Assembly: GCF_016461955.1 (NCBI RefSeq) | Contig: NZ_JADMNM010000002.1 | Span: forward strand, 1 to 64,000 | Origin: Qipengyuania sp. YIM B01966 | Lineage (GTDB): Bacteria; Pseudomonadota; Alphaproteobacteria; Sphingomonadales; Sphingomonadaceae | DNA length: 64,000 bases | Reading direction: 5' to 3' | Part shown: in pieces, positions 1 to 64,000 of the stretch | Layout: the number at the start of each line of letters is the position of its first letter | How positions within the stretch are numbered: the stretch's first letter is position 1 | Program-made: the position numbers and the translations under genes | The notes under the pieces: generated by a model | What the model was told of the DNA's origin: nothing | What the model saw: the letters and a program-made list of their open reading frames with translations, nothing else | The model's database searches: none

Positions 1-209
1 CACCACCCCGTGGGACACGACCCGATGACGCTTCCTGCGCTTGGGGCACTTAATGCTCCGATCTTGCCTTCATGAACCTTGCTAACACGATCTGGTTTAG
101 TGCTGCAGCCAAGTGCCGAGTTTGGCGATGAAACGCAGGAGGATGTCCCCGCCAGAGACAGAGCAAGCGTGCCACTGGCAAAACCGATTGTGTAGAATAT
201 CGTGAACAC
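1..209 (-). CDS. possible 5' end of a small exported protein (partial)
   Basis: A frame on the minus strand opens with GTG at 209 and stays open for 69 codons to the window edge. GGAGG lies 8 nt before the GTG, and an in-frame TAA lies 15 nt upstream, so no longer start is possible. The N-terminus (MFTIFYTIGFASGTLALSL) is hydrophobic and followed by a Ser/Cys-rich stretch, like a secreted or lipoprotein leader but without a clear lipobox. Codon use is less GC-biased than in the neighbouring genes. I do not recognise a family. It may be a chance ORF, since the surrounding DNA has no other gene. Confidence 0.3.
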   Translation of the reverse strand, partial: MFTIFYTIGFASGTLALSLAGTSSCVSSPNSALGCSTKPDRVSKVHEGKIGALSAPSAGSVIGSCPTGW

Positions 210-857
210 GGATGAATCCTCCGGCGTTTAGCGACTAGGCCGGGACAAGTCCGCAGAAGCGGCCGAAACATGCGGTGGCCGAAACGCCATTTGCGGCCGA
301 CACACGTCTCCGATGCGGCCCCAGCCGCAATGGTTCGTCGCTCAGACGGAGGTTACCGTGCCATGGCCATCCCCTGGACCGCAGCAAGAGCGACCAAACG
401 CCGGCAGGTCTCCTGGCTCGCGGGTCATAGCTTGATGCACGGCCTTCCCAGGCCACGCTGAATTCAACGTGAGGCCCAGTGGCTGCTTCCGCCCGAAGGT
501 GGAAGCGATGTTCATCGCGCTCGCCGCTTACAGTTGCAGGGACAGCCTCGGATTCGGATCAGCAAAAGCCGGTCCTCACCGTGTTCCCGAATTAAGCCCT
601 CTCGGGCACCGGCGCGATCTGTTGACAACGGCATTACGCAGAAGTCGGCAGTCGAATATTCCAAACCTAACACGATGCCAAGTTTTTGCGCAATTGGCGC
701 TGGGATTCCAAGCGTGGCCTTTTTGGAGCTTTCGTTTGCGATATGTCGATCGCCGACACAAAAGTCAGGCTGCTACCTAGAGAGCTACCTAGCGTGAGAA
801 GGGCAATGTAACGCTTCTGTAAGCTAATCGCTAAAGCCCTGCAAACAAATTAGAATT
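210..857. other. stretch without a recognisable gene
   Basis: I see no credible gene between the possible ORF at the left edge and the tRNA. Several short overlapping frames exist on both strands, but none has a convincing ribosome site or a recognisable protein. A 9-bp direct repeat GCTACCTAG occurs at 772-780 and 784-792. An AT-rich palindrome (CAAATT-AG-AATTTG, 846-859) abuts the 3' end of the tRNA. The region could be decayed coding DNA or an old integration scar next to the tRNA; neither is demonstrated. Confidence 0.5.
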
Positions 858-933
<76 letters not shown>

Positions 934-1024
934 ATACCCGTTACGCGGCGAATTGTGCTCGCAACCGAATCGAGAGGGGCTGCATATAACGTGCGTTCCG
1001 CAGCTTCCAAGCGCTAATCGCAAC

Positions 1025-2140
1025 TCATCCCAGCAGAGCCCCAGACATTCTTCGGTTCCAGCGATTGATCATCATCAGCGTTCCGAGGCAAATCATGTTG
1101 GTCATCATAGATGATCCGCCATGGCTCATGAAGGGCAACGGGATACCAACCACCGGGGCCAGCCCCATGACCATCATAAGATTGATCGCGACATAGAAGA
1201 AGATCGTCGCAACCATACCGCCAGCCAGAAGGCTCCCCAATCGGTCGCGCGCCGCACGCGAGACGGACCAGCCCCAGCGCAGGATCAGAAAGAAGGCAAG
1301 CAAGACGGCCAGCCCGCCGACCAAGCCCCATTCCTCCGCCATCGTGGCGAACACGAAGTCGGTATGCGGTTCGGGCAGGTAATCGAGATGGCTTTGCGAA
1401 CCCTCGTTGAACCCTTTGCCGGTGAGGCCCCCTGATCCGATGGCGATCTTCGACTGGGTTATGTGATAGCCTGATCCCAGCGGATCGTTTTCCGGGTCGA
1501 GGAAGGTAAATACACGCCGGCGCTGGTAGTCGTGCAGGCCGAAGAAGAACGCGATCGGTGCGGCGACCATGGCGCCGATGCCGCCCCAGACGAACCAACG
1601 TAGTGGCAAACCCGCGAGGAACATCACCACCACGCCGCCAAAGCCGATTGCCAAGGCGGTGCCGAGGTCGGGCTGGAGCAACACCAGAACCATGGGTGCG
1701 GCAATTAACAGGCCCGCCGGAATCAATCCCCGCCAACTTGCTGTCATTCCGGGGGGCAGACTGTCGTAAAAGCGGGCGAGGGCCAGCACGACCGCCGGCT
1801 TCATCAATTCCGATGGCTGGAGGTGCATGAAGCCGAGATTGAGCCATCGCTGGCTGCCTCCGCCGACGAATCCAAGCGCCTCGACCGCGACCAGCAATAC
1901 CAGCACAGCGCCGTAAACGGGATAAGCAACCAGCTTAACCAACTCGCGCGATGTGAGGCTGAGGATGATCGCCATCGTCAGAAAGACGCAGAAGCGCAGC
2001 AAATGCGAGCCGGCGTAGGGCGTGATGCTGCCGCCCGCAGCGGAATAGAGCACAAGTCCGCCGAACATGACGAGAGCAATCAGCGGGATCAACATGCCCC
2101 AGGGCTGGCGCGCGACTGGCGCCGGGACGATCGAGTTCAC
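1025..2140 (-). CDS. rodA: RodA, SEDS peptidoglycan glycosyltransferase
   Basis: This 371-residue polytopic membrane protein polymerises lipid II into glycan strands during cell elongation, paired with PBP2. The frame has about ten hydrophobic segments. It carries the SEDS signature QPSE near residues 108-111 and the HTDFVFA loop with the catalytic-type Asp at about 261. The length matches the family. It starts with GTG inside the end of mrdA (GTGA overlap, 4 nt), so the two are translationally coupled. It is the last gene of the mreBCD-mrdA-rodA operon, followed by tRNA-Lys. The assignment as RodA rather than FtsW rests on that neighbourhood as well as on the sequence. Confidence 0.96.
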   Translation of the reverse strand: MNSIVPAPVARQPWGMLIPLIALVMFGGLVLYSAAGGSITPYAGSHLLRFCVFLTMAIILSLTSRELVKLVAYPVYGAVLVLLVAVEALGFVGGGSQRWLNLGFMHLQPSELMKPAVVLALARFYDSLPPGMTASWRGLIPAGLLIAAPMVLVLLQPDLGTALAIGFGGVVVMFLAGLPLRWFVWGGIGAMVAAPIAFFFGLHDYQRRRVFTFLDPENDPLGSGYHITQSKIAIGSGGLTGKGFNEGSQSHLDYLPEPHTDFVFATMAEEWGLVGGLAVLLAFFLILRWGWSVSRAARDRLGSLLAGGMVATIFFYVAINLMMVMGLAPVVGIPLPFMSHGGSSMMTNMICLGTLMMINRWNRRMSGALLG

Positions 2141-4212
2141 TGCACACCCCCAGGCACAACGGTTGCTGCGGGCGAGGGCGCGGCATCGGGTTCGGGGCCG
2201 GGGTCGGTTGCTGCGGTTGCCGGCCGGTCCGGACCGCGCGCGACCGCACGCGCCTCGGCATCGACGCGTGCAAATACTTCGGCATCGCGGCGGGGGGCAG
2301 AGTGTTTCACCGACTCGCCCGCACCAGCAGCGTAGGCTGCATACCGCGCCTCAAGTCGTTGCTGTGCTGTTCCCCCCCACTGCCTTTCGAGCGCGGCCAG
2401 CGCATCCAGCCCTTTTTGCGGATCGAAAATGAAGGTCATCACGTCACGCGCAATCGGATATGCCGCACCCGACCCACCGCCATGTTCGATCACCACCGCG
2501 CCGGCATATCGCGGATTGTCGAACGGCGCGAAGAATATAAAGAGACCGTGATCCCGGTACTTCCACGCCCCTGACTTACCGTCAGACCGGTTCAGGCCCA
2601 CTACCTGCGCAGTGCCCGTCTTTCCCGCCATCAGCACGCCGTCGATCGGCAGGCGGGCGCGTCCGGCGGTGCCCGGACCGTTGACCACGTCGCTCATCGC
2701 CTTCTGGATGATTTGGACATGATTGCCGTGAAAATTCATCGAACCCGGCTTGGGGGCCGTTGCATCGAACATCAACCTCGGCAGCAATTCGCGCCCCGTC
2801 GCAATGCGCGCTGCCATCACGGCCAGTTGCAGCGGGTTGGCCAGCATATAGCCCTGTCCGATGGTCGCGTTGACCGTGTCGAAGGTCTGCCAGGGCTGCT
2901 TGAATTTCTTCAGCTTCCACTGGGGATCGGGCACAGTCCCATAAAACTGGCTCACCACGGGCAGGGGGAATTCCTCGCCCATGCCGCAGCGATGCGCCAT
3001 GTCAGCGATCGGCTGCATCCCGATCTTCTGCGCGAAGTGGTAGAAATACACGTCGCAGCTTTGATAAATGCCCTTGGCCATGTCGACCGTACCATGACCC
3101 CGCCGGTTCCAGCAGCGGAACACTCTGTTGCCGACCCTTAATCCCCCGCCACAAAATACGCTTGCGTGGGGGTCGAGCCCGGCTTCCAGAAATGCCATCG
3201 ACACCATGGGCTTGACGGTCGAGCCAGGCGGATACAGCCCTTTGAGCACCTTGTTGCGCAGCGGCACCCGCTCATCCGAACTGAGCATCGCATATTCGAG
3301 ACTGCCGATTCCGTCGGAGAAGCTGTTCGGATCGAAGCTCGGCATTGAGGCCATGCAGAGCAGGTCACCCGTCAGGCAGTCCATCACCACGACCGAGCCG
3401 GATTCAAGGCCGATCCGGCGCGCAGCATAATCCTGCAGCGGACCGTCGATGGTCAGCTTGATCGGCTGGCCCTGAATATCCTCGCGCGTTTCGAGGTCCC
3501 GCACGATCCGGCCGCGAGCCGTCACCTCGACCCGCCGGGCTCCCGGAACTCCGCGCAGTTTCTGTTCAAACTGCTTTTCCATCCCGTCCTTGCCGATCTT
3601 GTATCCGGGCGTGATCAGCAGCGGATCGCGTTCCTTCTCGTACTCTTCGGCAGAGGCGGGGCCGACATAACCGATCAGATGCCCGACCGAGGCGCCGGTC
3701 GGATAATAACGGGAGAAGCCGCGCTGCGGGACCACCCCGGGCATTTCCGGCAGCCGGACGCTGAGTGCGGCAAATTGATCGTAGGTGAGCTTGCTGGCGA
3801 CCTCGACCGGGCGGAAACCGCGCGCCCCACTAATCTTGTCCTTGATGTCGCTCACTGTGCCCGCATCAAGTTCGAGCAAGCTAGCCAACTGGTCCACGCC
3901 GCGTTCGGCATCCGCCATCCGGTCGGGAATGATATCGACGCGGAAATCGGCCTTGTTTGACGCAAGCGGCGCGTTGTTGCGATCAAGGATCCATCCCCGG
4001 CGCGGGGTTATCAGCGACAGGTTGACGCGGTTGCTTTCGGATTCTAGTTCGTACTTCTCGTTTTGAGCGATCGCGAGATAGCCCAGCCGTGCGGCCAGCA
4101 CCGTCCCGAGGGCCGCTTGCGCACCGGCGACGACCAGCGTTCGGCGGTCGAATGAGTTCCGCAAAGTGGTCGAATTGACGATCCGATTGATGCGCCGCCC
4201 GCGCCGCTTCAT
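2137..4212 (-). CDS. mrdA: penicillin-binding protein 2 (elongasome transpeptidase)
   Basis: PBP2 cross-links peptidoglycan in the elongasome with RodA. The 691-residue frame has one N-terminal membrane segment (about 26-48), a PBP dimerisation domain, and a transpeptidase domain with all three active-site motifs: STVK (331-334, catalytic Ser331), SCD (385-387) and KTGTAQ (531-536). The C-terminal 60 residues are an Ala/Pro-rich tail that I do not associate with a function. The ATG at 4212 was chosen because it overlaps the mreD stop by one base (TGATG). Longer in-frame starts would run deep into mreD. Confidence 0.96.
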   Translation of the reverse strand: MKRRGRRINRIVNSTTLRNSFDRRTLVVAGAQAALGTVLAARLGYLAIAQNEKYELESESNRVNLSLITPRRGWILDRNNAPLASNKADFRVDIIPDRMADAERGVDQLASLLELDAGTVSDIKDKISGARGFRPVEVASKLTYDQFAALSVRLPEMPGVVPQRGFSRYYPTGASVGHLIGYVGPASAEEYEKERDPLLITPGYKIGKDGMEKQFEQKLRGVPGARRVEVTARGRIVRDLETREDIQGQPIKLTIDGPLQDYAARRIGLESGSVVVMDCLTGDLLCMASMPSFDPNSFSDGIGSLEYAMLSSDERVPLRNKVLKGLYPPGSTVKPMVSMAFLEAGLDPHASVFCGGGLRVGNRVFRCWNRRGHGTVDMAKGIYQSCDVYFYHFAQKIGMQPIADMAHRCGMGEEFPLPVVSQFYGTVPDPQWKLKKFKQPWQTFDTVNATIGQGYMLANPLQLAVMAARIATGRELLPRLMFDATAPKPGSMNFHGNHVQIIQKAMSDVVNGPGTAGRARLPIDGVLMAGKTGTAQVVGLNRSDGKSGAWKYRDHGLFIFFAPFDNPRYAGAVVIEHGGGSGAAYPIARDVMTFIFDPQKGLDALAALERQWGGTAQQRLEARYAAYAAGAGESVKHSAPRRDAEVFARVDAEARAVARGPDRPATAATDPGPEPDAAPSPAATVVPGGVQ

Positions 4213-4751
4213 CAGCCGATCCTCCGCACGCGGCTGAGACGCAGCCGGTCGAGCCAGGCGACGAGCCGCGCAAGCAGCGGATAGCTGGCAATGGTCAACA
4301 ACGTCTGCGGGATCAGGGCAATGAGCCCCGGCACGCCAACGCTGGCGCCCGAAAGCAGCGCCGCAGCCGCGATATAGGACAGCAGAAGCGCTCCGGCGAT
4401 GAGCCAGTCCTGTACAAAGGTGCGCCACGGGAAGCGGGTCTCCAGCGCTTCGAGCGCGATCATCGCCAGCGACCACAGCAGCATGGCGCTGCCGAAAGGT
4501 TGGCCGCTGACAAGATCGTCAAACAGGCCGAGCGGGAAACCCGCCCACGCGGCCAACAGGCCGGGGCGCTGCAACCGCCATGCGATCAGCAGGACAAACC
4601 CAAATGGCGGCAGCAGCGGTGCGGCGGTCGCCACCGACAGCGTGCTGAGCACACTTGCCGCCAGGATCGACACCACCGGGACTGCGAGCGCCAGTACCGG
4701 CGAATGATCGCGATTTATGCGCCGCGTCGCCCAGGCCCTGCGCTGCATCAC
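4212..4751 (-). CDS. mreD: MreD, rod-shape-determining membrane protein
   Basis: This 179-residue, highly hydrophobic protein has about five membrane segments. Its position between mreC and mrdA and its size identify it as MreD, the integral-membrane partner of MreC in the elongasome. MreD is poorly conserved, so the call leans on operon context. The start ATG overlaps the mreC stop (ATGA), and its stop overlaps the mrdA start by one base, showing coupled translation along the operon. Confidence 0.88.
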   Translation of the reverse strand: MMQRRAWATRRINRDHSPVLALAVPVVSILAASVLSTLSVATAAPLLPPFGFVLLIAWRLQRPGLLAAWAGFPLGLFDDLVSGQPFGSAMLLWSLAMIALEALETRFPWRTFVQDWLIAGALLLSYIAAAALLSGASVGVPGLIALIPQTLLTIASYPLLARLVAWLDRLRLSRVRRIG

Positions 4752-5680
4752 TCTGTGGTCTCGGCGGCAGCGGGCGATGCTGCCAACTCCGCGGCATCTA
4801 TTGGCTGGGTGCTCGGCGTTTGCGCCGCGACTGCCGCGACCGGCTGCCAGACCGGCTCGATTGAGACGAAATCGGCCGAGGCTGGGTCCGCAACCAGCCG
4901 CGCAATCCCGCCATCGGCTGCCTTCTCGACCAGAACCGCCACCGCGATGCCCGGCCGGTAAAAGCCGCCGGCACCGCTCGTCACGAAGACGTCACCGACC
5001 CGGAGCGGGTTGATCCCCAAATTGACCAGGCGAATACGCAGCCGGCCGTCACCGCGGCCTTCGGCGAATGCCACAACATTGTCTGTCGAGCGGCGCACGG
5101 GCAGCACGCTTTCGCTGTCGGTCAGCAGCAACACTCGCGAACTGTTGGGTCCGACCTCGAACACCCGTCCGACGACGCCGCGCGGCGAGCGCACTGGCAT
5201 CCCGGCCGTCACACCCTGATGCGCACCTGCGCCAACATAGCCGAAGCGCCGCGCGCTTGATGCGGACGAGCCAATCAGCCGCGTCACCGCTATCGGCCGG
5301 ACCTCGCGGTCGGCGAGACCCAGAAGCGCCTTCAACCGGGCATTTTCCTGCCGCACCGCATCGGTTTCCGCGAGACGGATGCGGGCGATCTCTACTTCGC
5401 GTTTCAGCACATCGTTCTGGCGACCGGCGCGCAGATAGCCGCGAATGTTCTCGATCAACGAGAGGCTGCTGGTGCGCGTGACACTGCTGGCAGCGCCGAC
5501 CGGGCGCGTCACCTCGGCAGCGGCGCCGCGCAGGCCGTTGAACGAACTGGGGCGCCACAACGATACGGCGAGGAGCACCGCGCCCAGCAGCGCGCCGATA
5601 GCTGCCAGCACATAGCCGCCAAACTGGGTATATTGCGCCCGGCGCGAATGACCGGTGCGGCGCGACGCAGGCGGTTTCAT
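4748..5680 (-). CDS. mreC: MreC, rod-shape-determining periplasmic scaffold
   Basis: MreC links the cytoplasmic MreB filaments to PBP2 and RodA on the periplasmic side. The 310-residue frame has a short basic N-terminus, one membrane anchor at about residues 22-45, a coiled-coil stretch (about 75-110, rich in Leu/Arg/Glu) and a beta-rich C-terminal domain with the typical GVVGRVFEVGPNSSRVLLLTD segment region. It ends in an Ala/Thr-rich tail. The gene is second in the operon, 22 nt after mreB, and overlaps mreD by 4 nt. Confidence 0.95.
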   Translation of the reverse strand: MKPPASRRTGHSRRAQYTQFGGYVLAAIGALLGAVLLAVSLWRPSSFNGLRGAAAEVTRPVGAASSVTRTSSLSLIENIRGYLRAGRQNDVLKREVEIARIRLAETDAVRQENARLKALLGLADREVRPIAVTRLIGSSASSARRFGYVGAGAHQGVTAGMPVRSPRGVVGRVFEVGPNSSRVLLLTDSESVLPVRRSTDNVVAFAEGRGDGRLRIRLVNLGINPLRVGDVFVTSGAGGFYRPGIAVAVLVEKAADGGIARLVADPASADFVSIEPVWQPVAAVAAQTPSTQPIDAAELAASPAAAETTE

Positions 5681-5702
5681 CGCCTCGTCTCCCTTTCCCC
5701 GA

Positions 5703-6839
<1,137 letters not shown>

Positions 6840-6945
6840 TTAACGAAGCGCAATCGAAAAGGGAAAAATTTTGTGCGCGCTATGCTGGGGAAAGTGCACC
6901 CTTCGGCTCGAATTTGCAGCCCTTCGTCGCTAGGCACGAAAACCG

Positions 6946-8778
6946 ATGCCGTATATCCGCCGCCTGCCTGACACTCTGGTCAACCGCATCGCCGCGGGCG
7001 AGGTGGTCGAGCGGCCCGCCGCGGCGCTCAAGGAGCTGGTCGAGAATGCCATTGATGCCGGGGCGCGGCGGATTGGGATCACGCTGGCCGAGGGCGGCCT
7101 CGGCGCGATCGAGGTGACCGATGATGGCTGCGGCATGGCGCCTGCCGAAATGGCGCTGGCGCTCGAACGGCACGCCACCTCAAAGCTTCCCGAAAGCCTG
7201 ATCGGCGCAGACGAGGCCATCGAACTGGTCGCGACGCTGGGGTTTCGCGGTGAAGCATTGCCCTCGATCGCCAGCGTCGCGCGGCTGTCGCTCGACAGCC
7301 GGCCGGCCGGCGCGGGCGAGGGGTGGCGGATTGTCATCGATCACGGAGCCGTGGTGAGCGCCGGCCCGGCCGCCATCCCGCCCGGCACCCGGGTTCGGGT
7401 GGAGGACCTGTTTGCCCGCGTCCCCGCGCGGCGCAAATTCCTGCGCAGCGCGCGCAGCGAATATGCCGCCTGCCTCGACGTGGTGCGCCGGCTGGCGATG
7501 GCCCGCCCCGACATCGGCTTCACGCTGTCGCATGACGGACGGCGCGTGCTGGCGGTCCAGCCGGGCGAGGCGCTGGCCGACCGCGTGGCGCAGATTGTCG
7601 CGCGCGAATTGAAGGACAATGGTTTGGCGATTGCGCTCGAGCGCGGAGAGCTGCGCCTGTCGGGGATCGCCGGCCTGCCGACCTACAATCGCGGGGTGGC
7701 GGATCACCAATATCTGTTCGTCAATGGCCGCCCGGTGAAAGACCGGCTGCTGACCGGGGCGGTGCGCGGGGCCTATGCCGATATGCTCGCGCGGGACCGG
7801 CACGCCGTACTGGCGCTGTTCCTCGACCTGCCCGCGCAAGAGGTCGATGTGAACGTCCACCCGGCCAAGACCGAAGTGCGGTTCCGCGACGCGGCGGCGG
7901 TGCGCGGGTTTATCGTTTCCGGCCTGCGGCAGGCGCTGGCCAGCGGCGACCGGCGCAGCGCGCAGGCGCCCGATGCCGCTGCTATGGGGCGCTGGCAGGC
8001 CGAGCCGGTGGCACCTGCCGCTGAACCGTCGATCTTTGCCGGAACCGGATGGGGCGGGGCGCCTGCGATGGGCAGTGTGCGCGAGCAGGCGATGCCGTGG
8101 ACCGGGCCCGGCACCGCCAGCGCGGTCGCCCCTGCCGGTAGGGCGGAACCGGCTGACGCGCTGCCAGAGGACGCGGCGCAATTTCCCCTGGGCATCGCGC
8201 GGGGGCAAGTTGCCGGCACCTATATCGTCGCCGAAGCCGCCGACGGGCTGGTGCTGGTCGATCAACACGCCGCGCATGAGCGGCTGGTGCTTGAGCGGCT
8301 GCGGGCGGCGGGCGCGGGCGAAGCAGCAGCGCGCAGCCAGGCGCTGCTGCTCCCCGAGGTGGTCGAGCTGGACGAGACAGATTGCGACCGGCTGGAAGCG
8401 GCCTTGCCGCAACTCACCCGGCTGGGGCTTGCAGCTGAACGGTTCGGCCCCGATGCGATGCTGGTCCGCGCGCTGCCGCACGCGCTTGGCACGGCCGATC
8501 CGGGCAAGTTGCTGCGCGATCTGGCCGACGATCTCGCCGCCAACGGCGTCGACGCCGAACGCGGCGCGTTGCTGCTGGGCGAGAAGCTCGACCTGGTGCT
8601 GGCGACCATGGCCTGTCACGGCTCGGTCCGCGCCGGGCGGGTGTTGTCAGTGGCAGAGATGAACGCGCTGCTGCGCGAGATGGAACGCACCCCACGTTCC
8701 GGCCAATGCAATCACGGCCGCCCGACCTGGGTGAAGCTGGCGATGAGCGACGTCGAAAAGCTGTTCGGGCGGAAATGA
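6946..8778 (+). CDS. mutL: MutL, DNA mismatch repair endonuclease/ATPase
   Basis: MutL couples mismatch recognition by MutS to strand removal. The 610-residue frame opens with the GHKL ATPase: ELVENAIDAGA (Mg-ATP Asn), DDGCGM, and LGFRGEALPSIASV. A Pro/Ala-rich linker spans roughly 330-415. The C-terminal dimerisation domain carries DQHAAHERLVLE, ACHGSVRAG and QCNHGRPT, the metal-binding motifs of MutL proteins with nicking activity. That fits an alphaproteobacterium lacking MutH. It is divergent from mreB and apparently a single-gene unit. Confidence 0.97.
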   Translation: MPYIRRLPDTLVNRIAAGEVVERPAAALKELVENAIDAGARRIGITLAEGGLGAIEVTDDGCGMAPAEMALALERHATSKLPESLIGADEAIELVATLGFRGEALPSIASVARLSLDSRPAGAGEGWRIVIDHGAVVSAGPAAIPPGTRVRVEDLFARVPARRKFLRSARSEYAACLDVVRRLAMARPDIGFTLSHDGRRVLAVQPGEALADRVAQIVARELKDNGLAIALERGELRLSGIAGLPTYNRGVADHQYLFVNGRPVKDRLLTGAVRGAYADMLARDRHAVLALFLDLPAQEVDVNVHPAKTEVRFRDAAAVRGFIVSGLRQALASGDRRSAQAPDAAAMGRWQAEPVAPAAEPSIFAGTGWGGAPAMGSVREQAMPWTGPGTASAVAPAGRAEPADALPEDAAQFPLGIARGQVAGTYIVAEAADGLVLVDQHAAHERLVLERLRAAGAGEAAARSQALLLPEVVELDETDCDRLEAALPQLTRLGLAAERFGPDAMLVRALPHALGTADPGKLLRDLADDLAANGVDAERGALLLGEKLDLVLATMACHGSVRAGRVLSVAEMNALLREMERTPRSGQCNHGRPTWVKLAMSDVEKLFGRK

Positions 8779-8917
8779 GGGGATGGGCGCGCTCAGCTTT
8801 GCACGCTTTTCCGCTTTAACATAGGGTTGTTGGCGATCGAGATAATCCGCAGGCCGCGCAGAAAGCGTTGATCCGACTGCGATATCACGCCACTTAGGCC
8901 GCCGAGGGAGACATATC

Positions 8918-9427
8918 ATGCGCGCCTTTCCGATCATCGCCGGCCTTGGCGTCACGCTCACGTTGCTGGCGTGCGCGCCGGAGCAGACCGCGGAGCAAAA
9001 AGCCGCCGCCGATGCGGCCGACATTGCTGCGGTCGAGCGGGCGCAGCAGGTGCCGCCTGAACCGATCAACCCGCAGACCATCGCTTTTGCCGATATCGAG
9101 AAGCACGATCTGTTTGGAGCGTCTTGCGCGTTCGTGCCCGAGACATCAGGCACCGATCCTGTCCTTCTGGCGATGGAGCGGGCCGGCTGGATGAAGATCA
9201 AGGGCGAGATGATCCGCTTCGCCCCTGACGCAGGCAGCGCCGCGCTGCCGCTGGGTGCGCGCGGGCGCTATACCGGGGCGAAATACGCCTTCACGCTCGA
9301 TATTGCGGAGGGCGAGGGGCGGCAGAGCGGCAGCGAAACGACCGATTTCCCCGCTCGGCTGGTGGTCAGCGATGAGCGCGACCAGGTCGCTTACGAGGCG
9401 AACGGCACCGCGCAGTGCGGCAGTTGA
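8918..9427 (+). CDS. small lipoprotein of unknown function
   Basis: The 169-residue protein has a lipoprotein signal peptide with lipobox LLAC (Cys at about residue 19), so it is probably membrane-anchored in the periplasm. After the Cys comes a charged Ala/Glu-rich spacer, then a compact domain with segments FGASCAFVPE and YTGAKYAFTLDIAEGEG and a near-terminal Cys. I do not recognise the family. The start is supported by GGGAG 7-8 nt upstream. It stands alone between mutL and the convergent MaoC gene. Confidence 0.8.
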   Translation: MRAFPIIAGLGVTLTLLACAPEQTAEQKAAADAADIAAVERAQQVPPEPINPQTIAFADIEKHDLFGASCAFVPETSGTDPVLLAMERAGWMKIKGEMIRFAPDAGSAALPLGARGRYTGAKYAFTLDIAEGEGRQSGSETTDFPARLVVSDERDQVAYEANGTAQCGS

Positions 9428-9525
9428 GACTAAATCACGATGTCAAAGAGTGCGCGAGACGAATCGCGAAATAGTGTCTAGCACTTTGAATCGATGTAGG
9501 AAAATCGCCGCAAGCGATTGAAAAG

Positions 9526-9996
9526 TCAGCCTTCGGCCTCGATCGGCGCAGATGGGTTGCGCACCTTTATCAGCCCGTTCGAGACCATTTCCAGAACCAG
9601 TTCGTCATGCTGATTGAAGGTCCTCACGCGGCTCTTGAACAGGCCCATGTCGGGCCGCGACTGGCTGCGGCGCTTGGCGATGACTTCTGTCTCGCAGCGC
9701 AGTGTATCGCCGGGATAAACCGGCTTCACCCAGCGCAGATTGTCCACCCCGGGCGAGCCGAGGCCGGCCTGTTCGACCACGCTCATATTTTTGACCAGCA
9801 TCGCCATGGTCATCGCGCAGGTGTGCCATCCGCTGGCCGACAGCCGGCCGAAATGCGTCCGCGCGGCGGCCGCATCATCGAGATGGAACGGCTGCGGGTC
9901 GAATTGGCGGGCAAACTCCATTACCGCCTCGCGCGTCACTTCGTATTGGCCGAAGCTGTGGCTGCTGCCGATCTCGATGTCTTCGTAATGGAGCAT
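9526..9996 (-). CDS. MaoC-family (R)-hydratase
   Basis: A 156-residue single hot-dog domain of the MaoC dehydratase family, which hydrates trans-2-enoyl-CoA substrates. The hydratase motif is visible as FDPQPFHLDD followed by FGRLSASGWHT, supplying the catalytic Asp/His pair. No ketoreductase or second hot-dog is fused. The physiological substrate cannot be read from the sequence; neighbours (DUF1206, ychF) give no pathway hint. The DUF1206 gene lies 21 bp upstream on the same strand and may be co-transcribed. Confidence 0.85.
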   Translation of the reverse strand: MLHYEDIEIGSSHSFGQYEVTREAVMEFARQFDPQPFHLDDAAAARTHFGRLSASGWHTCAMTMAMLVKNMSVVEQAGLGSPGVDNLRWVKPVYPGDTLRCETEVIAKRRSQSRPDMGLFKSRVRTFNQHDELVLEMVSNGLIKVRNPSAPIEAEG

Positions 9997-10017
9997 TGTG
10001 GAGCCCTTTGGTGCAGT

Positions 10018-10815
10018 TCAGACGCGCGGTGCGATATCGGCCCGGCTGACATCGGGAATTGTGCGATAGCGCGCGGAAATCAGGCTGAATATGCCGAACA
10101 GGATCAATCCCACCGCCACCAGCGTATAGAGCCAGCCCATCTCGCGCAGCGCGGCGATCGCGCCGCCAAGCCCGCGCACCCCTTCGGCTTTGACGAACCA
10201 GGCGGATTTGACGACCGACCAGCCGATCACCGCGAACACCACGGCGCGCGCCGCGTGGCCCGCTCGGCCGAGCGGCTCGATGAGGGATGGCGCGCTGGGC
10301 GAGATGTGTTTCATGAACCCGGCCGTGACGGCGTCGTAAGCCTGCTTGGCCGCAGCGGCGAACAGGCCGAGCCCGACGATGCCTAGCAGCAGCGCGCCCA
10401 TGTCCCAATCGAGCAGGGTGCTGGCGGCTTCCGCTCCGCCCGTGTCGCCAGCCGCGCGTTGCACCGTCCCGTTGGCGAACTGCCACGCGGTCCAGGCGAG
10501 CACGAAGTGCGCCACCCCGCTGGCCGCTGCGCCCAACCGCGCGGCGAGCCCTTCGGCGTCCTGTTCGTGCCGCTCGATATTGCTCAGCGCGTCGAGCAAG
10601 CGATAGACCCCGTAAGCCAGCAGGCCGAGCGCGGTGGCGTAAAGGATCGGCCGGCCGAACGGCACGTTCTGGATAAAATCGAACGCCGCGCTCTGCCCCG
10701 CGCTGGCCGCTGATGCGGTTGTCAGCGCAAGATAGCCGAGCAGGGTATAGACCAGCCCCCGCGCCGCATAGCCGAGCCGCACCAGCCAGCTGAACTTTTC
10801 CGACTTGTCGACCAC
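10018..10815 (-). CDS. DUF1206 multi-pass membrane protein
   Basis: The 265-residue membrane protein has six hydrophobic segments arranged as three pairs. Each repeat begins with an R-x-G-Y/H-A-A/R-G pattern (RLGYAARGLVYTLLGY, RLGAAASGVAHFVLAW, RAGHAARAVVFAVIGW). This threefold repeat is diagnostic of DUF1206, a family of unknown function. It lies between ychF (upstream, 15 bp gap) and a MaoC gene on the same strand. Confidence 0.85.
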   Translation of the reverse strand: MVDKSEKFSWLVRLGYAARGLVYTLLGYLALTTASAASAGQSAAFDFIQNVPFGRPILYATALGLLAYGVYRLLDALSNIERHEQDAEGLAARLGAAASGVAHFVLAWTAWQFANGTVQRAAGDTGGAEAASTLLDWDMGALLLGIVGLGLFAAAAKQAYDAVTAGFMKHISPSAPSLIEPLGRAGHAARAVVFAVIGWSVVKSAWFVKAEGVRGLGGAIAALREMGWLYTLVAVGLILFGIFSLISARYRTIPDVSRADIAPRV

Positions 10816-10830
10816 GGCGCGGCTCCTGTT

Positions 10831-11931
10831 TCAGACGTTGAACTTGAACAGCATGACATCGCCGTCCTGCACAAGATATTCCTTGCCTTCTTGGCGGAGT
10901 TTTCCCGCCTCGCGTGCGCCGGCCTCGCCCTTCAGGGCGACGTAATCGTCAAACGCAATGGTTTCGGCCCGGATGAACCCGCGCTCGAAATCGGTGTGGA
11001 TTTCACCTGCTGCCTGCGGCGCGCGCGCGCCCTTGTGGAAGGTCCAGGCGCGGGCCTCCTTGGGACCGCAGGTGAAGAAGGTCTGCAGGCCGAGCAGCGT
11101 GTAGCCAGCGCGGATCACACGGGCGAGGCCGCTTTCTTCCAGTCCCAGTTCGGCCAGGAACTCGGTGCGGTCTTCGGCCGGCATCGTCACGAGTTCCGCC
11201 TCAATCGCGGCTGACACCACGACCGCTTGGGCGCCCTCGGCCGCAGCCTTGGCAAATACCTGTTCGGTCAGCGCGTTGCCGGTCGCTGCGTCGCTTTCGG
11301 CGACGTTGCAGACGTAAAGCACCGGTTTGGCGGTGAGCAATTGCGCCTGCTGGAAGACGCGCGCTTCCTCGTCATCCCTGGGCTCGGTCAGCCGGGCGGG
11401 CTTGCCCTCGCGCAGCAGATCGAGCGCCTGGCCGAGCACGCTTGCGATCAGCTTGGCCTCCTTGTCGCCGCTCGTCGCGCGCTTGGCTGCGGCGGGAACG
11501 CGCTTTTCGAGGCTGTCGAGGTCGGCCAGCATCAGTTCGGTTTCGACCACCTCTGCATCGGCGATCGGATCGACCTTGTTTGCGACGTGTTGGATGTCGT
11601 CATCCTCGAAGCAGCGCAGCACGTGGACGATAGCGTCAACCTCGCGGATATTGCCGAGGAACTGGTTGCCCAGACCTTCGCCCTTGCTCGCCCCCTTCAC
11701 CAGGCCCGCAATGTCGACGAAGGCGAGCTGAGTCGGGACGATCTTGGCGCTCCCGGCAATCGCTGCGATCTGGTCGAGCCGGGCGTCGGGCACGGCAACC
11801 TGGCCGACATTGGGCTCGATCGTGCAGAACGGATAATTGGCCGCCTGCGCGGCCTGCGTCTCGGTCAAGGCGTTGAACAGGGTGGACTTGCCGACATTCG
11901 GCAGGCCGACGATCCCGCAGCGGAAACCCAT
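10831..11931 (-). CDS. ychF: YchF, Obg-family ATPase
   Basis: YchF is a ribosome-associated P-loop ATPase of the Obg/TRAFAC class. The 366-residue frame starts with the G1 motif GLPNVGKSTLFNAL. It has the switch region VDIAGLVKGASKGEGLG and, in place of the NKxD guanine motif, NVAE, the change that makes this family prefer ATP. The C-terminal TGS domain contains TFFTCGPKEARAWT and ends in the conserved DVMLFKFNV. Length is typical. Confidence 0.96.
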   Translation of the reverse strand: MGFRCGIVGLPNVGKSTLFNALTETQAAQAANYPFCTIEPNVGQVAVPDARLDQIAAIAGSAKIVPTQLAFVDIAGLVKGASKGEGLGNQFLGNIREVDAIVHVLRCFEDDDIQHVANKVDPIADAEVVETELMLADLDSLEKRVPAAAKRATSGDKEAKLIASVLGQALDLLREGKPARLTEPRDDEEARVFQQAQLLTAKPVLYVCNVAESDAATGNALTEQVFAKAAAEGAQAVVVSAAIEAELVTMPAEDRTEFLAELGLEESGLARVIRAGYTLLGLQTFFTCGPKEARAWTFHKGARAPQAAGEIHTDFERGFIRAETIAFDDYVALKGEAGAREAGKLRQEGKEYLVQDGDVMLFKFNV

Positions 11932-12014
11932 CGTGAACTCCGGTATGAAAGGAAGGCTGCGCCCTTAACCTTATGCCGCTATAAAGACCAGCGAAACGCG
12001 GGGGAGAGCGATCG

Positions 12015-13541
12015 ATGGGCAGGCGCGTGGCACATGGCGGAGCGGTTCTCGCGCTGGCGGTGGCCCTGGCGCTGACGGCGTGCAGCAAGAGCCCGGCCGA
12101 GCAACGTGCGGCCGCCGAACAGGCGTTGGCCGAACACCGCTATAACGACGCGCGCATCGCACTGGTCGCCGCGCTGGAGGATGCGCCCGGCGATGCCGAG
12201 CTGCTGGGAATGCTGGCGCAGACGCATCTCGAGCGCGGCGATGGCGAGGCCGCGCTGGCGGCGCTCGAACGGTTGCGCCGTGCCCGGGGTGGCCCAGCCG
12301 CCAAGCTCGACCTGATGGAGGCCGAGGCTCAATTGCTGCGGGGCCAATTCGCTGCGGCTGCCGCGCTGGCCGGAAAGCACGAGAGCGCCGAGGCCTACCG
12401 CCTACGAGCGCTGGCCGCGATCGGGACCGGCGATCTGGGCGCGGCCGAGCAGCTATTTGTCTCAGGCGCGGGGCGCACCGGGACCAAGGTGCGGCTCTAT
12501 GCGGACCATGCGATCTTCGCACTGCGGTCGGGCCAGGTGCCCGCGGCGCGCGCGCTGGTGGACAAAGCGCTCGCGGCAGATGGCGAGGCGCTCGATCCGC
12601 TGATCGCCGAGGGACGAATCGCCTCCAGCGAAGGGCGCCCGCGCGCGGCTCTCGCCGCATACGAAAAGGCGGCGCACCTCTATCCGGAAAGCCAGGCAGC
12701 TTTGTTCGGAAGGATCGGGGTGCTGGGCGATCTGGGCCGGATCGCCGAGGCTGCACCGCTGATTGCGCAGGCGGCAGCGGCGGCGCCGAACGATCCGCGG
12801 GTTATCTATCTGCAGGCGCGGCTGCAGGCGGAGAAGGGCGAATGGCGCGCAGTGCGCGAAGCCTTGCAACCTCTCGAACGCAGCGAGCTTCCCGAAGTGC
12901 GATTGCTGTATGCCCGCGCCTTGCTGGAAACCGGGTTGACCGAGCAAGCGCGCACGATCCTCGCCGGCCTGATCCGCGAAACGCCCGGCCTCCTTCCCGC
13001 GCAACGCCTGCTCGGGCGCGCGCAACTGGCCGGAGGTGATGCAGCGGCGGCGTTCGCGACGCTGCGGCCGATTGCCGCGCGGCCGGACGCCTCGCCCGCC
13101 GACCTGTCAGCTTTCGCCGAAGCAGCCGAGAAAAGTGGCAATGCCTCCGCCGCGCGCGAAGTATTTGCCGCTATCCCGCCGGCACAACGGCTGGCGCGCG
13201 AACTGGCGGCGGGGGATGCAGCCATCCGCCAGCAGAAATGGCGCGCCGCGATCGAATCCTATGGCCGGATCCGGGCGTGGACCGGCGACAGCAACGCGCT
13301 GGTGCTCAATAACCTCGCTTATGCGATGGGGCAGGCGGGGGATGTCGACGGGGCGCTGCCATTGGCGGAGAAGGCCCTGGCGCTGGCACCCGACAATGCC
13401 TCGATCCTGGATACGGCAGGCTGGCTGGCGCTACACCAAGGAAACCGCGAGCGCGCAGCCGACTTGCTCAGACGCGCGGCTGCGACAGCCCCGGACAATC
13501 CCGCGATTCGCGCGCATCTGCGTGAAGCAGAAGCGCGCTAG
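12015..13541 (+). CDS. TPR-repeat lipoprotein, copy 1 (paired with a PEP-CTERM gene)
   Basis: The 508-residue protein has a lipoprotein signal peptide with lipobox ALTAC (Cys about 23), then TPR-like helical repeats for its whole length (for example YNDARIALVAALEDAPGDAELL and DVDGALPLAEKALALAPDNASI). It is probably a periplasmic membrane-anchored scaffold. GGGAG sits 8 nt before the ATG. It ends 5 bp from the facing PEP-CTERM gene. The TPR gene at 14391 is a colinear paralogue: both contain AYRLRA, RL-ADHA and HLYP/RLYP blocks in the same order. PrsT-type TPR proteins of exosortase systems are a possible relative, but no exosortase lies in this window. Confidence 0.88.
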   Translation: MGRRVAHGGAVLALAVALALTACSKSPAEQRAAAEQALAEHRYNDARIALVAALEDAPGDAELLGMLAQTHLERGDGEAALAALERLRRARGGPAAKLDLMEAEAQLLRGQFAAAAALAGKHESAEAYRLRALAAIGTGDLGAAEQLFVSGAGRTGTKVRLYADHAIFALRSGQVPAARALVDKALAADGEALDPLIAEGRIASSEGRPRAALAAYEKAAHLYPESQAALFGRIGVLGDLGRIAEAAPLIAQAAAAAPNDPRVIYLQARLQAEKGEWRAVREALQPLERSELPEVRLLYARALLETGLTEQARTILAGLIRETPGLLPAQRLLGRAQLAGGDAAAAFATLRPIAARPDASPADLSAFAEAAEKSGNASAAREVFAAIPPAQRLARELAAGDAAIRQQKWRAAIESYGRIRAWTGDSNALVLNNLAYAMGQAGDVDGALPLAEKALALAPDNASILDTAGWLALHQGNRERAADLLRRAAATAPDNPAIRAHLREAEAR

Positions 13542-13546
13542 CGCGT

Positions 13547-14233
13547 TCAGGCGGCGAACGGACGCCCTGGCATGCTGGTGCGGCGGCGGCGGGCATACAT
13601 CAGACCGAGCGCGCTGAGGCCGAACATGGCCAGCATCCCGGGTTCAGGCACCTGGGTGCCCCCGCTGATCGAACTGACGCCGGTGCCGGTGGCCGACGAA
13701 ACCGACCCTGCACCCGTGATCGATTGATACCGGATGAAGAAATCCTCGATTGTCAGCGCGCTGAGCGGCTGCGAGAACAGCATGGTGAGCGTACCGTTGC
13801 CGGTTTCGCCATTGGTGAGCCCGCCATTGCCGCTGCACGAATTGCTGCCGCCGGCCTTGAAGCAGACATCGACCGTGCCGATCCCGTTGGGGTAATTCGA
13901 ATCAAGCACCGTGTAGGGATAGTCGCCCGTCGAATACGCGCCCGTCAGATCGGGATTGGTGTTGAACGCAAAGCTCGAGATGCGCGACGTCACCGGGCTC
14001 TGCGTGGTATTGGTCACCGAATAATTGAACGTCGCCGAGTTGCCGGTAAAGGCCGTCAGCGTGAAATTGGCCAGTGCGGTCAGCCCGTTGACGACGGTGG
14101 ACCCCGAAAACCCGTTATAATTGACGCTGAAGCTGGTCCCGACATCGCCCGAATCGAGCGTAATCGGATCAGCCTGCGCCGGTGAGGCGAAAGCGAGTGC
14201 GACCACGCTGACGGAAAAGGCAAGACGCTTCAT
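13547..14233 (-). CDS. PEP-CTERM sorted exported protein, copy 1
   Basis: The 228-residue protein has a signal peptide (MKRLAFSVSVVALAFASPAQA), a beta-rich Ser/Thr/Gly/Asn-rich body, and a PEP-CTERM tail: VPEP at about 202, a hydrophobic segment (LAMFGLSALGLMY) and ARRRR. Such tails are recognised by an exosortase (EpsH family) in the inner membrane. A CFKAGGSNSCSG segment carries two Cys. The ATG at 14233 was chosen because the signal peptide begins there and CGGAG lies upstream; longer starts add non-signal sequence. It converges on TPR copy 1. Confidence 0.9.
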   Translation of the reverse strand: MKRLAFSVSVVALAFASPAQADPITLDSGDVGTSFSVNYNGFSGSTVVNGLTALANFTLTAFTGNSATFNYSVTNTTQSPVTSRISSFAFNTNPDLTGAYSTGDYPYTVLDSNYPNGIGTVDVCFKAGGSNSCSGNGGLTNGETGNGTLTMLFSQPLSALTIEDFFIRYQSITGAGSVSSATGTGVSSISGGTQVPEPGMLAMFGLSALGLMYARRRRTSMPGRPFAA

Positions 14234-14390
14234 GAGATAGTCTCCGGTTACCCTGCCTGCATAACAACGCGTCAGGATAAGCCATAGGGGTGCTTTGCCC
14301 CCGTCCCTTTTCAGGACAAATGGCCCGCATCCCATTATCCCGATGTTAGCCGGATTGCAACGAGCGCAGCTTTATGGCTGGCGGATGATC

Positions 14391-15518
14391 ATGACCAGGC
14401 TCCTCGCCGCTACCCTGTCGCTCGCCCTCATGTCCGCTTGCCAGGACGCGTCCACCGACCCGGCGGCAGAAGCCCGCGCGGCGGCGGCGGCCAATCGCTG
14501 GGTCGACGCACACCGCCAGGCCGGCGCTGCCCTGCGTGATGACCCTGCCAATGCCGAATTGCTCGAATTGCGCCTGCGCGCCGCGCTGGCGCTGGGCGAT
14601 GGCGAGGGCGCGTTGGCAATGGCCGACAGGTTGGCCGCGGCGAACACCGATTTGGGGCCGGGGCAGCTCGATCGCCTGCGGGCAGAGGCGCATATTCGCC
14701 GGGGCGATCCGGCGGCGGCGCTCACCCTGCTGGCGAACGACAGCACGGCCGACGCGTATCGATTGCGGGCGATGGCGCATGGGGTGGCGGGCCGGATGGA
14801 GGTAGCCGCTGCCGAACGTCTGGCCGGGCTCGCCGCCGCGCCTGACGATCCGCGGCTTAATGCCGATCATGCGCTAGCTCTGGCCGAACAAGGCGACGGC
14901 GCGGGGGCCCGGCAGCACGCGGCGCGCGCGCTGGCGGCGGCACCGGACGGTCTTGACGGTTTGCTGGCCGCCGGGCGCGTCGAATTGTCGCTCGGCGATG
15001 CCGGTTCCGCTACCACGCATCTGGCCGAAGCGCACCGGCTTTATCCCGACAGCCACGGCGCGCTGGTCGCCTACGCCCAGGCGCTGGGGATGACCGGACA
15101 GATCGACGCGGCCCGCCCGCTGATCGAGCGTGCCCATGCTGCCGCACCCGAAGACCTTGCGGTCGCGCTGCTGAAGGCGCGGCTGGCCGCGCAGGACGGT
15201 CAGTGGGGTCTCGTCCGGGCAACCTTGCAGCGGGTCGAGGATCGGCTGCGCGAATCGGCCGATGCGGCGATCCTCTATGCCCACGCGCTCAACCGGACGG
15301 GGCAAGGCGTGCAGGCGCGGGCTCTAGCAGAGCGCACGCATACCCGGCACCCCGACTACGTGCCCGCCACCCGGTTCCTGGCCGAATTGCATCTGGCCGA
15401 AGGGCGGCGGGAGGAGGCGGCGGCGCTGCTGCGCCCCTATCTCAGCGATGCGAAGGCCGAACCCTACCTGCGCGATGCGGCGCGCGAGGCAGGGTTGACG
15501 GCAAAAGCCGGCGGCTGA
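14391..15518 (+). CDS. TPR-repeat lipoprotein, copy 2 (paired with a PEP-CTERM gene)
   Basis: The 375-residue protein has lipobox LMSAC (Cys about 17) followed by TPR-like repeats. It matches the first part of the 12015 protein block by block (AYRLRAMA, RLNADHALALAEQGD, HRLYPDSHGAL, GQWGLVRATLQ) but lacks the last repeats, so it is a shorter paralogue. The ATG at 14391 puts the signal peptide at the N-terminus. In-frame ATGs at 14343 and 14385 are alternatives. It faces the second PEP-CTERM gene with a 21-bp gap, repeating the arrangement just upstream. Confidence 0.85.
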   Translation: MTRLLAATLSLALMSACQDASTDPAAEARAAAAANRWVDAHRQAGAALRDDPANAELLELRLRAALALGDGEGALAMADRLAAANTDLGPGQLDRLRAEAHIRRGDPAAALTLLANDSTADAYRLRAMAHGVAGRMEVAAAERLAGLAAAPDDPRLNADHALALAEQGDGAGARQHAARALAAAPDGLDGLLAAGRVELSLGDAGSATTHLAEAHRLYPDSHGALVAYAQALGMTGQIDAARPLIERAHAAAPEDLAVALLKARLAAQDGQWGLVRATLQRVEDRLRESADAAILYAHALNRTGQGVQARALAERTHTRHPDYVPATRFLAELHLAEGRREEAAALLRPYLSDAKAEPYLRDAAREAGLTAKAGG

Positions 15519-15539
15519 ACCGCCGACCTGCCCGTGAGC

Positions 15540-15914
15540 TCAGGCGGCCTGTTTGCGACGGCGCCGGCTATAGGCCACCGCGGCAAGCGAGAGGCCGAAC
15601 ATTCCGAACATTCCGGGTTCCGGCACCTGAGTGCCGCTGGTTGTTCCGCCGGTGGTGGTGCTGCCGCCGGTTGTTGTGCTGCCGCCAGTGGTCGTGCTGC
15701 CGCCGGTGGTCGTCCCGCCGGTGGTCGAGCCGGTCGAGGTCGAGGTGGTTGAGGTCGTCGACGTGCTAGAGGTCGACGTATGGCCGCAGGTCGGATTGTG
15801 CGTGTGCGAACCGGTCCAGCCGCCCCAGTTCCACCAATCCCAGGTGGCGTGGGCGGGCGAGGCGGTGGTCAGCGCCAGGCCGGCGCCGGCGAGGATAACG
15901 GATTTGCGAATCAT
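15540..15914 (-). CDS. PEP-CTERM protein, copy 2, Ser/Thr/Gly low-complexity
   Basis: The 124-residue protein has a signal peptide (to ASPAHA), a short aromatic/His segment (WDWWNWGGWTGSHTHN), a 50-residue stretch made only of Ser, Thr and Gly with GGSTTT repeats, then the PEP-CTERM tail VPEPGMFGMFGLSLAAVAYSRRRR. The Thr/Ser stretch is typical of heavily glycosylated or surface-exposed linkers, but modification is only a guess. Its tail closely matches that of the 13547 gene (shared GTQVPEPGM and MFGLS). GGGAG lies 7 nt before the ATG. Confidence 0.9.
   Translation of the reverse strand: MIRKSVILAGAGLALTTASPAHATWDWWNWGGWTGSHTHNPTCGHTSTSSTSTTSTTSTSTGSTTGGTTTGGSTTTGGSTTTGGSTTTGGTTSGTQVPEPGMFGMFGLSLAAVAYSRRRRKQAA
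15640..15775. repeat. in-frame GTG/GCC-rich tandem repeat inside the PEP-CTERM gene
   Basis: An imperfect 18-bp unit built on GCCGCCGGTGGTCGTGCT recurs about four times from 15655 to 15720 and then gives way to GAGGTC/GTCGAC repeats. It encodes the GGSTTT and STSTT runs of the copy-2 PEP-CTERM protein. Units are multiples of three, so slippage would lengthen or shorten the linker without breaking the frame. Confidence 0.75.
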
Positions 15915-16069
15915 CTGGCTGCTCCCTGTTCGCCGCCCGGATGACGTCTATGCGCCGGTCTTGCCAGCGCCGTACGCAGGCTGTCCGATTGCTGGACGGA
16001 TTGGCGCATAAGAAGTTAACAAGCCGACCCTGCTTGTATTTCGCCAGCGCCCGGGTCATGCCGTGCTGC

Positions 16070-16330
16070 ATGATGACGTTGCATTCGCCCCGTGTTGCGC
16101 TCGGCCTGGTCCTCTGCCTGGCTACGCTGGGAGCCTGCCAGACAACTGCCGAGGCTGACTGGATGGGCAACCCATCTCTGAAACCCTTCCGACAAGCGGC
16201 ACAAACTTGCGAGGTGCAGGTCAACGCAATCCGCATCGGCGCGGAACGCGATCGGTTCTACGTTGAATGCATGGCGGCGCTGGGCTGGCGGCCCCGGCTG
16301 GCGGAGGAGCCTGTGCTGCCGCGTCGCTAG
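16070..16330 (+). CDS. small lipoprotein of unknown function
   Basis: An 86-residue protein with a signal peptide and lipobox LGAC (Cys about 21). The mature part has two further Cys (AQTCEVQVNAIRIG and FYVECMAALGWRP) in a short helical domain reminiscent of small Sec-exported lipoproteins with an R-D-x-Y-x-x-C-M-x-x-x-G-W ending. I do not recognise a named family. Starts at 16058, 16070 and 16073 are all possible. A longer frame from 15941 is rejected because the signal peptide would then be internal. It overlaps the end of pth by 4 nt, tail to tail. Confidence 0.7.
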   Translation: MMTLHSPRVALGLVLCLATLGACQTTAEADWMGNPSLKPFRQAAQTCEVQVNAIRIGAERDRFYVECMAALGWRPRLAEEPVLPRR

Positions 16331-16926
16331 CCGGCGGCGTGCTGGCGGAGTGCGATATCGCTCATGAAGCGAGCATCGTCTCCGACTGCCAGCAACCCGG
16401 CTTCCGCACCCATCGCGCCCAGCATGGCGGCAAGATCGTCCAGCTCCGCTTTGGCATAATTGCCCAGCACATGACCGGTCACCCGGTCCTTGTGCCCGGG
16501 ATGACCAATGCCGATGCGGACCCGGCGAAAACCTGCCCTGAGCCCGGTCGAGGGGTCGGGGCCGAGATGCCTGTCGATAGATCGCAGGCCGTTGTGCCCC
16601 GCCAGCCCGCCGCCGACCCGCACCTTGACCTTAAACGGCGCAAGGTCGAGCTCGTCATGGAACACCGTCAGCGCGTCTGGCCCCAGCTTGTAGAAGCGCA
16701 GCGCCTCGGCCACAGCGCGGCCGCTTTCGTTCATGAACGTCGCTGGCTTCAACAGCAGCACCTTGTCGTCGCCGATCCGCCCTTCCTGGACCCAGCCGGA
16801 GAACTTCTTCTGCACCGGCCCGAACCCGTGCATCTCGGCAATCACGTCGCACGCCATGAAACCGACATTGTGCCGGTGCAGCGCATAGCGCGGGCCTGGA
16901 TTTCCGAGGCCGGTCCAGATCTGCAT
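16327..16926 (-). CDS. pth: peptidyl-tRNA hydrolase
   Basis: Pth recycles peptidyl-tRNA dropped from ribosomes. The 199-residue frame has WTGLGNPGPRYALHRHNVGF with the catalytic His at about 21, FMNESGRAV, and HDELDLAPFKVKVRVGGGLAGHNGLRS, including the catalytic Asp. Between DRHLGPD and RRVRIG it has about nine extra residues (PSTGLRAGF). These are encoded by a palindromic repeat remnant at 16533-16555, while typical Pth proteins go straight from HLG to the RIGIGHPG strand. It lies downstream of rplY on the same strand, a common pairing. Confidence 0.95.
   Translation of the reverse strand: MQIWTGLGNPGPRYALHRHNVGFMACDVIAEMHGFGPVQKKFSGWVQEGRIGDDKVLLLKPATFMNESGRAVAEALRFYKLGPDALTVFHDELDLAPFKVKVRVGGGLAGHNGLRSIDRHLGPDPSTGLRAGFRRVRIGIGHPGHKDRVTGHVLGNYAKAELDDLAAMLGAMGAEAGLLAVGDDARFMSDIALRQHAAG
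16533..16555. repeat. palindromic (REP-like) repeat inside pth
   Basis: The sequence CTGCCCTGAGCCCGGTCGAG continuing with GGG resembles the widespread sphingomonad repeat CCCTTCGACAAGCTCAGGG in reverse orientation, here with a GGTCGA variant centre. It sits in frame in pth and encodes the extra residues PSTGLRAG. Two related elements lie in glyS. Confidence 0.6.
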
Positions 16927-16974
16927 CGGCCGCGATCCTTTCTGAAATTCGCCCGGCCCAAGCCACTAACGCAA

Positions 16975-17002
16975 GACGCCGGCCCCGCAAGGGACCGGCG
17001 TC
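16975..17002 (-). terminator. hairpin terminator after rplY
   Basis: A near-perfect 12-bp inverted repeat, GACGCCGGCCCC / GGGACCGGCGTC with loop GCAA, lies in the gap between rplY and pth. On the minus strand it is followed by TTGCGTTAG, a weak T-rich tail. It could end or attenuate rplY transcription before pth. Confidence 0.6.
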
Positions 17003-17024
17003 ATGTGCGATAGCGGGGCGAGGC

Positions 17025-17660
17025 TTATTCGGCTTCGCTGTTCTGCTCGGTCGCGGGCACCTCGTCGGCCGAGGCGTCTTCGCTCGACTTGAGGGCCGAC
17101 GGGGCAACGATCGTCGCGATGGTGAAATCGCGGTCGGTGATGGCGCTTTCGGCGCCGGTCGGCAGGGTCACCGCGCTGATGTGAATCGAATCGCCCAGCT
17201 CGACACCCGAGACATCGATTTCGATTTCGTTCGGGATACTGTCGCTCGGGCAGATCAGATCGATTTCGTGGCGCACGACATTCAGCACGCCGCCCTTCTT
17301 GAGGCCCGGGCTGGCTTCTTCGTTGACGAAGACGACGGGCACCGAGACTTCGATCTTCGCGTCCTTTGCCAGGCGCAGGAAATCGACATGCAGGGGTCGA
17401 TCGGTAACCGGATGCAGCGCCACATCCTTGGGCAGCGTCCGCACGCTCTTGCCGCCGATATCGATCATCACGATCGAGTTCATGAAATGGCCGGTGCCCA
17501 GTTGGCGCACCAGTTCTTTTTCCTCGACATGGATCGGGGTCGGTTCTTCCTTGCCGCCATAGATCACGGCGGGGACCCGGCCTTCACGGCGCAGAATACG
17601 GGAGGCTCCCTTGCCAGCCCGTTCGCGCGCCTCGGCCGGCAGGTTCAGAGCGTCGCTCAT
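17025..17660 (-). CDS. rplY: 50S ribosomal protein L25/general stress protein Ctc
   Basis: The 211-residue long form of L25 binds 5S rRNA. The N-terminal L25 domain is visible in [25 protein letters not shown] and [15 protein letters not shown]. The C-terminal Ctc-type TL5 beta domain contains [26 protein letters not shown], and the protein ends in an acidic Glu/Ser tail. The ATG at 17660 is the natural start; an upstream extension would add unrelated basic sequence. It is followed by pth. Confidence 0.96.
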
Positions 17661-17775
17661 GGTACGTGCCTTTCGAAAATGCGTTGATTGATCGTGTTCC
17701 CGGTCACGCCTCCAGGGATGACCACGGCCGGGAAGGGCGCGCCCATAGGACGGGGCGCCGCAAAAGGCAAGCGCG

Positions 17776-18660
17776 CTACTGGATCCGGCGGACGGCGAAA
17801 CCGCTTGCGGCGAGGAGATCGGGCAGTCCGCCGGGCGGGGCCATATGTGCCGCCCCCACGGCGACGAAGGGTCGGCCGCCCTGATCGGCGAGGCCCGCGA
17901 TCCCGGCAGCCCAGGCGCGATTGCGGCGGTCGAGCAGCGCTTCGCGTAGAGGCGGGGAGGCAAGCACCCCGCTGCGCGCCTCTGCCGCAATGGCTTTCAT
18001 ATCGCCGCGCTGCCAGGCCGCCGCCAATCTTTCTGATTGGGCAGGGCGATCATTTGTTTCAACAACGATGGCACCGAGCAAGATGCGCTGCTCGGCCTCG
18101 GGCAGGCGGTCAAAGACAGCGAATTGACCCGCGGCACCCTCCAGCTCGACGATCGGACGCGTGCGGTTAGCGGCCAGCAGCGCCCGGTCGACCCCGTTCT
18201 CGCGGTTTTCCGCTTCACCCGCAGCCTGGGCAAGGATCAACGCCGCCGCCCAGGTCTCGATGTCGGCAAAGTCCCTCGGTGATCTGCCGACCTTGTCGAG
18301 CGCGTCTGCGAGAGCAGGACGCTGCTCGGCTCCGACCCGCGCTGCCAGCGGCGGCCGGCCCGGCGTGCGTGCCATCCGCGTGAACATAGACGCAATCGCC
18401 GCGCTGTCATCGAGCGCGGCGACTTCGACCACCAGACTGTCCGACTGCTCCAGTGCGGTGGTAATGCGTTCGGTCTGCCATTCAGCGCCAGCGGGCAGCG
18501 CGTGGATGGTGCCGAACAGATAGCCGGCGGGCCGCCCGTCCGCATGGGCCAGTTCCCACAACGCCGGCGCGGCCTCGCTTTCGTTGCTGTCCCGCGTCTC
18601 GCGCCCGCCACAACCGGCGAGCGCGAGAGCGAGCAGGAAGGTGGTGAGCCACCGGCGCAT
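17776..18660 (-). CDS. TraB/GumN-family lipoprotein, copy A
   Basis: The 294-residue protein has a lipoprotein signal (LALAGC, Cys about 17) and one TraB/GumN domain: [12 protein letters not shown] near the start (GTIH motif), [13 protein letters not shown], and a C-terminal [20 protein letters not shown] with a second conserved His. The family is related to metal-dependent TIKI proteases; the activity of bacterial members is not established. The start overlaps the stop of the upstream paralogue by one base (TAATG), so the two form a coupled tandem pair. Confidence 0.88.
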
Positions 18661-19601
18661 TATTGGACGCGGCTAACCGTGATACCGCGCGCGGCAAGGG
18701 CATCCTGCACGCTGTTGGCGCCGGCCAGATGGCCAGCCCCCACCGCCACGAACACCGTTCCGGGGCGGTCGAGCCGGTCATCGATCCACGCCGCCCAATT
18801 ACGATTGCGGTCGTACAGCAGCCGATCGGCCAGCATGGGGTCACTGAGGTTCTGGTTCATGATCCGCGCCAGCGCGTCGGCATCGCCCTTCGCCCATTCG
18901 GCCACCATCGCGTCGATCATCGCTTTCATCTGGGGCGCCTGTTCGACCACTTCGGCGAGGTAGCGCAGCTGCGTCTCCTGGGGCAGATTGTCGAAGATGT
19001 CGATCTGCTGTGCAGCCGTTTCCAGCGCGCCGCGCGTGGCTGGCGCGCCGGCCTGACGCATTAGTGTCTTTTCGACGCCCTGTTCAGGGTTGTAGCCTTG
19101 CTGGATCAGCGGGAGCATCGACAGGGTCATCGCCGCCATCCACGGCTTGAACCGATCGAACGCTTCGGCAGGCACACCCATTGCCGCCAAAGCCGCTTCG
19201 TATTTCGCCTTGTTTTCTGCGCTCATCAGCGAACGCACATTTTCGCCCTCCGGAAGCATGGCGCGGGTGGCGATCAGTTGCTGCATCTCGGCGGCCATCG
19301 CCGCATCGTCGGCGATTTCGGTGACCAGTTCGCTTGACGAAGTCAGCGCCCGGGCGATTTCCGGACCGTACCAGTTTAGCCCTTCGGGCAGCAGGTGGAC
19401 AGTCCCGAACAGATAGATCGTCGTATCGTCGTCAGCGACGCGCCACAGGGCCGGCGCGCCGACTGCTGGCGCCGCAGTCTGGCTTGCACCTGCGGGGGGT
19501 GGCGCGGCCTGCGTGTCGGCCAGCGCCGCGCCGGGCGTGACGAGCAGGGCGATGGCTGCGCTGCCACCAAGAGCGATCTTGCGGAATGAATGGCGGATCA
19601 T
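18660..19601 (-). CDS. TraB/GumN-family exported protein, copy B
   Basis: The 313-residue protein has an N-terminal signal peptide ending near ALADTQA and a TraB/GumN domain with IYLFGTVHLLPEGLNWY (GTxH), SSELVTEIADD, and FVAVGAGHLAGANSVQDALAARG at the C-terminus. It is the first gene of a tandem pair with the 17776 gene. The two proteins share domain order but have diverged strongly outside the motifs, and only the second carries a lipobox. A role as a membrane-associated hydrolase is inference from TIKI relatives. Confidence 0.88.
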   Translation of the reverse strand: MIRHSFRKIALGGSAAIALLVTPGAALADTQAAPPPAGASQTAAPAVGAPALWRVADDDTTIYLFGTVHLLPEGLNWYGPEIARALTSSSELVTEIADDAAMAAEMQQLIATRAMLPEGENVRSLMSAENKAKYEAALAAMGVPAEAFDRFKPWMAAMTLSMLPLIQQGYNPEQGVEKTLMRQAGAPATRGALETAAQQIDIFDNLPQETQLRYLAEVVEQAPQMKAMIDAMVAEWAKGDADALARIMNQNLSDPMLADRLLYDRNRNWAAWIDDRLDRPGTVFVAVGAGHLAGANSVQDALAARGITVSRVQ

Positions 19602-19635
19602 AGTCTGTTCCTTTACGAGTGTGGATAAAAAAATG

Positions 19636-20061
19636 TCAGCGATATTTGCGATAGAAATACGCCAACACCGCGACAGCGAGCGTCGCCCACCAGAGGGCCA
19701 TCAGCTGGGGTGCGGGTGCCAGGGCGACTTCGTGCAGCAGCAGCCAGAACGGCGCGGCGGCCACGAAGAAATAAAGCGCGACGAGGCTTGCCCAGAGATT
19801 ATCCTGCAAATCGATCTCGTCGATCCGGCGCAGATAGTTGCGCGAAAACCAGACCCATATGACGATGGAGGCAGCGCCCACGGCGGCAATCGCCCACGCG
19901 CTTAGTCCCGCCAGTTCGCGTAGAGCCACGCCGCTGCCGAGCAACCCGCCACCCAGCCCTGCGAGCAGGGTGGCGGCCGCGAAATAGCGCCAGAAGCTGC
20001 GACGCTTCGCTGCCAACCGCGCTTCGCCGGACAATTCGGGTATCGGTTTACTGCTGGTCAT
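19636..20061 (-). CDS. small four-helix membrane protein (partner of HTH regulator)
   Basis: The 141-residue protein has four hydrophobic segments with a basic loop and a conserved-looking RRIDEIDLQDNLWASL stretch between helices 2 and 3. It ends in a basic tail (YFYRKYR). I do not recognise a named family. The reading frame begins 14 nt inside the upstream HTH gene, so the two are coupled. Two-gene units of a short XRE-type regulator plus a small membrane protein are common in bacteria, with the regulator usually controlling its own operon. Confidence 0.75.
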   Translation of the reverse strand: MTSSKPIPELSGEARLAAKRRSFWRYFAAATLLAGLGGGLLGSGVALRELAGLSAWAIAAVGAASIVIWVWFSRNYLRRIDEIDLQDNLWASLVALYFFVAAAPFWLLLHEVALAPAPQLMALWWATLAVAVLAYFYRKYR

Positions 20062-20242
20062 CGAAAATCTCCTCGATCGAAAGGCCGAACAGGCGCGCGA
20101 TGCGGAAGGCGAGCGGGAGCGAGGGGTCGTGCTTGCCCGTCTCGATCGCATTGACCGCCTGGCGCGACACGTCGAGCCGCCCGGCTAGTTCGGCCTGGCT
20201 CCAGTTCCGCTCGGCGCGCAGCACTTTTAGCCGGTTGTTCAC
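20048..20242 (-). CDS. small XRE/Cro-type HTH regulator
   Basis: The 64-residue protein is a bare helix-turn-helix domain: NRLKVLRAERNWSQAELAGR, then LDVSRQAVNAIETGKHDPSL and ARLFGLSIEEIFDDQQ. This matches the YozG-like group of minimal Cro/CI regulators. It starts with GTG. It overlaps the following membrane-protein gene by 14 nt. The palindromic sequence at 20271-20310 just upstream is the obvious candidate operator for autoregulation. Confidence 0.9.
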   Translation of the reverse strand: MNNRLKVLRAERNWSQAELAGRLDVSRQAVNAIETGKHDPSLPLAFRIARLFGLSIEEIFDDQQ

Positions 20243-20270
20243 GTCGTCATTGCCTGTCTATTTGTCAGGT

Positions 20271-20310
20271 TGTCTTGACATTGATGCAGCGATTCGCGGC
20301 CAATGTCAAG
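20271..20310. promoter_or_regulatory. candidate operator/promoter between HTH cassette and glyQ
   Basis: A perfect 10-bp inverted repeat, CTTGACATTG (20274-20283) and CAATGTCAAG (20301-20310), separated by 17 bp, puts a TTGACA -35-like box on each strand. A smaller palindrome TGTC-TT-GACA (20271-20280) overlaps the left arm. TGTCAGG also occurs nearby on both sides (about 20264 and 20325). The arrangement suits dimer binding by the adjacent HTH regulator and could also affect glyQ. Confidence 0.6.
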
Positions 20311-20405
20311 CACGCCTTACATTCTGTCAGGATATGCTGTCGCCGGGCGTGCTCCCGAGCGCGCGGCATTGACCGCCTTGCCCCCCTGCGGCATTGCCCC
20401 GCGCC

Positions 20406-21305
20406 ATGACGCGCCAGCCTTCCCGCTCTTTTCAGGACATGATCCTCGCGCTGCACGATTTCTGGAGTGCGCAGGGCTGCCTGATCCTCCAGCCTTACGA
20501 TATGCGGATGGGGGCGGGCACCTTCCATCCCGCCACCACCTTGCGCGCGCTGGGCCCTGAACCGTGGAACGCCGCCTTCGTCCAGCCGTGCCGGCGGCCG
20601 ACAGACGGGCGCTACGGCGAAAATCCCAACCGGCTTCAGCATTATTACCAATATCAGGTAATCCTGAAGCCGAGCCCGCCCGATATCCAGCAGCTCTATC
20701 TCGACAGCCTCGGCGTGATCGGGATTGATCCGCTCAAGCACGATATCCGCTTCGTGGAAGATGATTGGGAAAGCCCGACGCTGGGCGCGTGGGGGCTGGG
20801 CTGGGAGGTCTGGTGCGACGGGATGGAGGTGACGCAGTTCACCTATTTCCAGCAGATGGGCGGGTTCGACTGCAAGCCGGTGGCGGGCGAATTGACCTAC
20901 GGGCTGGAACGGCTGGCGATGTATATCCAGGGCGTCGACAATGTGTACGAACTCGACTTTAACGGGCGCGGCGTGACCTATGGCGACGTGTTCCTCGAAA
21001 ACGAGCGGCAGATGTCGCGCTGGAACTTCGAGGTGGCCGATACCGAAACCCTGTTCGACCTGTTCCGCAAGACGGTGGCCGAGTGCGAGAATTGCCTCGC
21101 CGCGGGCCTGCCGATCCCGGGCTACGAGCAGGCGATCGAGGCGAGCCATGTCTTCAACCTGCTGCAGGCGCGCGGGGTGATCAGCGTGCAGGAACGGGCC
21201 AGCTATATGGGCCGGGTGCGCGACCTCGCCCGGGGCAGCTGCGAAGCCCACATGGCCAAGGAGCGCGAGGGCTGGTCCGAACGCTTCCCGGAGTGGGCGG
21301 CATGA
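20406..21305 (+). CDS. glyQ: glycyl-tRNA synthetase alpha subunit
   Basis: The 299-residue alpha subunit forms the catalytic core of the tetrameric bacterial GlyRS that charges tRNA-Gly. Recognisable segments include the class II block [39 protein letters not shown] near the N-terminus and [27 protein letters not shown]. The ATG at 20406 is used; the track-like extension by four codons has no support. Its stop overlaps the glyS start (ATGA). Confidence 0.97.
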
Positions 21306-23650
21306 GCGACTTCCTGCTCGAACTGCGCTCCGAAGAAATCCCGGCGCGGATGCAGGCCGGCGCGCGCGCCGAGCTGGAGCGATTGTTCCGCCGTGAGTTG
21401 GACGCGGCCGGAATCCTTCGACAGGCTCAGGATGAGCGTGCGCTCGACATCACCGTCTGGTCCACCCCGCGCCGGCTGGCGCTGATTGCGCGTGGGCTGC
21501 CAGAAGCGACGCAAGCGGTGAGCGAAGAGGCCAAGGGTCCGCCCGAGGGCGCACCCGATGCCGCGCTCGACGGGTACTGCCGCAAGAACGGCGTCACCCG
21601 CGATCAGCTCACCTTGCGCGATGTGAAGGGCCGGGCGACTTGGTTCGCCGTGATCAACAAACCGGGCCGCGCAACGCGCGATGTGCTGGCCGAGGCGATC
21701 CCGGCGATCATCCGCGATTTAGCCTGGCCCAAATCGATGCGCTGGGGGGCGGCCTCGCTCTCGACCGAATCCCCGCGCTGGGTGCGGCCGCTGTCGGGCA
21801 TTGTCGCGCTGCTGGGCGGCGACATCGTTCATTTCAGTGTGGCGGGTATCGCCAGCGGCGCGGAAACGCTGGGGCACCGCTTCCATCATCCGGGCCCGAT
21901 CACCATCGGCGGTGCGGATGATTACGCCGAAAAGCTGCGCGCCTGCCATGTGATCGTCGACCATCAGGAGCGTGAGGCGCTGATCCGCGAAGGTGCCGCA
22001 CGGGTTGCCGCCGAAGCCGAGCTGACGCTGATCGCGGATGACGGGCTGGTGGTGGAAAATGCCGGGCTCACCGAATGGCCGGTGCCACTGCTTGGCCGGT
22101 TTGACGAGGCGTTCCTCGAAGTGCCGGCCGAGGTGATACAGCTCACCGCGCGGGTGAACCAGAAATATTTCGTCTGCGAGAATGCCGGCGGTGCGCTCGC
22201 CAACGCCTTCGTCTGCACCGCCAACATCGCGGCGAGCGATGGCGGCGCGGCGATTATCGACGGCAACCGCAAGGTGCTCGCCGCCCGCCTGTCCGATGCG
22301 CGCTTCTTCTGGGAGCAGGACCGCAAGAAGACGCTGGCCGAACACGCCGAGGGGCTGGCGCGGATCACTTTCCACGAAAAGCTGGGCACGGTTGCGGATA
22401 AGGCGCAGCGCGTAGCCAAGCTCGCGCGGTGGCTGGTTGAGGAAGGGATAGTCGGGGGTTCAAGCCTCTCCTCCGCTACCATCCCCGCTCGCCCTGAGCT
22501 TGTCGAAGGGCGCGAAGGCGCAGCTTTGCATGATGCTTCGGCAAGCTCAGCACAAGCGGGGGTGAGCCGAGCGCAGTTCGCCGACATGGCCGAACAGGCC
22601 GCGCTGCTGTGCAAGGCTGACCTCGTCACCGAAATGGTCGGCGAATTCCCCGAACTGCAAGGCCTGATGGGCGGCTACTACGCCCGCGCCGAAGGTCTGC
22701 CCGATGCGGTGGCCGACGCCATCCGCGACCATTACAAACCGGTCGGGCAGGGCGACGAAGTGCCGACCGCGCCGGTAACGGTGGCGGTGAGCTTGGCGGA
22801 TAAGTTGGATACGCTGGTCGGGTTCTTTTTAGTTGGAGAGCAGCCTACTGGATCAAAAGATCCATTTGCTTTGCGGAGAGCCGTAATCGCAGTTCTGCGA
22901 TTATTATCTGAGAATAGATTACGTTTTACTATGCAGAGCGCAATTTATCAAGCTGCTCGTTGGCTTATTGATCAATCTCCTGGTGACGATGAATACGCTG
23001 TGCACTTCCTAATCTATGCACGCGACTTCGAATGGTCAGCGCGGATGATAATGGAGGCTGAAGATATTGCCGATAATATCGCGGCGAGGGGACGGATGGG
23101 ATATGCCCGCACCAACTGGTATCTTGGCCTCGCCTCATTACCCAATTTCTTCGCCGACCGCCTCAAGGTCCAGCAACGCGAGGCGGGTGTCCGGCATGAT
23201 CTGATCGACGCGGTGTTTGCGCTGGGCGGTGAGGACGATCTCGTGCGCCTCCTTGCCCGCGTCCATGCGCTGCAAGCCTTCATGGCTACCGGGGACGGCG
23301 CGAACCTTCTCGCCGGATACAAGCGCGCGGCCAATATCCTCAAGAAGGAAGGCGGCGCGGCGTCTACGCCAAATGAAAAACCGCTGTCCTACACGCCCGA
23401 GCCGGAGGAAAAGGCGCTAATCGATGCGCTCGATGCGGCGGAGCCACAGGCCCGTGCGGCGGTGGAAGCGGAAGACTTCGCCGCGGCAATGGCGGCGCTC
23501 GCCAGTCTGCGCGCGCCGATCGACCGGTTCTTTGACAGTGTGACGGTGAACGATCCTGAACCCGCCAAGCGCGCGGCGCGCCTCGCTTTGCTCGCCCGCT
23601 TGCGCGATGCGGTGCATCAGGTGGCCGATTTCAGCCGGATCGAGGGCTGA
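21302..23650 (+). CDS. glyS: glycyl-tRNA synthetase beta subunit (mosaic gene)
   Basis: The beta subunit binds tRNA-Gly. The frame has 782 residues, against about 690 in Escherichia coli. Conserved parts are [33 protein letters not shown] followed by PFALRR, and [21 protein letters not shown]. Three anomalies explain the length and composition. About nine extra residues near 38-47 come from a REP-like repeat. About 36 residues near 385-420 come from an inverted pair of such repeats. Residues about 500-597 are encoded at roughly 45% GC, including a segment of about 70 residues before FFADRL that I cannot match to the family. The frame is intact, so the enzyme is presumably functional. Confidence 0.95.
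21413..21440. repeat. REP-like repeat inside glyS (single copy)
   Basis: ATCCTTCGACAGGCTCAGGA followed by TGAGCGTG is a typical sphingomonad palindromic repeat (ATCCT...AGGAT arms). It adds about nine residues (around LRQAQDER) between the conserved LDAAG and the strand leading to TPRRLAL, where E. coli GlyS has a short turn. Confidence 0.75.
22485..22558. repeat. inverted pair of REP-like repeats (REPIN-like) inside glyS
   Basis: CCGCTCGCCCTGAGCTTGTC-GAAGGG (22485-22510) and, inverted, TGCTTCGGCAAGCTCAGCAC-AAGCGGG (22532-22558) form a head-to-head doublet with a spacer of about 21 bp. The doublet and its flank keep the glyS frame and encode a Pro/Ala/Ser-rich linker (around [20 protein letters not shown]). 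Confidence 0.75.
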
Positions 23651-23772
23651 ACCGGAAGGTGACACAGCCGGCCTGCATACGCGGCAACAAAGTGTTGCGG
23701 GACAGGTGGTTGGCGGCAAGGCAGAGTTTTGCAAAACCCCCCGATCGCTGTCACCTGATGGGGGCCAGGTAA

Positions 23773-26457
23773 ATGGGGGCCATGATGACGCAGACCGTAT
23801 TCCCGTTCGGGGGCGGCGCCGACCATTCCGACCCGCGCCAGAAGGACAAGGCCGTGGTCGGCGGCAAGGGGGCCAATCTGGCGGAAATGGCGGCAATCGG
23901 GCTGCCGGTGCCGCCGGGCTTCACCATCGCGACCGAGGAATGCGTCCGCTATCTCGCCGACGGGGGCGATTTTTCCGCCGCGCTGCGCGATGCGGTGAGC
24001 GCGGCGCTGGGCCATATCGAGCGCGCGGTGGGCAAACGGTTCGGCGACGCGGCCGACCCGCTGCTGGTCTCGGTTCGCTCGGGCGCGCGCGTGTCGATGC
24101 CCGGCATGATGGACACGGTGCTCAATCTCGGGCTTAACGATGCGACGGTGCTGGGCCTTGCCGCCACGAGCGGCGATGCGCGCTTTGCCTGGGACAGCTA
24201 TCGCCGGTTCATCCAGATGTATGCCGATGTGGTGCTCGGCGTCGATCATGGGTTGTTCGAAGAAGCGCTCGAAATCGCCAAGGAAGACAAGGGCTTCTAC
24301 GCCGATACCGAGATGGAGGCGGAAGACTGGCAGGCGCTGGTCGATGACTACAAGGCGATTGTTGTGGCTGAACATGGTGCGCCGTTCCCGCAGGAGCCGA
24401 ACGAACAATTATGGGGTGCAATCCGCGCGGTGTTCGACAGCTGGGACAGCGACCGGGCGCGGGTCTATCGCCGGCTGAACGACATCCCCGGCGACTGGGG
24501 CACCGCGGTCAATGTGCAGGCGATGGTGTTCGGCAATATGGGCGACACCAGCGCCACCGGCGTTGCCTTCACCCGCGACCCGTCAACCGGCGAGCGCGCC
24601 TTTTACGGCGAATGGCTAGTGAACGCACAGGGCGAGGATGTCGTTGCCGGCATCCGCACGCCGCAATATCTGACCCGCGCCGCGCGCGAGGCGGCCGGGG
24701 CCAAACCCGCCAGCATGGAAGAGGCGATGCCCGCCGCCTATGCCGAGCTCGCGCGCGTATTCGACCTGCTGGAACGCCATTACCGCGATATGCAGGACAT
24801 CGAATTCACCGTCGAACGCGGGGCCTTGTGGCTGCTCCAGACGCGCAGCGGCAAGCGCACCGCCAAGGCCGCTTTGCGGATGGCGGTGGAGATGGTCGGC
24901 GAAGGGCTGATCGACGAGCGCACCGCGCTGCTCCGGCTCGATCCGATGGCGCTCGACCAGTTGCTCCACCCGACGCTCGATCCGGTGGCGCCGCGCGATG
25001 TGTTGACCACCGGGCTGCCGGCCTCTCCCGGCGCCGCCTCGGGGCGGATCATGCTCGACGCCGACACCGCCGAGGCATGGGCGGCACGGGGCGAGAAGGT
25101 GATCCTCGTGCGGGTCGAAACCAGCCCGGAGGACATTCACGGGATGCACGCCGCCCGCGGCATCCTTACTGCGCGCGGCGGGATGACCAGCCATGCGGCG
25201 GTGGTCGCCCGCGGCATGGGCCGCCCGTGCGTGTCTGGTGCGCAAGGGGTGACGATCGACCTTGCCGCCCGCACGCTGCGCATTGGCGGGGCGGCGCTGG
25301 CCGAGGGCGACGTCATCACGCTCGACGGGGCGAAAGGACAGGTGATGGCGGGCGAGGTGCGGACCATCGAGCCCGAACTCGCCGGCGACTTCGGCACGGT
25401 GATGGAATGGGCCGACCGCCACCGCCGGATGCGGGTGCGGACCAATGCCGAAACGCCGGCCGATTGCCGCATGGCGCGCCAGTTCGGGGCTGAAGGCATC
25501 GGCCTGTGCCGTACCGAGCACATGTTCTTCGATGCCGCCCGCATCAGTGCGGTGCGCCAGATGATCCTGGCCGAAGACGAAGCCGGCCGGCGCGCCGCGC
25601 TCGCCAAGCTGCTGCCCGAACAGCGTGCCGATTTCCGCGCGATTTTCGAGGTGATGGCCGGGCTGCCGTGCACGATCCGCCTGCTCGATCCGCCGCTGCA
25701 CGAGTTCCTCCCCACGGCAGAAGCCGACTTTGCCGAGCTGGCTGATGCCACCGGCTACGGGATCGAGCATCTGCGCCGCCGGGCGCAGGAATTGCACGAA
25801 TTCAACCCCATGCTCGGCCATCGGGGATGCCGATTGGGGATTACCTATCCCGAAATCTACGAGATGCAGGCCCGCGCGATCTTCGAGGCGGCGTGCGCGC
25901 TGATCGGTGCCGGCGCCGCGGCGCCCGTGCCGGAAATCATGATCCCGCTGGTCGCCACGCGGCAGGAACTCGCGATCCTGCGCGCGCTGATCGATCGCGT
26001 GGCGGCCGAAGTTTTCGCCGAAAGCGGATGCGAAGTCGAATACATCGTCGGCACGATGATCGAATTGCCGCGCGCCGCTCTGATGGCGGGCGAGATCGCC
26101 GAGGAGGCGCGGTTCTTCTCGTTCGGTACCAACGATCTGACGCAGACCACGCTCGGCGTCAGCCGCGATGATGCCGCGCGGTTTCTCGGCATCTATGTCG
26201 ATCGCGGTATTTTCGCCCGCGACCCGTTTGTCAGCCTGGACATCGACGGGGTGGGGCAGCTGGTCGAGCTTGCGGCGGAGCGGGGCCGGGCGGCGCGCGC
26301 CGATCTCAAGCTGGGGATTTGCGGCGAACATGGCGGCGATCCGGCCAGCATCGCCTTCTGCGAGGCGGTGGGGCTCGATTATGTCAGCGCCTCGCCCTAC
26401 CGCGTGCCGATCGCCCGTCTGGCTGCGGCGCAGGCGGCGCTCAGCGCCAGCCGGTGA
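23773..26457 (+). CDS. ppdK: pyruvate, phosphate dikinase
   Basis: PPDK interconverts pyruvate, ATP and phosphate with PEP, AMP and pyrophosphate, and serves gluconeogenesis or glycolysis. The 894-residue frame has the N-terminal ATP-grasp part (GGKGANLAEMAAIGLPVPPGF), the phospho-His swivel motif GGMTSHAAVVARGMGRPC (His about 474), and the C-terminal PEP/pyruvate barrel with GTNDLTQTTLGVSRDDAA and LGICGEHGGDP. The 894-residue length fits PPDK rather than PEP synthase. The start could also be the ATG at 23785 (MTQTVFPFGGG). The direct repeat ATGGGGGCCA occurs twice around the start. Confidence 0.97.
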   Translation: MGAMMTQTVFPFGGGADHSDPRQKDKAVVGGKGANLAEMAAIGLPVPPGFTIATEECVRYLADGGDFSAALRDAVSAALGHIERAVGKRFGDAADPLLVSVRSGARVSMPGMMDTVLNLGLNDATVLGLAATSGDARFAWDSYRRFIQMYADVVLGVDHGLFEEALEIAKEDKGFYADTEMEAEDWQALVDDYKAIVVAEHGAPFPQEPNEQLWGAIRAVFDSWDSDRARVYRRLNDIPGDWGTAVNVQAMVFGNMGDTSATGVAFTRDPSTGERAFYGEWLVNAQGEDVVAGIRTPQYLTRAAREAAGAKPASMEEAMPAAYAELARVFDLLERHYRDMQDIEFTVERGALWLLQTRSGKRTAKAALRMAVEMVGEGLIDERTALLRLDPMALDQLLHPTLDPVAPRDVLTTGLPASPGAASGRIMLDADTAEAWAARGEKVILVRVETSPEDIHGMHAARGILTARGGMTSHAAVVARGMGRPCVSGAQGVTIDLAARTLRIGGAALAEGDVITLDGAKGQVMAGEVRTIEPELAGDFGTVMEWADRHRRMRVRTNAETPADCRMARQFGAEGIGLCRTEHMFFDAARISAVRQMILAEDEAGRRAALAKLLPEQRADFRAIFEVMAGLPCTIRLLDPPLHEFLPTAEADFAELADATGYGIEHLRRRAQELHEFNPMLGHRGCRLGITYPEIYEMQARAIFEAACALIGAGAAAPVPEIMIPLVATRQELAILRALIDRVAAEVFAESGCEVEYIVGTMIELPRAALMAGEIAEEARFFSFGTNDLTQTTLGVSRDDAARFLGIYVDRGIFARDPFVSLDIDGVGQLVELAAERGRAARADLKLGICGEHGGDPASIAFCEAVGLDYVSASPYRVPIARLAAAQAALSASR

Positions 26458-27184
26458 GGGTCAGCAACTCGAACCTTTCGCTGACACGGCCGCGTTCGTC
26501 GGCATCGGCGAGGAACGCCGAGCGGGCCTTGTCCCATTGCTCCCGGGTCAGCGGTGGCGGCGACGAGGCAAGAGCGCCCTGCTGGCCCTGGTCGCGCAGG
26601 TCCGTGACCAAGCGGTCGAGCGAGGTGTATGACACGTCGATGCCGTGGCTGTCGCTGACCTGCCGTGAAAAGCCCGTCCGCTGGAGCAGGCCGGCCGCTG
26701 CCTTGCTGTCCAGCTGCGGATGGATGCGCGCGGCCGGGCGGTCGCCATCGGCGGCCAGCAAGGCCGCGCGCAACCGGGGCAGGCTGCCCGCGCCAAGACA
26801 GGTAAGGATCGCGACCCCCTCCGGCGCCAGCGCGTTGCGGATATGGACCAGTGCGCCAGGCAAATCGTTGACCGTATCGATCAGGCCGATGCTGGCGATC
26901 AAATCGAACGGCCCGGCAGGTAGCGGCTGCTCCTCGTCCAGAGTGGCCGGATTGGCTGCGATCACTTCGCCCGGCAGCGCGCCCCCGAGCGCTTCGCTCG
27001 CATCGCCCAATATCAGCGAACGTGCCGGCCTGAGCTGCATGAACGCGGCGCGCTCAGCGATGTCAGCGGCCATTTCGCGCAGCAGCCAGCCCGCCGCTGT
27101 GCCGGTTTCGCGCTGCGCGATCATCCGGTTCCAGCGAGCCCTGCGGCGATGCGGTGCGAAAATCCGGGGCGGCGCTGCGTTCAT
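26441..27184 (-). CDS. BioC/NDUFAF5-like SAM-dependent methyltransferase
   Basis: The 247-residue protein starts with the NDUFAF5-like signature IFAPHRRRARWNRMIAQRET. It has a shortened SAM-binding fold (RSLILGDASEALGGALPGE) and FDLIASIGLIDTVNDLPGAL, as in the BioC family. Bacterial members include BioC (malonyl-ACP methyltransferase for biotin) and respiratory-complex assembly factors; the N-terminus points to the latter group. No biotin genes lie nearby. It overlaps the end of ppdK by 17 nt tail to tail and is divergent from comF. Confidence 0.85.
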   Translation of the reverse strand: MNAAPPRIFAPHRRRARWNRMIAQRETGTAAGWLLREMAADIAERAAFMQLRPARSLILGDASEALGGALPGEVIAANPATLDEEQPLPAGPFDLIASIGLIDTVNDLPGALVHIRNALAPEGVAILTCLGAGSLPRLRAALLAADGDRPAARIHPQLDSKAAAGLLQRTGFSRQVSDSHGIDVSYTSLDRLVTDLRDQGQQGALASSPPPLTREQWDKARSAFLADADERGRVSERFELLTLTGWR

Positions 27185-27235
27185 TGGCACGACGATGGCG
27201 CTGCCGCGCCGCGCTGGCAAGGGGTGGGCCGTGCC

Positions 27236-27985
27236 GTGAACGGCCTGCGGCACGAAATCGGCAGGGTGCTCGCCCCGGCTGTCGATCTGATCTTTCCGCC
27301 CCGCTGCCCCCTCTGCGGCGACAGCATCGCCGCGCAGTCGGGCCTTTGCGCAGCTTGCTGGAGCGAACTTACGCTACCCGGACAGCCCGCCTGCGCGGCG
27401 TGCCAGCGCCCTCTGTCGGACAGAATGGCGACGGAGGCGGGCAGCCTGTGCGCGCCATGCCTCGCTAAGCCGCCGCGGCACGCGGGCATCTTTGCGGGCA
27501 CGTTGTACGACGACGCCTCGCGCCGCATCGTGCTGGCCTACAAGCATGGCCGCAGGCTTGCGCTGGCCCCGATGATGGGTCGGCTGATCGCAGCGCGGTT
27601 GGGGCCGCTCGGGCCGGACTGGCTGATCGTTCCCGTGCCGCTCCATCGCTGGAGGCTGTGGCACCGCGGGTTCAACCAGGCCGCGCTGTTGGCACGCGAA
27701 GTGCAGCAGCGATGCGGCGGGACGCTGGTGGTGGACGCACTGCTGCGCCAGCGGCGGACCCGTAGCCTGGGTGGGCTCGGCCGCAAGGCGCGGCGCAAGG
27801 AACTTGCCGGAGCCATCGCCGTCAACCGGCGGCGCGCCGACAGGATCGCCGGGGCGAATGTGGTCTTGGTGGACGATGTCGTGACCAGCGGCGCCACCAC
27901 CGATGCCTGTGTCACGGCATTGAAGCACACCGGTGCGCGCGATGTGCGGATTGCCTGCTGGGCGCGGGTGCTCGATCAGCTGTGA
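27236..27985 (+). CDS. ComF-family phosphoribosyltransferase-like protein
   Basis: The 249-residue protein has an N-terminal zinc-finger-like set of cysteines (PPRCPLCGDS, CAACW, CAACQRPL, CAPC) and a C-terminal PRTase fold with the PRPP loop VVLVDDVVTSGATTDACVTAL. This is the ComF/GntX layout. ComF supports DNA uptake in naturally competent species, but in alphaproteobacteria the role is unproven. A GTG at 27236 is the most likely start; an upstream extension reads through the divergent promoter of the methyltransferase. Only 51 bp separate the two starts. Confidence 0.88.
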   Translation: MNGLRHEIGRVLAPAVDLIFPPRCPLCGDSIAAQSGLCAACWSELTLPGQPACAACQRPLSDRMATEAGSLCAPCLAKPPRHAGIFAGTLYDDASRRIVLAYKHGRRLALAPMMGRLIAARLGPLGPDWLIVPVPLHRWRLWHRGFNQAALLAREVQQRCGGTLVVDALLRQRRTRSLGGLGRKARRKELAGAIAVNRRRADRIAGANVVLVDDVVTSGATTDACVTALKHTGARDVRIACWARVLDQL

Positions 27986-27999
27986 GCCGCCAAACGAAA

Positions 28000-28024
28000 C
28001 GCCCGGAGCCATCGGCCCCGGGCG
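28000..28024 (-). terminator. strong hairpin, terminator-like on the minus strand
   Basis: CGCCCGGAGCC (28000-28010), loop ATC, GGCCCCGGGCG (28014-28024). Read on the minus strand the stem pairs over 11 bp, with one G-U, and is followed by TTTCGTTT. On the plus strand the same position is an A-C mismatch and there is no T tract. It therefore fits best as the end of a minus-strand transcript, although it may also slow transcription leaving comF. Confidence 0.6.
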
Positions 28025-28231
28025 CCACGTGACGAAATTGCCGGATCGGCCTCGGCGGCACGGCAGCCTCCCCCCAGACGCTGCCTCGATCCTAAACCAT
28101 CGCCGTGCACGCGATCTTGACCGCGCTGCACTCCCTGAACCCCGGCGCTCTTTCGGCACCACAATTCTGGTGAGCACAATCTTCCATCATTCCTACCCGG
28201 CGCAAAGCCTGCTCGACTGATCGCGATATTT
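28025..28231. other. part of the 326-bp comF-hisI gap; no solid gene
   Basis: The comF-hisI gap (27986-28311) holds a terminator-like hairpin at the left and AT-rich promoter-like DNA at the right (28215-28275). On the minus strand a 32-codon ORF (28092-28190, beginning MMEDCAHQNCGAERAPGF) lies between them, with AGGA immediately before its ATG. Its size and weak ribosome site make it a candidate only. The orientation of the hairpin suggests a short minus-strand RNA, coding or not. Confidence 0.35.
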
Positions 28232-28270
28232 TTGACTGATGATTGTTGTTATCGTGCAACAAACATTGCA
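28232..28270. promoter_or_regulatory. AT-rich promoter region before hisI with inverted repeats
   Basis: TTGACT at 28232-28237 could serve as a -35 box for hisI. TTGTTG (28243-28248) and CAACAA (28257-28262) form a 6-bp inverted repeat, and TGCAA-N6-TTGCA (28255-28270) forms a second, overlapping one. No convincing -10 box is seen, so the promoter call is tentative. Confidence 0.35.
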
Positions 28271-28311
28271 TCGGCGGAGGACTGGCAATTCCTCGTACAA
28301 GCGGGATCACG

Positions 28312-28677
28312 ATGAGGCGCAACGACCAGCAAGGCGACACGTTCGAACCGCGCTTCGGTGATGATGGACTGCTGACGGCGGTCGTGGTCGATATGGCCGA
28401 TAACGAGGTGCTTATGGTGGCCCACATGGATCGGGAGGCACTGCAGGCCACGCGCGACACCGGATTTGCCCATTTCCATTCCCGCAGCCGCGGGCGGTTG
28501 TGGATGAAGGGGGAAAGTTCCGGAAACCGCCTGACCGTGCGTCAGATCCGTGTCGATTGCGATCAGGATGCGCTGTTACTGCTCTGTGAACCGGCCGGCC
28601 CCACCTGCCATACAGGCGCGCGGTCGTGTTTCTATCGGCAGGTGGCGGGCGACGTGCTGACGTCGCTCGACGATTGA
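28312..28677 (+). CDS. hisI: phosphoribosyl-AMP cyclohydrolase
   Basis: HisI opens the adenine ring of phosphoribosyl-AMP, the third step of histidine synthesis. The 121-residue stand-alone protein lacks the HisE domain found fused in enterics. Visible signatures are [28 protein letters not shown] and the zinc-binding [15 protein letters not shown]...[11 protein letters not shown]. The ATG at 28312 gives the usual N-terminus. No other his gene is in the window, so the pathway is scattered here. Confidence 0.95.
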
Positions 28678-28678
28678 C

Positions 28679-28690
28679 GCTTACGTAAGC
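28679..28690. promoter_or_regulatory. candidate MerR-family operator (perfect 12-bp palindrome)
   Basis: GCTTACGTAAGC lies 19 bp before the MerR-family start and right after the hisI stop. TACGTA-centred palindromes are used by LiuR-like MerR regulators of branched-chain or fatty-acid degradation, which fits the acyl-CoA dehydrogenase gene downstream. The match is by eye only. Confidence 0.45.
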
Positions 28691-28708
28691 TGCGGCTATG
28701 TCGGGGTG

Positions 28709-29143
28709 ATGCCCAGCAGCCCCTCTTTGACCGCCGCTCACGCGGGGGCGCATATCGACCGGCCGGACAAGCTGGAGCGCGAGCAATATACGATTTCCGA
28801 CCTGACGGAAGAATTCGACTGCACAGCACGCGCGCTGAGATTTTACGAAGATGAAGGGCTGATCGCGCCCCGCCGCGAGGGATTGTCGCGGATTTATTCA
28901 AAGCGTGATCGTGCGCGGCTTGCGTGGATCATGCGGGCCAAGAATGTCGGTTTCAGCCTGACCGAAATCCGCGAGATGATCGACCTCTATGATCTGGGCG
29001 ACGGCCGGGTCGAACAGCGCCGCGTCACGGTCGAGAAATGCCGTGCCCACGTCGCCAAGCTCAAGCGGCAGCGGGCGGATATCGATTCGTCGATTCACGA
29101 CCTAACCGCCTTCATCAAACAGATCGAACAACTGGACAGCTGA
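28709..29143 (+). CDS. MerR-family regulator of acyl-CoA catabolism (LiuR-like)
   Basis: The 144-residue protein has an N-terminal MerR winged helix (YTISDLTEEFDCTARALRFY, EDEGLIAPRREGLSRIYSKR) and a C-terminal coiled coil (CRAHVAKLKRQRADIDSSIHDLTAFIKQIEQ). It lacks the metal-binding Cys of MerR/CueR, as expected for regulators that sense CoA esters or nothing known. A GTG at 28706 is an alternative start. It lies 48 bp upstream of an acyl-CoA dehydrogenase on the same strand, the usual partner of such regulators, and a palindrome sits in its own promoter. Confidence 0.85.
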   Translation: MPSSPSLTAAHAGAHIDRPDKLEREQYTISDLTEEFDCTARALRFYEDEGLIAPRREGLSRIYSKRDRARLAWIMRAKNVGFSLTEIREMIDLYDLGDGRVEQRRVTVEKCRAHVAKLKRQRADIDSSIHDLTAFIKQIEQLDS

Positions 29144-29191
29144 CTCCGCCGCTGGCCAGTAACCTTTACAACCCTGTCCGAGGATTGAACG

Positions 29192-30997
29192 ATGCCCACC
29201 TATACCGCTCCCGCCCGCGATGCCCGCTTCATCCTCAACGAGGTGCTGGATGTCGCGAGCTATAACAACCTGCCGGGGTTTGAGGCGGCTACCGAGGACA
29301 TGGTCGATACGGTTATCTCCGAAGCCGGCCGTTTCTGCGCGGAGGTGCTCCAGCCCATCAATGCGGCTGGCGACCACGAGGGTTGTACGCGCCACCCTGA
29401 TGGCACTGTTACCACGCCGGCCGGATTCAAGGACGCGTTCAACCAGTACCGGGAAGCGGGCTGGGGGACATTGACCGCGCCCGAGGAGTTCGGCGGCCAG
29501 GGTTTGCCGCACGTGCTGGGCACCGTCATCGAGGAGTTTGTTTCGGCGTCCAACCAGGCGTTCGGAATGTATCCCGGTCTTGCCCACGGGGCGACAGCGG
29601 CGATCCTTGCTGCCGGCACGCAGGAACAGAAAGAGCGGTTCGTGCCCAAGATGGTGGCGCATGAATGGCTCGGCACGATGAACCTGACAGAGCCACAATG
29701 TGGCACCGATCTCGGCCTCATCCGCACCAAGGCGGAGCCGAAGGGTGATGGCAGCTACGCGATCACCGGCACCAAGATTTTCATTTCTGCCGGCGAACAC
29801 GATCTGACCGACCAGATCATTCATCTCGTGCTCGCCAAGACTCCGGGCGCGCCGGACAGTTCCAAGGGCATCTCGCTGTTCATCGTGCCCAAGTACCTCA
29901 TCAACGAGGATGGCTCGCTGGGTGAACGCAATGGCGTCTCGTGCGGTTCGATCGAAGAGAAGATGGGCATTCACGGCAATGCCACTTGCGTGCTCAATTA
30001 CGATGGCGCGACCGGGTGGATGCTGGGCGAGGAGAACAAGGGCCTCGCCGCGATGTTCGTGATGATGAACGCCGCGCGTCTCGGGGTCGGCATTCAGGGC
30101 CTCGCGCAGGCCGAAGTCGCCTATCAGAACGCGGTCGCCTATGCGCTCGATCGCCGGCAGGGCCGCGCGCTGACCGGCCCGGCAGAGCCCGAAGCCAAGG
30201 CCGATCCGATCATCGTGCATGCCGATGTGCGGCGCATGCTGATGGACGCCAAGGCGTTCAACGAAGGGATGCGGGCGCTGTGCCTGTGGGGCGCGTTGCA
30301 AGTGGATCTGACGCACAAGGCGCAGAGCGCCGAGGAGCGCGAAGCGGCCGACCTGATCATCAGCCTGATGACGCCGGTGATCAAGGGATACGGCACGGAC
30401 AAGGGCTTCGACACCGCGGTCAATATGCAGCAGGTCTTTGGCGGGCACGGCTATATCCGCGAGTGGGGTATGGAGCAGTTCGTCCGCGATGCGCGCATCG
30501 CCCAGATCTACGAAGGCACCAACGGCATCCAGGCGATGGATCTGTGCGGCCGCAAGCTTGCGCGCGATGGCGGCAAGGCGATTCAGGCGTTCTTCGCGCT
30601 GATCGATGGCGAGATCGCGGAGGCGAAAGGCGTGGCCGAGCTGGCCGATTTTGCCGAGCGCCTGGAAAAGGCGGTGGGCGAACAGAAGGCGGCGACCATG
30701 TGGTTCATGCAGAATGCGATGGCCAACCCGAACCATCTGGGGGCCGGCGCCCACCATTATATGCACATCATGGGCATCGTCTCGCTCGGCCTGATGTGGC
30801 TGCGGATGGCCAAGGTCGCCCAGGAGAAGCTGGCCGCTGGCGCTGGCGATGCCGATTTCTACCGCGGCAAGCTGACCACGGCGCGCTATTATGCCGAACG
30901 CTTCCTGCCCGATACCGGGGCACTGCGCCGCAAGCTCGAAGCCGGGGCCGAGGCGATGATGGCGCTGGAGCCTGAAGCCTTCGCCACCGCCGCCTGA
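29192..30997 (+). CDS. acyl-CoA dehydrogenase (long, DmdC/AidB-like class)
   Basis: The 601-residue flavoenzyme oxidises an acyl-CoA to the 2-enoyl-CoA. It is longer than classical acyl-CoA dehydrogenases (about 380 residues) because of an N-terminal extension (DARFILNEVLDVASYNNLPG) and a C-terminal four-helix domain ending near RFLPDTGALRRKLEAGAEAM. FAD and substrate motifs are MNLTEPQCGTDLGLIRTKA, MGIHGNATCVLNYDGATGWM and QVFGGHGYIREWGMEQFVRD, with the family Glu in IYEGTNGIQAMDL. This class includes 3-methylmercaptopropionyl-CoA dehydrogenase, but the substrate cannot be assigned. A MerR regulator precedes it. Confidence 0.93.
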   Translation: MPTYTAPARDARFILNEVLDVASYNNLPGFEAATEDMVDTVISEAGRFCAEVLQPINAAGDHEGCTRHPDGTVTTPAGFKDAFNQYREAGWGTLTAPEEFGGQGLPHVLGTVIEEFVSASNQAFGMYPGLAHGATAAILAAGTQEQKERFVPKMVAHEWLGTMNLTEPQCGTDLGLIRTKAEPKGDGSYAITGTKIFISAGEHDLTDQIIHLVLAKTPGAPDSSKGISLFIVPKYLINEDGSLGERNGVSCGSIEEKMGIHGNATCVLNYDGATGWMLGEENKGLAAMFVMMNAARLGVGIQGLAQAEVAYQNAVAYALDRRQGRALTGPAEPEAKADPIIVHADVRRMLMDAKAFNEGMRALCLWGALQVDLTHKAQSAEEREAADLIISLMTPVIKGYGTDKGFDTAVNMQQVFGGHGYIREWGMEQFVRDARIAQIYEGTNGIQAMDLCGRKLARDGGKAIQAFFALIDGEIAEAKGVAELADFAERLEKAVGEQKAATMWFMQNAMANPNHLGAGAHHYMHIMGIVSLGLMWLRMAKVAQEKLAAGAGDADFYRGKLTTARYYAERFLPDTGALRRKLEAGAEAMMALEPEAFATAA

Positions 30998-31026
30998 AGG
31001 CGCACGGGCGGGCTCTGGTTAACCGG

Positions 31027-31051
31027 GCCCGCCTCGCCTAGCTTGGCGGGC
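31027..31051. terminator. hairpin after the acyl-CoA dehydrogenase gene
   Basis: GCCCGCC (31027-31033) and GGCGGGC (31045-31051) form a 7-bp stem with an 11-nt loop, about 30 bp after the stop codon. No T tract follows, so this is a weak terminator candidate. Confidence 0.4.
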
Positions 31052-31074
31052 AAACTGGGCAGGGGGCGGGGCGG

Positions 31075-32211
31075 TCGGGCCAGGAAATCGGGGCGGCAGG
31101 CTTTACCGAAGCGGACCACCGGGCGTTCGTTGCGCGCCTCCACGAAGAGACCGCCCTGCTGATCGACCATGACCGGCGGGGCCGCTTTTCGCACAAGGCG
31201 GCGCCCGGATCGGATTTGAACTCGAAGCCTGGCTGATCGATCGCCATTGCTTCCCGGCACCGCACAATCAGAGCTTCCTGACGCGGCTGGCCGATCATTT
31301 GGTGGTGGCTGAGCTGTCTCGGTTCAATATCGAGATCAATGGCACGCCGCAGCCGCTGGCCGGCGACGGTCTGCGGCTGATGGAACAGCAAGCGGACGCC
31401 ACGTTTCGCCGCTGCGTGGCCAACGCGCATGACGATGTCGATACGGTCGTCGCAATCGGCACGCTGCCGACCTTGCGCGACAGCGACCTGTCGCTCGAGC
31501 AGATGACGCCGAGCAACCGCTATTACGCGCTGAATCGCGAGACGATGCGCGCGCGGGGCGATGCGCCGCTGGTGATGGAGATCGACAGCGCGATAGCGGG
31601 CGGCACTGCCCTGCTCAGCGCGCCGCTGCTGACGCTGGGCGCGAATTCCCCGTTCCTGTTCGGCCACGCGCTTTGGCACGAGACGCGCGTGCCGTTGTTC
31701 GATCTTGCGCTGGGTGCGCCCGCTGATCGGGTTTGCCGGGGATGGCCGGCCGCACTGGAGGATCGAGCAGCGCGTGCTGCCGGCGGGGCCGACTGTGATC
31801 GATATGTTTGCCAATGCAGCGCTGTATTACGGCGCGGTCCATATGCTGGCGCGCGAACGCGGACCCGCCGAGGCGCGGCTCCCGTTCGACATTGCCAAGG
31901 CCAATTTCTACGCGGCCGCCCGGCACGGGATGGACGCCAGCATCGCATGGTTTGGCGGCGAAGAGCGACCCGTCCGCGGGGTAATCGACGAACTGTGCAC
32001 GACCGCGCGCGACGGGCTGGAGCGGCACGGCGTCGAAAACTCGCTGATCGACCGCTATCTCGATATCGTCGCCTCGCGCACAGCCAGCGGGCGCAATGGC
32101 GCAGCCTGGCAGCTGGCGCATCATCGGCGCCACGGCGATCTGTTCAGGCTGACGGCGGATTATCTCGAGCACCAACGCTCGGGGATGCCGGTTCACCAGT
32201 GGCCGGTATAA
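31075..32211 (+). pseudogene. decayed GCS2/carboxylate-amine ligase-like gene
   Basis: Three homologous fragments lie end to end in alternating frames. The first (31075-31200) encodes QEIGAAGFTEADHRAFVARL; its in-frame start is lost (TCG where ATG is expected). The second (31206-31705) begins RIGFELEAWLIDRHC and contains LSRFNIEINGTPQPL and GANSPFLFGHALWHETRVPL. The third (31705-32211) resumes at RWVRPLIGFAGDGRPHWRIE and ends at HQWPV. Compared with what I recall of the family, residues also seem missing after GGTALLSA and before RWVRPLIG. GFELE and NIEIN are typical of gamma-glutamylcysteine-ligase-type (GCS2/YbdK) folds. At least two frameshifts and two deletions make it non-functional. Confidence 0.8.
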
Positions 32212-32902
32212 GCACCTCGTCGAGCATGGATAGCATGGCCTGCCAACTCTGCCGGTCGGCGCTGGCGTTGTAAGCGATGCGACCGTCCGCCGGGGAGGGG
32301 TAGGGGTTGGTAAAGCCGTGCGGCACCCCGCTGTAGGCGTGGAAGTGCCAGTCGGCGCCGGCACGATCCATCTCCTCCCAGAACGCCAGGACGGCCGGGC
32401 GAGGGACAAGCGCGTCGGCATCGCCATGGCAGACGAGAATACGTGTCTGAATTGCACCCGGCTGCGCGGGAAGGTCAGTATCCAGCAGCCCATGAAAGCT
32501 TACGCACAGGAGCACCTCCGCCCCGTCGCGCGCGAGCTCCAGGGCCGCCTGCCCGCCCATGCAGAAGCCAATTGCTGCCATGGGTAGGTCGGGCGCGAGA
32601 GAGCGGCCAAACTGCTCGGCCGCGCGCAATCGCCGCCGATAGGCTACCGGGTTGGTGCGCAGCCCGGTCGCGAGGCGCTTCGCGGCGTCCAAATCCTCCG
32701 GCTGCGCACCATAAAGATCGCACAGTATGGCAAGGTAGCCTGCCTCGGCCAGGCGGGCGGCCTTTTCTTCGACGGCTTTGGTCGCATTCATGATCGTGGG
32801 GAACACCAGCACGGCTGTGCGCGGCGGACCGGCAGGATGCCACACCTCTGCGGTGAGCGCGGTTTCGCCATCCATGTAGCTGTGCGTTCCCCCCGCCATC
32901 AT
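32144..32902 (-). CDS. dienelactone-hydrolase-family alpha/beta hydrolase
   Basis: The 252-residue alpha/beta hydrolase has the DLH nucleophile motif [12 protein letters not shown] with Cys in the elbow, an acid in HGDADALVP, and His in [11 protein letters not shown]. These enzymes hydrolyse lactones or esters; the natural substrate is unknown. Its start overlaps the cysK stop (ATGA). Its 3' end runs 68 nt into the decayed GCS2-like gene, which suggests selection on that gene had already relaxed or that the overlap is recent. Confidence 0.88.
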
Positions 32903-33819
32903 GCCTCCGGCAGGAAATCCGGCACTGACAGATACCGTTCGCCGGTGTCGTAATTGAAGCCCAGCACGCGGCTTCCGGCTGCCAGATCGGGTAGCTTGCG
33001 CGCGATCGCAGCAAGCGTGGCGCCGCTCGAAATCCCGACCAGCAATCCCTCTTCCCGAGCGGAGCGGCGGGCCATCTCCTTGGCCTCGTCAGCACCGACC
33101 TGGATCGCGCCGTCAATCGCTTGCGTATGGAGGTTGCCGGGAAGGAACCCGGCCCCGATGCCCTGGATCGGGTGGGGACCTGGCTGTCCGCCCGAAATGA
33201 CCGGTGAGAGTTCAGGCTCCACAGCGAAGGCTTGCATCTGCGGCCAGGCTTTCTTGAGCGTTTCGGCACAGCCGGTAAGATGCCCGCCTGTGCCGACGCC
33301 GGTGATGAGCGCGTCGATTGGCATATCGGCGAAATCGGTCAGGATCTCCAGCGCGGTGGTCTGACGGTGAATTTCAACATTGGCTGCGTTTTCAAACTGT
33401 TGCGGGATCCACGCGCCGGGCGTTTCGGCGGCCAGTTCCTGCGCGCGCTCGATCGCGCCCTTCATGCCTTTTTCGCGCGGGGTGAGATCAAAGCTGGCGC
33501 CATAGGCCAGCATCAACCGGCGCCGTTCGAGCGACATACTTTCGGGCATGACCAGCACCAGCCGGTATCCCTTGACCGCCGCCACCATGGCCAACCCGAC
33601 GCCGGTATTGCCGCTGGTCGGCTCGATAATGGTTCCGCCCGGCTGCAACCTTCCGTCGCGTTCGGCGGCCTCGACCATCGCCAGCGCGATGCGGTCTTTG
33701 ATCGAGCCGCCGGGATTGGCACGTTCGCTTTTTACCCAAACCTCGTGATCGGGGAACAGGCGCGCGAGGCGGATGTGCGGTGTGCCGCCAATGGTTTCGA
33801 GGACGGACTGGACTTTCAT
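32899..33819 (-). CDS. cysK: cysteine synthase A
   Basis: O-acetylserine sulfhydrylase makes cysteine from O-acetylserine and sulfide using PLP. The 306-residue frame carries the PLP lysine in [11 protein letters not shown], the substrate loop [12 protein letters not shown], the phosphate loop [10 protein letters not shown] and ISSGATLAA. Length and motifs fit CysK rather than CysM or cystathionine synthase. It is the middle gene of a tightly overlapping MFS-cysK-DLH unit (4-nt overlaps on both sides). Confidence 0.94.
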
Positions 33820-35102
33820 GCTGGATCCCTTTCCCTGTCTTGTTCGGGCAAAGCGTTATACTGAACGGCAAAGGTTCGCGCGCGGCGAAGTTCCGGGAAA
33901 ATCGCCGCCCACATCGCGGTGATCACCACAGCGCCGACACCGCCGACGGCGACCGCCGCAGTCGCCCCCATGATCGCCGCGAAGGCACCGGCGCGCATTT
34001 CGCCCAGTTCGTTGGAAGCCGATATCGCGAGGCCGGAGATGGCCGAGACGCGGCCGCGCATCTGGTCGGGCGTGTAGAGTTGCACCAGCGAGGAGCGGAT
34101 GAACACGCTGACCATATCGGCCGCGCCCAGAAATGCCAGCAGCGCCAACGACAGGGCGAAATTGCGCGACAGGGCAAAGGCGACGGTGGCCGCGCCGAAG
34201 CCTGCGACAGCCCACAGCATCTTCACGCCGACATTGTTCTCGAGCGGACGCCAGGCGAGCCATGCGGCCACCACCGCGGCGCCAAGGGCCGTCGCGCCGC
34301 GCATCAGGCCAAGCCCCTCGGGACCGACATGGAGGATGTCGCGGGCAAAGACCGGCAGCATGGCGGTCGCCCCGCCGAGCAGCACGGCGAACAGGTCGAG
34401 CGTGATGCAACCGAGCAGAAACCGCTCGCGGCGGACAAAGCGGAACCCATCGACGATCTGCTGCCACGGGCGCACCGGCGGCCCCTCGTGTACGGCGCGT
34501 ACCGGGCGGATCATCGCCACCAGAGCCGCCGACACGATCAGCAGCACGGCCGATGCGGCGTGGGGCAGGGCTGGGCTCAGCGCGAACAGCAGCCCGCCTG
34601 CGGCCGGGCCGATCATCGATCCCGACTGCCAGGCCATCGAACTCAGCGCGATCGCTCGCGGCAGCAGAGGGGCGGGCACGATATTGGGCGCGATCGCCGA
34701 CAGCGCCGGGCCATTGAACACCCGCGCCGCGCCATGCGCTGCGGCGAGCGCAAACAGGATGGGAAGGGTCAGCGCCCCCTGCCACGTTAGCAGGGCCAGC
34801 AGCGCAGCGATGCAGCAATCGACCGCATTGGCCGCGACGACGACGTGGCGGCGGTCATATTTATCGGCGACCAGGCCGGCCACCGGCGTCAGCATAAACA
34901 GCGGCAGAAACTGGACCAGCCCGAGCAGGCCGAGATAGAACGAGCCTTCCGCCTTGCTCATCCCATAATCGCTGCGCGCGACATCGTAGACCTGGTAGCC
35001 CAGCAGCACCACCAGCGAGAGAGTCGCCATCGTGGCCAGAAAGCGCGCCAGCCACAGGCGGCGGTAATCGGCGATCTGGAGGGGTGTGGTCGGTTCGGGC
35101 AC
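33816..35102 (-). CDS. MFS transporter (EntS-like exporter)
   Basis: The 428-residue protein has 12 predicted membrane segments. After TM2 comes the MFS loop [18 protein letters not shown]. The overall layout, including [18 protein letters not shown] and [19 protein letters not shown], resembles EntS/transmembrane-secretion-effector exporters. Substrate unknown. Its start codon is GTG, and it heads the operon with cysK, whose start overlaps its stop, so export of a cysteine-pathway metabolite is conceivable but unproven. Confidence 0.88.
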
Positions 35103-35176
35103 GTCCCCCGCATGGCAGCGGCGGGAATGGCTGCCAAGCGGCGAGTGCTTGGCCGCCAGCTAGGCGAACTTGTTCC

Positions 35177-35515
35177 TCAGCGGTGGCGGGTGAGCCGCGG
35201 ATTGGGCTGCATCGCGGCGATCATCCGATTGAAATCGTCCAATCGGATGATCCGCTCGAACTGAAACCCAGTGCGTTCGATGGCTGTCCAGATGACGTAG
35301 GCTTCGATCCGGCCGACCGACGGCAAGCGCACGATCAGCCGGTCGCCGCGCGCATATTCGATCCCGTCATCGGTCATGAACCCATGCGCCGACAGGTTTG
35401 CGATATGTAGCGTCACCTCGCCCTTCTGGGCGTGCTCGGCGATCACGGTATGATCGACCGGGTGGCGGGCGGCCCGCCGCAGATCGGTCACGGTAAGTTG
35501 TGCGCCTGCGCTCAT
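35177..35515 (-). CDS. PilZ-domain protein (cyclic-di-GMP receptor)
   Basis: The 112-residue protein is a single PilZ domain with both binding motifs: RRAAR (RxxxR) at about residue 13 and NLSAHG (D/NxSxxG) at about 40. It should bind cyclic-di-GMP. AAGGA sits 8 nt before the ATG at 35515, which favours this start over one seven codons upstream. It stands alone between the MFS gene and tyrS. Confidence 0.88.
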   Translation of the reverse strand: MSAGAQLTVTDLRRAARHPVDHTVIAEHAQKGEVTLHIANLSAHGFMTDDGIEYARGDRLIVRLPSVGRIEAYVIWTAIERTGFQFERIIRLDDFNRMIAAMQPNPRLTRHR

Positions 35516-35584
35516 CGCGCGTTCCTTCCCCAGCAATCCTCGCCTGGAGTTATCGCGGAAAAATCCTGATTTTGCGTTACTCTG

Positions 35585-36814
35585 TCAGGAGTGCAGCACC
35601 GCGTGCTTCTTGCGGCCGAGGCTCAAGCGCGCAGTTTCCCCCGGCGCGATAGCGACCAGATGAGCCGCGTCGGTGACCGCTGCATCGTCCAAGCGAACCG
35701 CGCCTTCGGCGACCTTGCGCTTGGCCTCGCCATTGGACGCGGTGAAGCCGAGCGCGGTCAGGATCGCGCCGATGCGCATACCGTTGGCGCCAACTGAGAG
35801 GCTCGGCAAATCCTCGCCTGTGCCGCCCTCGGCAAAAGTCTGGGCGGCGGTCGCTGCTGCCGAAACTGACGCCTCTGCGCCACGCACCAGCGCAGTTATC
35901 TCGTTGGCAAGGACAATCTTGGCCTGATTGATCTCCGCGCCTTCGAGCGACTCAAGCCGCGCAATCTCGTCCAGCGGCAGATCGGTGAACAGGCGCAAGA
36001 ACCGGCCAACATCGCGGTCATCGACATTGCGCCAATATTGCCAGAAATCATAAGCCGGCAATTGCGCTTCGTTGAGCCACACGGCGCCCGCCGCGGTCTT
36101 GCCCATCTTGGCCCCGTCCGCAGTGGTCAGCAGCGGGGTGGTGAGGCCGAACAGTTCGGCCCCGTCCATCCGCCGGCCAAGTTCCACCCCGTTCACGATA
36201 TTGCCCCATTGATCGCTGCCGCCCATCTGCAGCCGCGCGCCCATTTCCTGCGCCAGGTGCCGGAAATCATAGCCCTGCAGGATCATGTAGTTGAATTCGA
36301 GAAACGTCATTGGCTGCTCGCGTTCGAGCCGCAGGCGGACCGAATCGAAAGTCAGCATCCGGTTAACGGTGAAATGCGTGCCCACTTTCTGCAGCATCTC
36401 GATATAGCCGAGCCCGCCCAGCCAGTCCTGATTGTTGACCATCACCGCATCGGTCGGCCCATCGCCAAAGGTCAGCAGCCGGTCAAACACGGTGCGAATG
36501 CCGGCGATATTTTCGTCGATCGTCGCATCGGTCAGCATCTTGCGGCTTTCATCGCGCCCGGTCGGGTCGCCGATCCGCGTAGTTCCGCCGCCCATCAGGA
36601 CGATGGGCTTGTGCCCGGCCTGCTGCAAACGCCGGAGCATCATGATCTGCACAAGGCTGCCGATGTGAAGCGAAGGCGCGGTCGCATCGAAGCCTATATA
36701 GCCGGGCACCACCTGCTTTGCGGCCAGTGATTCGAGCCCGGCCGCATCGGTCAGCTGGTGGATATAGCCGCGTTCGTCGAGTACGCGCAGGAGATCGGAC
36801 TGGTATTGCGACAT
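35585..36814 (-). CDS. tyrS: tyrosyl-tRNA synthetase
   Basis: TyrRS charges tRNA-Tyr. The 409-residue frame shows [20 protein letters not shown] (HIGH-type HIGS), [19 protein letters not shown], and the KMSKS-type motif as KMGKT in [18 protein letters not shown]. An S4 RNA-binding domain closes the protein ([14 protein letters not shown]). The ATG at 36814 gives the standard N-terminus [20 protein letters not shown]. It is divergent from the DOMON-like gene, with 56 bp between starts. Confidence 0.97.
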
Positions 36815-36870
36815 TGAATTGGCTGCCCCGGCTTGTCTTGGCGCCGCGCGGTTAGCATGGGGGGGCGGCA

Positions 36871-37413
36871 ATGGAAACGCATCAGCTTGTCGCCCATCCC
36901 GCTCACCCCCCGCTGGCTGTCAGCGGGGTGGAGGCGCGTGTCATCGGGCGCGACGCCAACTGGCTGCGGCTGCGCTGGCGGGTGGAAGGGGTGGGCCGCC
37001 TGATCGTGCCGCCTTTTGCCGGGCGAGGGCGCGAGGACGGGTTGTGGCAGACCACCTGCTTTGAGGCCTTCATGCCCGTTGGGAGCAGTGATTGCGGCTA
37101 TCTCGAGCTGAACCTGTCCCCGTCCGAGCGATGGAACCTCTATTCCTTCTCGGCCTACCGTGAAGGGATGGCAGAAGCGCCGCTGTTGCGCGAACCCGAT
37201 TGCACGATGCGGATCGGCAGTTCGTTCGCGATCTTCGATGCGGCGATTCCCTCGTCCGGTCTCCCCATCGCTGGCGAGCTGGGTTTGTGCGCGGTGATCG
37301 AGGAGGAGGGCGGGGTCAAAAGCTACTGGGCGCTCGCCCATACCGGCGAGGCACCTGATTTTCACGACCCGGCTTGCTTCACCGCGCGCCTTCCGGCAGC
37401 GCGCGCGACATGA
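36871..37413 (+). CDS. DOMON-like domain protein
   Basis: The 180-residue protein has a beta-sandwich pattern of the DOMON-like type: [19 protein letters not shown], then [12 protein letters not shown] and [19 protein letters not shown], ending with [20 protein letters not shown]. It has no signal peptide, so it is likely cytoplasmic. Known DOMON domains bind haem or sugars, but the ligand here is unknown. Its stop overlaps the start of the NamZ-like gene (ATGA), implying a shared function or at least shared expression. Confidence 0.8.
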
Positions 37414-38621
37414 CCCAGACCCTCTTCGGCATTGACCGGCTGCTATCCGACCCAACGCTGTTGGATGCGCTGAAAGGCCGCCGGGTCGCCTTGGTTGCCC
37501 ATCCTGCCTCGGCCACGTGCGACCTGACCCACAGCCTCGACGCCCTGATCGCCGCCGGGGTCAACGTCACCAGCGCATTCGGCCCGCAGCATGGGCTGAA
37601 GGGCGACAAGCAGGACAATATGGTCGAGACGGCGGACGAGACCGACCCGACCTATGGCATCCCCGTGTTCAGCCTCTATGGCGAAGTGCGGCGGCCCACC
37701 GGCCAGATGATGTCGAGCGCCGATGTGTTCCTGTTCGACCTCCAGGATCTCGGTTGCCGCATCTATACCTTCGTCACCACGCTGCTCTATCTGCTGGAGG
37801 AGGCTGCGAAGTCGGGCAAGGGGGTGTGGGTACTCGACCGGCCCAATCCCGCCGGGCGCCCGGTCGAAGGGACGCTGCTTGTACCGGGGCAGGAAAGCTT
37901 CGTCGGTGCCGCGCCAATGCCGATGCGTCATGGATTGACCATGGGCGAGATGGGGCGCTGGTTTATCGACCATTTCGGCCTCGACGTTGATTACCGTGTG
38001 GTGGAAATGGACGGTTGGCAGCCGACGTCCGCGCCTGGTTTCGGTTGGCCGACAGATCGCATCTGGATCAACCCCAGCCCCAATGCCGCCAGCCTCAACA
38101 TGGCCCGCGCCTATGCCGGCACGGTGATGCTCGAGGGCACCACGCTGAGCGAGGGGCGCGGCACCACCCGCCCGCTTGAAGTGCTGTTCGGCGCGCCCGA
38201 TGTCGATGCGGCGGCGATCCATGCCGAGATGCGCCGCATCGCGCCGGAGTGGCTGGGGGGTTGTGCAATCCGAGAATGCTGGTTCACGCCAACCTTCCAC
38301 AAGCACGCGGGTGAATTGTGCCACGGGCTGATGATCCACGCCGAAAGGCCGTTCTACGATCACGCCGCGTTCCGCCCGTGGCGCTTGCAGGCGCTGGCGT
38401 TCAAGGCGATCCGCGCGCTATACCCTGCCTATCCGCTGTGGCGCGATTTTGCCTACGAATACGAGTTCGACCGGCTGGCGATCGACGTCATCAATGGCGG
38501 CCCGGCGCTGCGGCAATGGGTCGATGACCCGACGGCCGATGCCGGCGCGCTGGAAGCGCGGGCCGGGCCGGATGAAGCGGCATGGCCCGACGCCACGGCC
38601 GAGTTTCTACTCTATCGGTGA
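37410..38621 (+). CDS. NamZ-like exo-beta-N-acetylmuramidase (DUF1343)
   Basis: The 403-residue protein belongs to DUF1343, whose characterised member NamZ removes terminal MurNAc from peptidoglycan fragments. Visible landmarks are VALVAHPASATCDLTHSLDA, FGPQHGLKGDKQDNMVE, PVFSLYGEVRRPTGQMM, FDLQDLGCRIYTFVTTLLYL and RPNPAGRPVEG. No signal peptide is seen, so it would act in the cytoplasm on recycled muropeptides or be exported in another way. It is coupled to the DOMON-like gene upstream. Confidence 0.9.
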   Translation: MTQTLFGIDRLLSDPTLLDALKGRRVALVAHPASATCDLTHSLDALIAAGVNVTSAFGPQHGLKGDKQDNMVETADETDPTYGIPVFSLYGEVRRPTGQMMSSADVFLFDLQDLGCRIYTFVTTLLYLLEEAAKSGKGVWVLDRPNPAGRPVEGTLLVPGQESFVGAAPMPMRHGLTMGEMGRWFIDHFGLDVDYRVVEMDGWQPTSAPGFGWPTDRIWINPSPNAASLNMARAYAGTVMLEGTTLSEGRGTTRPLEVLFGAPDVDAAAIHAEMRRIAPEWLGGCAIRECWFTPTFHKHAGELCHGLMIHAERPFYDHAAFRPWRLQALAFKAIRALYPAYPLWRDFAYEYEFDRLAIDVINGGPALRQWVDDPTADAGALEARAGPDEAAWPDATAEFLLYR

Positions 38622-38703
38622 TAATCGCGGGTTGACCTAACCAGCCTTGTAGCCGAGCCTTTCGCCAGCCGAACAATCGGCGCGCATTGAGGGGACAGCG
38701 GCA

Positions 38704-40017
38704 ATGGCATCAGCAGCACCGAAGACGCCCGCTGCAAATACCCAGCGCGGTGTCAGGCTGACCCTGTGGCTGCTGCTGATCGTCTATATCTTCAACTTCA
38801 TCGACCGGCAGATCGTCAACATTCTGGCCGAACCGATCGCGCGCGATCTCGGCCTCAGCGATACGCAGATCGGGCTGATGACGGGTCTTGCCTTCGCGCT
38901 GTTCTACACCGCGCTCGGCCTCCCCATCGCGCGCTATGCCGACCGGCCGACGAGCAGCCGGCCACGCATCATTGCTATCGCACTCGCGATATGGTCGTTG
39001 ATGACAGCGCTGTGCGGCCTGGCGCATAATTTCGTTCAGTTGCTGCTGGCGCGGATCGGGGTTGGCGTAGGGGAGGCGGGCTGCACGCCGCCATCGCACT
39101 CGCTGATCAGCGATCTGGTGCCGCCCGAGCGACGCAGTTCGGCGCTGGCCTTTTATGCGCTTGGCATTCCCATCGGCACCTTGCTGGGGATGCTGATCGG
39201 GGGGGTATTGGCCGACCTCGTCGGCTGGCGCCGGGCGTTTCTGCTCGTCGGCCTGCCGGGTATAGCCCTCGCGCTGATTGTCACGTGGCTTATGCGCGAT
39301 CCGCGCCACGACGCATCCAAGGCGCTCGCTGCGACGGGTGTCGCCGGGCCGACCCACGCCCCGCAAATGTCGCTGGGCGAGGCCTTGCGCTCGGTCGCCA
39401 GGTCGCGCGCCTTCGTCTTGTTGCTGGTCGCCGGTTCGACGGCCGCCTTCCTAGCTTACGGCAAGACCACCTGGACCGCGATTTTCTTCCAGCGCACCCA
39501 CGGGATGACACCAGGGGAGGTGGGCTTCTGGTTTGGCGTCGTCAACGGCGCGGCGGGTATCTTCGGTACCTGGCTGGGCGGCTGGCTGGCCGACCGCTTT
39601 GGCGCCATCAATCGCCGCCATGTGCTGACCGCTCCAGCCATCGGCATGGCACTCGCCGCGCCGGTGGCATTCCTCGCCTATCAGCAAGCGAGCTGGTGGG
39701 CAGCGCTGACGCTGCTGGTCGTTCCGACGATCTGCAACTCACTCTATTACGGTCCGACCTATTCCGCCGCGCAAGGGCTGGTGCCGGTGCGGACGCGGGC
39801 GATGGCGTCGGCCATCGTGCTGTTCTTCCAGAACCTCATCGGGCTAGGTCTGGGGCCGTTGTTCTTCGGTATCCTGTCCGATGTCCTGCGCCCGCAATTC
39901 GGGGACGAGAGCGTGCGCTACGTGCTTTATGGAGCCGCTTTCCTCGGCTTGATCCCGGCGTTTTTCTTCTGGCGCGCCAGCCTCAGGATGAATGCGGAGC
40001 TGGATCGTCACACCTAG
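38704..40017 (+). CDS. MFS transporter (spinster-like)
   Basis: The 437-residue protein has 12 membrane segments with the early motif [20 protein letters not shown] typical of Spinster-type MFS proteins in sphingomonads, then [17 protein letters not shown]-like loop and [19 protein letters not shown]. Substrate unknown. It follows the NamZ-like gene by 82 bp on the same strand; with that neighbour and the Amj gene nearby, uptake of a cell-wall fragment is possible but untested. Confidence 0.9.
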
Positions 40018-40861
40018 CCAGCCCGCGCGCCGGCTGCACCCACTCGACCAGCACGAAGCTGATCAACATCAGCAGGTACCAGCTGCCCAGCTTGGCGAAC
40101 GAAACCATTTTCCAAACGCCTTCTTGCCCCGGATAGCGCCAGGCATTGGCAAAGGTGGCGATGTTCTCGGCCAGCCAGATGAACAGCGCCACCAAGCCGA
40201 AGCCGAGCAGGAGGGGCATCCAGCGATGGTCGCGCCAGTTGCGGAAATAGACACGCGTTCGCCCGAACAGCAGCGCCGTCAGAGCAAACAGCGCAAGGCG
40301 GATGTCCAGCGTCCAATGGTGCGCGAAAAAGTTGACGTAGATCGCCGCCGCCAGCAGCCATGTCGTCCAGCGGGGCGGATAATGCGTGAAGCGGAAATCG
40401 AAGATCCGCCAGACGCGGGCGATGTAACTGCCGACTGCCGAATACATGAACCCCGAAAACAGCGGCACCGCGCCGATGTGGAGGACGCTGGCTTCCGGAT
40501 AGGTCCACGAGCCGGCAGCAGTCTTGAACAGTTCCATCACCGTGCCGACAACATGAAAGATCAGGATCACCCGCGCCTCGCGCCAGGTCTCGAGTCTTAG
40601 CGCCAGCATTGCGGCCTGAATGCCCAGCGCGGCGAGGGTCAGGAAATCGTAACGGTGGAGCGTGCCCTCCAAGGGGTAATACAGGTGCGTACCGAGCAAG
40701 AGCACCAGCAACAGCGCGCCGAACAGGCACGCCCAGGCCTGCTTGAACCCGAACAGCAGGAATTCGTAGAGCCACAGCCGCCAGCCGCTGCCGGGATCGT
40801 AAGCCTCCAGAGCGCGGCGAAACCGATAGAAGCGCGAATGCGCGCGGGTTGTTTCAGACAT
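39983..40861 (-). CDS. DUF817 membrane protein
   Basis: The 292-residue protein has about eight membrane segments and several DUF817 landmarks: [38 protein letters not shown] and [20 protein letters not shown]. The function of the family is unknown. It overlaps the spinster MFS gene by 35 nt tail to tail and the upstream Amj gene by 8 nt head to tail, so it is co-expressed with Amj. Confidence 0.88.
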
Positions 40862-41660
40862 TATTGGCGATGAACGCGATCAGCAGCGCCGCGGGCAGCA
40901 GCAAGACCTGCGCGAGTATCGTCCCGGCCAGGCGGCTGAGCGAGATGAGCGTGATCGTACGCCGAAAGGCCGCTTCGCCCACTTTGCCTTCCGCCGCGTC
41001 GTCGGTCATCACCGAAAGCTGCGGGTCGATGAAGGCGAACAGCAGGATGGTGGCCACGCCGTTCACCACCGCCGACAATTGCGAGGCGGTAACGCGGAAT
41101 TCGGGCGCGAGATAACCGGCATAGAGCGAGGCCACCACGCCCACCGCAAGCAGCGACTGGGCGAGGCAGTTGGCTACCAGCACCCCCCAGCCGATGCCCG
41201 ATCCCTGACCAAGCTGGCGCACATTGCGAATGCCCGGCAACCGCAAGGATCGTCGCACTGCCTTGCGCCCCCGCGCGGTGGCAGCGGCTGTAACCAGGCG
41301 GATAGTCGAACGGTCGCGCTGGAACTGGCCAATGGCGGTGCTGAACAGCCGCTGCGCGGTCGGCACGAGCACGATGCCGATCAGCGTCGCGACGCTCGCG
41401 GCGGCGAGGACGAGTTGCATGTCGAAGAACAGCTGATCGCCCGTCCCGTCATGCAGCCGCGTTTCGATCCGCTTGGCCAGGAACGGCCCAAGAAACGAGT
41501 TCGAGGTCCGCGATAGCAAAACGAGGATATTAAACAGGGCAAAGGACATCGCAATGCGCTTGGTTCGGACCCCGGCAATGCGGGCGGCGTAAGCCAGCGC
41601 GCCGATGAGGTTGATTATCGCGGTCAACAGCAGGATCGCGACAAGCGGCGCGTCGATCAT
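40854..41660 (-). CDS. Amj-like alternate lipid II flippase
   Basis: The 268-residue protein has about six membrane segments and the Amj signature: [40 protein letters not shown] and [20 protein letters not shown]. Bacillus Amj flips lipid II across the membrane and can replace MurJ. The function here is inferred from family membership only. Its end overlaps the DUF817 gene by 8 nt. Confidence 0.85.
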
Positions 41661-41684
41661 ATGAGAATGTCCGGTTAAGCGGGA

Positions 41685-42869
41685 TCAGGCGCCGTGTTTC
41701 CGGCTCAGCTCGCGCATTGCATCGTCGAGCCCGTCCAGCGTCAGCGGGTACATCCGGTCGTTGACCAGCTGGCGCATGATCTTCGTGCTCTGCGAGTAGC
41801 CCCATTGCTTTTCGGGCACGGGATTGAGCCAGACCGTTGCCGGGTAGGTGTTGGCCACCCGCTGTATCCAGATCGCGCCGGCTTCCTCGTTCATGTGTTC
41901 CACGCTGCCGCCCGGATGGGTGATTTCGTACGGGCTCATCGCGGCGTCGCCGACGAACACGACCTTGTAATCATGGCCGTATTTATGGAGCACGTCCCAG
42001 GTGTTGGTCCGCTCCTGCCAGCGGCGGCGATTGTCCTTCCACACGCCTTCATACAGGCAGTTGTGGAAATAGAAGAATTCGAGATTCTTGAACTCGGCCG
42101 TTGCGGCGCTGAACAATTCTTCCACCAGTCGGATGAACGGGTCCATCGATCCGCCGACATCGAGAAACAGCAGCAGCTTGACCGCGTTGTGCCGTTCGGG
42201 CCGCATATGGATGTCCAACCAGCCCTGCCGCGCCGTGCCATCGATGGTGGCGTCAAGGTCTAGTTCGTCTGCGGCGCCTTCGCGGGCGAAGCGGCGCAGA
42301 CGGCGCAGTGCCATTTTGATATTCCGCGTGCCCAGTTCGCGCGTGTTGTCGAGATTGGCGAATTCGCGCTTTTCCCACACTTTAAGCGCGCGCTTATGCT
42401 GGCTTTCGCCGCCGATCCGCACCCCTTCAGGATTGTAGCCTGAATTGCCGAACGGGCTGGTGCCACCAGTCCCGATCCATTTGTTGCCGCCCTGATGGCG
42501 CTTCTGCTGCTCTTCGAGGCGCTTTTTCAGCGTCTCCATGATCTCGTCCCAAGAGCCGAGCGACTTGATCGCTTCCATTTCCTCCGGCGTGAGGAATTTC
42601 TCGGCCACGGCTTTCAGCCAGTCCTCCGGAATATCGACCGGATTCTGCCCATAATCCGTCAGCAGACCTTTAAAGACCTTGTTGAACACCTGATCGAACC
42701 GGTCGAGCAGGCCTTCATCTTTCACGAATGTCGCGCGGCTCAGGTAATAGAACGCTTCGGGCGTCTGCTCGATGACATCGCGATCGAGCGCTTCGAGCAG
42801 CGTCAGATGTTCCTTGAAGCTGGCAGGGATGCCGGCAGCGCGCAACTCGTCAACGAAATTGAAGAACAT
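41685..42869 (-). CDS. VWA-domain protein (CoxE-like), MoxR partner
   Basis: The 394-residue cytoplasmic protein has a helical N-terminal half and a C-terminal von Willebrand A domain. Its metal site reads FLDVGGSMD (DxGxS instead of DxSxS), followed by VFVGDAAMSPYEITHPGG. Proteins of this type work with MoxR AAA+ ATPases as chaperones for metal-cofactor insertion or protein maturation. The MoxR gene is only about 1.5 kb upstream on the same strand, but a chemotaxis receptor gene on the opposite strand separates them. Confidence 0.88.
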   Translation of the reverse strand: MFFNFVDELRAAGIPASFKEHLTLLEALDRDVIEQTPEAFYYLSRATFVKDEGLLDRFDQVFNKVFKGLLTDYGQNPVDIPEDWLKAVAEKFLTPEEMEAIKSLGSWDEIMETLKKRLEEQQKRHQGGNKWIGTGGTSPFGNSGYNPEGVRIGGESQHKRALKVWEKREFANLDNTRELGTRNIKMALRRLRRFAREGAADELDLDATIDGTARQGWLDIHMRPERHNAVKLLLFLDVGGSMDPFIRLVEELFSAATAEFKNLEFFYFHNCLYEGVWKDNRRRWQERTNTWDVLHKYGHDYKVVFVGDAAMSPYEITHPGGSVEHMNEEAGAIWIQRVANTYPATVWLNPVPEKQWGYSQSTKIMRQLVNDRMYPLTLDGLDDAMRELSRKHGA

Positions 42870-42913
42870 GGGCCCACCGTAACCCGCCGGCGCGTACCGC
42901 GCCAGCCATCAGC

Positions 42914-42930
42914 TTAAATCTTTGCTAACC
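42914..42930 (+). promoter_or_regulatory. possible CtrA box before the chemotaxis receptor
   Basis: TTAA-ATCTTTG-CTAACC resembles the alphaproteobacterial CtrA site TTAA-N7-TTAAC with one changed base in the second half. It lies about 45 bp before the receptor start, a sensible place for a CtrA-controlled motility gene. Confidence 0.35.
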
Positions 42931-42974
42931 ATGGGCGACGTATGTTCCGCGTAGCAAGGGGACTGCACAAGCCT

Positions 42975-44378
42975 ATGGAATACAGCGCAATCGCAGTTGA
43001 TGGGCGCAATGCCATCGACCTCATTCCCGAAAGCTGCGGAAGGGTCACGGTCGGCTGCGCCGATGTCGCCGGGATAGTTGGTTCGGTGCTCGACAGCTAC
43101 AGCGCGCTGCGCGACCAGCACTCGGCGCTGCGTATTACCGTTTCCGAACTTGAGGAAGATCAGCGCAAGGTATCCGTCGCCAGCGATGCTGCGCGCGGTT
43201 TGTCGGAGCAGGCGATCGAGCGGCTTGGCGAGGGTGCCGCGCTCATCCAGTCATCGCTCGGCCAGGTCAGCGAGCTGCTCGATCTGGTCGAGACATTGAC
43301 GCACCACGTCACCGGCTTTGCTGCCGCGATGGACCAAGTGAGGCGCTGTTCCAAGGATATCGAGCAGATCGCCGAGACCACCAATATCCTCGCTCTCAAC
43401 GCCACCATCGAAGCGCACCGGGCCGGTGATGCCGGGAGGACCTTCGCGGTGGTGGCGAGTGAGGTGAAGGGGTTGGCCAGCGACACTCGCAGGGCAACGG
43501 ACGAGATTGCCCGCACCATTGATATGCTGGGGCTGGAGGCAGGCCAGGTCATCGCGCAGATCGAAAACGGCGCGCGTGCAAGCGGTGAGGCGAAAAACTC
43601 GGTCGCGCGGATCGACCAGACCATTACCGAAGTTGTCGATCTCGTCGAACAGGTCGATCGCCATAACGACCGGATCACCCGCGCCACCGGTACGATCTCC
43701 GACCATGTCGGCAGGGTTCAGACCGTGCTGGAGAGTTACGAGGGTGCCGCACAGGCCAACGAAGCGCTGCTGCAGCAGGCAAATACGCAGATTGGCGGCC
43801 TTGAAGCCATTGCCAACGACATGTTCGATGGCATCGTCCAGGCGGGGCTGTCTCCCGAAGACAGCTACATGGTGTCGCGAGCGCAGGAAGTTGCCGAAGA
43901 AGCCGTCAAGCTCGCAGAAAAGGCGATCGATGCCGGCCGGCTCGCCGAAGCGGACTTGTTCGATCAGAATTACATCGAAATCGCTGGCAGTAATCCCAGA
44001 CGCTACCGGACCAGACTGACCGACTGGGCGCATGACAACTGGCGCCATGTGCTTGACCGGATGGAACAGTCCGATGCGCGTATTCTCGCCAGCGCGTGCA
44101 CCGACATGAACGGTTTTCTGCCCACGCATCTGACGGCGCAATCGCGCGAGCCGACGGGCGACCTCGAGCATGACACACGTTATTGCCGCAATGGTCGCAT
44201 CATCCTCGATGCGAGCGACCGGAAGGCGAAGGCCAGCAACGCCCCCTACATGATGGCCGTCTATCGCCGCGACGAGAGCGCCAGCAGCTACCGCGTGGTA
44301 CGCAACGTGTATGTTCCGATGATCATCCGCGGCCGCCGTTGGGGCGATCTCGAGCTGGCTTACGCGCTGGCGCGCTGA
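42975..44378 (+). CDS. soluble methyl-accepting chemotaxis protein
   Basis: The 467-residue protein has no membrane segment. Its centre is the MCP signalling hairpin [20 protein letters not shown] followed by [20 protein letters not shown], flanked by long coiled coils. The C-terminal 120 residues (from about [20 protein letters not shown] to the end, with [20 protein letters not shown]) look like a Cache-like sensor after the signalling tip. The domain order is thus reversed compared with classic receptors, and it would sense a cytoplasmic signal. An ATG at 42942 is an alternative start. It ends one base before the convergent moxR gene and splits the moxR-VWA pair. Confidence 0.9.
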
Positions 44379-45227
44379 TCAAACCTGCCGGCGAGCCATG
44401 AAGGCGAGCCGCTCGAACAGCATGATGTCCTGCTCGTTCTTGAGCAGTGCGCCGTGGAGTGGCGGGATTGCCCGATTGGGGTTGCTGTCCTGCAGCACCT
44501 CGAGCGGCATATCCTCGTTCAGGAGGAGCTTGAGCCAGTCGAGTAATTCGCTGGTGGACGGCTTCTTCTTGAGGCCGGGCACATCGCGGATGTCGTAGAA
44601 CACGTCCATAGCCTTCGAGACGAGCTGCTTCTGGATGCCGGGGAAGTGCACCTCGATAATCTCGCGCATCGTTTCGCGGTCGGGAAACTTGATGTAGTGG
44701 AAGAAGCACCGGCGCAGGAACGCGTCGGGAAGTTCCTTCTCGTTATTCGAGGTGATAACGACGATCGGGCGTTCCTTCGCCTCGATCCGCTCGCGCGTTT
44801 CGTAAACGTCGAAGCTCATCCGGTCGAGTTCCTGCAGCAGGTCGTTAGGAAACTCGATGTCGGCCTTGTCGATCTCGTCGATCAGCAATACGGGGAGCTG
44901 GTCGGAATTGAACGCCTCCCACAGCTTGCCCTTCTTGATGTAGTTGCGGATGTCGTGGACCCGCTCCTCGCCCAGCTGACCATCTCGCAACCGCGCAACC
45001 GCGTCGTATTCGTACAGGCCCTGCTGCGCCTTGGTGGTCGATTTGACGTTCCATTCGATCAGCGGCGCGCCGGTCGCCTTGGCGATCTCGTGCGCCAGCA
45101 CCGTCTTGCCTGTACCGGGCTCCCCCTTCACCAGCAGCGGCCGCCGCAAGGTCACCGCCGCATTCACCGCAACCTTGAGGTCCTCGGTTGCGATATACGA
45201 GCTGGTGCCTTCGAAACGCTGGGTCAT
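44379..45227 (-). CDS. MoxR-family AAA+ ATPase
   Basis: The 282-residue ATPase has Walker A VKGEPGTGKTVLAHEIA, Walker B VLLIDEIDKADIEFP, sensor 1 PIVVITSNNEKELPD and an arginine-finger region FLRRCFFHYIKFPD. MoxR proteins remodel metal enzymes or membrane complexes together with a VWA protein; the obvious partner is the CoxE-like protein at 41685. The two genes share orientation but are separated by the opposite-strand receptor gene. Confidence 0.94.
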   Translation of the reverse strand: MTQRFEGTSSYIATEDLKVAVNAAVTLRRPLLVKGEPGTGKTVLAHEIAKATGAPLIEWNVKSTTKAQQGLYEYDAVARLRDGQLGEERVHDIRNYIKKGKLWEAFNSDQLPVLLIDEIDKADIEFPNDLLQELDRMSFDVYETRERIEAKERPIVVITSNNEKELPDAFLRRCFFHYIKFPDRETMREIIEVHFPGIQKQLVSKAMDVFYDIRDVPGLKKKPSTSELLDWLKLLLNEDMPLEVLQDSNPNRAIPPLHGALLKNEQDIMLFERLAFMARRQV

Positions 45228-45256
45228 GGGTTTTTCCTTGCAACTTTACGCGGGCG

Positions 45257-46555
45257 TTAAGGGGCCGGGGCGCCAAGGGCAAGAATGCGTTGTGCCATGG
45301 CGGTCAATTGCGCGGCATCGACCTCCTCGGCGGGGTTGCTCCACCCCAGTGTGAGGATCCGCCACTCGCCGCCGGGCGCCTCCAGCAGCCATGTTAGGTT
45401 GAGCACGCCTGGTTCGGACCCGCCCTTGTAACCGATATAGGGAAAGTCCGCCTTGCGCCCGGCCAACACCGCGGGATTGACGGCCATGATCGCGCGCGCG
45501 GTCGGGTCGGACAGGGCCGCCAGTCGGCCAAGCAGGCGCTGGAGGTCGGCGGGGGTTGCAAACCATTCCACGCTGTCGATCGCGGTCGGCCGGTCGAGCG
45601 TGAGCGGTGGGGCGTTGTCGGCATCGCCGCGCAGGCGGGCAGACAGTTCTGCGATCAGCCGCGCCTGCTCCTGCTCGTTCGACTGGGCAAAGCGCCGGGC
45701 AAGGGCGGGGTCGGCTTTCAGCACAAAGAATTCGAGCGTGGTCAGCAGCGGCAGCATCTGCGCCGGCTTGGCGTGGGTGCTGCGCACTTCACGTTCGACC
45801 ACGTCGCGCCCCAGCACGGCGATGAGCTGGTCGGTGGCGGTGTTGTCGCTGACCGAGATCATCGCGGTGGCTAAGCTGTGCAGAGTGACGGGCGCGCCGC
45901 GTGGCCAATCGCGCATGGCGCCGCTGGGGAAGGATCGCTGGTCGAGCCGCACGACTTCGTCCCACTGCCGCCGCCCCGCGGCAATCTCGTGCGCCAAAGC
46001 CGACAGCACGTAGAGCTTGAAGGTGGAACCCAGCGCCATCGGTTGTTCGGCCCGGTGCGCCAAGAGCGGCGTGGCGGCGGGATCGAGCGGGGCGTAGAAC
46101 GCTGTGAACGAACCCGGTAGCGCGCCGAGATCGGCCATGATCTTTTCCCGGCTGTCGCCCTTGGGCTCGACGTTCCGGATCAGCAGCCCCGCAACCTGAT
46201 GCGGCGGCGTGGCCGACAGCTGGACCGGCCCGCTCACCCTTGCGCGCTCGAAGTCGAGCACAAGCGTCGCGGCAAATTCGCTTTCGCGCCCGGTAATCGA
46301 CGCGCCGAGCAGCGGGCCGTGGCTCGCAATCATCTGCGTGCCTATGGCGCGGAGCTGGTCGGGCGGAACCGCAGCGATGAACTGGGCAGTGAACACCTGC
46401 GCCGGATCGCGCTCACCGCGCAGCACCGCAGCAATATCGGCCGCGCGCTCATCCAGCGGGCTGGCGGCGGTAGCTTCGGTTTGTCCAGCGGCGGCAGGCG
46501 GCGCACTCACGGCCGCAAGCGCCAGCGCAATCGCGGCGAGATCATGAATGCGCAA
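45257..46555 (-). CDS. beta-lactamase-like serine hydrolase with N-terminal ORF12/LpqF-type domain
   Basis: The 432-residue exported protein has a signal peptide (HDLAAIALALAAVSAPPAAA), an N-terminal alpha+beta domain (about 35-130), and a class A beta-lactamase-like domain with STFK (177-180), SDN (236-238) and KGG (377-379) in place of KTG. I see no clear Glu166-type motif, so a true beta-lactamase is unlikely. The layout resembles ORF12 of clavulanic acid clusters and LpqF, whose activities are not hydrolysis of penicillins. The TTG at 46555 is chosen because GGAGG lies 9 nt upstream; ATG starts at 46630 or 46648 would crowd or overlap the divergent gene. Confidence 0.82.
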   Translation of the reverse strand: MRIHDLAAIALALAAVSAPPAAAGQTEATAASPLDERAADIAAVLRGERDPAQVFTAQFIAAVPPDQLRAIGTQMIASHGPLLGASITGRESEFAATLVLDFERARVSGPVQLSATPPHQVAGLLIRNVEPKGDSREKIMADLGALPGSFTAFYAPLDPAATPLLAHRAEQPMALGSTFKLYVLSALAHEIAAGRRQWDEVVRLDQRSFPSGAMRDWPRGAPVTLHSLATAMISVSDNTATDQLIAVLGRDVVEREVRSTHAKPAQMLPLLTTLEFFVLKADPALARRFAQSNEQEQARLIAELSARLRGDADNAPPLTLDRPTAIDSVEWFATPADLQRLLGRLAALSDPTARAIMAVNPAVLAGRKADFPYIGYKGGSEPGVLNLTWLLEAPGGEWRILTLGWSNPAEEVDAAQLTAMAQRILALGAPAP

Positions 46556-46641
46556 ACCTCTGCTCCTCCAGCGTCCTGCCACGCTGATGCCGCAGCGCCG
46601 CGCCGGTTGCAACGCCAGGGTGCGGCGCATAGGGATTGCCG

Positions 46642-47412
46642 ATGGCAACCGAGCCGCTGACCATCACCACCGAGGCCGGACACAAGCTGTCGGGCTCGCT
46701 CGAACTTCCCGAGGGCGAGGTGCGCGGCTGTGCGCTGTTTGCCCATTGCTTCACCTGCACCAAGCAGAGCCGGGCCGCCGTCGCCCTGTCCCGGGCGCTG
46801 GCGGCGCGCGGGATGGCAACCTTGCGGTTCGATTTCACCGGCCTTGGCGGGAGCGAGGGCGAGTTCGGCCGCGCCGGGTTCACCACCGATGTCGCCGATC
46901 TGGTGGCCGCCGCACAGCATTTGCACGCGCGCTTTGCCGGGCCGCTGCTGCTGGTCGGGCATAGCCTCGGCGGGGCGGCGGTGCTCGCGGCGGCCGACGA
47001 TATTGGCGGCGACCGGATTGGCGCGATCGCCACCATCGGCGCCCCGGCAGAGGTGCATCACGTGCTCGGCAATCTGAAGGGGGATGTCGAGGCGATCACC
47101 CGGCAGGGCGAAGCCGAGGTGACGATTGGCGGCCGGCCGTTCTCGATCAGCCGCGAATTCGTCGAGCGCGCCGAACAGACTGATCTGCTGGGCGAAGTGG
47201 CGCGGCTGCGCAAACCGCTGATGATCCTCCACGCGCCGACCGATACGCAGGTCGGGATCGAGAATGCCGAGGCGCTGTTCAAGGCGGCGCGCCATCCCAA
47301 GAGCTTCGTCAGCCTCGATCGTGCCGATCATCTGCTGACCGATGGGGAAGACGCCGATTTTGCTGCGGCGGTCATAGCTGCATGGGCCGGCCGCTACGTC
47401 GCTGTCGCGTGA
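46642..47412 (+). CDS. alpha/beta hydrolase
   Basis: The 256-residue hydrolase has the elbow motif LLVGHSLGGAAVLAAADDIG, the acid in ILHAPTDTQVGIENA and His in SLDRADHLLTD. Similar proteins are often fused to an OsmC domain; here the frame stops before one, so this is a stand-alone version of that family. The substrate is unknown. The ATG at 46642 is used. It is divergent from the serine hydrolase. Confidence 0.88.
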   Translation: MATEPLTITTEAGHKLSGSLELPEGEVRGCALFAHCFTCTKQSRAAVALSRALAARGMATLRFDFTGLGGSEGEFGRAGFTTDVADLVAAAQHLHARFAGPLLLVGHSLGGAAVLAAADDIGGDRIGAIATIGAPAEVHHVLGNLKGDVEAITRQGEAEVTIGGRPFSISREFVERAEQTDLLGEVARLRKPLMILHAPTDTQVGIENAEALFKAARHPKSFVSLDRADHLLTDGEDADFAAAVIAAWAGRYVAVA

Positions 47413-47510
47413 TTTGTTGCCACCGGGCCGGCATGGCGCTATGGCCGCGCCTGCGGACCGGGCCCCTCTGGCACGGCATGGAGTGTTTCCCTGCCTTGTG
47501 ATGTCGGACC

Positions 47511-47589
47511 GCATCGGATTGCACCGATGCTGCTGGCCCGACGCGTTCCCCCCATTCTCGCGCAGCTGGCCGGCATCGGTGCGTCCGAT
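47511..47589 (+). promoter_or_regulatory. leader with mutually exclusive hairpins before terC
   Basis: Four segments can pair alternately: A GCATCGG (47511-47517), B CACCGATGC (47522-47530), C GCATCGGTG (47573-47581) and D CCGAT (47585-47589). A:B gives 7 bp, B:C gives 9 bp and C:D gives 5 bp, and neighbouring pairs exclude each other. The leader lies in the 209-bp gap before a TerC gene, and the ribosome site GGGAG follows about 20 nt after D. I do not find the conserved core of the yybP-ykoY manganese riboswitch. Confidence 0.5.
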
Positions 47590-47621
47590 CGAATTCAACG
47601 AGTTCGGCAGGGAGCTGCGCG

Positions 47622-48617
47622 ATGGAATTTCTGATGGTCGACTGGCTGGGAACGCCGGTCTGGTTCTGGCTGGCCTTCGCCGGGCTGGTCTTTGGTCTCA
47701 CCGCATTCGACCTTGGTATCCTGCACAAGGAAGACCGCGAGATGGGCGTGGCCGAAAGCCTCAAGCTGTCGGCCTTCTACATCGCCGTGGCGCTCGCTTT
47801 CGGGGCATGGATCTGGGTCGAGCGCGGGGCCGATCTGGGCATGAAATATTATACCGGCTTCTTCATCGAGAAGGCGCTGTCGATCGACAATGTGTTTGTT
47901 ATCTCCCTGATCTTCACCTTCTTTGCCATCCCGCCGAAATACCAATACCGCGCGCTCTTGTGGGGCATCCTGGCGGTGATCGTGCTGCGCGGGATCATGA
48001 TCGCGCTGGGCGCGGCGCTGGTGCAGGAATTTTACTGGACGCTGTATCTGTTCGCTGCCTTCCTGATTGCCACCGGCATCAAGATGCTGATGAGCGGCGA
48101 CCATGCGCCCGATCTCGCCTCGAACAAGGTAGTGCAGTGGATATCGCGGCGGATGCGGGTAACGCCCGAGCTCCACGCGCAGCATTTCTTCGTCCGCGTA
48201 CCGAGCGAGAAGACCGGCAAGATGGTGCTGGCGGCCACCCCGCTGTTCCTGGCGTTGGTCGTCATCAACCTGGCCGACCTGGTGTTCGCGATCGATTCGG
48301 TGCCGGCGATCTTCGCGATCACGACGGACACCTTCATCGTCTATACCTCGAACATCATGGCGATCCTCGGCCTGCGCGCGCTCTATTTCGCGCTCGCGGC
48401 GATGGTGCACAGGTTCGAATATCTGAAATATGCGCTGGCGCTGGTGTTGATCTTCATCGGCTCGAAAATCTTTATCGGCGACTTCCTGATGCCCGGCGGC
48501 AAGGTGCCGCCGCTATTCAGCCTCGGCGTGACCTTCGCGCTGATCACGGGCGGTATTCTGGTGTCGCTGTGGAAGACGCGCGGGCAGGGGGAGGTGCCAC
48601 ATCCACCGCCCGGCTAG
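47622..48617 (+). CDS. TerC/Alx-family membrane protein
   Basis: The 331-residue integral membrane protein has eight or nine segments and two TerC motifs: EKALSIDNVFVISLIF, and the repeated VFAIDSVPAIFAIT with its acidic residue in the membrane. Alx/TerC relatives affect manganese export and redox or metallation homeostasis. Its start follows GGGAG by 9 nt. A structured leader precedes it. It is convergent with parE (6 bp). Confidence 0.93.
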   Translation: MEFLMVDWLGTPVWFWLAFAGLVFGLTAFDLGILHKEDREMGVAESLKLSAFYIAVALAFGAWIWVERGADLGMKYYTGFFIEKALSIDNVFVISLIFTFFAIPPKYQYRALLWGILAVIVLRGIMIALGAALVQEFYWTLYLFAAFLIATGIKMLMSGDHAPDLASNKVVQWISRRMRVTPELHAQHFFVRVPSEKTGKMVLAATPLFLALVVINLADLVFAIDSVPAIFAITTDTFIVYTSNIMAILGLRALYFALAAMVHRFEYLKYALALVLIFIGSKIFIGDFLMPGGKVPPLFSLGVTFALITGGILVSLWKTRGQGEVPHPPPG

Positions 48618-48623
48618 CGGCGT

Positions 48624-50603
48624 TCAGGCGTCGATCAGTTCCGGGTCGAGCTCGCCGGCGCGGTTCTGGATGAAGTTGAACCGGTGTTCGGGGTTGCGGC
48701 CCATCAGCTGGTCAACCAGTTCGCCCACCGCCGCGCGCTGTTCGTATTCCGGCGGCAGGGTGATCCGCAGCAGGCTGCGGGTTGCCGGGTCCATGGTCGT
48801 TTCGCGCAATTGGCCTGGGTTCATTTCGCCCAACCCCTTGAAGCGGCCAACCTCGACCTTTTTGCCCCTAAATCGGGTCGCCTCCAGCTCGGTACGGTGC
48901 GCGTCGTCGCGGGCATAGGCGCTCTCCTTGCCCGCCGTCAGCCTGTAAAGCGGCGGCTGGGCGAGGAACAGATGGCCGCGCCGGACGATCTCGGGCATTT
49001 CCTGGAAGAAGAACGTCATCAGCAGCGTCGCGATATGCGCCCCGTCGACATCGGCATCGGTCATGATGATGATCCGGTCATACCGCAGATTGTCGGCGTT
49101 GCAGTCCTTGCGGAAGCCGCAGCCCAGCGCGAGGCCGAGATCGGCGATCTCCTGATTGGCGCGGATCTTGTCGGCGGTGGCGCTGGCGACATTGAGGATC
49201 TTGCCGCGGATTGGCAGGATTGCCTGGGTCTTGCGGTCGCGGGCCTGCTTGGCGCTGCCGCCGGCGCTGTCGCCTTCGACGATGAACAGCTCGGTCTCGC
49301 CCTTGCCTTCGCCCGAACAGTCGGTGAGCTTGCCCGGCAGACGAACCTTTTTGGAATTGGTCGCGGTCTTGCGCTTGACCTCGCGCTCGGCCTTGCGGCG
49401 CATCCGCTCGTCCATCCGCTCCATCACCGCGCCCAGCAGCGCGCGCCCGCGCTCCATATTGTCGGTCAGGAAATGGTCGAAATGGTCGCGCATGGCGTTC
49501 TCGACCAGCCGCGCGGCCTCGGGGCTGGTAAGCCGGTCCTTGGTCTGGCTCTGGAATTGCGGATCGCGGATGAACACCGACAGCATGATCTCGGCGCCGA
49601 CCATCACATCGTCGGCCGAAATGTCCCTGGCCTTCTTTTGGCCGATCAACTCGCCAAAGGCGCGCAGCCCCTTGGTCAGCGCGGCGCGCAGGCCCTGCTC
49701 GTGGGTGCCGCCATCGGGGGTCGGCACGGTGTTGCAATACCAGCTGGTCGCGCCGTCCGACCAGAGCGGCCAGGCGATCGCCCATTCGACGCGGCCCTGA
49801 TCGTCAGGAAAGTCCTGCCGCCCGGTGAAGGGCTGCGCGGTGACGCATTCGCGCTCGCCGACCTGCTCGGCAAGGTGATCGGCGAGGCCGCCGGGGAACT
49901 TGAACACTGCTTCGACCGGCACATCGTCGCCAGCGAGCGCGGGGGCGCATTTCCAGCGGATTTCCACGCCCGCGAACAGATAGGCCTTCGACCGGGCGAG
50001 GCGGAACAGGCGTTTAGGGCTGAACTGCCGGTCGCCGAAAATCTCGGTGTCGGGTACGAAGCTGACCGTGGTGCCGCGCCGGTTGGGCGTGGGGCCAATC
50101 GATTGCAGCGGCCCTCGCGCTACGCCGCGAGCAAATTCCTGCGCATAAAGCTGGCGGTCGCGCGCCACCTCCACCCGCGTCAGGCTCGACAGCGCATTCA
50201 CCACGCTCACGCCGACGCCGTGGAGGCCGCCGCTGGTGGCATAGGCCTTGCCCGAAAACTTGCCGCCCGAGTGCAACGTCGAGAGGATCACCTCGAGCGT
50301 CGATTTGCCGGGAAACTTGGGATGCTCTGCCACCGGGATGCCGCGGCCATTATCGGCGATGGTCAGCCGGTTGCCGGTATCGAGCTGCATCTCGATCCGC
50401 GTGGCATGGCCTGCGACCGCTTCGTCCATCGCATTGTCGAGCACCTCGGCGGCGAGGTGGTGCAGCGCGCGGTCATCCGTGCCGCCAATATACATCCCCG
50501 GCCGGCGGCGGACCGGCTCCAGCCCTTCGAGCACCTCGATCGACGAGGCATCGTAATCGCCCGAGCTGGCGGGCGTGTTGGCGAACAGATCGTCGTCAGG
50601 CAT
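48624..50603 (-). CDS. parE: topoisomerase IV subunit B
   Basis: ParE is the ATPase half of topoisomerase IV, which decatenates daughter chromosomes. The 659-residue frame has the GHKL ATPase (EVLDNAMDEA, IADNGRGIPV, GGLHGVGVSVVNALSS), the TOPRIM domain (FIVEGDSAGGSAKQARDRKT, IMTDADVDGAHIATLLMTFF) and the C-terminal GRFKGLGEMNPGQLRETTMD. The length and the lack of the GyrB insertion favour ParE. The ATG at 50603 precedes MPDDDLFAN. Confidence 0.94.
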   Translation of the reverse strand: MPDDDLFANTPASSGDYDASSIEVLEGLEPVRRRPGMYIGGTDDRALHHLAAEVLDNAMDEAVAGHATRIEMQLDTGNRLTIADNGRGIPVAEHPKFPGKSTLEVILSTLHSGGKFSGKAYATSGGLHGVGVSVVNALSSLTRVEVARDRQLYAQEFARGVARGPLQSIGPTPNRRGTTVSFVPDTEIFGDRQFSPKRLFRLARSKAYLFAGVEIRWKCAPALAGDDVPVEAVFKFPGGLADHLAEQVGERECVTAQPFTGRQDFPDDQGRVEWAIAWPLWSDGATSWYCNTVPTPDGGTHEQGLRAALTKGLRAFGELIGQKKARDISADDVMVGAEIMLSVFIRDPQFQSQTKDRLTSPEAARLVENAMRDHFDHFLTDNMERGRALLGAVMERMDERMRRKAEREVKRKTATNSKKVRLPGKLTDCSGEGKGETELFIVEGDSAGGSAKQARDRKTQAILPIRGKILNVASATADKIRANQEIADLGLALGCGFRKDCNADNLRYDRIIIMTDADVDGAHIATLLMTFFFQEMPEIVRRGHLFLAQPPLYRLTAGKESAYARDDAHRTELEATRFRGKKVEVGRFKGLGEMNPGQLRETTMDPATRSLLRITLPPEYEQRAAVGELVDQLMGRNPEHRFNFIQNRAGELDPELIDA

Positions 50604-50670
50604 GGCGCGCGCTATACGGCGGTGGCTCACCACGCATCAAGCAGCGCGCCGCAAGTTATCGGCAGAAGGC

Positions 50671-51840
50671 TCAGAATCGCTGCGGGGCGGGATCGATGAT
50701 CGTCACCGTGCCGGTGCGGACTTCGCGCACTTCCATCGTGCGTTCGATCACCCCGTCGCGGCCAAAGCGGAACGGGCCGTCGAGCCCGAGGAAGCCCTCG
50801 TCGCCGCGGAGCGCCGCGAGCGGGAAGGGGCGGCCCGGGCGCCAGTCCTGCGCCAGTCGCAGCACCAGCAGCACCGCATCATAGCCGATGGTCGACACCC
50901 GATAGGGCGCAGCGCCGTGGCGCGTGCGGTAGGTATCCGAAAAGCGGCGATAGCGCGCATCCGACATGGCGGAGAACCACGCCCCGCGCAGCGCCGCCGC
51001 GCGCGGAACATCGGCTGCGCCGCTCCACAATTCGGTGCCGAGAATGCGCGGGCTGGCGGCAGTCGCGGGCTTGATCGCCGCCGCCGCCTGCGCCGCAATG
51101 CGCGAGCTTTCGGGGATCAGCACCGCCTCGAACCCACCGGCGCGACGCAGCCGCGCGGTGGCCGCCGCGACTTCAGTAGTGCCCGGCGCATAGCGTTCGA
51201 CTGCCACCAGCGTCCCCCCGCTGTCACGCACCGCCGCGCCAAAGGCCGCCTCTGCACGCTGGCCGTAATCGCTCTGCGGGATCAGCGCGGCGAAGCGGGT
51301 GACGCCCTGCGCGCGCGCATGGCCGACGGTGCGGCGGATCGATTGTTCGGGCATCTGCCCCATCACGAACACATCGCCGCGCGCGGCAGTCATGTCGTTG
51401 GTGAAGGCAATCACCGGCACCCCGGCAGGGCGCGCGGCGGCCGACACCGAGGGAACGTCGCCCGCGTTGAGCGGTCCCAGGATCACCGTGTTCCCATCGG
51501 CAATCGCCCGCGCGGCCGCGCTGCCGGGATCGGTTCCGGTATCGTAGGTGGTGATGCGAATATTGTCGGCGCTGGTATCGAGCACCGCCATATTGGCCGC
51601 GTTGGCGATCGACTGGCCGACCGCCGCCGAATTGCCCGTCAGCGGCACGAGCAAGGCGATCCGGTGGCGGGTGCCATCCTGCGGCAGGGTGCTGCCGGGG
51701 GCGGGCACGGTGGTCGTCGGCGGCGGCGGGGCGGGGCGGACAGGTTCGACCCGGCCGCTGCTGGGGATCACCTGACAGCCAGCCAGCAAGGCCGATACCC
51801 CCAGCGCGGCGAACTGCCGCCGGTTCCACATCCGTGTCAT
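50671..51840 (-). CDS. LpoA-like penicillin-binding protein activator (LppC family)
   Basis: The 389-residue lipoprotein has lipobox LLAGC (Cys about 22), a Pro-rich linker (PVRPAPPPPTTTVPAPG), and a type 1 periplasmic binding-like domain (RIALLVPLTGNSAAVGQSIA, ILGPLNAGDVPSVSAAARPA). LpoA in Enterobacteria activates PBP1A; in alphaproteobacteria the role is inferred. It is divergent from rsmI, the arrangement found for lpoA (yraM) in E. coli. The start is ATG at 51840; another ATG is immediately upstream. Confidence 0.9.
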   Translation of the reverse strand: MTRMWNRRQFAALGVSALLAGCQVIPSSGRVEPVRPAPPPPTTTVPAPGSTLPQDGTRHRIALLVPLTGNSAAVGQSIANAANMAVLDTSADNIRITTYDTGTDPGSAAARAIADGNTVILGPLNAGDVPSVSAAARPAGVPVIAFTNDMTAARGDVFVMGQMPEQSIRRTVGHARAQGVTRFAALIPQSDYGQRAEAAFGAAVRDSGGTLVAVERYAPGTTEVAAATARLRRAGGFEAVLIPESSRIAAQAAAAIKPATAASPRILGTELWSGAADVPRAAALRGAWFSAMSDARYRRFSDTYRTRHGAAPYRVSTIGYDAVLLVLRLAQDWRPGRPFPLAALRGDEGFLGLDGPFRFGRDGVIERTMEVREVRTGTVTIIDPAPQRF

Positions 51841-51882
51841 CATGACTTGCCGCACCCTCATCCTGTCGCCAAAGCTGCGCCG

Positions 51883-52734
51883 GTGAGCCTCAGCCCGCCT
51901 CCTCCAGCCTTGATGCCGGGTCTGTATATTGTGGCCACGCCGATTGGCAATCTCGGCGACATCACCCGCCGCGCGGTCGAAACGCTCGCCGCCTGTGATG
52001 CGGTGGCGTGCGAGGATACGCGCGTGGCAGGCAAGCTGTTGAATCATCTGGGCCTGTCGAAGCCGCTGTGGCGTCATGACGACCATGCCTCGGACGCCGA
52101 CCGCGCCCGCGTTATCGAGGCGGCGCGGAGTCAGGCGGTGGTGCTGGTCAGCGATGCCGGCACGCCGCTGATTTCCGACCCCGGTTACCGCCTGGTCCGC
52201 GCCGCGCGCGAGGCGGGGATTGCCATCACCAGCCTGCCCGGCCCGTCGGCGGCCATCACCGCGCTGACGCTGGCCGGCCTGCCGACCGACCGGTTCTTGT
52301 TTGCCGGCTTTCTCCCCCCCAAGGACAAGGGCCGCAAGGATGCGCTTCAGGCCCTCGCGCATGTCCCGGCAAGCTTGGTGCTGTACGAAGCCGCCCCGCG
52401 CCTGACGCGCACGCTGGCGGCGATTGGCGAGATATTGCCGGGCCGCGAGGTCGCGGTGGCGCGCGAGCTGACCAAGCTGCACGAGGAATGCCGCACCGGC
52501 AGTGCCGAGGCGCTCGCCGCGCATTACGCAGCCCACCCGCCGCGCGGCGAAATCGTGCTGGTCATCGCCCCGCCGCCCGACCGCCCGGCCGAGGCGCCCG
52601 AGGATGCCGACGCGCTGTTGCTGGCGGCGCTCGAAACATTGAAACCCTCGCAGGCTGCGGCCGAGGTGGCGCGGGCGACCGGGCTTGATCGCAAGGCGCT
52701 CTATGCCCGCGCGCTCGCACTGCGCCGCCCATGA
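51883..52734 (+). CDS. rsmI: 16S rRNA 2'-O-methyltransferase RsmI
   Basis: RsmI methylates the ribose of C1402 in 16S rRNA. The 283-residue frame has GLYIVATPIGNLGDITRRAV, CEDTRVAGKLLNHL, VVLVSDAGTPLISDPGYRLV and LPGPSAAITAL, all typical of the SAM-binding tetrapyrrole-methylase-like fold. The GTG start at 51883 gives a normal N-terminal leader; ATG at 51913 would begin right at the first motif. It overlaps yraN by 4 nt. Confidence 0.94.
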   Translation: MSLSPPPPALMPGLYIVATPIGNLGDITRRAVETLAACDAVACEDTRVAGKLLNHLGLSKPLWRHDDHASDADRARVIEAARSQAVVLVSDAGTPLISDPGYRLVRAAREAGIAITSLPGPSAAITALTLAGLPTDRFLFAGFLPPKDKGRKDALQALAHVPASLVLYEAAPRLTRTLAAIGEILPGREVAVARELTKLHEECRTGSAEALAAHYAAHPPRGEIVLVIAPPPDRPAEAPEDADALLLAALETLKPSQAAAEVARATGLDRKALYARALALRRP

Positions 52735-53093
52735 GAGCGCCCGCCACCCGCCGCCGCGCCGAACGCACCGGCCGCGTCGCCGAGGAAGAGGCCGCCCGCT
52801 GGCTCGAGCGGCAGGGCTGGTCCATCCTCGCCCGCCGCCGGCGCACGCCGCTGGGCGAGATCGACCTGATTGCGCGCCGCGGCCCGCTGGTCGCTTTCGT
52901 CGAGGTCAAATACCGCGCCAGCGCCGCCGGGCTTGCCGAAGCGATCGACGAATACCGCCTGCGCCGCGTGGCCGCTGCGGCCGAAGCGGTCGCGCACGAC
53001 TATTTGCGCCCCGGCGACGATATGCGGGTCGACGTGATATTGCTGGCGCCCGATACCGCGCCGACGCATATCGTCAACGCCTGGCAACCCTAG
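52731..53093 (+). CDS. yraN: YraN/UPF0102 family endonuclease-like protein
   Basis: The 120-residue protein is a typical YraN: basic N-terminus, EEEAARWLERQGWSILARRR, the nuclease-like GEIDLIARRGPLVAFVEVKY (E, D, ExK core) and a C-terminal DVILLAP. Family members resemble Holliday-junction-resolvase folds, but activity is unproven. It lies between rsmI and gshB in one run of genes. Confidence 0.93.
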   Translation: MRAPATRRRAERTGRVAEEEAARWLERQGWSILARRRRTPLGEIDLIARRGPLVAFVEVKYRASAAGLAEAIDEYRLRRVAAAAEAVAHDYLRPGDDMRVDVILLAPDTAPTHIVNAWQP

Positions 53094-53104
53094 GAGCACG
53101 CGCC

Positions 53105-54082
53105 TTGAGCCTCACCGTCGCCGTCCAGATGGACCCGCTGGAAGATATCGCGATTAGCGGCGATTCGAGCTTTGCGCTAATGCTGGCGGCACAGGCGCGC
53201 GGGCATCGCCTGTTCGAATATCAGGTCGGCTCGCTCGCCTGGCAGGGTGGGGGCGATGTGCCCGAACGGCTGACCGCCTGGGCCCGCCCGGTGACGGTAC
53301 AGCGCGAGGCGGGGCGGCATTTCACCGCCGGCGATTATCGCCTGCTCGATCTGGCGGCCGATGCCGATGTCGTGCTGATGCGACAGGATCCGCCGTTTGA
53401 CCTGGCCTATATCAGCGCCGCCTTCCTGCTCGACCGGCTGAAGGGCCGCACGCTGGTGGTCAACGATCCGCGAGAGGTGGTCAACGCGCCCGAAAAGATG
53501 CTGGTGCTCGATTATGCGCGGTTCATGCCGCCGACGCTGATCGCCCGGCGCCTGGACGACATCCGCGCCTTCCACGCGCAGCATGGCGCGATCGTGGTGA
53601 AGCCTCTCCACGGCAATGGCGGCAAGGCTATTTTCAAGGTCGAGGCGGACGGGGCCAATCTGTCGGCCCTGTCCGAAATGTTCGACAATGCCTGGCCCGA
53701 ACCGCACATGGTCCAGGCCTTTCTTCCCGAGGTGGCGGCGGGCGACAAGCGCATCGTGCTGATCGACGGCGAGGTCGCTGGCGCCATCAATCGCAAGCCG
53801 GGCGCGGGCGAATTCCGCTCGAACCTCGCCCGCGGCGGTTCGGCGGAAGCCGCCACGCTGACGCCGCGCGAGGAGGAAATCTGCGCAGCACTAGGCCCCG
53901 ATCTCAAGCGGCGCGGGCTGGTGTTTGTCGGGATCGACGTGATCGGCGGCGAATATCTCACCGAAATCAACGTCACCTCGCCCACCGGGATCGTCGCCAT
54001 CGATGCCTTCTACGGAACCGACACCGCTGCCCGCATCTGGGATGCGATCGAGCGGCGCCACGCCGCGATGGCCGGCGGCTGA
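53105..54082 (+). CDS. gshB: glutathione synthetase
   Basis: GshB joins glycine to gamma-glutamylcysteine. The 325-residue ATP-grasp enzyme has VQMDPLEDIAISGDSSFALM at the N-terminus, matching the enterobacterial N-terminal pattern, VKPLHGNGGKAIFKVE as the flexible ATP loop, and FVGIDVIGGEYLTEINVTSP near the end. The start is TTG at 53105 with GGAG 8 nt upstream; the first ATG (53129) would cut away part of the first strand. It follows yraN by 11 bp. Confidence 0.94.
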   Translation: MSLTVAVQMDPLEDIAISGDSSFALMLAAQARGHRLFEYQVGSLAWQGGGDVPERLTAWARPVTVQREAGRHFTAGDYRLLDLAADADVVLMRQDPPFDLAYISAAFLLDRLKGRTLVVNDPREVVNAPEKMLVLDYARFMPPTLIARRLDDIRAFHAQHGAIVVKPLHGNGGKAIFKVEADGANLSALSEMFDNAWPEPHMVQAFLPEVAAGDKRIVLIDGEVAGAINRKPGAGEFRSNLARGGSAEAATLTPREEEICAALGPDLKRRGLVFVGIDVIGGEYLTEINVTSPTGIVAIDAFYGTDTAARIWDAIERRHAAMAGG

Positions 54083-54100
54083 CCCTTTCAGGACTGATCC

Positions 54101-54712
54101 ATGAATTCCTTCGTGATCGATGCCATCGCGCGCGGCGGCTATCTCGGCATTTTCGTGCTGATGGCGCTGGAGAATATCTTTCCGCCGCTGCCGTCCGAGG
54201 TGATCATGGGCATGGGCGGCCATCTCGTCGAACAGGGGCAGATGGCGTTCTGGCCGCTGCTGATCGTCGGCACGATCGGCACCACGGCGGGCAATTATTT
54301 CTGGTACTGGATCGGCGCCAAATGGGGCTATCGCTGGCTCGAACCCTTCGTCAATCGCTGGGGCCGCTGGCTGACGGTCGATATGGACGAGGTGGACCGC
54401 GCAAGCCGGCTGTTCCGCCGCTATGGCGAGGTGATCGTGTTCTTTTTCCGCTTCTTCCCGTTGATGCGGACGATGATCTCGCTGCCCGCGGGGCTGGCGC
54501 AGATGAACGTCTGGCGGTTCCTGCTGTTCACCTTTGCCGGATCGGCCATCTGGAATGCGGCGCTGATCCTGGCCGGCAAATGGGCCTCGGGCTCGCTGGA
54601 GAATTTCGAGCAATATGCAGGCTATGCCGTGCTGGCTATGCTGGGCGTGGCGTTCGTGGCCTATATCTACCGCGTCATCACCTGGCGACCCAAGGATTGC
54701 ACCGGCGAGTAG
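54101..54712 (+). CDS. DedA-family membrane protein
   Basis: The 203-residue protein has four or five membrane segments with the DedA landmarks LENIFPPLPSEVIMGMGGHL, GTTAGNYFWYWIG and FFRFFPLMRTMISLPAGLAQ. DedA relatives act as lipid scramblases or flippases, some recycling undecaprenyl phosphate; the substrate here is unknown. It follows gshB by 18 bp on the same strand and ends 3 bp before the convergent xerC. Confidence 0.93.
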   Translation: MNSFVIDAIARGGYLGIFVLMALENIFPPLPSEVIMGMGGHLVEQGQMAFWPLLIVGTIGTTAGNYFWYWIGAKWGYRWLEPFVNRWGRWLTVDMDEVDRASRLFRRYGEVIVFFFRFFPLMRTMISLPAGLAQMNVWRFLLFTFAGSAIWNAALILAGKWASGSLENFEQYAGYAVLAMLGVAFVAYIYRVITWRPKDCTGE

Positions 54713-54715
54713 GCG

Positions 54716-55615
54716 TCACTCCCGCTCGCGCGGATGCGCGCTGCGATAGGTGGCGAGGAGCATCGCGCTATCGACCTTGGTATAGATCTGCGTGCTGGCA
54801 AGGCTCGCATGGCCGAGCAATTCCTGCAGGCTGCGCAGATCGGCCCCTTCGGACAGCAGGTGCGAGGCAAAGGAATGGCGCAGCGCGTGCGGGGTGGCGC
54901 TAGCCGGCAGGCCCAGCAGCGCGCGCGCACGGGCGACCGCCTGCTGGACCATCCCTTGCGATAAAGGCCCGCCGCGCGCCCCGCGAAACAGCGCCTCGTC
55001 AGCGGGGATGGGGTAGGGGCAGCGCGCGACATAATCGGCGATGCTTTCGCGCACGATCGGCAGGATCGGCGCCACACGCTGCTTGCCGCCCTTGCCGGTG
55101 ACCAGCAAGGTTTCGCCGGGCGCACGGTCGGCGCCTGTCAGGCTCAGCGCCTCGGCAATCCGCAGCCCCGCGCCATACATCAGCAGCAGCACCGCCCGGT
55201 CGCGCGCGCCGATCCAGCCCGCTTCGGGTTCATCCGCCACCAGCGCGGTCAATTGTTCGATATCGTCGGCCGTGACGGGGCGGGGCAGGCCCTTCTTGAT
55301 GCGCGGGCCGCGCAGCCGGGGGAGGGCCGCGTCGGGCGTGCCGGCCTGCTGACCGGCAAAGCGCAGCAGCGCCTTCAAGGCCGACAATTCGCGCGCGGTG
55401 CTGACATTGCTCAACCCCTCGGCGCGGCGCGCGGCCAGATGGGCCCTCAGCGCCTTTGCATCGAGCGCGGCGAGGGTCGGCCAATCGCTGATATCGTGCG
55501 CGCGCAGCAGCCGCGCCGCCGCCGCGCCATAGGCCCGCACCGTATGCGGCGAGCGGCGCAGGCCTTGCGCCAGATGGTCGCGCCATTGCTCCAGCATCGC
55601 CGCCTGCCGGCTCAT
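54716..55615 (-). CDS. xerC: XerC tyrosine recombinase
   Basis: XerC, with XerD, resolves chromosome dimers at dif. The 299-residue frame has a SAM-like N-terminal DNA-binding domain (LRRSPHTVRAYGAAAARLL) and the catalytic tetrad: Arg in YGAGLRIAEALSL, HALRHSFASHLL, the second His in LGHASLASTQIYTKVD, and its Tyr. The position in the housekeeping hemW neighbourhood argues against a phage integrase. Its start overlaps the hemW stop (ATGA). Confidence 0.93.
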   Translation of the reverse strand: MSRQAAMLEQWRDHLAQGLRRSPHTVRAYGAAAARLLRAHDISDWPTLAALDAKALRAHLAARRAEGLSNVSTARELSALKALLRFAGQQAGTPDAALPRLRGPRIKKGLPRPVTADDIEQLTALVADEPEAGWIGARDRAVLLLMYGAGLRIAEALSLTGADRAPGETLLVTGKGGKQRVAPILPIVRESIADYVARCPYPIPADEALFRGARGGPLSQGMVQQAVARARALLGLPASATPHALRHSFASHLLSEGADLRSLQELLGHASLASTQIYTKVDSAMLLATYRSAHPRERE

Positions 55616-56757
55616 GCCGCCACCAGCGTGTCGGAAACAAGCTCGCCCAGCAGCGCATCGAGCAGCGGCATCCCTGCCTCGGTGATGCCGATGCGGCTGC
55701 CCTCCTGCCACACCAGCCCGAGCGACTGATGCAGCGCGAGCCTTCGCTGATCGATCATCTCGCCGGTACGCAGTTCGAAGCGGTGGGCGAGGGCGGCAAG
55801 GTCGATCCCCTCGTTCAGGCGCAGGCCCATCAGCAGCGCCTCGCTCGCCAGCGCACTGGGGCCCAACACGTACTGTTCAGCAACGCCGTGGCCATGCTCG
55901 GCAACCGCAGCCAGCCAGTTCTCGGGCTTCTTGTGCCGCCGTGTCGCCACGCCCCCGCGCCGCCCATGCGCGCCCGGCCCGATGCCGAGATAATCCTCAT
56001 ATCGCCAATAGGCGAGATTATGCCGGCTTTCCTGGCCGGGGGCGGCGTGATTGCTTATCTCGTAGGCGGGCCGCCCGGCGGCGGCGGTCATTGACCGCGT
56101 CAGCGCGAACAGATCTGCCGCGGGGTCGTCCGCCAGTGGCGTGAAGGCTCCGCGCCGCACATCGGTGGCAAAGCGCGTCCCCGGCTCGATGGTCAGTTGG
56201 TAGAGTGACAGGTGATCGGTGCCGAATTGCAGTGCCCGGCCCAGTTCGCGCTCCCAATCGGCCTGTGCCTGTCCCGGTCGGGCATAAATGAGGTCGATGC
56301 TGACCCGGTTGAAGCACTTTTGAGCAATCATGAGCGCGGTTTGAGCATCCTTGGCGCTGTGCAAACGCCCCAGAAATCGCAAATCCGCATCGTTGAGCGC
56401 CTGAATGCCGAGCGACACCCGGTTGATACCGACCGCTGCCAGAGCGGCGAATTTGCCCGCCTCGACCGAAGAGGGATTGGCCTCGAGCGTGATTTCGATA
56501 TCGGACGTAAAGCCATATAGACGCTCGGCTTCTTCAAGCAGCGCGCCAACCAGAGCCGGCGGCATCAGCGATGGGGTGCCGCCCCCGAAAAAGATCGACC
56601 GAAGCGGTTCGCCATGTGGCTGCTCGAACGTCAGTTCACGAAAAAACGTGTTTTTCCAGTGCTCTATGTCCACCTCTTGGCGGACATGCGAATTGAAGTC
56701 GCAATAAGGGCACCTGCGAAGACAGAACGGCCAGTGGATATAGAGTGCGCGGGCCAT
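55612..56757 (-). CDS. hemW: HemW, radical SAM haem chaperone
   Basis: HemW binds haem and a [4Fe-4S] cluster and delivers haem to respiratory enzymes; it is not a coproporphyrinogen oxidase. The 381-residue frame has the radical SAM motif C12LRRC16PYC19 and GGGTPSLMPP. The HNxxYW motif that separates HemW from HemN is visible as RHNLAYWRYEDYLGIGPGAH. The ATG at 56757 is used; one five codons upstream is possible. It is head to head with the CAP-domain gene. Confidence 0.94.
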   Translation of the reverse strand: MARALYIHWPFCLRRCPYCDFNSHVRQEVDIEHWKNTFFRELTFEQPHGEPLRSIFFGGGTPSLMPPALVGALLEEAERLYGFTSDIEITLEANPSSVEAGKFAALAAVGINRVSLGIQALNDADLRFLGRLHSAKDAQTALMIAQKCFNRVSIDLIYARPGQAQADWERELGRALQFGTDHLSLYQLTIEPGTRFATDVRRGAFTPLADDPAADLFALTRSMTAAAGRPAYEISNHAAPGQESRHNLAYWRYEDYLGIGPGAHGRRGGVATRRHKKPENWLAAVAEHGHGVAEQYVLGPSALASEALLMGLRLNEGIDLAALAHRFELRTGEMIDQRRLALHQSLGLVWQEGSRIGITEAGMPLLDALLGELVSDTLVAA

Positions 56758-56804
56758 GATGGCTTTCAGCATCGGTTAACCGCTCGAAGTCAAGTCATTC
56801 GGCT

Positions 56805-57305
56805 ATGAACGCAAAACGCGCCGCAATGTTCTGCGCCCTTCTTGCAAGCTTCACGGCTGCGCCTGCGCGCGCTGATCAAGCTGCCGCGCAACTCGTTCTT
56901 TCAGCACATAATTCCGAACGCGCGCGCCATGCGTTGGCGCCCCTGCACTGGAATGATGGCCTCGCTGAGGAAGCCCATCGCCGCGCCGCGCGGCTTGCCC
57001 GGGCGGGTTATCTCGAACATTCCGCCGAAAGCGAATTGGGCGAAAATCTCTGGATGGGCACCGCGGGCGCCTATTCGCTACATGAGATGATGGGCGATTT
57101 CCTGTCCGAACGGGCTCGATTCCGCCCCGGTCGTTTCCCGCACGTTGCGCGTGGCGGCGACTGGTCCAGCGTCGGGCACTATACCCAGCTCATCTGGCCA
57201 GGCACGCGCGAGGTCGGCTGCGCGATCGCGCGCGCGCGCGGCAACGACGTGCTGGTCTGCCTGTATTCGCCGGCGGGCAATATCATCGGTGCCCGGGTGC
57301 CCTGA
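56805..57305 (+). CDS. secreted CAP-domain (SCP/PR-1) protein
   Basis: The 166-residue protein has a signal peptide (to ADQAA, about 24) and one CAP domain: LVLSAHNSERARHALAPLHW, HSAESELGENLWMG, and the signature SSVGHYTQLIWPGTREVGCA. It should be periplasmic or secreted. Roles of bacterial CAP proteins are largely unknown. It is inserted on the opposite strand between hemW and rdgB, with gaps of 47 bp and 2 bp, breaking what is often a continuous rph-rdgB-hemW run in related bacteria. Confidence 0.92.
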   Translation: MNAKRAAMFCALLASFTAAPARADQAAAQLVLSAHNSERARHALAPLHWNDGLAEEAHRRAARLARAGYLEHSAESELGENLWMGTAGAYSLHEMMGDFLSERARFRPGRFPHVARGGDWSSVGHYTQLIWPGTREVGCAIARARGNDVLVCLYSPAGNIIGARVP

Positions 57306-57307
57306 CG

Positions 57308-57934
57308 TCACCCGAACTGATCAGCCACCAGCTTGTCAAACGCCGCTGCACGGTGGCTGATACGGTGCTTTTCGGAAGGGTCGATCTCGGCAAAGGTCTG
57401 CTGCGCGCCAGCGGGCACAAACACCGGATCGTAACCGAAACCAAGCTCCCCGCGCGGTGGCCAGACGAGCGAACCGTCAACGCGGCCCTCATAGACCGCG
57501 CTTTCCCCATCGGGCCAGGAGATGGCGAGCACACACGAAAACCAAGCGGCACGCTCTGCGTCCGCACCCTGCGCCTGAAGCATCCCCTCGACTTTGCCCA
57601 TCGCCATGAACCAGTCCCGTCCTGGCCCGCCCTCGAACCATTGCCGTTCAGCCCAGTCGGCGGAGTACACGCCCGGCCGTCCGTCAAGCGCCGCAACGCT
57701 CAATCCGCTATCATCGGCCAGCGCTGCCAGCCCGGAAGCTTCCGTCGCTGCCCGCGCCTTGATCAGCGCATTGTCGATAAAGGTGCGGCCGGTTTCTGCC
57801 GGCTCGGGCAGGCCCAGCGCCCCCGCGCTGATGCATTTAACACCGTAAGGACCAAGGAGGGCGGAAATCTCCTTGAGTTTCCCGGCATTATGCGTCGCAA
57901 TTACCAGCGAGCCCGAACCGATCCGGCGGGTCAC
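57308..57934 (-). CDS. rdgB: RdgB/HAM1 non-canonical purine NTP pyrophosphatase
   Basis: RdgB hydrolyses ITP, dITP and XTP to keep deaminated purines out of nucleic acids. The 208-residue frame shows [55 protein letters not shown] and [15 protein letters not shown], all conserved family blocks. The GTG start at 57934 overlaps the rph stop (GTGA), supporting this start and coupled translation. Confidence 0.95.
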
Positions 57935-58647
57935 CGCCCCACTGCCTGTGCCTGACCCGCGAAAATCGCCCCGCACCCGATCTGCGCCAACCGGAGTAAG
58001 CGCAACAGCGCTTCCTCGTCATAGGTGGCCCCCTCCGCAGTGGCCTGCACCTCGGCGATCCGGCCCCCTTCGATGAGCACGAAATTCGCGTCCGCATCAG
58101 CCGAGGAGTCCTCGGCGTAATCGAGGTCAAGGACGGGGGTGCCCTGGTAAATTCCGCAGGACACCGCAGCCACCTGGCCGGTGATCGGATCGGCGGTCAA
58201 TTCCCCCGCTGCGATCAGCCGATCGACAGCAATTCGCAATGCGACCCACGCCCCGCTGATCGCGGCAGTGCGCGTGCCGCCATCGGCCTGCAATACGTCG
58301 CAATCGAGGGTAATCTGTCGCTCGCCGAGTTTCGTAAGATCGACTACGGCGCGCAAGGAACGGCCGATAAGACGCTGGATTTCCTGTGTTCGCCCACTTT
58401 GCTTGCCTTTCGCCGCTTCGCGCTGACCGCGCGTATGGGTGGCGCGGGGGAGCATCGAATATTCGGCCGTCACCCAGCCTTCGCCCTTTCCGCGGAGCCA
58501 AGGCGGCGTGCGGTCCTCAACGCTGGCGGTGCACAACACGCGCGTATCGCCGAAGCTGACCAGGCATGAACCTTCGGCGTGGCGGGTAAAGCCGGTTTCG
58601 AAGTGCAAGGCGCGCATTTCGTCAGGCGCGCGGCCGGAAGGTCGCAT
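57931..58647 (-). CDS. rph: ribonuclease PH
   Basis: RNase PH trims tRNA 3' ends by phosphorolysis. The 238-residue frame contains [76 protein letters not shown] and [18 protein letters not shown]. It is full length, unlike the frameshifted copy in E. coli K-12. It is divergent from hrcA (83 bp) and followed by rdgB. Confidence 0.96.
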
Positions 58648-58694
58648 GAAAAATCCTTTCGCGAGTCGGTTTGGCGGGCGTTAGGCGCACGCCC

Positions 58695-58722
58695 CTTGAG
58701 CCTGCAAGGCCATCGGCTAGAA
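58695..58722 (+). promoter_or_regulatory. possible heat-shock-type promoter before hrcA
   Basis: CTTG (58695-58698), 18 bp, CTAGAA (58717-58722) lies just upstream of hrcA. The -35 half matches the alphaproteobacterial RpoH pattern, the -10 half less well. The transcription start would fall within a few bases of the hrcA ATG at 58731, which leaves little or no leader and weakens the call. Confidence 0.3.
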
Positions 58723-58730
58723 CGGTATCG

Positions 58731-59774
58731 ATGAGCACGCCCCCGGTTACCGAATTGTCCAGCCGCGCCCGCGAGATTTTTCGTCTGGTGGTCGAAGGGT
58801 ATCTCGCCAGCGGCCAGCCGGTGGGTTCGAAAACGCTTGCGGGCGAAGGGCGCGTCAACCTCTCACCCGCCTCGATCCGCTCGGTGCTGGCCGATCTCGA
58901 GACACTGGGGTTACTCGCGGCCCCGCACACCAGCGCTGGACGCCTCCCGACCGAGAGTGGCCTGCGCCTGTTCGTCGACGGGATGATGCAGGTGGCCGAG
59001 CCGACCGCGCATGAACAGGCGGCGATCCAGCAGCGGCTCGCGCAGCCGGGCCCGATAGAACACGCGCTCGAAGAAGCCAGCGCCCTCCTGTCGGACCTGT
59101 CCGGCGCGGCGGGCATGGTGCTCGTGCCGCGCCAGGACACGCGGATCGCCCAGCTGAGCCTTGTGCCCCTGGGGCGACGTCAGGCGCTGGCGGTGCTGGT
59201 GGGGGATGATGGTGCGATCGAAAACCGCGTGCTCGACCTGCCCCCCGGCACCGAGGCCGCGGCGCTCGAGCAGGCGGGCAATTATATCGGCGCCCGGCTC
59301 GCTGGCCTGACGCTGGCGGAGGCCGCGCAGCGGCTTACCGACGAAATAAGCAGCGGCCGCTCCGCGCTCGATGAGGCGAGCCGCGACCTCGTGGCGAGCG
59401 GCCTTGCGGTGTGGAGCGAGGACGCCGCCCGCCGCCCGGTGCTGATCGTACGCGGACAGGCGCGGCTGCTCGACGAAGCCGCGCTGTCGGATCTCGACCG
59501 GGTGCGCTCGCTGCTTGACGACCTCGAGAGCAAGCAGTCCGTCGCGCAATTGCTCGATACCGCGCGCGACGCGCAGGCCACGCGCATCTTTATCGGCAGT
59601 GAAAACCGGCTGTTCTCGCTTTCCGGGTCGTCGGTCATCGCATCGCCATACCGCGACCGCGCGGGGCGCGTGGTCGGAGTTCTGGGTGTGATCGGGCCAA
59701 CGCGGTTGAATTACGCCCGGCTTGTTCCCATGGTGGATTTCACGGCCCGCTCGCTGGGCAAACTTATCGGATAG
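58731..59774 (+). CDS. hrcA: HrcA heat-shock repressor
   Basis: HrcA represses class I heat-shock genes through the CIRCE operator. The 347-residue frame starts with the winged helix (SRAREIFRLVVEGYLASGQP, VGSKTLAG, LSPASIRSVLADLETLGLL) and HTSAGRLPTESGLRLFVD. It closes with VGVLGVIGPTRLNYARLVPM, all family signatures. The ATG at 58731 is the standard N-terminus. It lies 11 bp before grpE. No CIRCE element is visible near hrcA or dnaK here, so its targets (usually groESL) are elsewhere. Confidence 0.96.
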   Translation: MSTPPVTELSSRAREIFRLVVEGYLASGQPVGSKTLAGEGRVNLSPASIRSVLADLETLGLLAAPHTSAGRLPTESGLRLFVDGMMQVAEPTAHEQAAIQQRLAQPGPIEHALEEASALLSDLSGAAGMVLVPRQDTRIAQLSLVPLGRRQALAVLVGDDGAIENRVLDLPPGTEAAALEQAGNYIGARLAGLTLAEAAQRLTDEISSGRSALDEASRDLVASGLAVWSEDAARRPVLIVRGQARLLDEAALSDLDRVRSLLDDLESKQSVAQLLDTARDAQATRIFIGSENRLFSLSGSSVIASPYRDRAGRVVGVLGVIGPTRLNYARLVPMVDFTARSLGKLIG

Positions 59775-59785
59775 ACCAGATTACC

Positions 59786-60367
59786 ATGAATCAGAACGAC
59801 AAGGAGCAGCCGCTCGACCAAGCGGCCGAAAAGGAACTGGAAGGCGTGCCCGAACATCTGCGTGATGGCGAGCCTGACTCCGCGCCGGAAAGCGAAGAAG
59901 ACCCTCTGGCGCTGCTACGCGCTGACCTCGAGCGCGCTAAGCAGGATGTGCTTTACGCCCAGGCCGAAACGCAGAACCTCCGGCGGCGGATGGAGAAGGA
60001 CATTTCCGATGCGCGCAATTATGCGGCCACCGGCTTTGCCCGCGACATCCTGTCGGTGTCGGATAATATGGCCCGGGCGTTGGAGGCCATTCCTGCCGAT
60101 TTGCGCGAGGACGAGCGGGTCAATGTGATCATCGCCGGGATCGAAGCAACCCAGCGTGAACTGGACCGCATTTTCACCCAGCATGGAATCACCCGCATCG
60201 CCTCGATCGGTCTGCCGCTCGACCCCAATCAGCATCAGGCGATGATGGAGATTCCGGTGGCCGATCAGGAACCCGGCACGATCGTCCAGGAAATGCAGAG
60301 CGGCTATATGATCAAGGACCGCCTGCTGCGCCCGGCCATGGTCGGCGTTGCGCGCAAGCCGGATTGA
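59786..60367 (+). CDS. grpE: GrpE, nucleotide exchange factor for DnaK
   Basis: The 193-residue protein has an acidic N-terminus, a long coiled coil (ERAKQDVLYAQAETQNLRRR) and the GrpE signature near the end (QHQAMMEIPVADQEPGTIVQ followed by EMQSGYMIKDRLLRPAMVGV). It removes ADP from DnaK. It is in an apparent operon with hrcA and is separated from dnaK by two minus-strand genes. Confidence 0.96.
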   Translation: MNQNDKEQPLDQAAEKELEGVPEHLRDGEPDSAPESEEDPLALLRADLERAKQDVLYAQAETQNLRRRMEKDISDARNYAATGFARDILSVSDNMARALEAIPADLREDERVNVIIAGIEATQRELDRIFTQHGITRIASIGLPLDPNQHQAMMEIPVADQEPGTIVQEMQSGYMIKDRLLRPAMVGVARKPD

Positions 60368-60388
60368 TTGCCGACGCCGGCACCGTGG

Positions 60389-60916
60389 TCATCGGGCGCC
60401 GGGAAAATCGACCAGCAGATCGTAAGCGCCGGGATCGCTGATGCCCGCCACCCGCATCCCGCGGCGTAGCCAGAAGGCGTGTTTGACGATCTCGGCCTGT
60501 TGTTCGATTCCGTAATCGCTCAATGGGCGGCCGGGCTTGAGGCTGTAATCATACCGGCAGAACGGGTGCCGATGGAGCAGCAGATACCAATCGCCGCGGT
60601 CCTGCGTCTGCCACACATGGGTCATTTCGTGGATGAACAGCCCCTGCCGGGTGAGCGACACCTGCGAGAAGTCTTCGCAATAATCCTCGCCCAGCGGATG
60701 AAAGTGCAAGTGGCCGCGCGGCGCCATGGCTACCGCGCGGGGCTGGAACGGGAAGAATTTGCGCCGCCGGATGGTGACCTTGGCGTAATTGATTGCGCGG
60801 CCGAATACCGAGCGGGCAAGAGCCTCTTCGCCTTCGGTCAGCCGACGCTCGCCGCCGATCGGACAGGAAGGGTCACCCGCTGTCGCCTCGAACTGCACTA
60901 GATTACCGCTCGTCAT
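60389..60916 (-). CDS. 'vgr-related' protein with HEMTH motif
   Basis: The 175-residue protein resembles a group often labelled 'vgr-related protein' in sphingomonads. It contains YAKVTIRRRKFFPFQPRAVA, FIHEMTHVWQTQDRGDWYLL with a metalloprotease-like HExxH, and GIEQQAEIVKHAFW, which could provide a third ligand. A zinc-peptidase-like fold is inference. No type VI secretion gene is near. It overlaps the upstream copper chaperone gene by 14 nt. Confidence 0.8.
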   Translation of the reverse strand: MTSGNLVQFEATAGDPSCPIGGERRLTEGEEALARSVFGRAINYAKVTIRRRKFFPFQPRAVAMAPRGHLHFHPLGEDYCEDFSQVSLTRQGLFIHEMTHVWQTQDRGDWYLLLHRHPFCRYDYSLKPGRPLSDYGIEQQAEIVKHAFWLRRGMRVAGISDPGAYDLLVDFPGAR

Positions 60917-61382
60917 TGGCTCCGCGGATTTCAGCGGGGAAGCTGAACGTCTTGCCGCCAACCACGGTCAGCGTCACTTCGGTCGATCCGCCGGGTTTCA
61001 GTTCGGCCGCCGGCTTCATCGCCATGATGTGCTGCCCGCCCGGCGCGAACGTGACCTTGTCGCCGGCATTGATGACCAGCGGGGTCATTTCCATCATCTG
61101 CTGGCGGCCTTCCCATTCGCCATAAGTGTGCATCATGGCGCTTTCGGCACCTTTTACGCTTGCACCGCGCAGGGTGATCGGACGGTCGCCTGCATATTCG
61201 AGATCGAAATAAACCGCCGCCGGGTTACCCGACACGGGCGAGAGGACCATGCGCGCATTGGTGACCTTGGCCCCGGTGACCTCGCGCGATGCCGCCTGTT
61301 CGGCTGGCGCCTCGCTGCAGGATCCCAGCGCGACGGCCCCCAGCAGCAGCGCGAACGAGGCGAAAATGGGGGTGTTCGGCAC
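60903..61382 (-). CDS. PCu(A)C-type periplasmic copper chaperone
   Basis: The 159-residue lipoprotein (lipobox LGSC, Cys about 22) is a DUF461/PCu(A)C protein, which carries Cu(I) to cytochrome oxidase or other periplasmic targets. Copper ligands are seen in ESAMMHTYGEWEGRQQMMEM (Met/His) and GGQHIMAMK. GTG at 61382 is the start, with AAGG 8 nt upstream. It is divergent from dnaK, and the two share about 160 bp of control region. Confidence 0.9.
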   Translation of the reverse strand: MPNTPIFASFALLLGAVALGSCSEAPAEQAASREVTGAKVTNARMVLSPVSGNPAAVYFDLEYAGDRPITLRGASVKGAESAMMHTYGEWEGRQQMMEMTPLVINAGDKVTFAPGGQHIMAMKPAAELKPGGSTEVTLTVVGGKTFSFPAEIRGANDER

Positions 61383-61428
61383 GTGAAAAACCTTCCTGTC
61401 GATTGCGCGAAACTAGTCCGCCGGTTCC

Positions 61429-61456
61429 CTTGTGCCAAGGAAAACCCCACCTATAT
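61429..61456 (+). promoter_or_regulatory. RpoH (sigma-32) promoter of dnaK
   Basis: CTTG (61429-61432), 17 bp, CCTATAT (61450-61456) fits the alphaproteobacterial heat-shock consensus CTTG-N17-CyTATnT. The transcript would have a leader of about 80 nt. No CIRCE inverted repeat overlaps it, so dnaK is likely under sigma-32 rather than HrcA. Confidence 0.7.
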
Positions 61457-61545
61457 CGCCGGAACAGATCGAGCCGCGGACCGGCTTTGCCGTTCGGGAA
61501 GCCAGCGCGCGGTGTCCAGTAAACTGCAAGATGAATGGGGAATCC

Positions 61546-63471
61546 ATGGGCAAAGTTATCGGTATCGACCTTGGCACCACTAACAGCTGCGTCGCCGTGA
61601 TGGACGGCGGAAAGCCCAAGGTGATCGAAAACGCCGAAGGCGCGCGCACGACGCCGTCGATTGTTGCGTTCACGAAAGATGGCGAGCGTCTGATCGGGCA
61701 GCCGGCCAAGCGCCAGGCGGTCACCAATCCGGACAATACCGTGTTCGCGGTGAAGCGCCTCATCGGCCGCCGGTTCGACGATCCGGTGACCAAGAAGGAC
61801 ACCGAGCTGGTTCCCTATACCATCGTCAAGGGCAAGAATGGCGATGCCTGGGTCAAGGCCGGCGGCGAGGAATACTCGCCCAGCCAGATCAGCGCCTTCA
61901 TTCTCCAGAAGATGAAGGAAACCGCCGAAAGCTATCTCGGCGAGCCCGTAACGCAGGCGGTCATTACCGTGCCTGCGTACTTCAACGACGCCCAGCGTCA
62001 GGCAACCAAGGACGCCGGGCAGATCGCCGGGCTCGAAGTGCTGCGAATCATCAACGAGCCGACCGCGGCCGCGCTCGCCTATGGCCTCGAAAAGAACGAC
62101 GGCAAGACGATCGCGGTCTATGACCTTGGCGGCGGCACGTTCGACGTCTCGATTCTCGAAATTGGCGACGGCGTGTTCGAGGTCAAATCGACCAACGGCG
62201 ATACCTTCCTTGGCGGCGAGGATTTCGATGCGGCGATCGTCGAATATCTGGCCGACAAGTTCAAGACGAAGGAAAACATGGACCTTCGTACCGACAAGCT
62301 CGCGCTGCAGCGATTGAAGGAAGCTGCCGAGAAGGCGAAGATCGAACTTTCGAGCGCGCAGACCACCGAAATCAACCTGCCCTTCATCACTGCGCGCATG
62401 GAAGGCGGCAGCACGACCCCGCTGCACCTGGTTGAAACGCTGACCCGGTCGGACCTCGAAAAGCTGGTCGCGCCGCTGATCGAGCGCACCAAGGAGCCGA
62501 TGAAGAAGGCGCTGGCCGACGCCGGCATCAAGGCTTCGGACATCGACGAAGTCGTGCTGGTCGGCGGGCAGACGCGGATGCCGCGTGTGCGCGAGGTGGT
62601 GAAGGACTTCTTCGGTAAGGAACCGCACACGGGCGTCAACCCCGATGAAGTCGTGGCGATGGGCGCTGCAATTCAGGGCGGCGTGCTGCAGGGCGACGTC
62701 AAGGATGTGCTGCTGCTCGACGTCACCCCGCTGTCTCTGGGGATCGAGACGCTGGGCGGTGTGTTCACCCGCATGATCGATCGCAACACCACGATCCCGA
62801 CGAAGAAAACGCAGACCTACTCCACCGCTGACGATAATCAGCAGGCGGTGACCATCCGCGTGTTTCAGGGCGAACGCGAAATGGCGGCGGACAACAAGCT
62901 GCTGGGCCAGTTCGACCTGGTCGGCATTCCGCCGGCGCCGCGCGGGGTGCCGCAGATCGAGGTCACTTTCGACATCGACGCGAACGGCATCGTCAATGTC
63001 AGTGCCAAGGACAAGGGCACGGGCAAGGAGCAGCAGATCCGCATCCAGGCCTCGGGCGGGCTGTCGGACGCCGATATCGAGCAGATGGTCCAGGATGCGG
63101 AGAAATTCGCGGAAGAGGACAAGAAGCGCCGTGAAAGCGCCGAAGCGCGCAACCAGGCCGACAGCCTTGTCCACGCGACCGAGAAGCAGCTTGAAGAGCA
63201 TGGAGACAAGATCGACGCCTCGCTCAAGACCGAGGTCGAGCAGGCGATTGCCGGCGTCAAGACCGCGCTCGAAGGCGACGATGCGGCCGCGATCAACAGC
63301 AACGCGCAGGAATTGTCGCAGGTGGCCATGAAGATGGGCACGCAGATCTACGAGAAGGAACAGGCCAGTGCGGCCGGTGCGGATGCCGCGGCCGCGGGTG
63401 ATAGCCCGGCGGCGGATGATGGCGTGGTCGATGCCGAGTTCTCGGAAGTCGACGACGAAAACAAGGCCTGA
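61546..63471 (+). CDS. dnaK: DnaK (Hsp70) chaperone
   Basis: The 641-residue Hsp70 has the actin-like ATPase motifs [56 protein letters not shown] and [20 protein letters not shown], the interdomain linker [19 protein letters not shown], and the substrate-binding domain with a helical lid and acidic end. The ATG at 61546 follows GGGGA and gives the standard [10 protein letters not shown] start. It leads the dnaK-dnaJ unit. Confidence 0.98.
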
Positions 63472-63490
63472 TCACCACTGAACGTGTCAG

Positions 63491-63524
63491 CCGCCACCGA
63501 CGCCCGGCGTGTCGGTGGCGGTTT
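63491..63524 (+). terminator. terminator/attenuator between dnaK and dnaJ
   Basis: CCGCCACCGAC (63491-63501) and GTCGGTGGCGG (63511-63521) form a perfect 11-bp stem with a 9-nt loop, followed by TTTGATATT. It fits a leaky intrinsic terminator that would make dnaJ mRNA less abundant than dnaK mRNA. Confidence 0.75.
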
Positions 63525-63547
63525 GATATTCAGTCTGGAACTGCTCC

Positions 63548-64000
63548 ATGCCCGCCACGGAAATCGACTATTACGAGTTGCTCGGCGTCGCGCGCGATGC
63601 TGACGGCGATACGATCAAATCTGCCTATCGCCGCATCGCGATGGAATGTCACCCTGACCGCAACCCCGGCTGCGCCGACAGCGAAGCGCGGTTCAAGGCC
63701 GTCAGCGCGGCGTACGATTGCCTGAAAGATCCACAGAAGCGCGCAGCCTACGACCGGTTTGGCCACGCCGCTTTCAATGGCATGGGCGGTGCCGGGCCGC
63801 AGGATTTCGGCGATATCGGCGATATTTTCGAGACCATCTTCGGCAGCGCCTTTGGCGGCGGCGGCGGGCGGCAGCAGGTCCGCCGGGGCGCCGATTTGCG
63901 CTACGACATGGAAATCACCCTCGACGAGGCGTTTCACGGCGTAAAGCGCGAGATCGAGATCGAGGTCAGCCAGAACTGCACAACCTGCGACGGCAGCGGC
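63548..64000 (+). CDS. dnaJ: DnaJ co-chaperone (5' part, runs off the window)
   Basis: The first 151 codons encode a class A DnaJ: the J domain with [20 protein letters not shown] and the HPD triad in CHPDRNPGC, the Gly-rich region ([28 protein letters not shown]), and the start of the zinc-finger region (CTTCDGSG). It stimulates the ATPase of DnaK. The gene follows dnaK by 76 bp, behind a hairpin. Confidence 0.96.

Follow-up and report, generated by a model that had tools for sequence, protein, structure and literature searches.

The window analysed here, 64,000 nucleotides of Qipengyuania sp. YIM B01966, carries on its forward strand a gene for an integral membrane protein of the TerC family (47622-48617, 331 amino acids; PF03741, E 1.4e-50), the identity that a preliminary description of the locus had assigned to it. 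A Shine-Dalgarno site, AGGGAG, can be read at 47609-47614. An Rfam search, which the same description had advised, showed that the leader on this strand matches the terC RNA family RF03067 (47450-47516; cmscan 56.5 bits, gathering score 39.9, E 4e-07). This is the sole Rfam match at E ≤ 1 within 47300-47700 and the one RF03067 match of the genome, and the TerC gene, by its profile match, lies directly downstream of it. The RNA comprises a helix P1, an internal loop (GCCCCUCUG/GAUG), a variable helix P2 and a 3′ tail, GCAUCG. In the alignment to RF03067 the core GGGCCCCUCUG ... GAUG is present together with P1 and P2, with non-standard pairs flagged at two columns. The functional unit spans approximately 47450 to 47622, since the terC RNA belongs to it. 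Two further RNAs of the window lie on the reverse strand, a cobalamin riboswitch (RF00174, 386-628, 93.2 bits) and a tRNA gene (Rfam RF00005, 861-933).

The yybP-ykoY element and the E. coli alx and mntP leaders also precede TerC-family genes. The preliminary description could not match the leader to yybP-ykoY and suspected a different regulator. Indeed, the manganese riboswitch yybP-ykoY (RF00080) had no match at E ≤ 0.001 in the genome and was absent at E ≤ 1 from 47300-47700, and we rejected it as a candidate; the leader matches RF03067. The suspicion was right in that the leader falls into another Rfam family than yybP-ykoY, but that family is an existing one. The likeness to it extends to P1, P2, the conserved GGGCCCCUCUG/GAUG and the place upstream of terC. 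Rfam's 59-position model, however, ends inside the first of the four segments discussed below (the tail GCAUCG is the start of this segment, which overlaps it) and lacks the 2-bp P1 extension, the hairpin, the duplex and the ribosome-site mask seen here; in relatives, genes besides terC also follow the RNA. Of 396 genomes sampled from the order, 192 contain the terC RNA, as do 40 of 289 sampled from the class; Caulobacter vibrioides, a laboratory host, also carries it. Our literature search, with most subscription journals outside its reach, returned no functional account of the RNA among the papers listed.

P1 reaches two pairs beyond the Rfam model, into segment 1. Its 5′ strand, GCGGACCGG (47453-47461), includes these 2 bp (GC) and an internal A·A mismatch; the last two bases of its 3′ strand, UCGGACCGC (47504-47512), are the first two of segment 1. 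Among 146 distinct motifs found with a search pattern, which itself fixed the 3′ side of the extension, the two pairs were C-G in 124 and G-C in 125; among 88 motifs found with a covariance model they were C-G in 75 and G-C in 67, with A-U at the second pair in 4. The extension was unformed (G·G, C·C) in 22 and 20 of the former and in 11 and 12 of the latter. The inner position opposite A was A·A, G·A or C·A in 72, 67 and 5 of the 146 motifs and in 51, 31 and 3 of the 88. We dropped this mismatch as a conserved sensor feature, because class-level loci have U-A there in 29 of 40, and it is hence no feature of the family. The two leader types (our first two sets and the class-level one) differ inside P1 too, with a mismatch in one and mostly U-A in the other.

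The preliminary description had placed a ladder of four segments within 47413-47621, able to pair 1:2, 2:3 or 3:4. All four do lie inside this interval, the three pairings are possible, and the arrangement exceeds chance. The segments, GCATCGG (47511-47517), CACCGATGC (47522-47530), GCATCGGTG (47573-47581) and CCGAT (47585-47589), give a 7-bp hairpin 1:2, 9 bp for 2:3 (10 with the next base) and 5 bp for 3:4. Segments 1 and 4 also pair (ATCGGA, 47513-47518, with TCCGAT, 47584-47589), so that 1:4 and 2:3 combine into a single interrupted duplex of 16 bp (6 + 10 bp) between 47513-47530 and 47573-47589. Hairpin 1:2 and this duplex are mutually exclusive, because some bases are common to both. At the RNA level, segment 1 (GCAUCGG) pairs with segment 2 in the hairpin or, from its A on, with segment 4 in the duplex; CCGAUGC of segment 2 (47524-47530) is the 3′ arm of hairpin 1:2 (47511-47530) or the partner of segment 3; and segments 3 and 4 together, GCAUCGGUGCGUCCGAU (47573-47589), are the complement of the 1-loop-2 unit (47513-47518 with 47584-47589, 47521-47530 with 47573-47582). 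Between the two strands a C-rich linker (47531-47572) forms the loop of the duplex and is a possible Rho site.

A 7-bp hairpin with its 3′ arm complemented again downstream appeared in 5 of 5000 dinucleotide-preserving shuffles, a lone 7-bp hairpin in 675 of 5000 and a lone 9-nt inverted repeat in 795 of 5000. The ladder is remarkable as a combination, while a single hairpin or a single repeat is unremarkable. The same test across the window was positive in 5 of 1276 overlapping forward-strand tiles (3 at the terC leader, 2 near 9150-9400) and in none on the other strand. The sole other forward-strand ladder site, at about 9150-9409, is inside or next to an open reading frame (8918-9427). The folding energy of 47413-47640 was ordinary (z = -0.72), so the significance of the ladder rests on its arrangement and not on stability.

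Covariation in homologous leaders had been proposed as a check, and it bore out the exclusive pairing: the relatives retain both 1:2 and 2:3, and the duplex covaries. The first leader set was obtained from 158 motif hits, of which 154 had a called gene and 126 a leader of 55-150 nt. A held-out set, collected with a covariance model, went from 100 loci to 58 (leader 55-150 nt, less than 0.85 similarity to the first set) and to 53 after mutual de-duplication. Since linker lengths differ, we used swap tests and an anchored column test in place of one MAFFT alignment of all leaders. All 7 bp of hairpin 1:2 could form in 118 of the 126 leaders and in 39 of the 53 held out, with the loop length picked for best fit; pair 7 was G-C in 68, A-U in 40, G-U in 18 and A-C in 0 of the 126. 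For the duplex, the 24-nt 1-2 unit was paired with its own leader and with those of relatives, and row and column means were removed. Own leaders of the first set paired at a mean of -27.2 kcal/mol and swapped ones at -20.2, a residual of -6.9 against -1.24 for the best of 5000 permutations. In the 53 held-out leaders the residual was -7.49, the best permutation gave -1.94, and none of 10000 reached the native value. Two controls at n = 201 were flat, with z 1.5 for coding and z -0.9 for upstream sequence, and the opposite strand gave a weaker signal than the transcribed one (-6.04 versus -7.31, n = 201).

In the anchored column test the partner is fixed by an anchor, CGAT, rather than by complementarity; the anchor is present in 64 of the 126 leaders (63 distinct) and in 35 of the 53 held out. 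Pairs 7-11 each beat all 2000 permutations over the 63 distinct combinations of the first set, and pairs 12-16 did not. In the 35 held-out leaders, pairs 7 and 8 were matched by 0 of 2000, pair 9 by 2 and pair 14 by 30, with pairs 10-13 not significant at 5%. We also aligned the leaders most like the window's. A first alignment held 24 hand-chosen leaders of the 34 listed, with ten omitted, including one (L021) that lacks the duplex; it was therefore repeated with all 34 (33 distinct). In the latter, 89.6% of duplex cells were paired, compared with 85.7 in shuffles and with 92.1% in the earlier alignment; two-sided changes occurred at 5 pairs (27 cells), and the covariation score was matched by 0 of 500 shuffles. 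A measure of further pair types was not above shuffles in either alignment (123/500 with 24 leaders, 327/500 with 34). For hairpin 1:2, every cell in the 34 near relatives was paired and changes were one-sided only, with segment 1 nearly fixed, so this alignment is no test of 1:2 covariation. The 3:4 pairing of the preliminary description can form in the 24 near relatives (95% of cells), but it showed no two-sided change there and is without independent support.

The modelled energies of the two folds differed by a mean of 0.1 and -0.3 kcal/mol in the native leaders of the two sets (s.d. about 6), and by +9.7 and +8.6 kcal/mol when the leader behind the hairpin was shuffled. In the window the modelled states lie at -56.3 and -56.2; counting P1 and P2 as well favours the duplex state by about 6 kcal/mol. 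The folds came within 5 kcal/mol of each other in 67 of 126 and 30 of 53 leaders. Near-equal mean energies, as modelled here, are a requirement of a bistable switch, although many single leaders lean one way. Taken together, the comparison of leaders shows that hairpin 1:2 and the long-range pairing of the 1-loop-2 unit with segments 3-4 share bases and are each maintained, and the terC leader, with two mutually exclusive folds both kept in relatives, is very probably an on/off switch.

How might such a switch act on the gene? A further helix, 4:5 (47584-47607), is predicted from the local fold and from covariation in relatives: a hairpin joins 47589-47596 to 47600-47607 and, below it, UCC (47584-47586) faces GGG of the Shine-Dalgarno site (47610-47612). 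The helix links the duplex strand with the Shine-Dalgarno region; leaders L136 and L246 give an example, GCUCgAUCGAU...AUCGAUgGAGC. It covaries: the residual was -2.01 for 61 leaders, where the best permutation reached -1.05, and -2.64 for 33, where it reached -1.41. Locally folded, 58 of the 61 and 28 of the 33 leaders have two or more of four Shine-Dalgarno bases paired, and just 35 and 17, respectively, have the anchor paired too. The window has in addition a candidate mask of its own, UCGCGCAGCU (47558-47567), complementary to 47613-47622, a stretch reaching from the last bases of the Shine-Dalgarno site to the first base of AUG. The unpaired fraction modelled for the window's Shine-Dalgarno site was 0.35 in the hairpin state and 0.66 in the duplex state, whereas its AUG was slightly less open in the duplex state (0.29 versus 0.40). 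Across leaders, the site in the hairpin state was more closed in native sequences than in shuffled ones (p 8e-5 for n = 126, p 0.083 for n = 53). Its opening in the duplex state was modest, +0.118 versus +0.076 in shuffles (p = 0.017, n = 126) and +0.144 versus +0.089 (p = 0.028, n = 53), and 22 of 126 and 9 of 53 leaders changed by more than 0.05 in the opposite direction. We favour, with moderate confidence, translational control by masking of the Shine-Dalgarno site. No intrinsic terminator (a G+C-rich hairpin with a U run) was found in 47300-47621; three terminator-like hits at 47665-47690 are inside the gene. The attenuator logic first proposed is therefore not supported in the sense of a transcription terminator. 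What survives of it is the switch itself, in which 1:2 and 2:3 are exclusive and both kept, with the evidence now pointing to the ribosome site as its output.

Our main reading, to which we give a probability of about 0.6, is that the terC RNA RF03067 with a relay expression platform controls translation of terC. Because P1 extends into segment 1, a stable P1 would take the outer two bases of hairpin 1:2 and leave the duplex intact. When a ligand or condition stabilizes P1, its outer GC pairs would claim the first two bases of segment 1; with 1:2 weakened in this way, segments 1 and 2 would be free to pair with 3 and 4, and the duplex would draw strand 4 off segment 5 and the Shine-Dalgarno site, which would open for TerC to be made. 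With P1 loose, 1:2 would form first during transcription and strand 4 would pair with segment 5 and the Shine-Dalgarno site, keeping translation low. The signal, guessed from the gene neighbours, is probably alkaline pH or an ion. Leaders of another design may bear on the direction of the switch. From the 40 class-level loci we took 14 as a short-leader set, selecting leaders of 35-62 nt that lack the GCAUCG tail and discarding near-duplicates. The optimal duplex formed with the 22 nt ahead of the start codon engaged two or more of the five final P1 bases in 12 of these 14 leaders, which are 37-58 nt long; this count has no control, and the swap test gave 292/10000. The short-leader forms may use P1's own strand as the mask, and under either design the gene would be opened once P1 forms.

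The polarity of this scheme is itself deduced rather than measured, and the same RNA and folds could work in reverse, with the ligand-bound terC RNA favouring 1:2 and the gene off. Five of the seven 1:2 pairs are compatible with the extended P1, and the P1 extension is unformed in about one motif in seven. We nevertheless consider the reversed polarity rather unlikely, as the GC of segment 1 is common to the P1 extension and to 1:2, P1 formation in short-leader relatives would free the ribosome site, and genes for efflux and antiport are usually induced by their signal. Somewhat less probable still is Rho-dependent termination, in which the C-rich linker would load Rho and be exposed to a different degree in the two folds. 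The linkers of 184 relatives are indeed rich in C and poor in G (C 0.418, G 0.229, C > G in 165) compared with the first 150 nt of the genes (C 0.314, G 0.304), and the window's leader lacks an intrinsic terminator. However, in most examples the linker stays mostly unpaired in either state, as the loop of the duplex or free beside the hairpin, which offers no clear contrast, and Rho control alone would not need a 4:5 helix covarying into the Shine-Dalgarno region. Since the linkers are C-rich, a contribution of Rho beside translational control is possible.

Could the repeats be DNA sites, protein-binding palindromes or a cruciform, rather than RNA? They are perfect inverted repeats with GATCGATC-like cores, and at held-out anchored pairs 10-11 A-C outnumbers G-U (11 to 6). 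Against this, G-U exceeds A-C in the first and the held-out set, by 20 to 8 and 11 to 1 at pairs 7-9 and by 30 to 15 and 17 to 12 when pairs 7-11 are taken together, the opposite strand pairs less well, and the repeats hold set positions relative to the terC RNA and the Shine-Dalgarno site. On the G-U excess and the weaker opposite-strand pairing we rejected a DNA-level palindrome, which now seems highly improbable. That the terC RNA alone matters and the ladder is chance or simple stability would fit the ordinary folding of the whole region (z -0.72), but with 5 of 5000 shuffles and with conservation in two leader sets and flat swap controls this has a negligible likelihood, and we rejected pure chance as the origin of the ladder on the shuffle count.

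The relay platform has a limited spread. Two subsets of leaders picked by title, 15 from 17 listed ids and 9 from 10 once filtered and de-duplicated, were drawn from the first set and are not independent of the n = 126 test. The duplex holds in the 15 titled Caulobacter, Brevundimonas, Hyphomonadaceae, Rhodospirillaceae, Micavibrio and others (0/10000) and is weak in the 9 titled Rhodobacterales (60/10000). A class-level sample, meant as a third duplex replicate, comprised 40 loci, some with miscalled gene starts; the same filter left 12. In these 12 leaders, from other alphaproteobacterial families, no duplex was detected (residual +0.60; 7512 of 10000 permutations as good or better). There the terC RNA is often near the gene without the tail: GCAUCG is absent in 11 of the 12 usable leaders and in 38 of the 40 loci, so the duplex claim is limited to tailed leaders. 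Among leaders headed by TerC, the own partner ranked in the top tenth in 11 of 32, compared with 127 of 201 overall. The platform is thus a property of leaders with the tail, though not of every one of these, and not of the terC RNA at large.

The genes behind the RNA suggest what it may serve. In 253 distinct leaders the called gene, which is not always the first, belonged to DUF465 in 101, TerC in 50, Bax1-I in 29, Zn-ribbon in 24, Usp in 7, NhaA in 5, beta carbonic anhydrase in 3 and Na/Ca exchanger in 2, with 32 other or uncertain, one of these an alpha carbonic anhydrase; families were assigned by BLAST clustering with Pfam-checked members. Past the 101 DUF465 genes, the first recognised gene within 900 nt was TerC in 41, NhaA in 29, Bax1-I in 6 and Zn-ribbon in 3, none of those families in 17, and the sequence was too short in 5. 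A small DUF465 gene thus separates the terC RNA from TerC at 41 loci and from NhaA at a further 29 (e.g. L151); none lies between the RNA and TerC in the window. At class level TerB and DUF4112 join the list, on one tested protein each. In L229, L245, L247, L263 and L269 the RNA precedes similar small genes, lipoprotein-like by reading, and the L229 protein has no Pfam match. Divergent, back-to-back pairs of terC RNAs, 96-132 nt apart, occur at G467:C2:1489503-1489712 (L279, L299) and similarly in G556:C9 and G555:C157. NhaA serves alkaline growth, and the TerC family includes E. coli Alx. TerC, NhaA, Bax1-I, the carbonic anhydrases and the Na/Ca exchanger suggest pH or ion homeostasis, and the switch perhaps serves alkaline or metal stress. 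The E. coli alx riboswitch is reported to respond to alkaline shock and manganese (PMC9603457).

The layout found here is that of a riboswitch, a conserved aptamer-like domain followed by a predicted expression platform with exclusive folds. Strand-exchange platforms of the general kind, in which exclusive helices set the pairing of the Shine-Dalgarno site, are familiar from riboswitches, and the terC leader resembles the translational ones in that exclusive helices would decide whether the ribosome site is paired. It differs in that a second complementary copy re-pairs the 1-loop-2 hairpin, setting local hairpins against one long duplex. The two-state element is genuine and attached to a known Rfam RNA; what is new is the description of its output stage and neighbours, not a new kind of system. 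More tentatively, the terC RNA might be the sensor of an alphaproteobacterial alkaline-pH or ion regulon, made up of TerC, NhaA, Bax1-I, alpha and beta carbonic anhydrase, the Na/Ca exchanger and Zn-ribbon proteins. It would then turn translation ON through two or more kinds of platform, among them a P1-strand mask in short leaders and the relay that exchanges hairpin for duplex. A covarying switch tells the experimenter which bases to mutate and which direction of change to expect, and the shared set of pH and ion genes narrows the candidate ligands to a handful.
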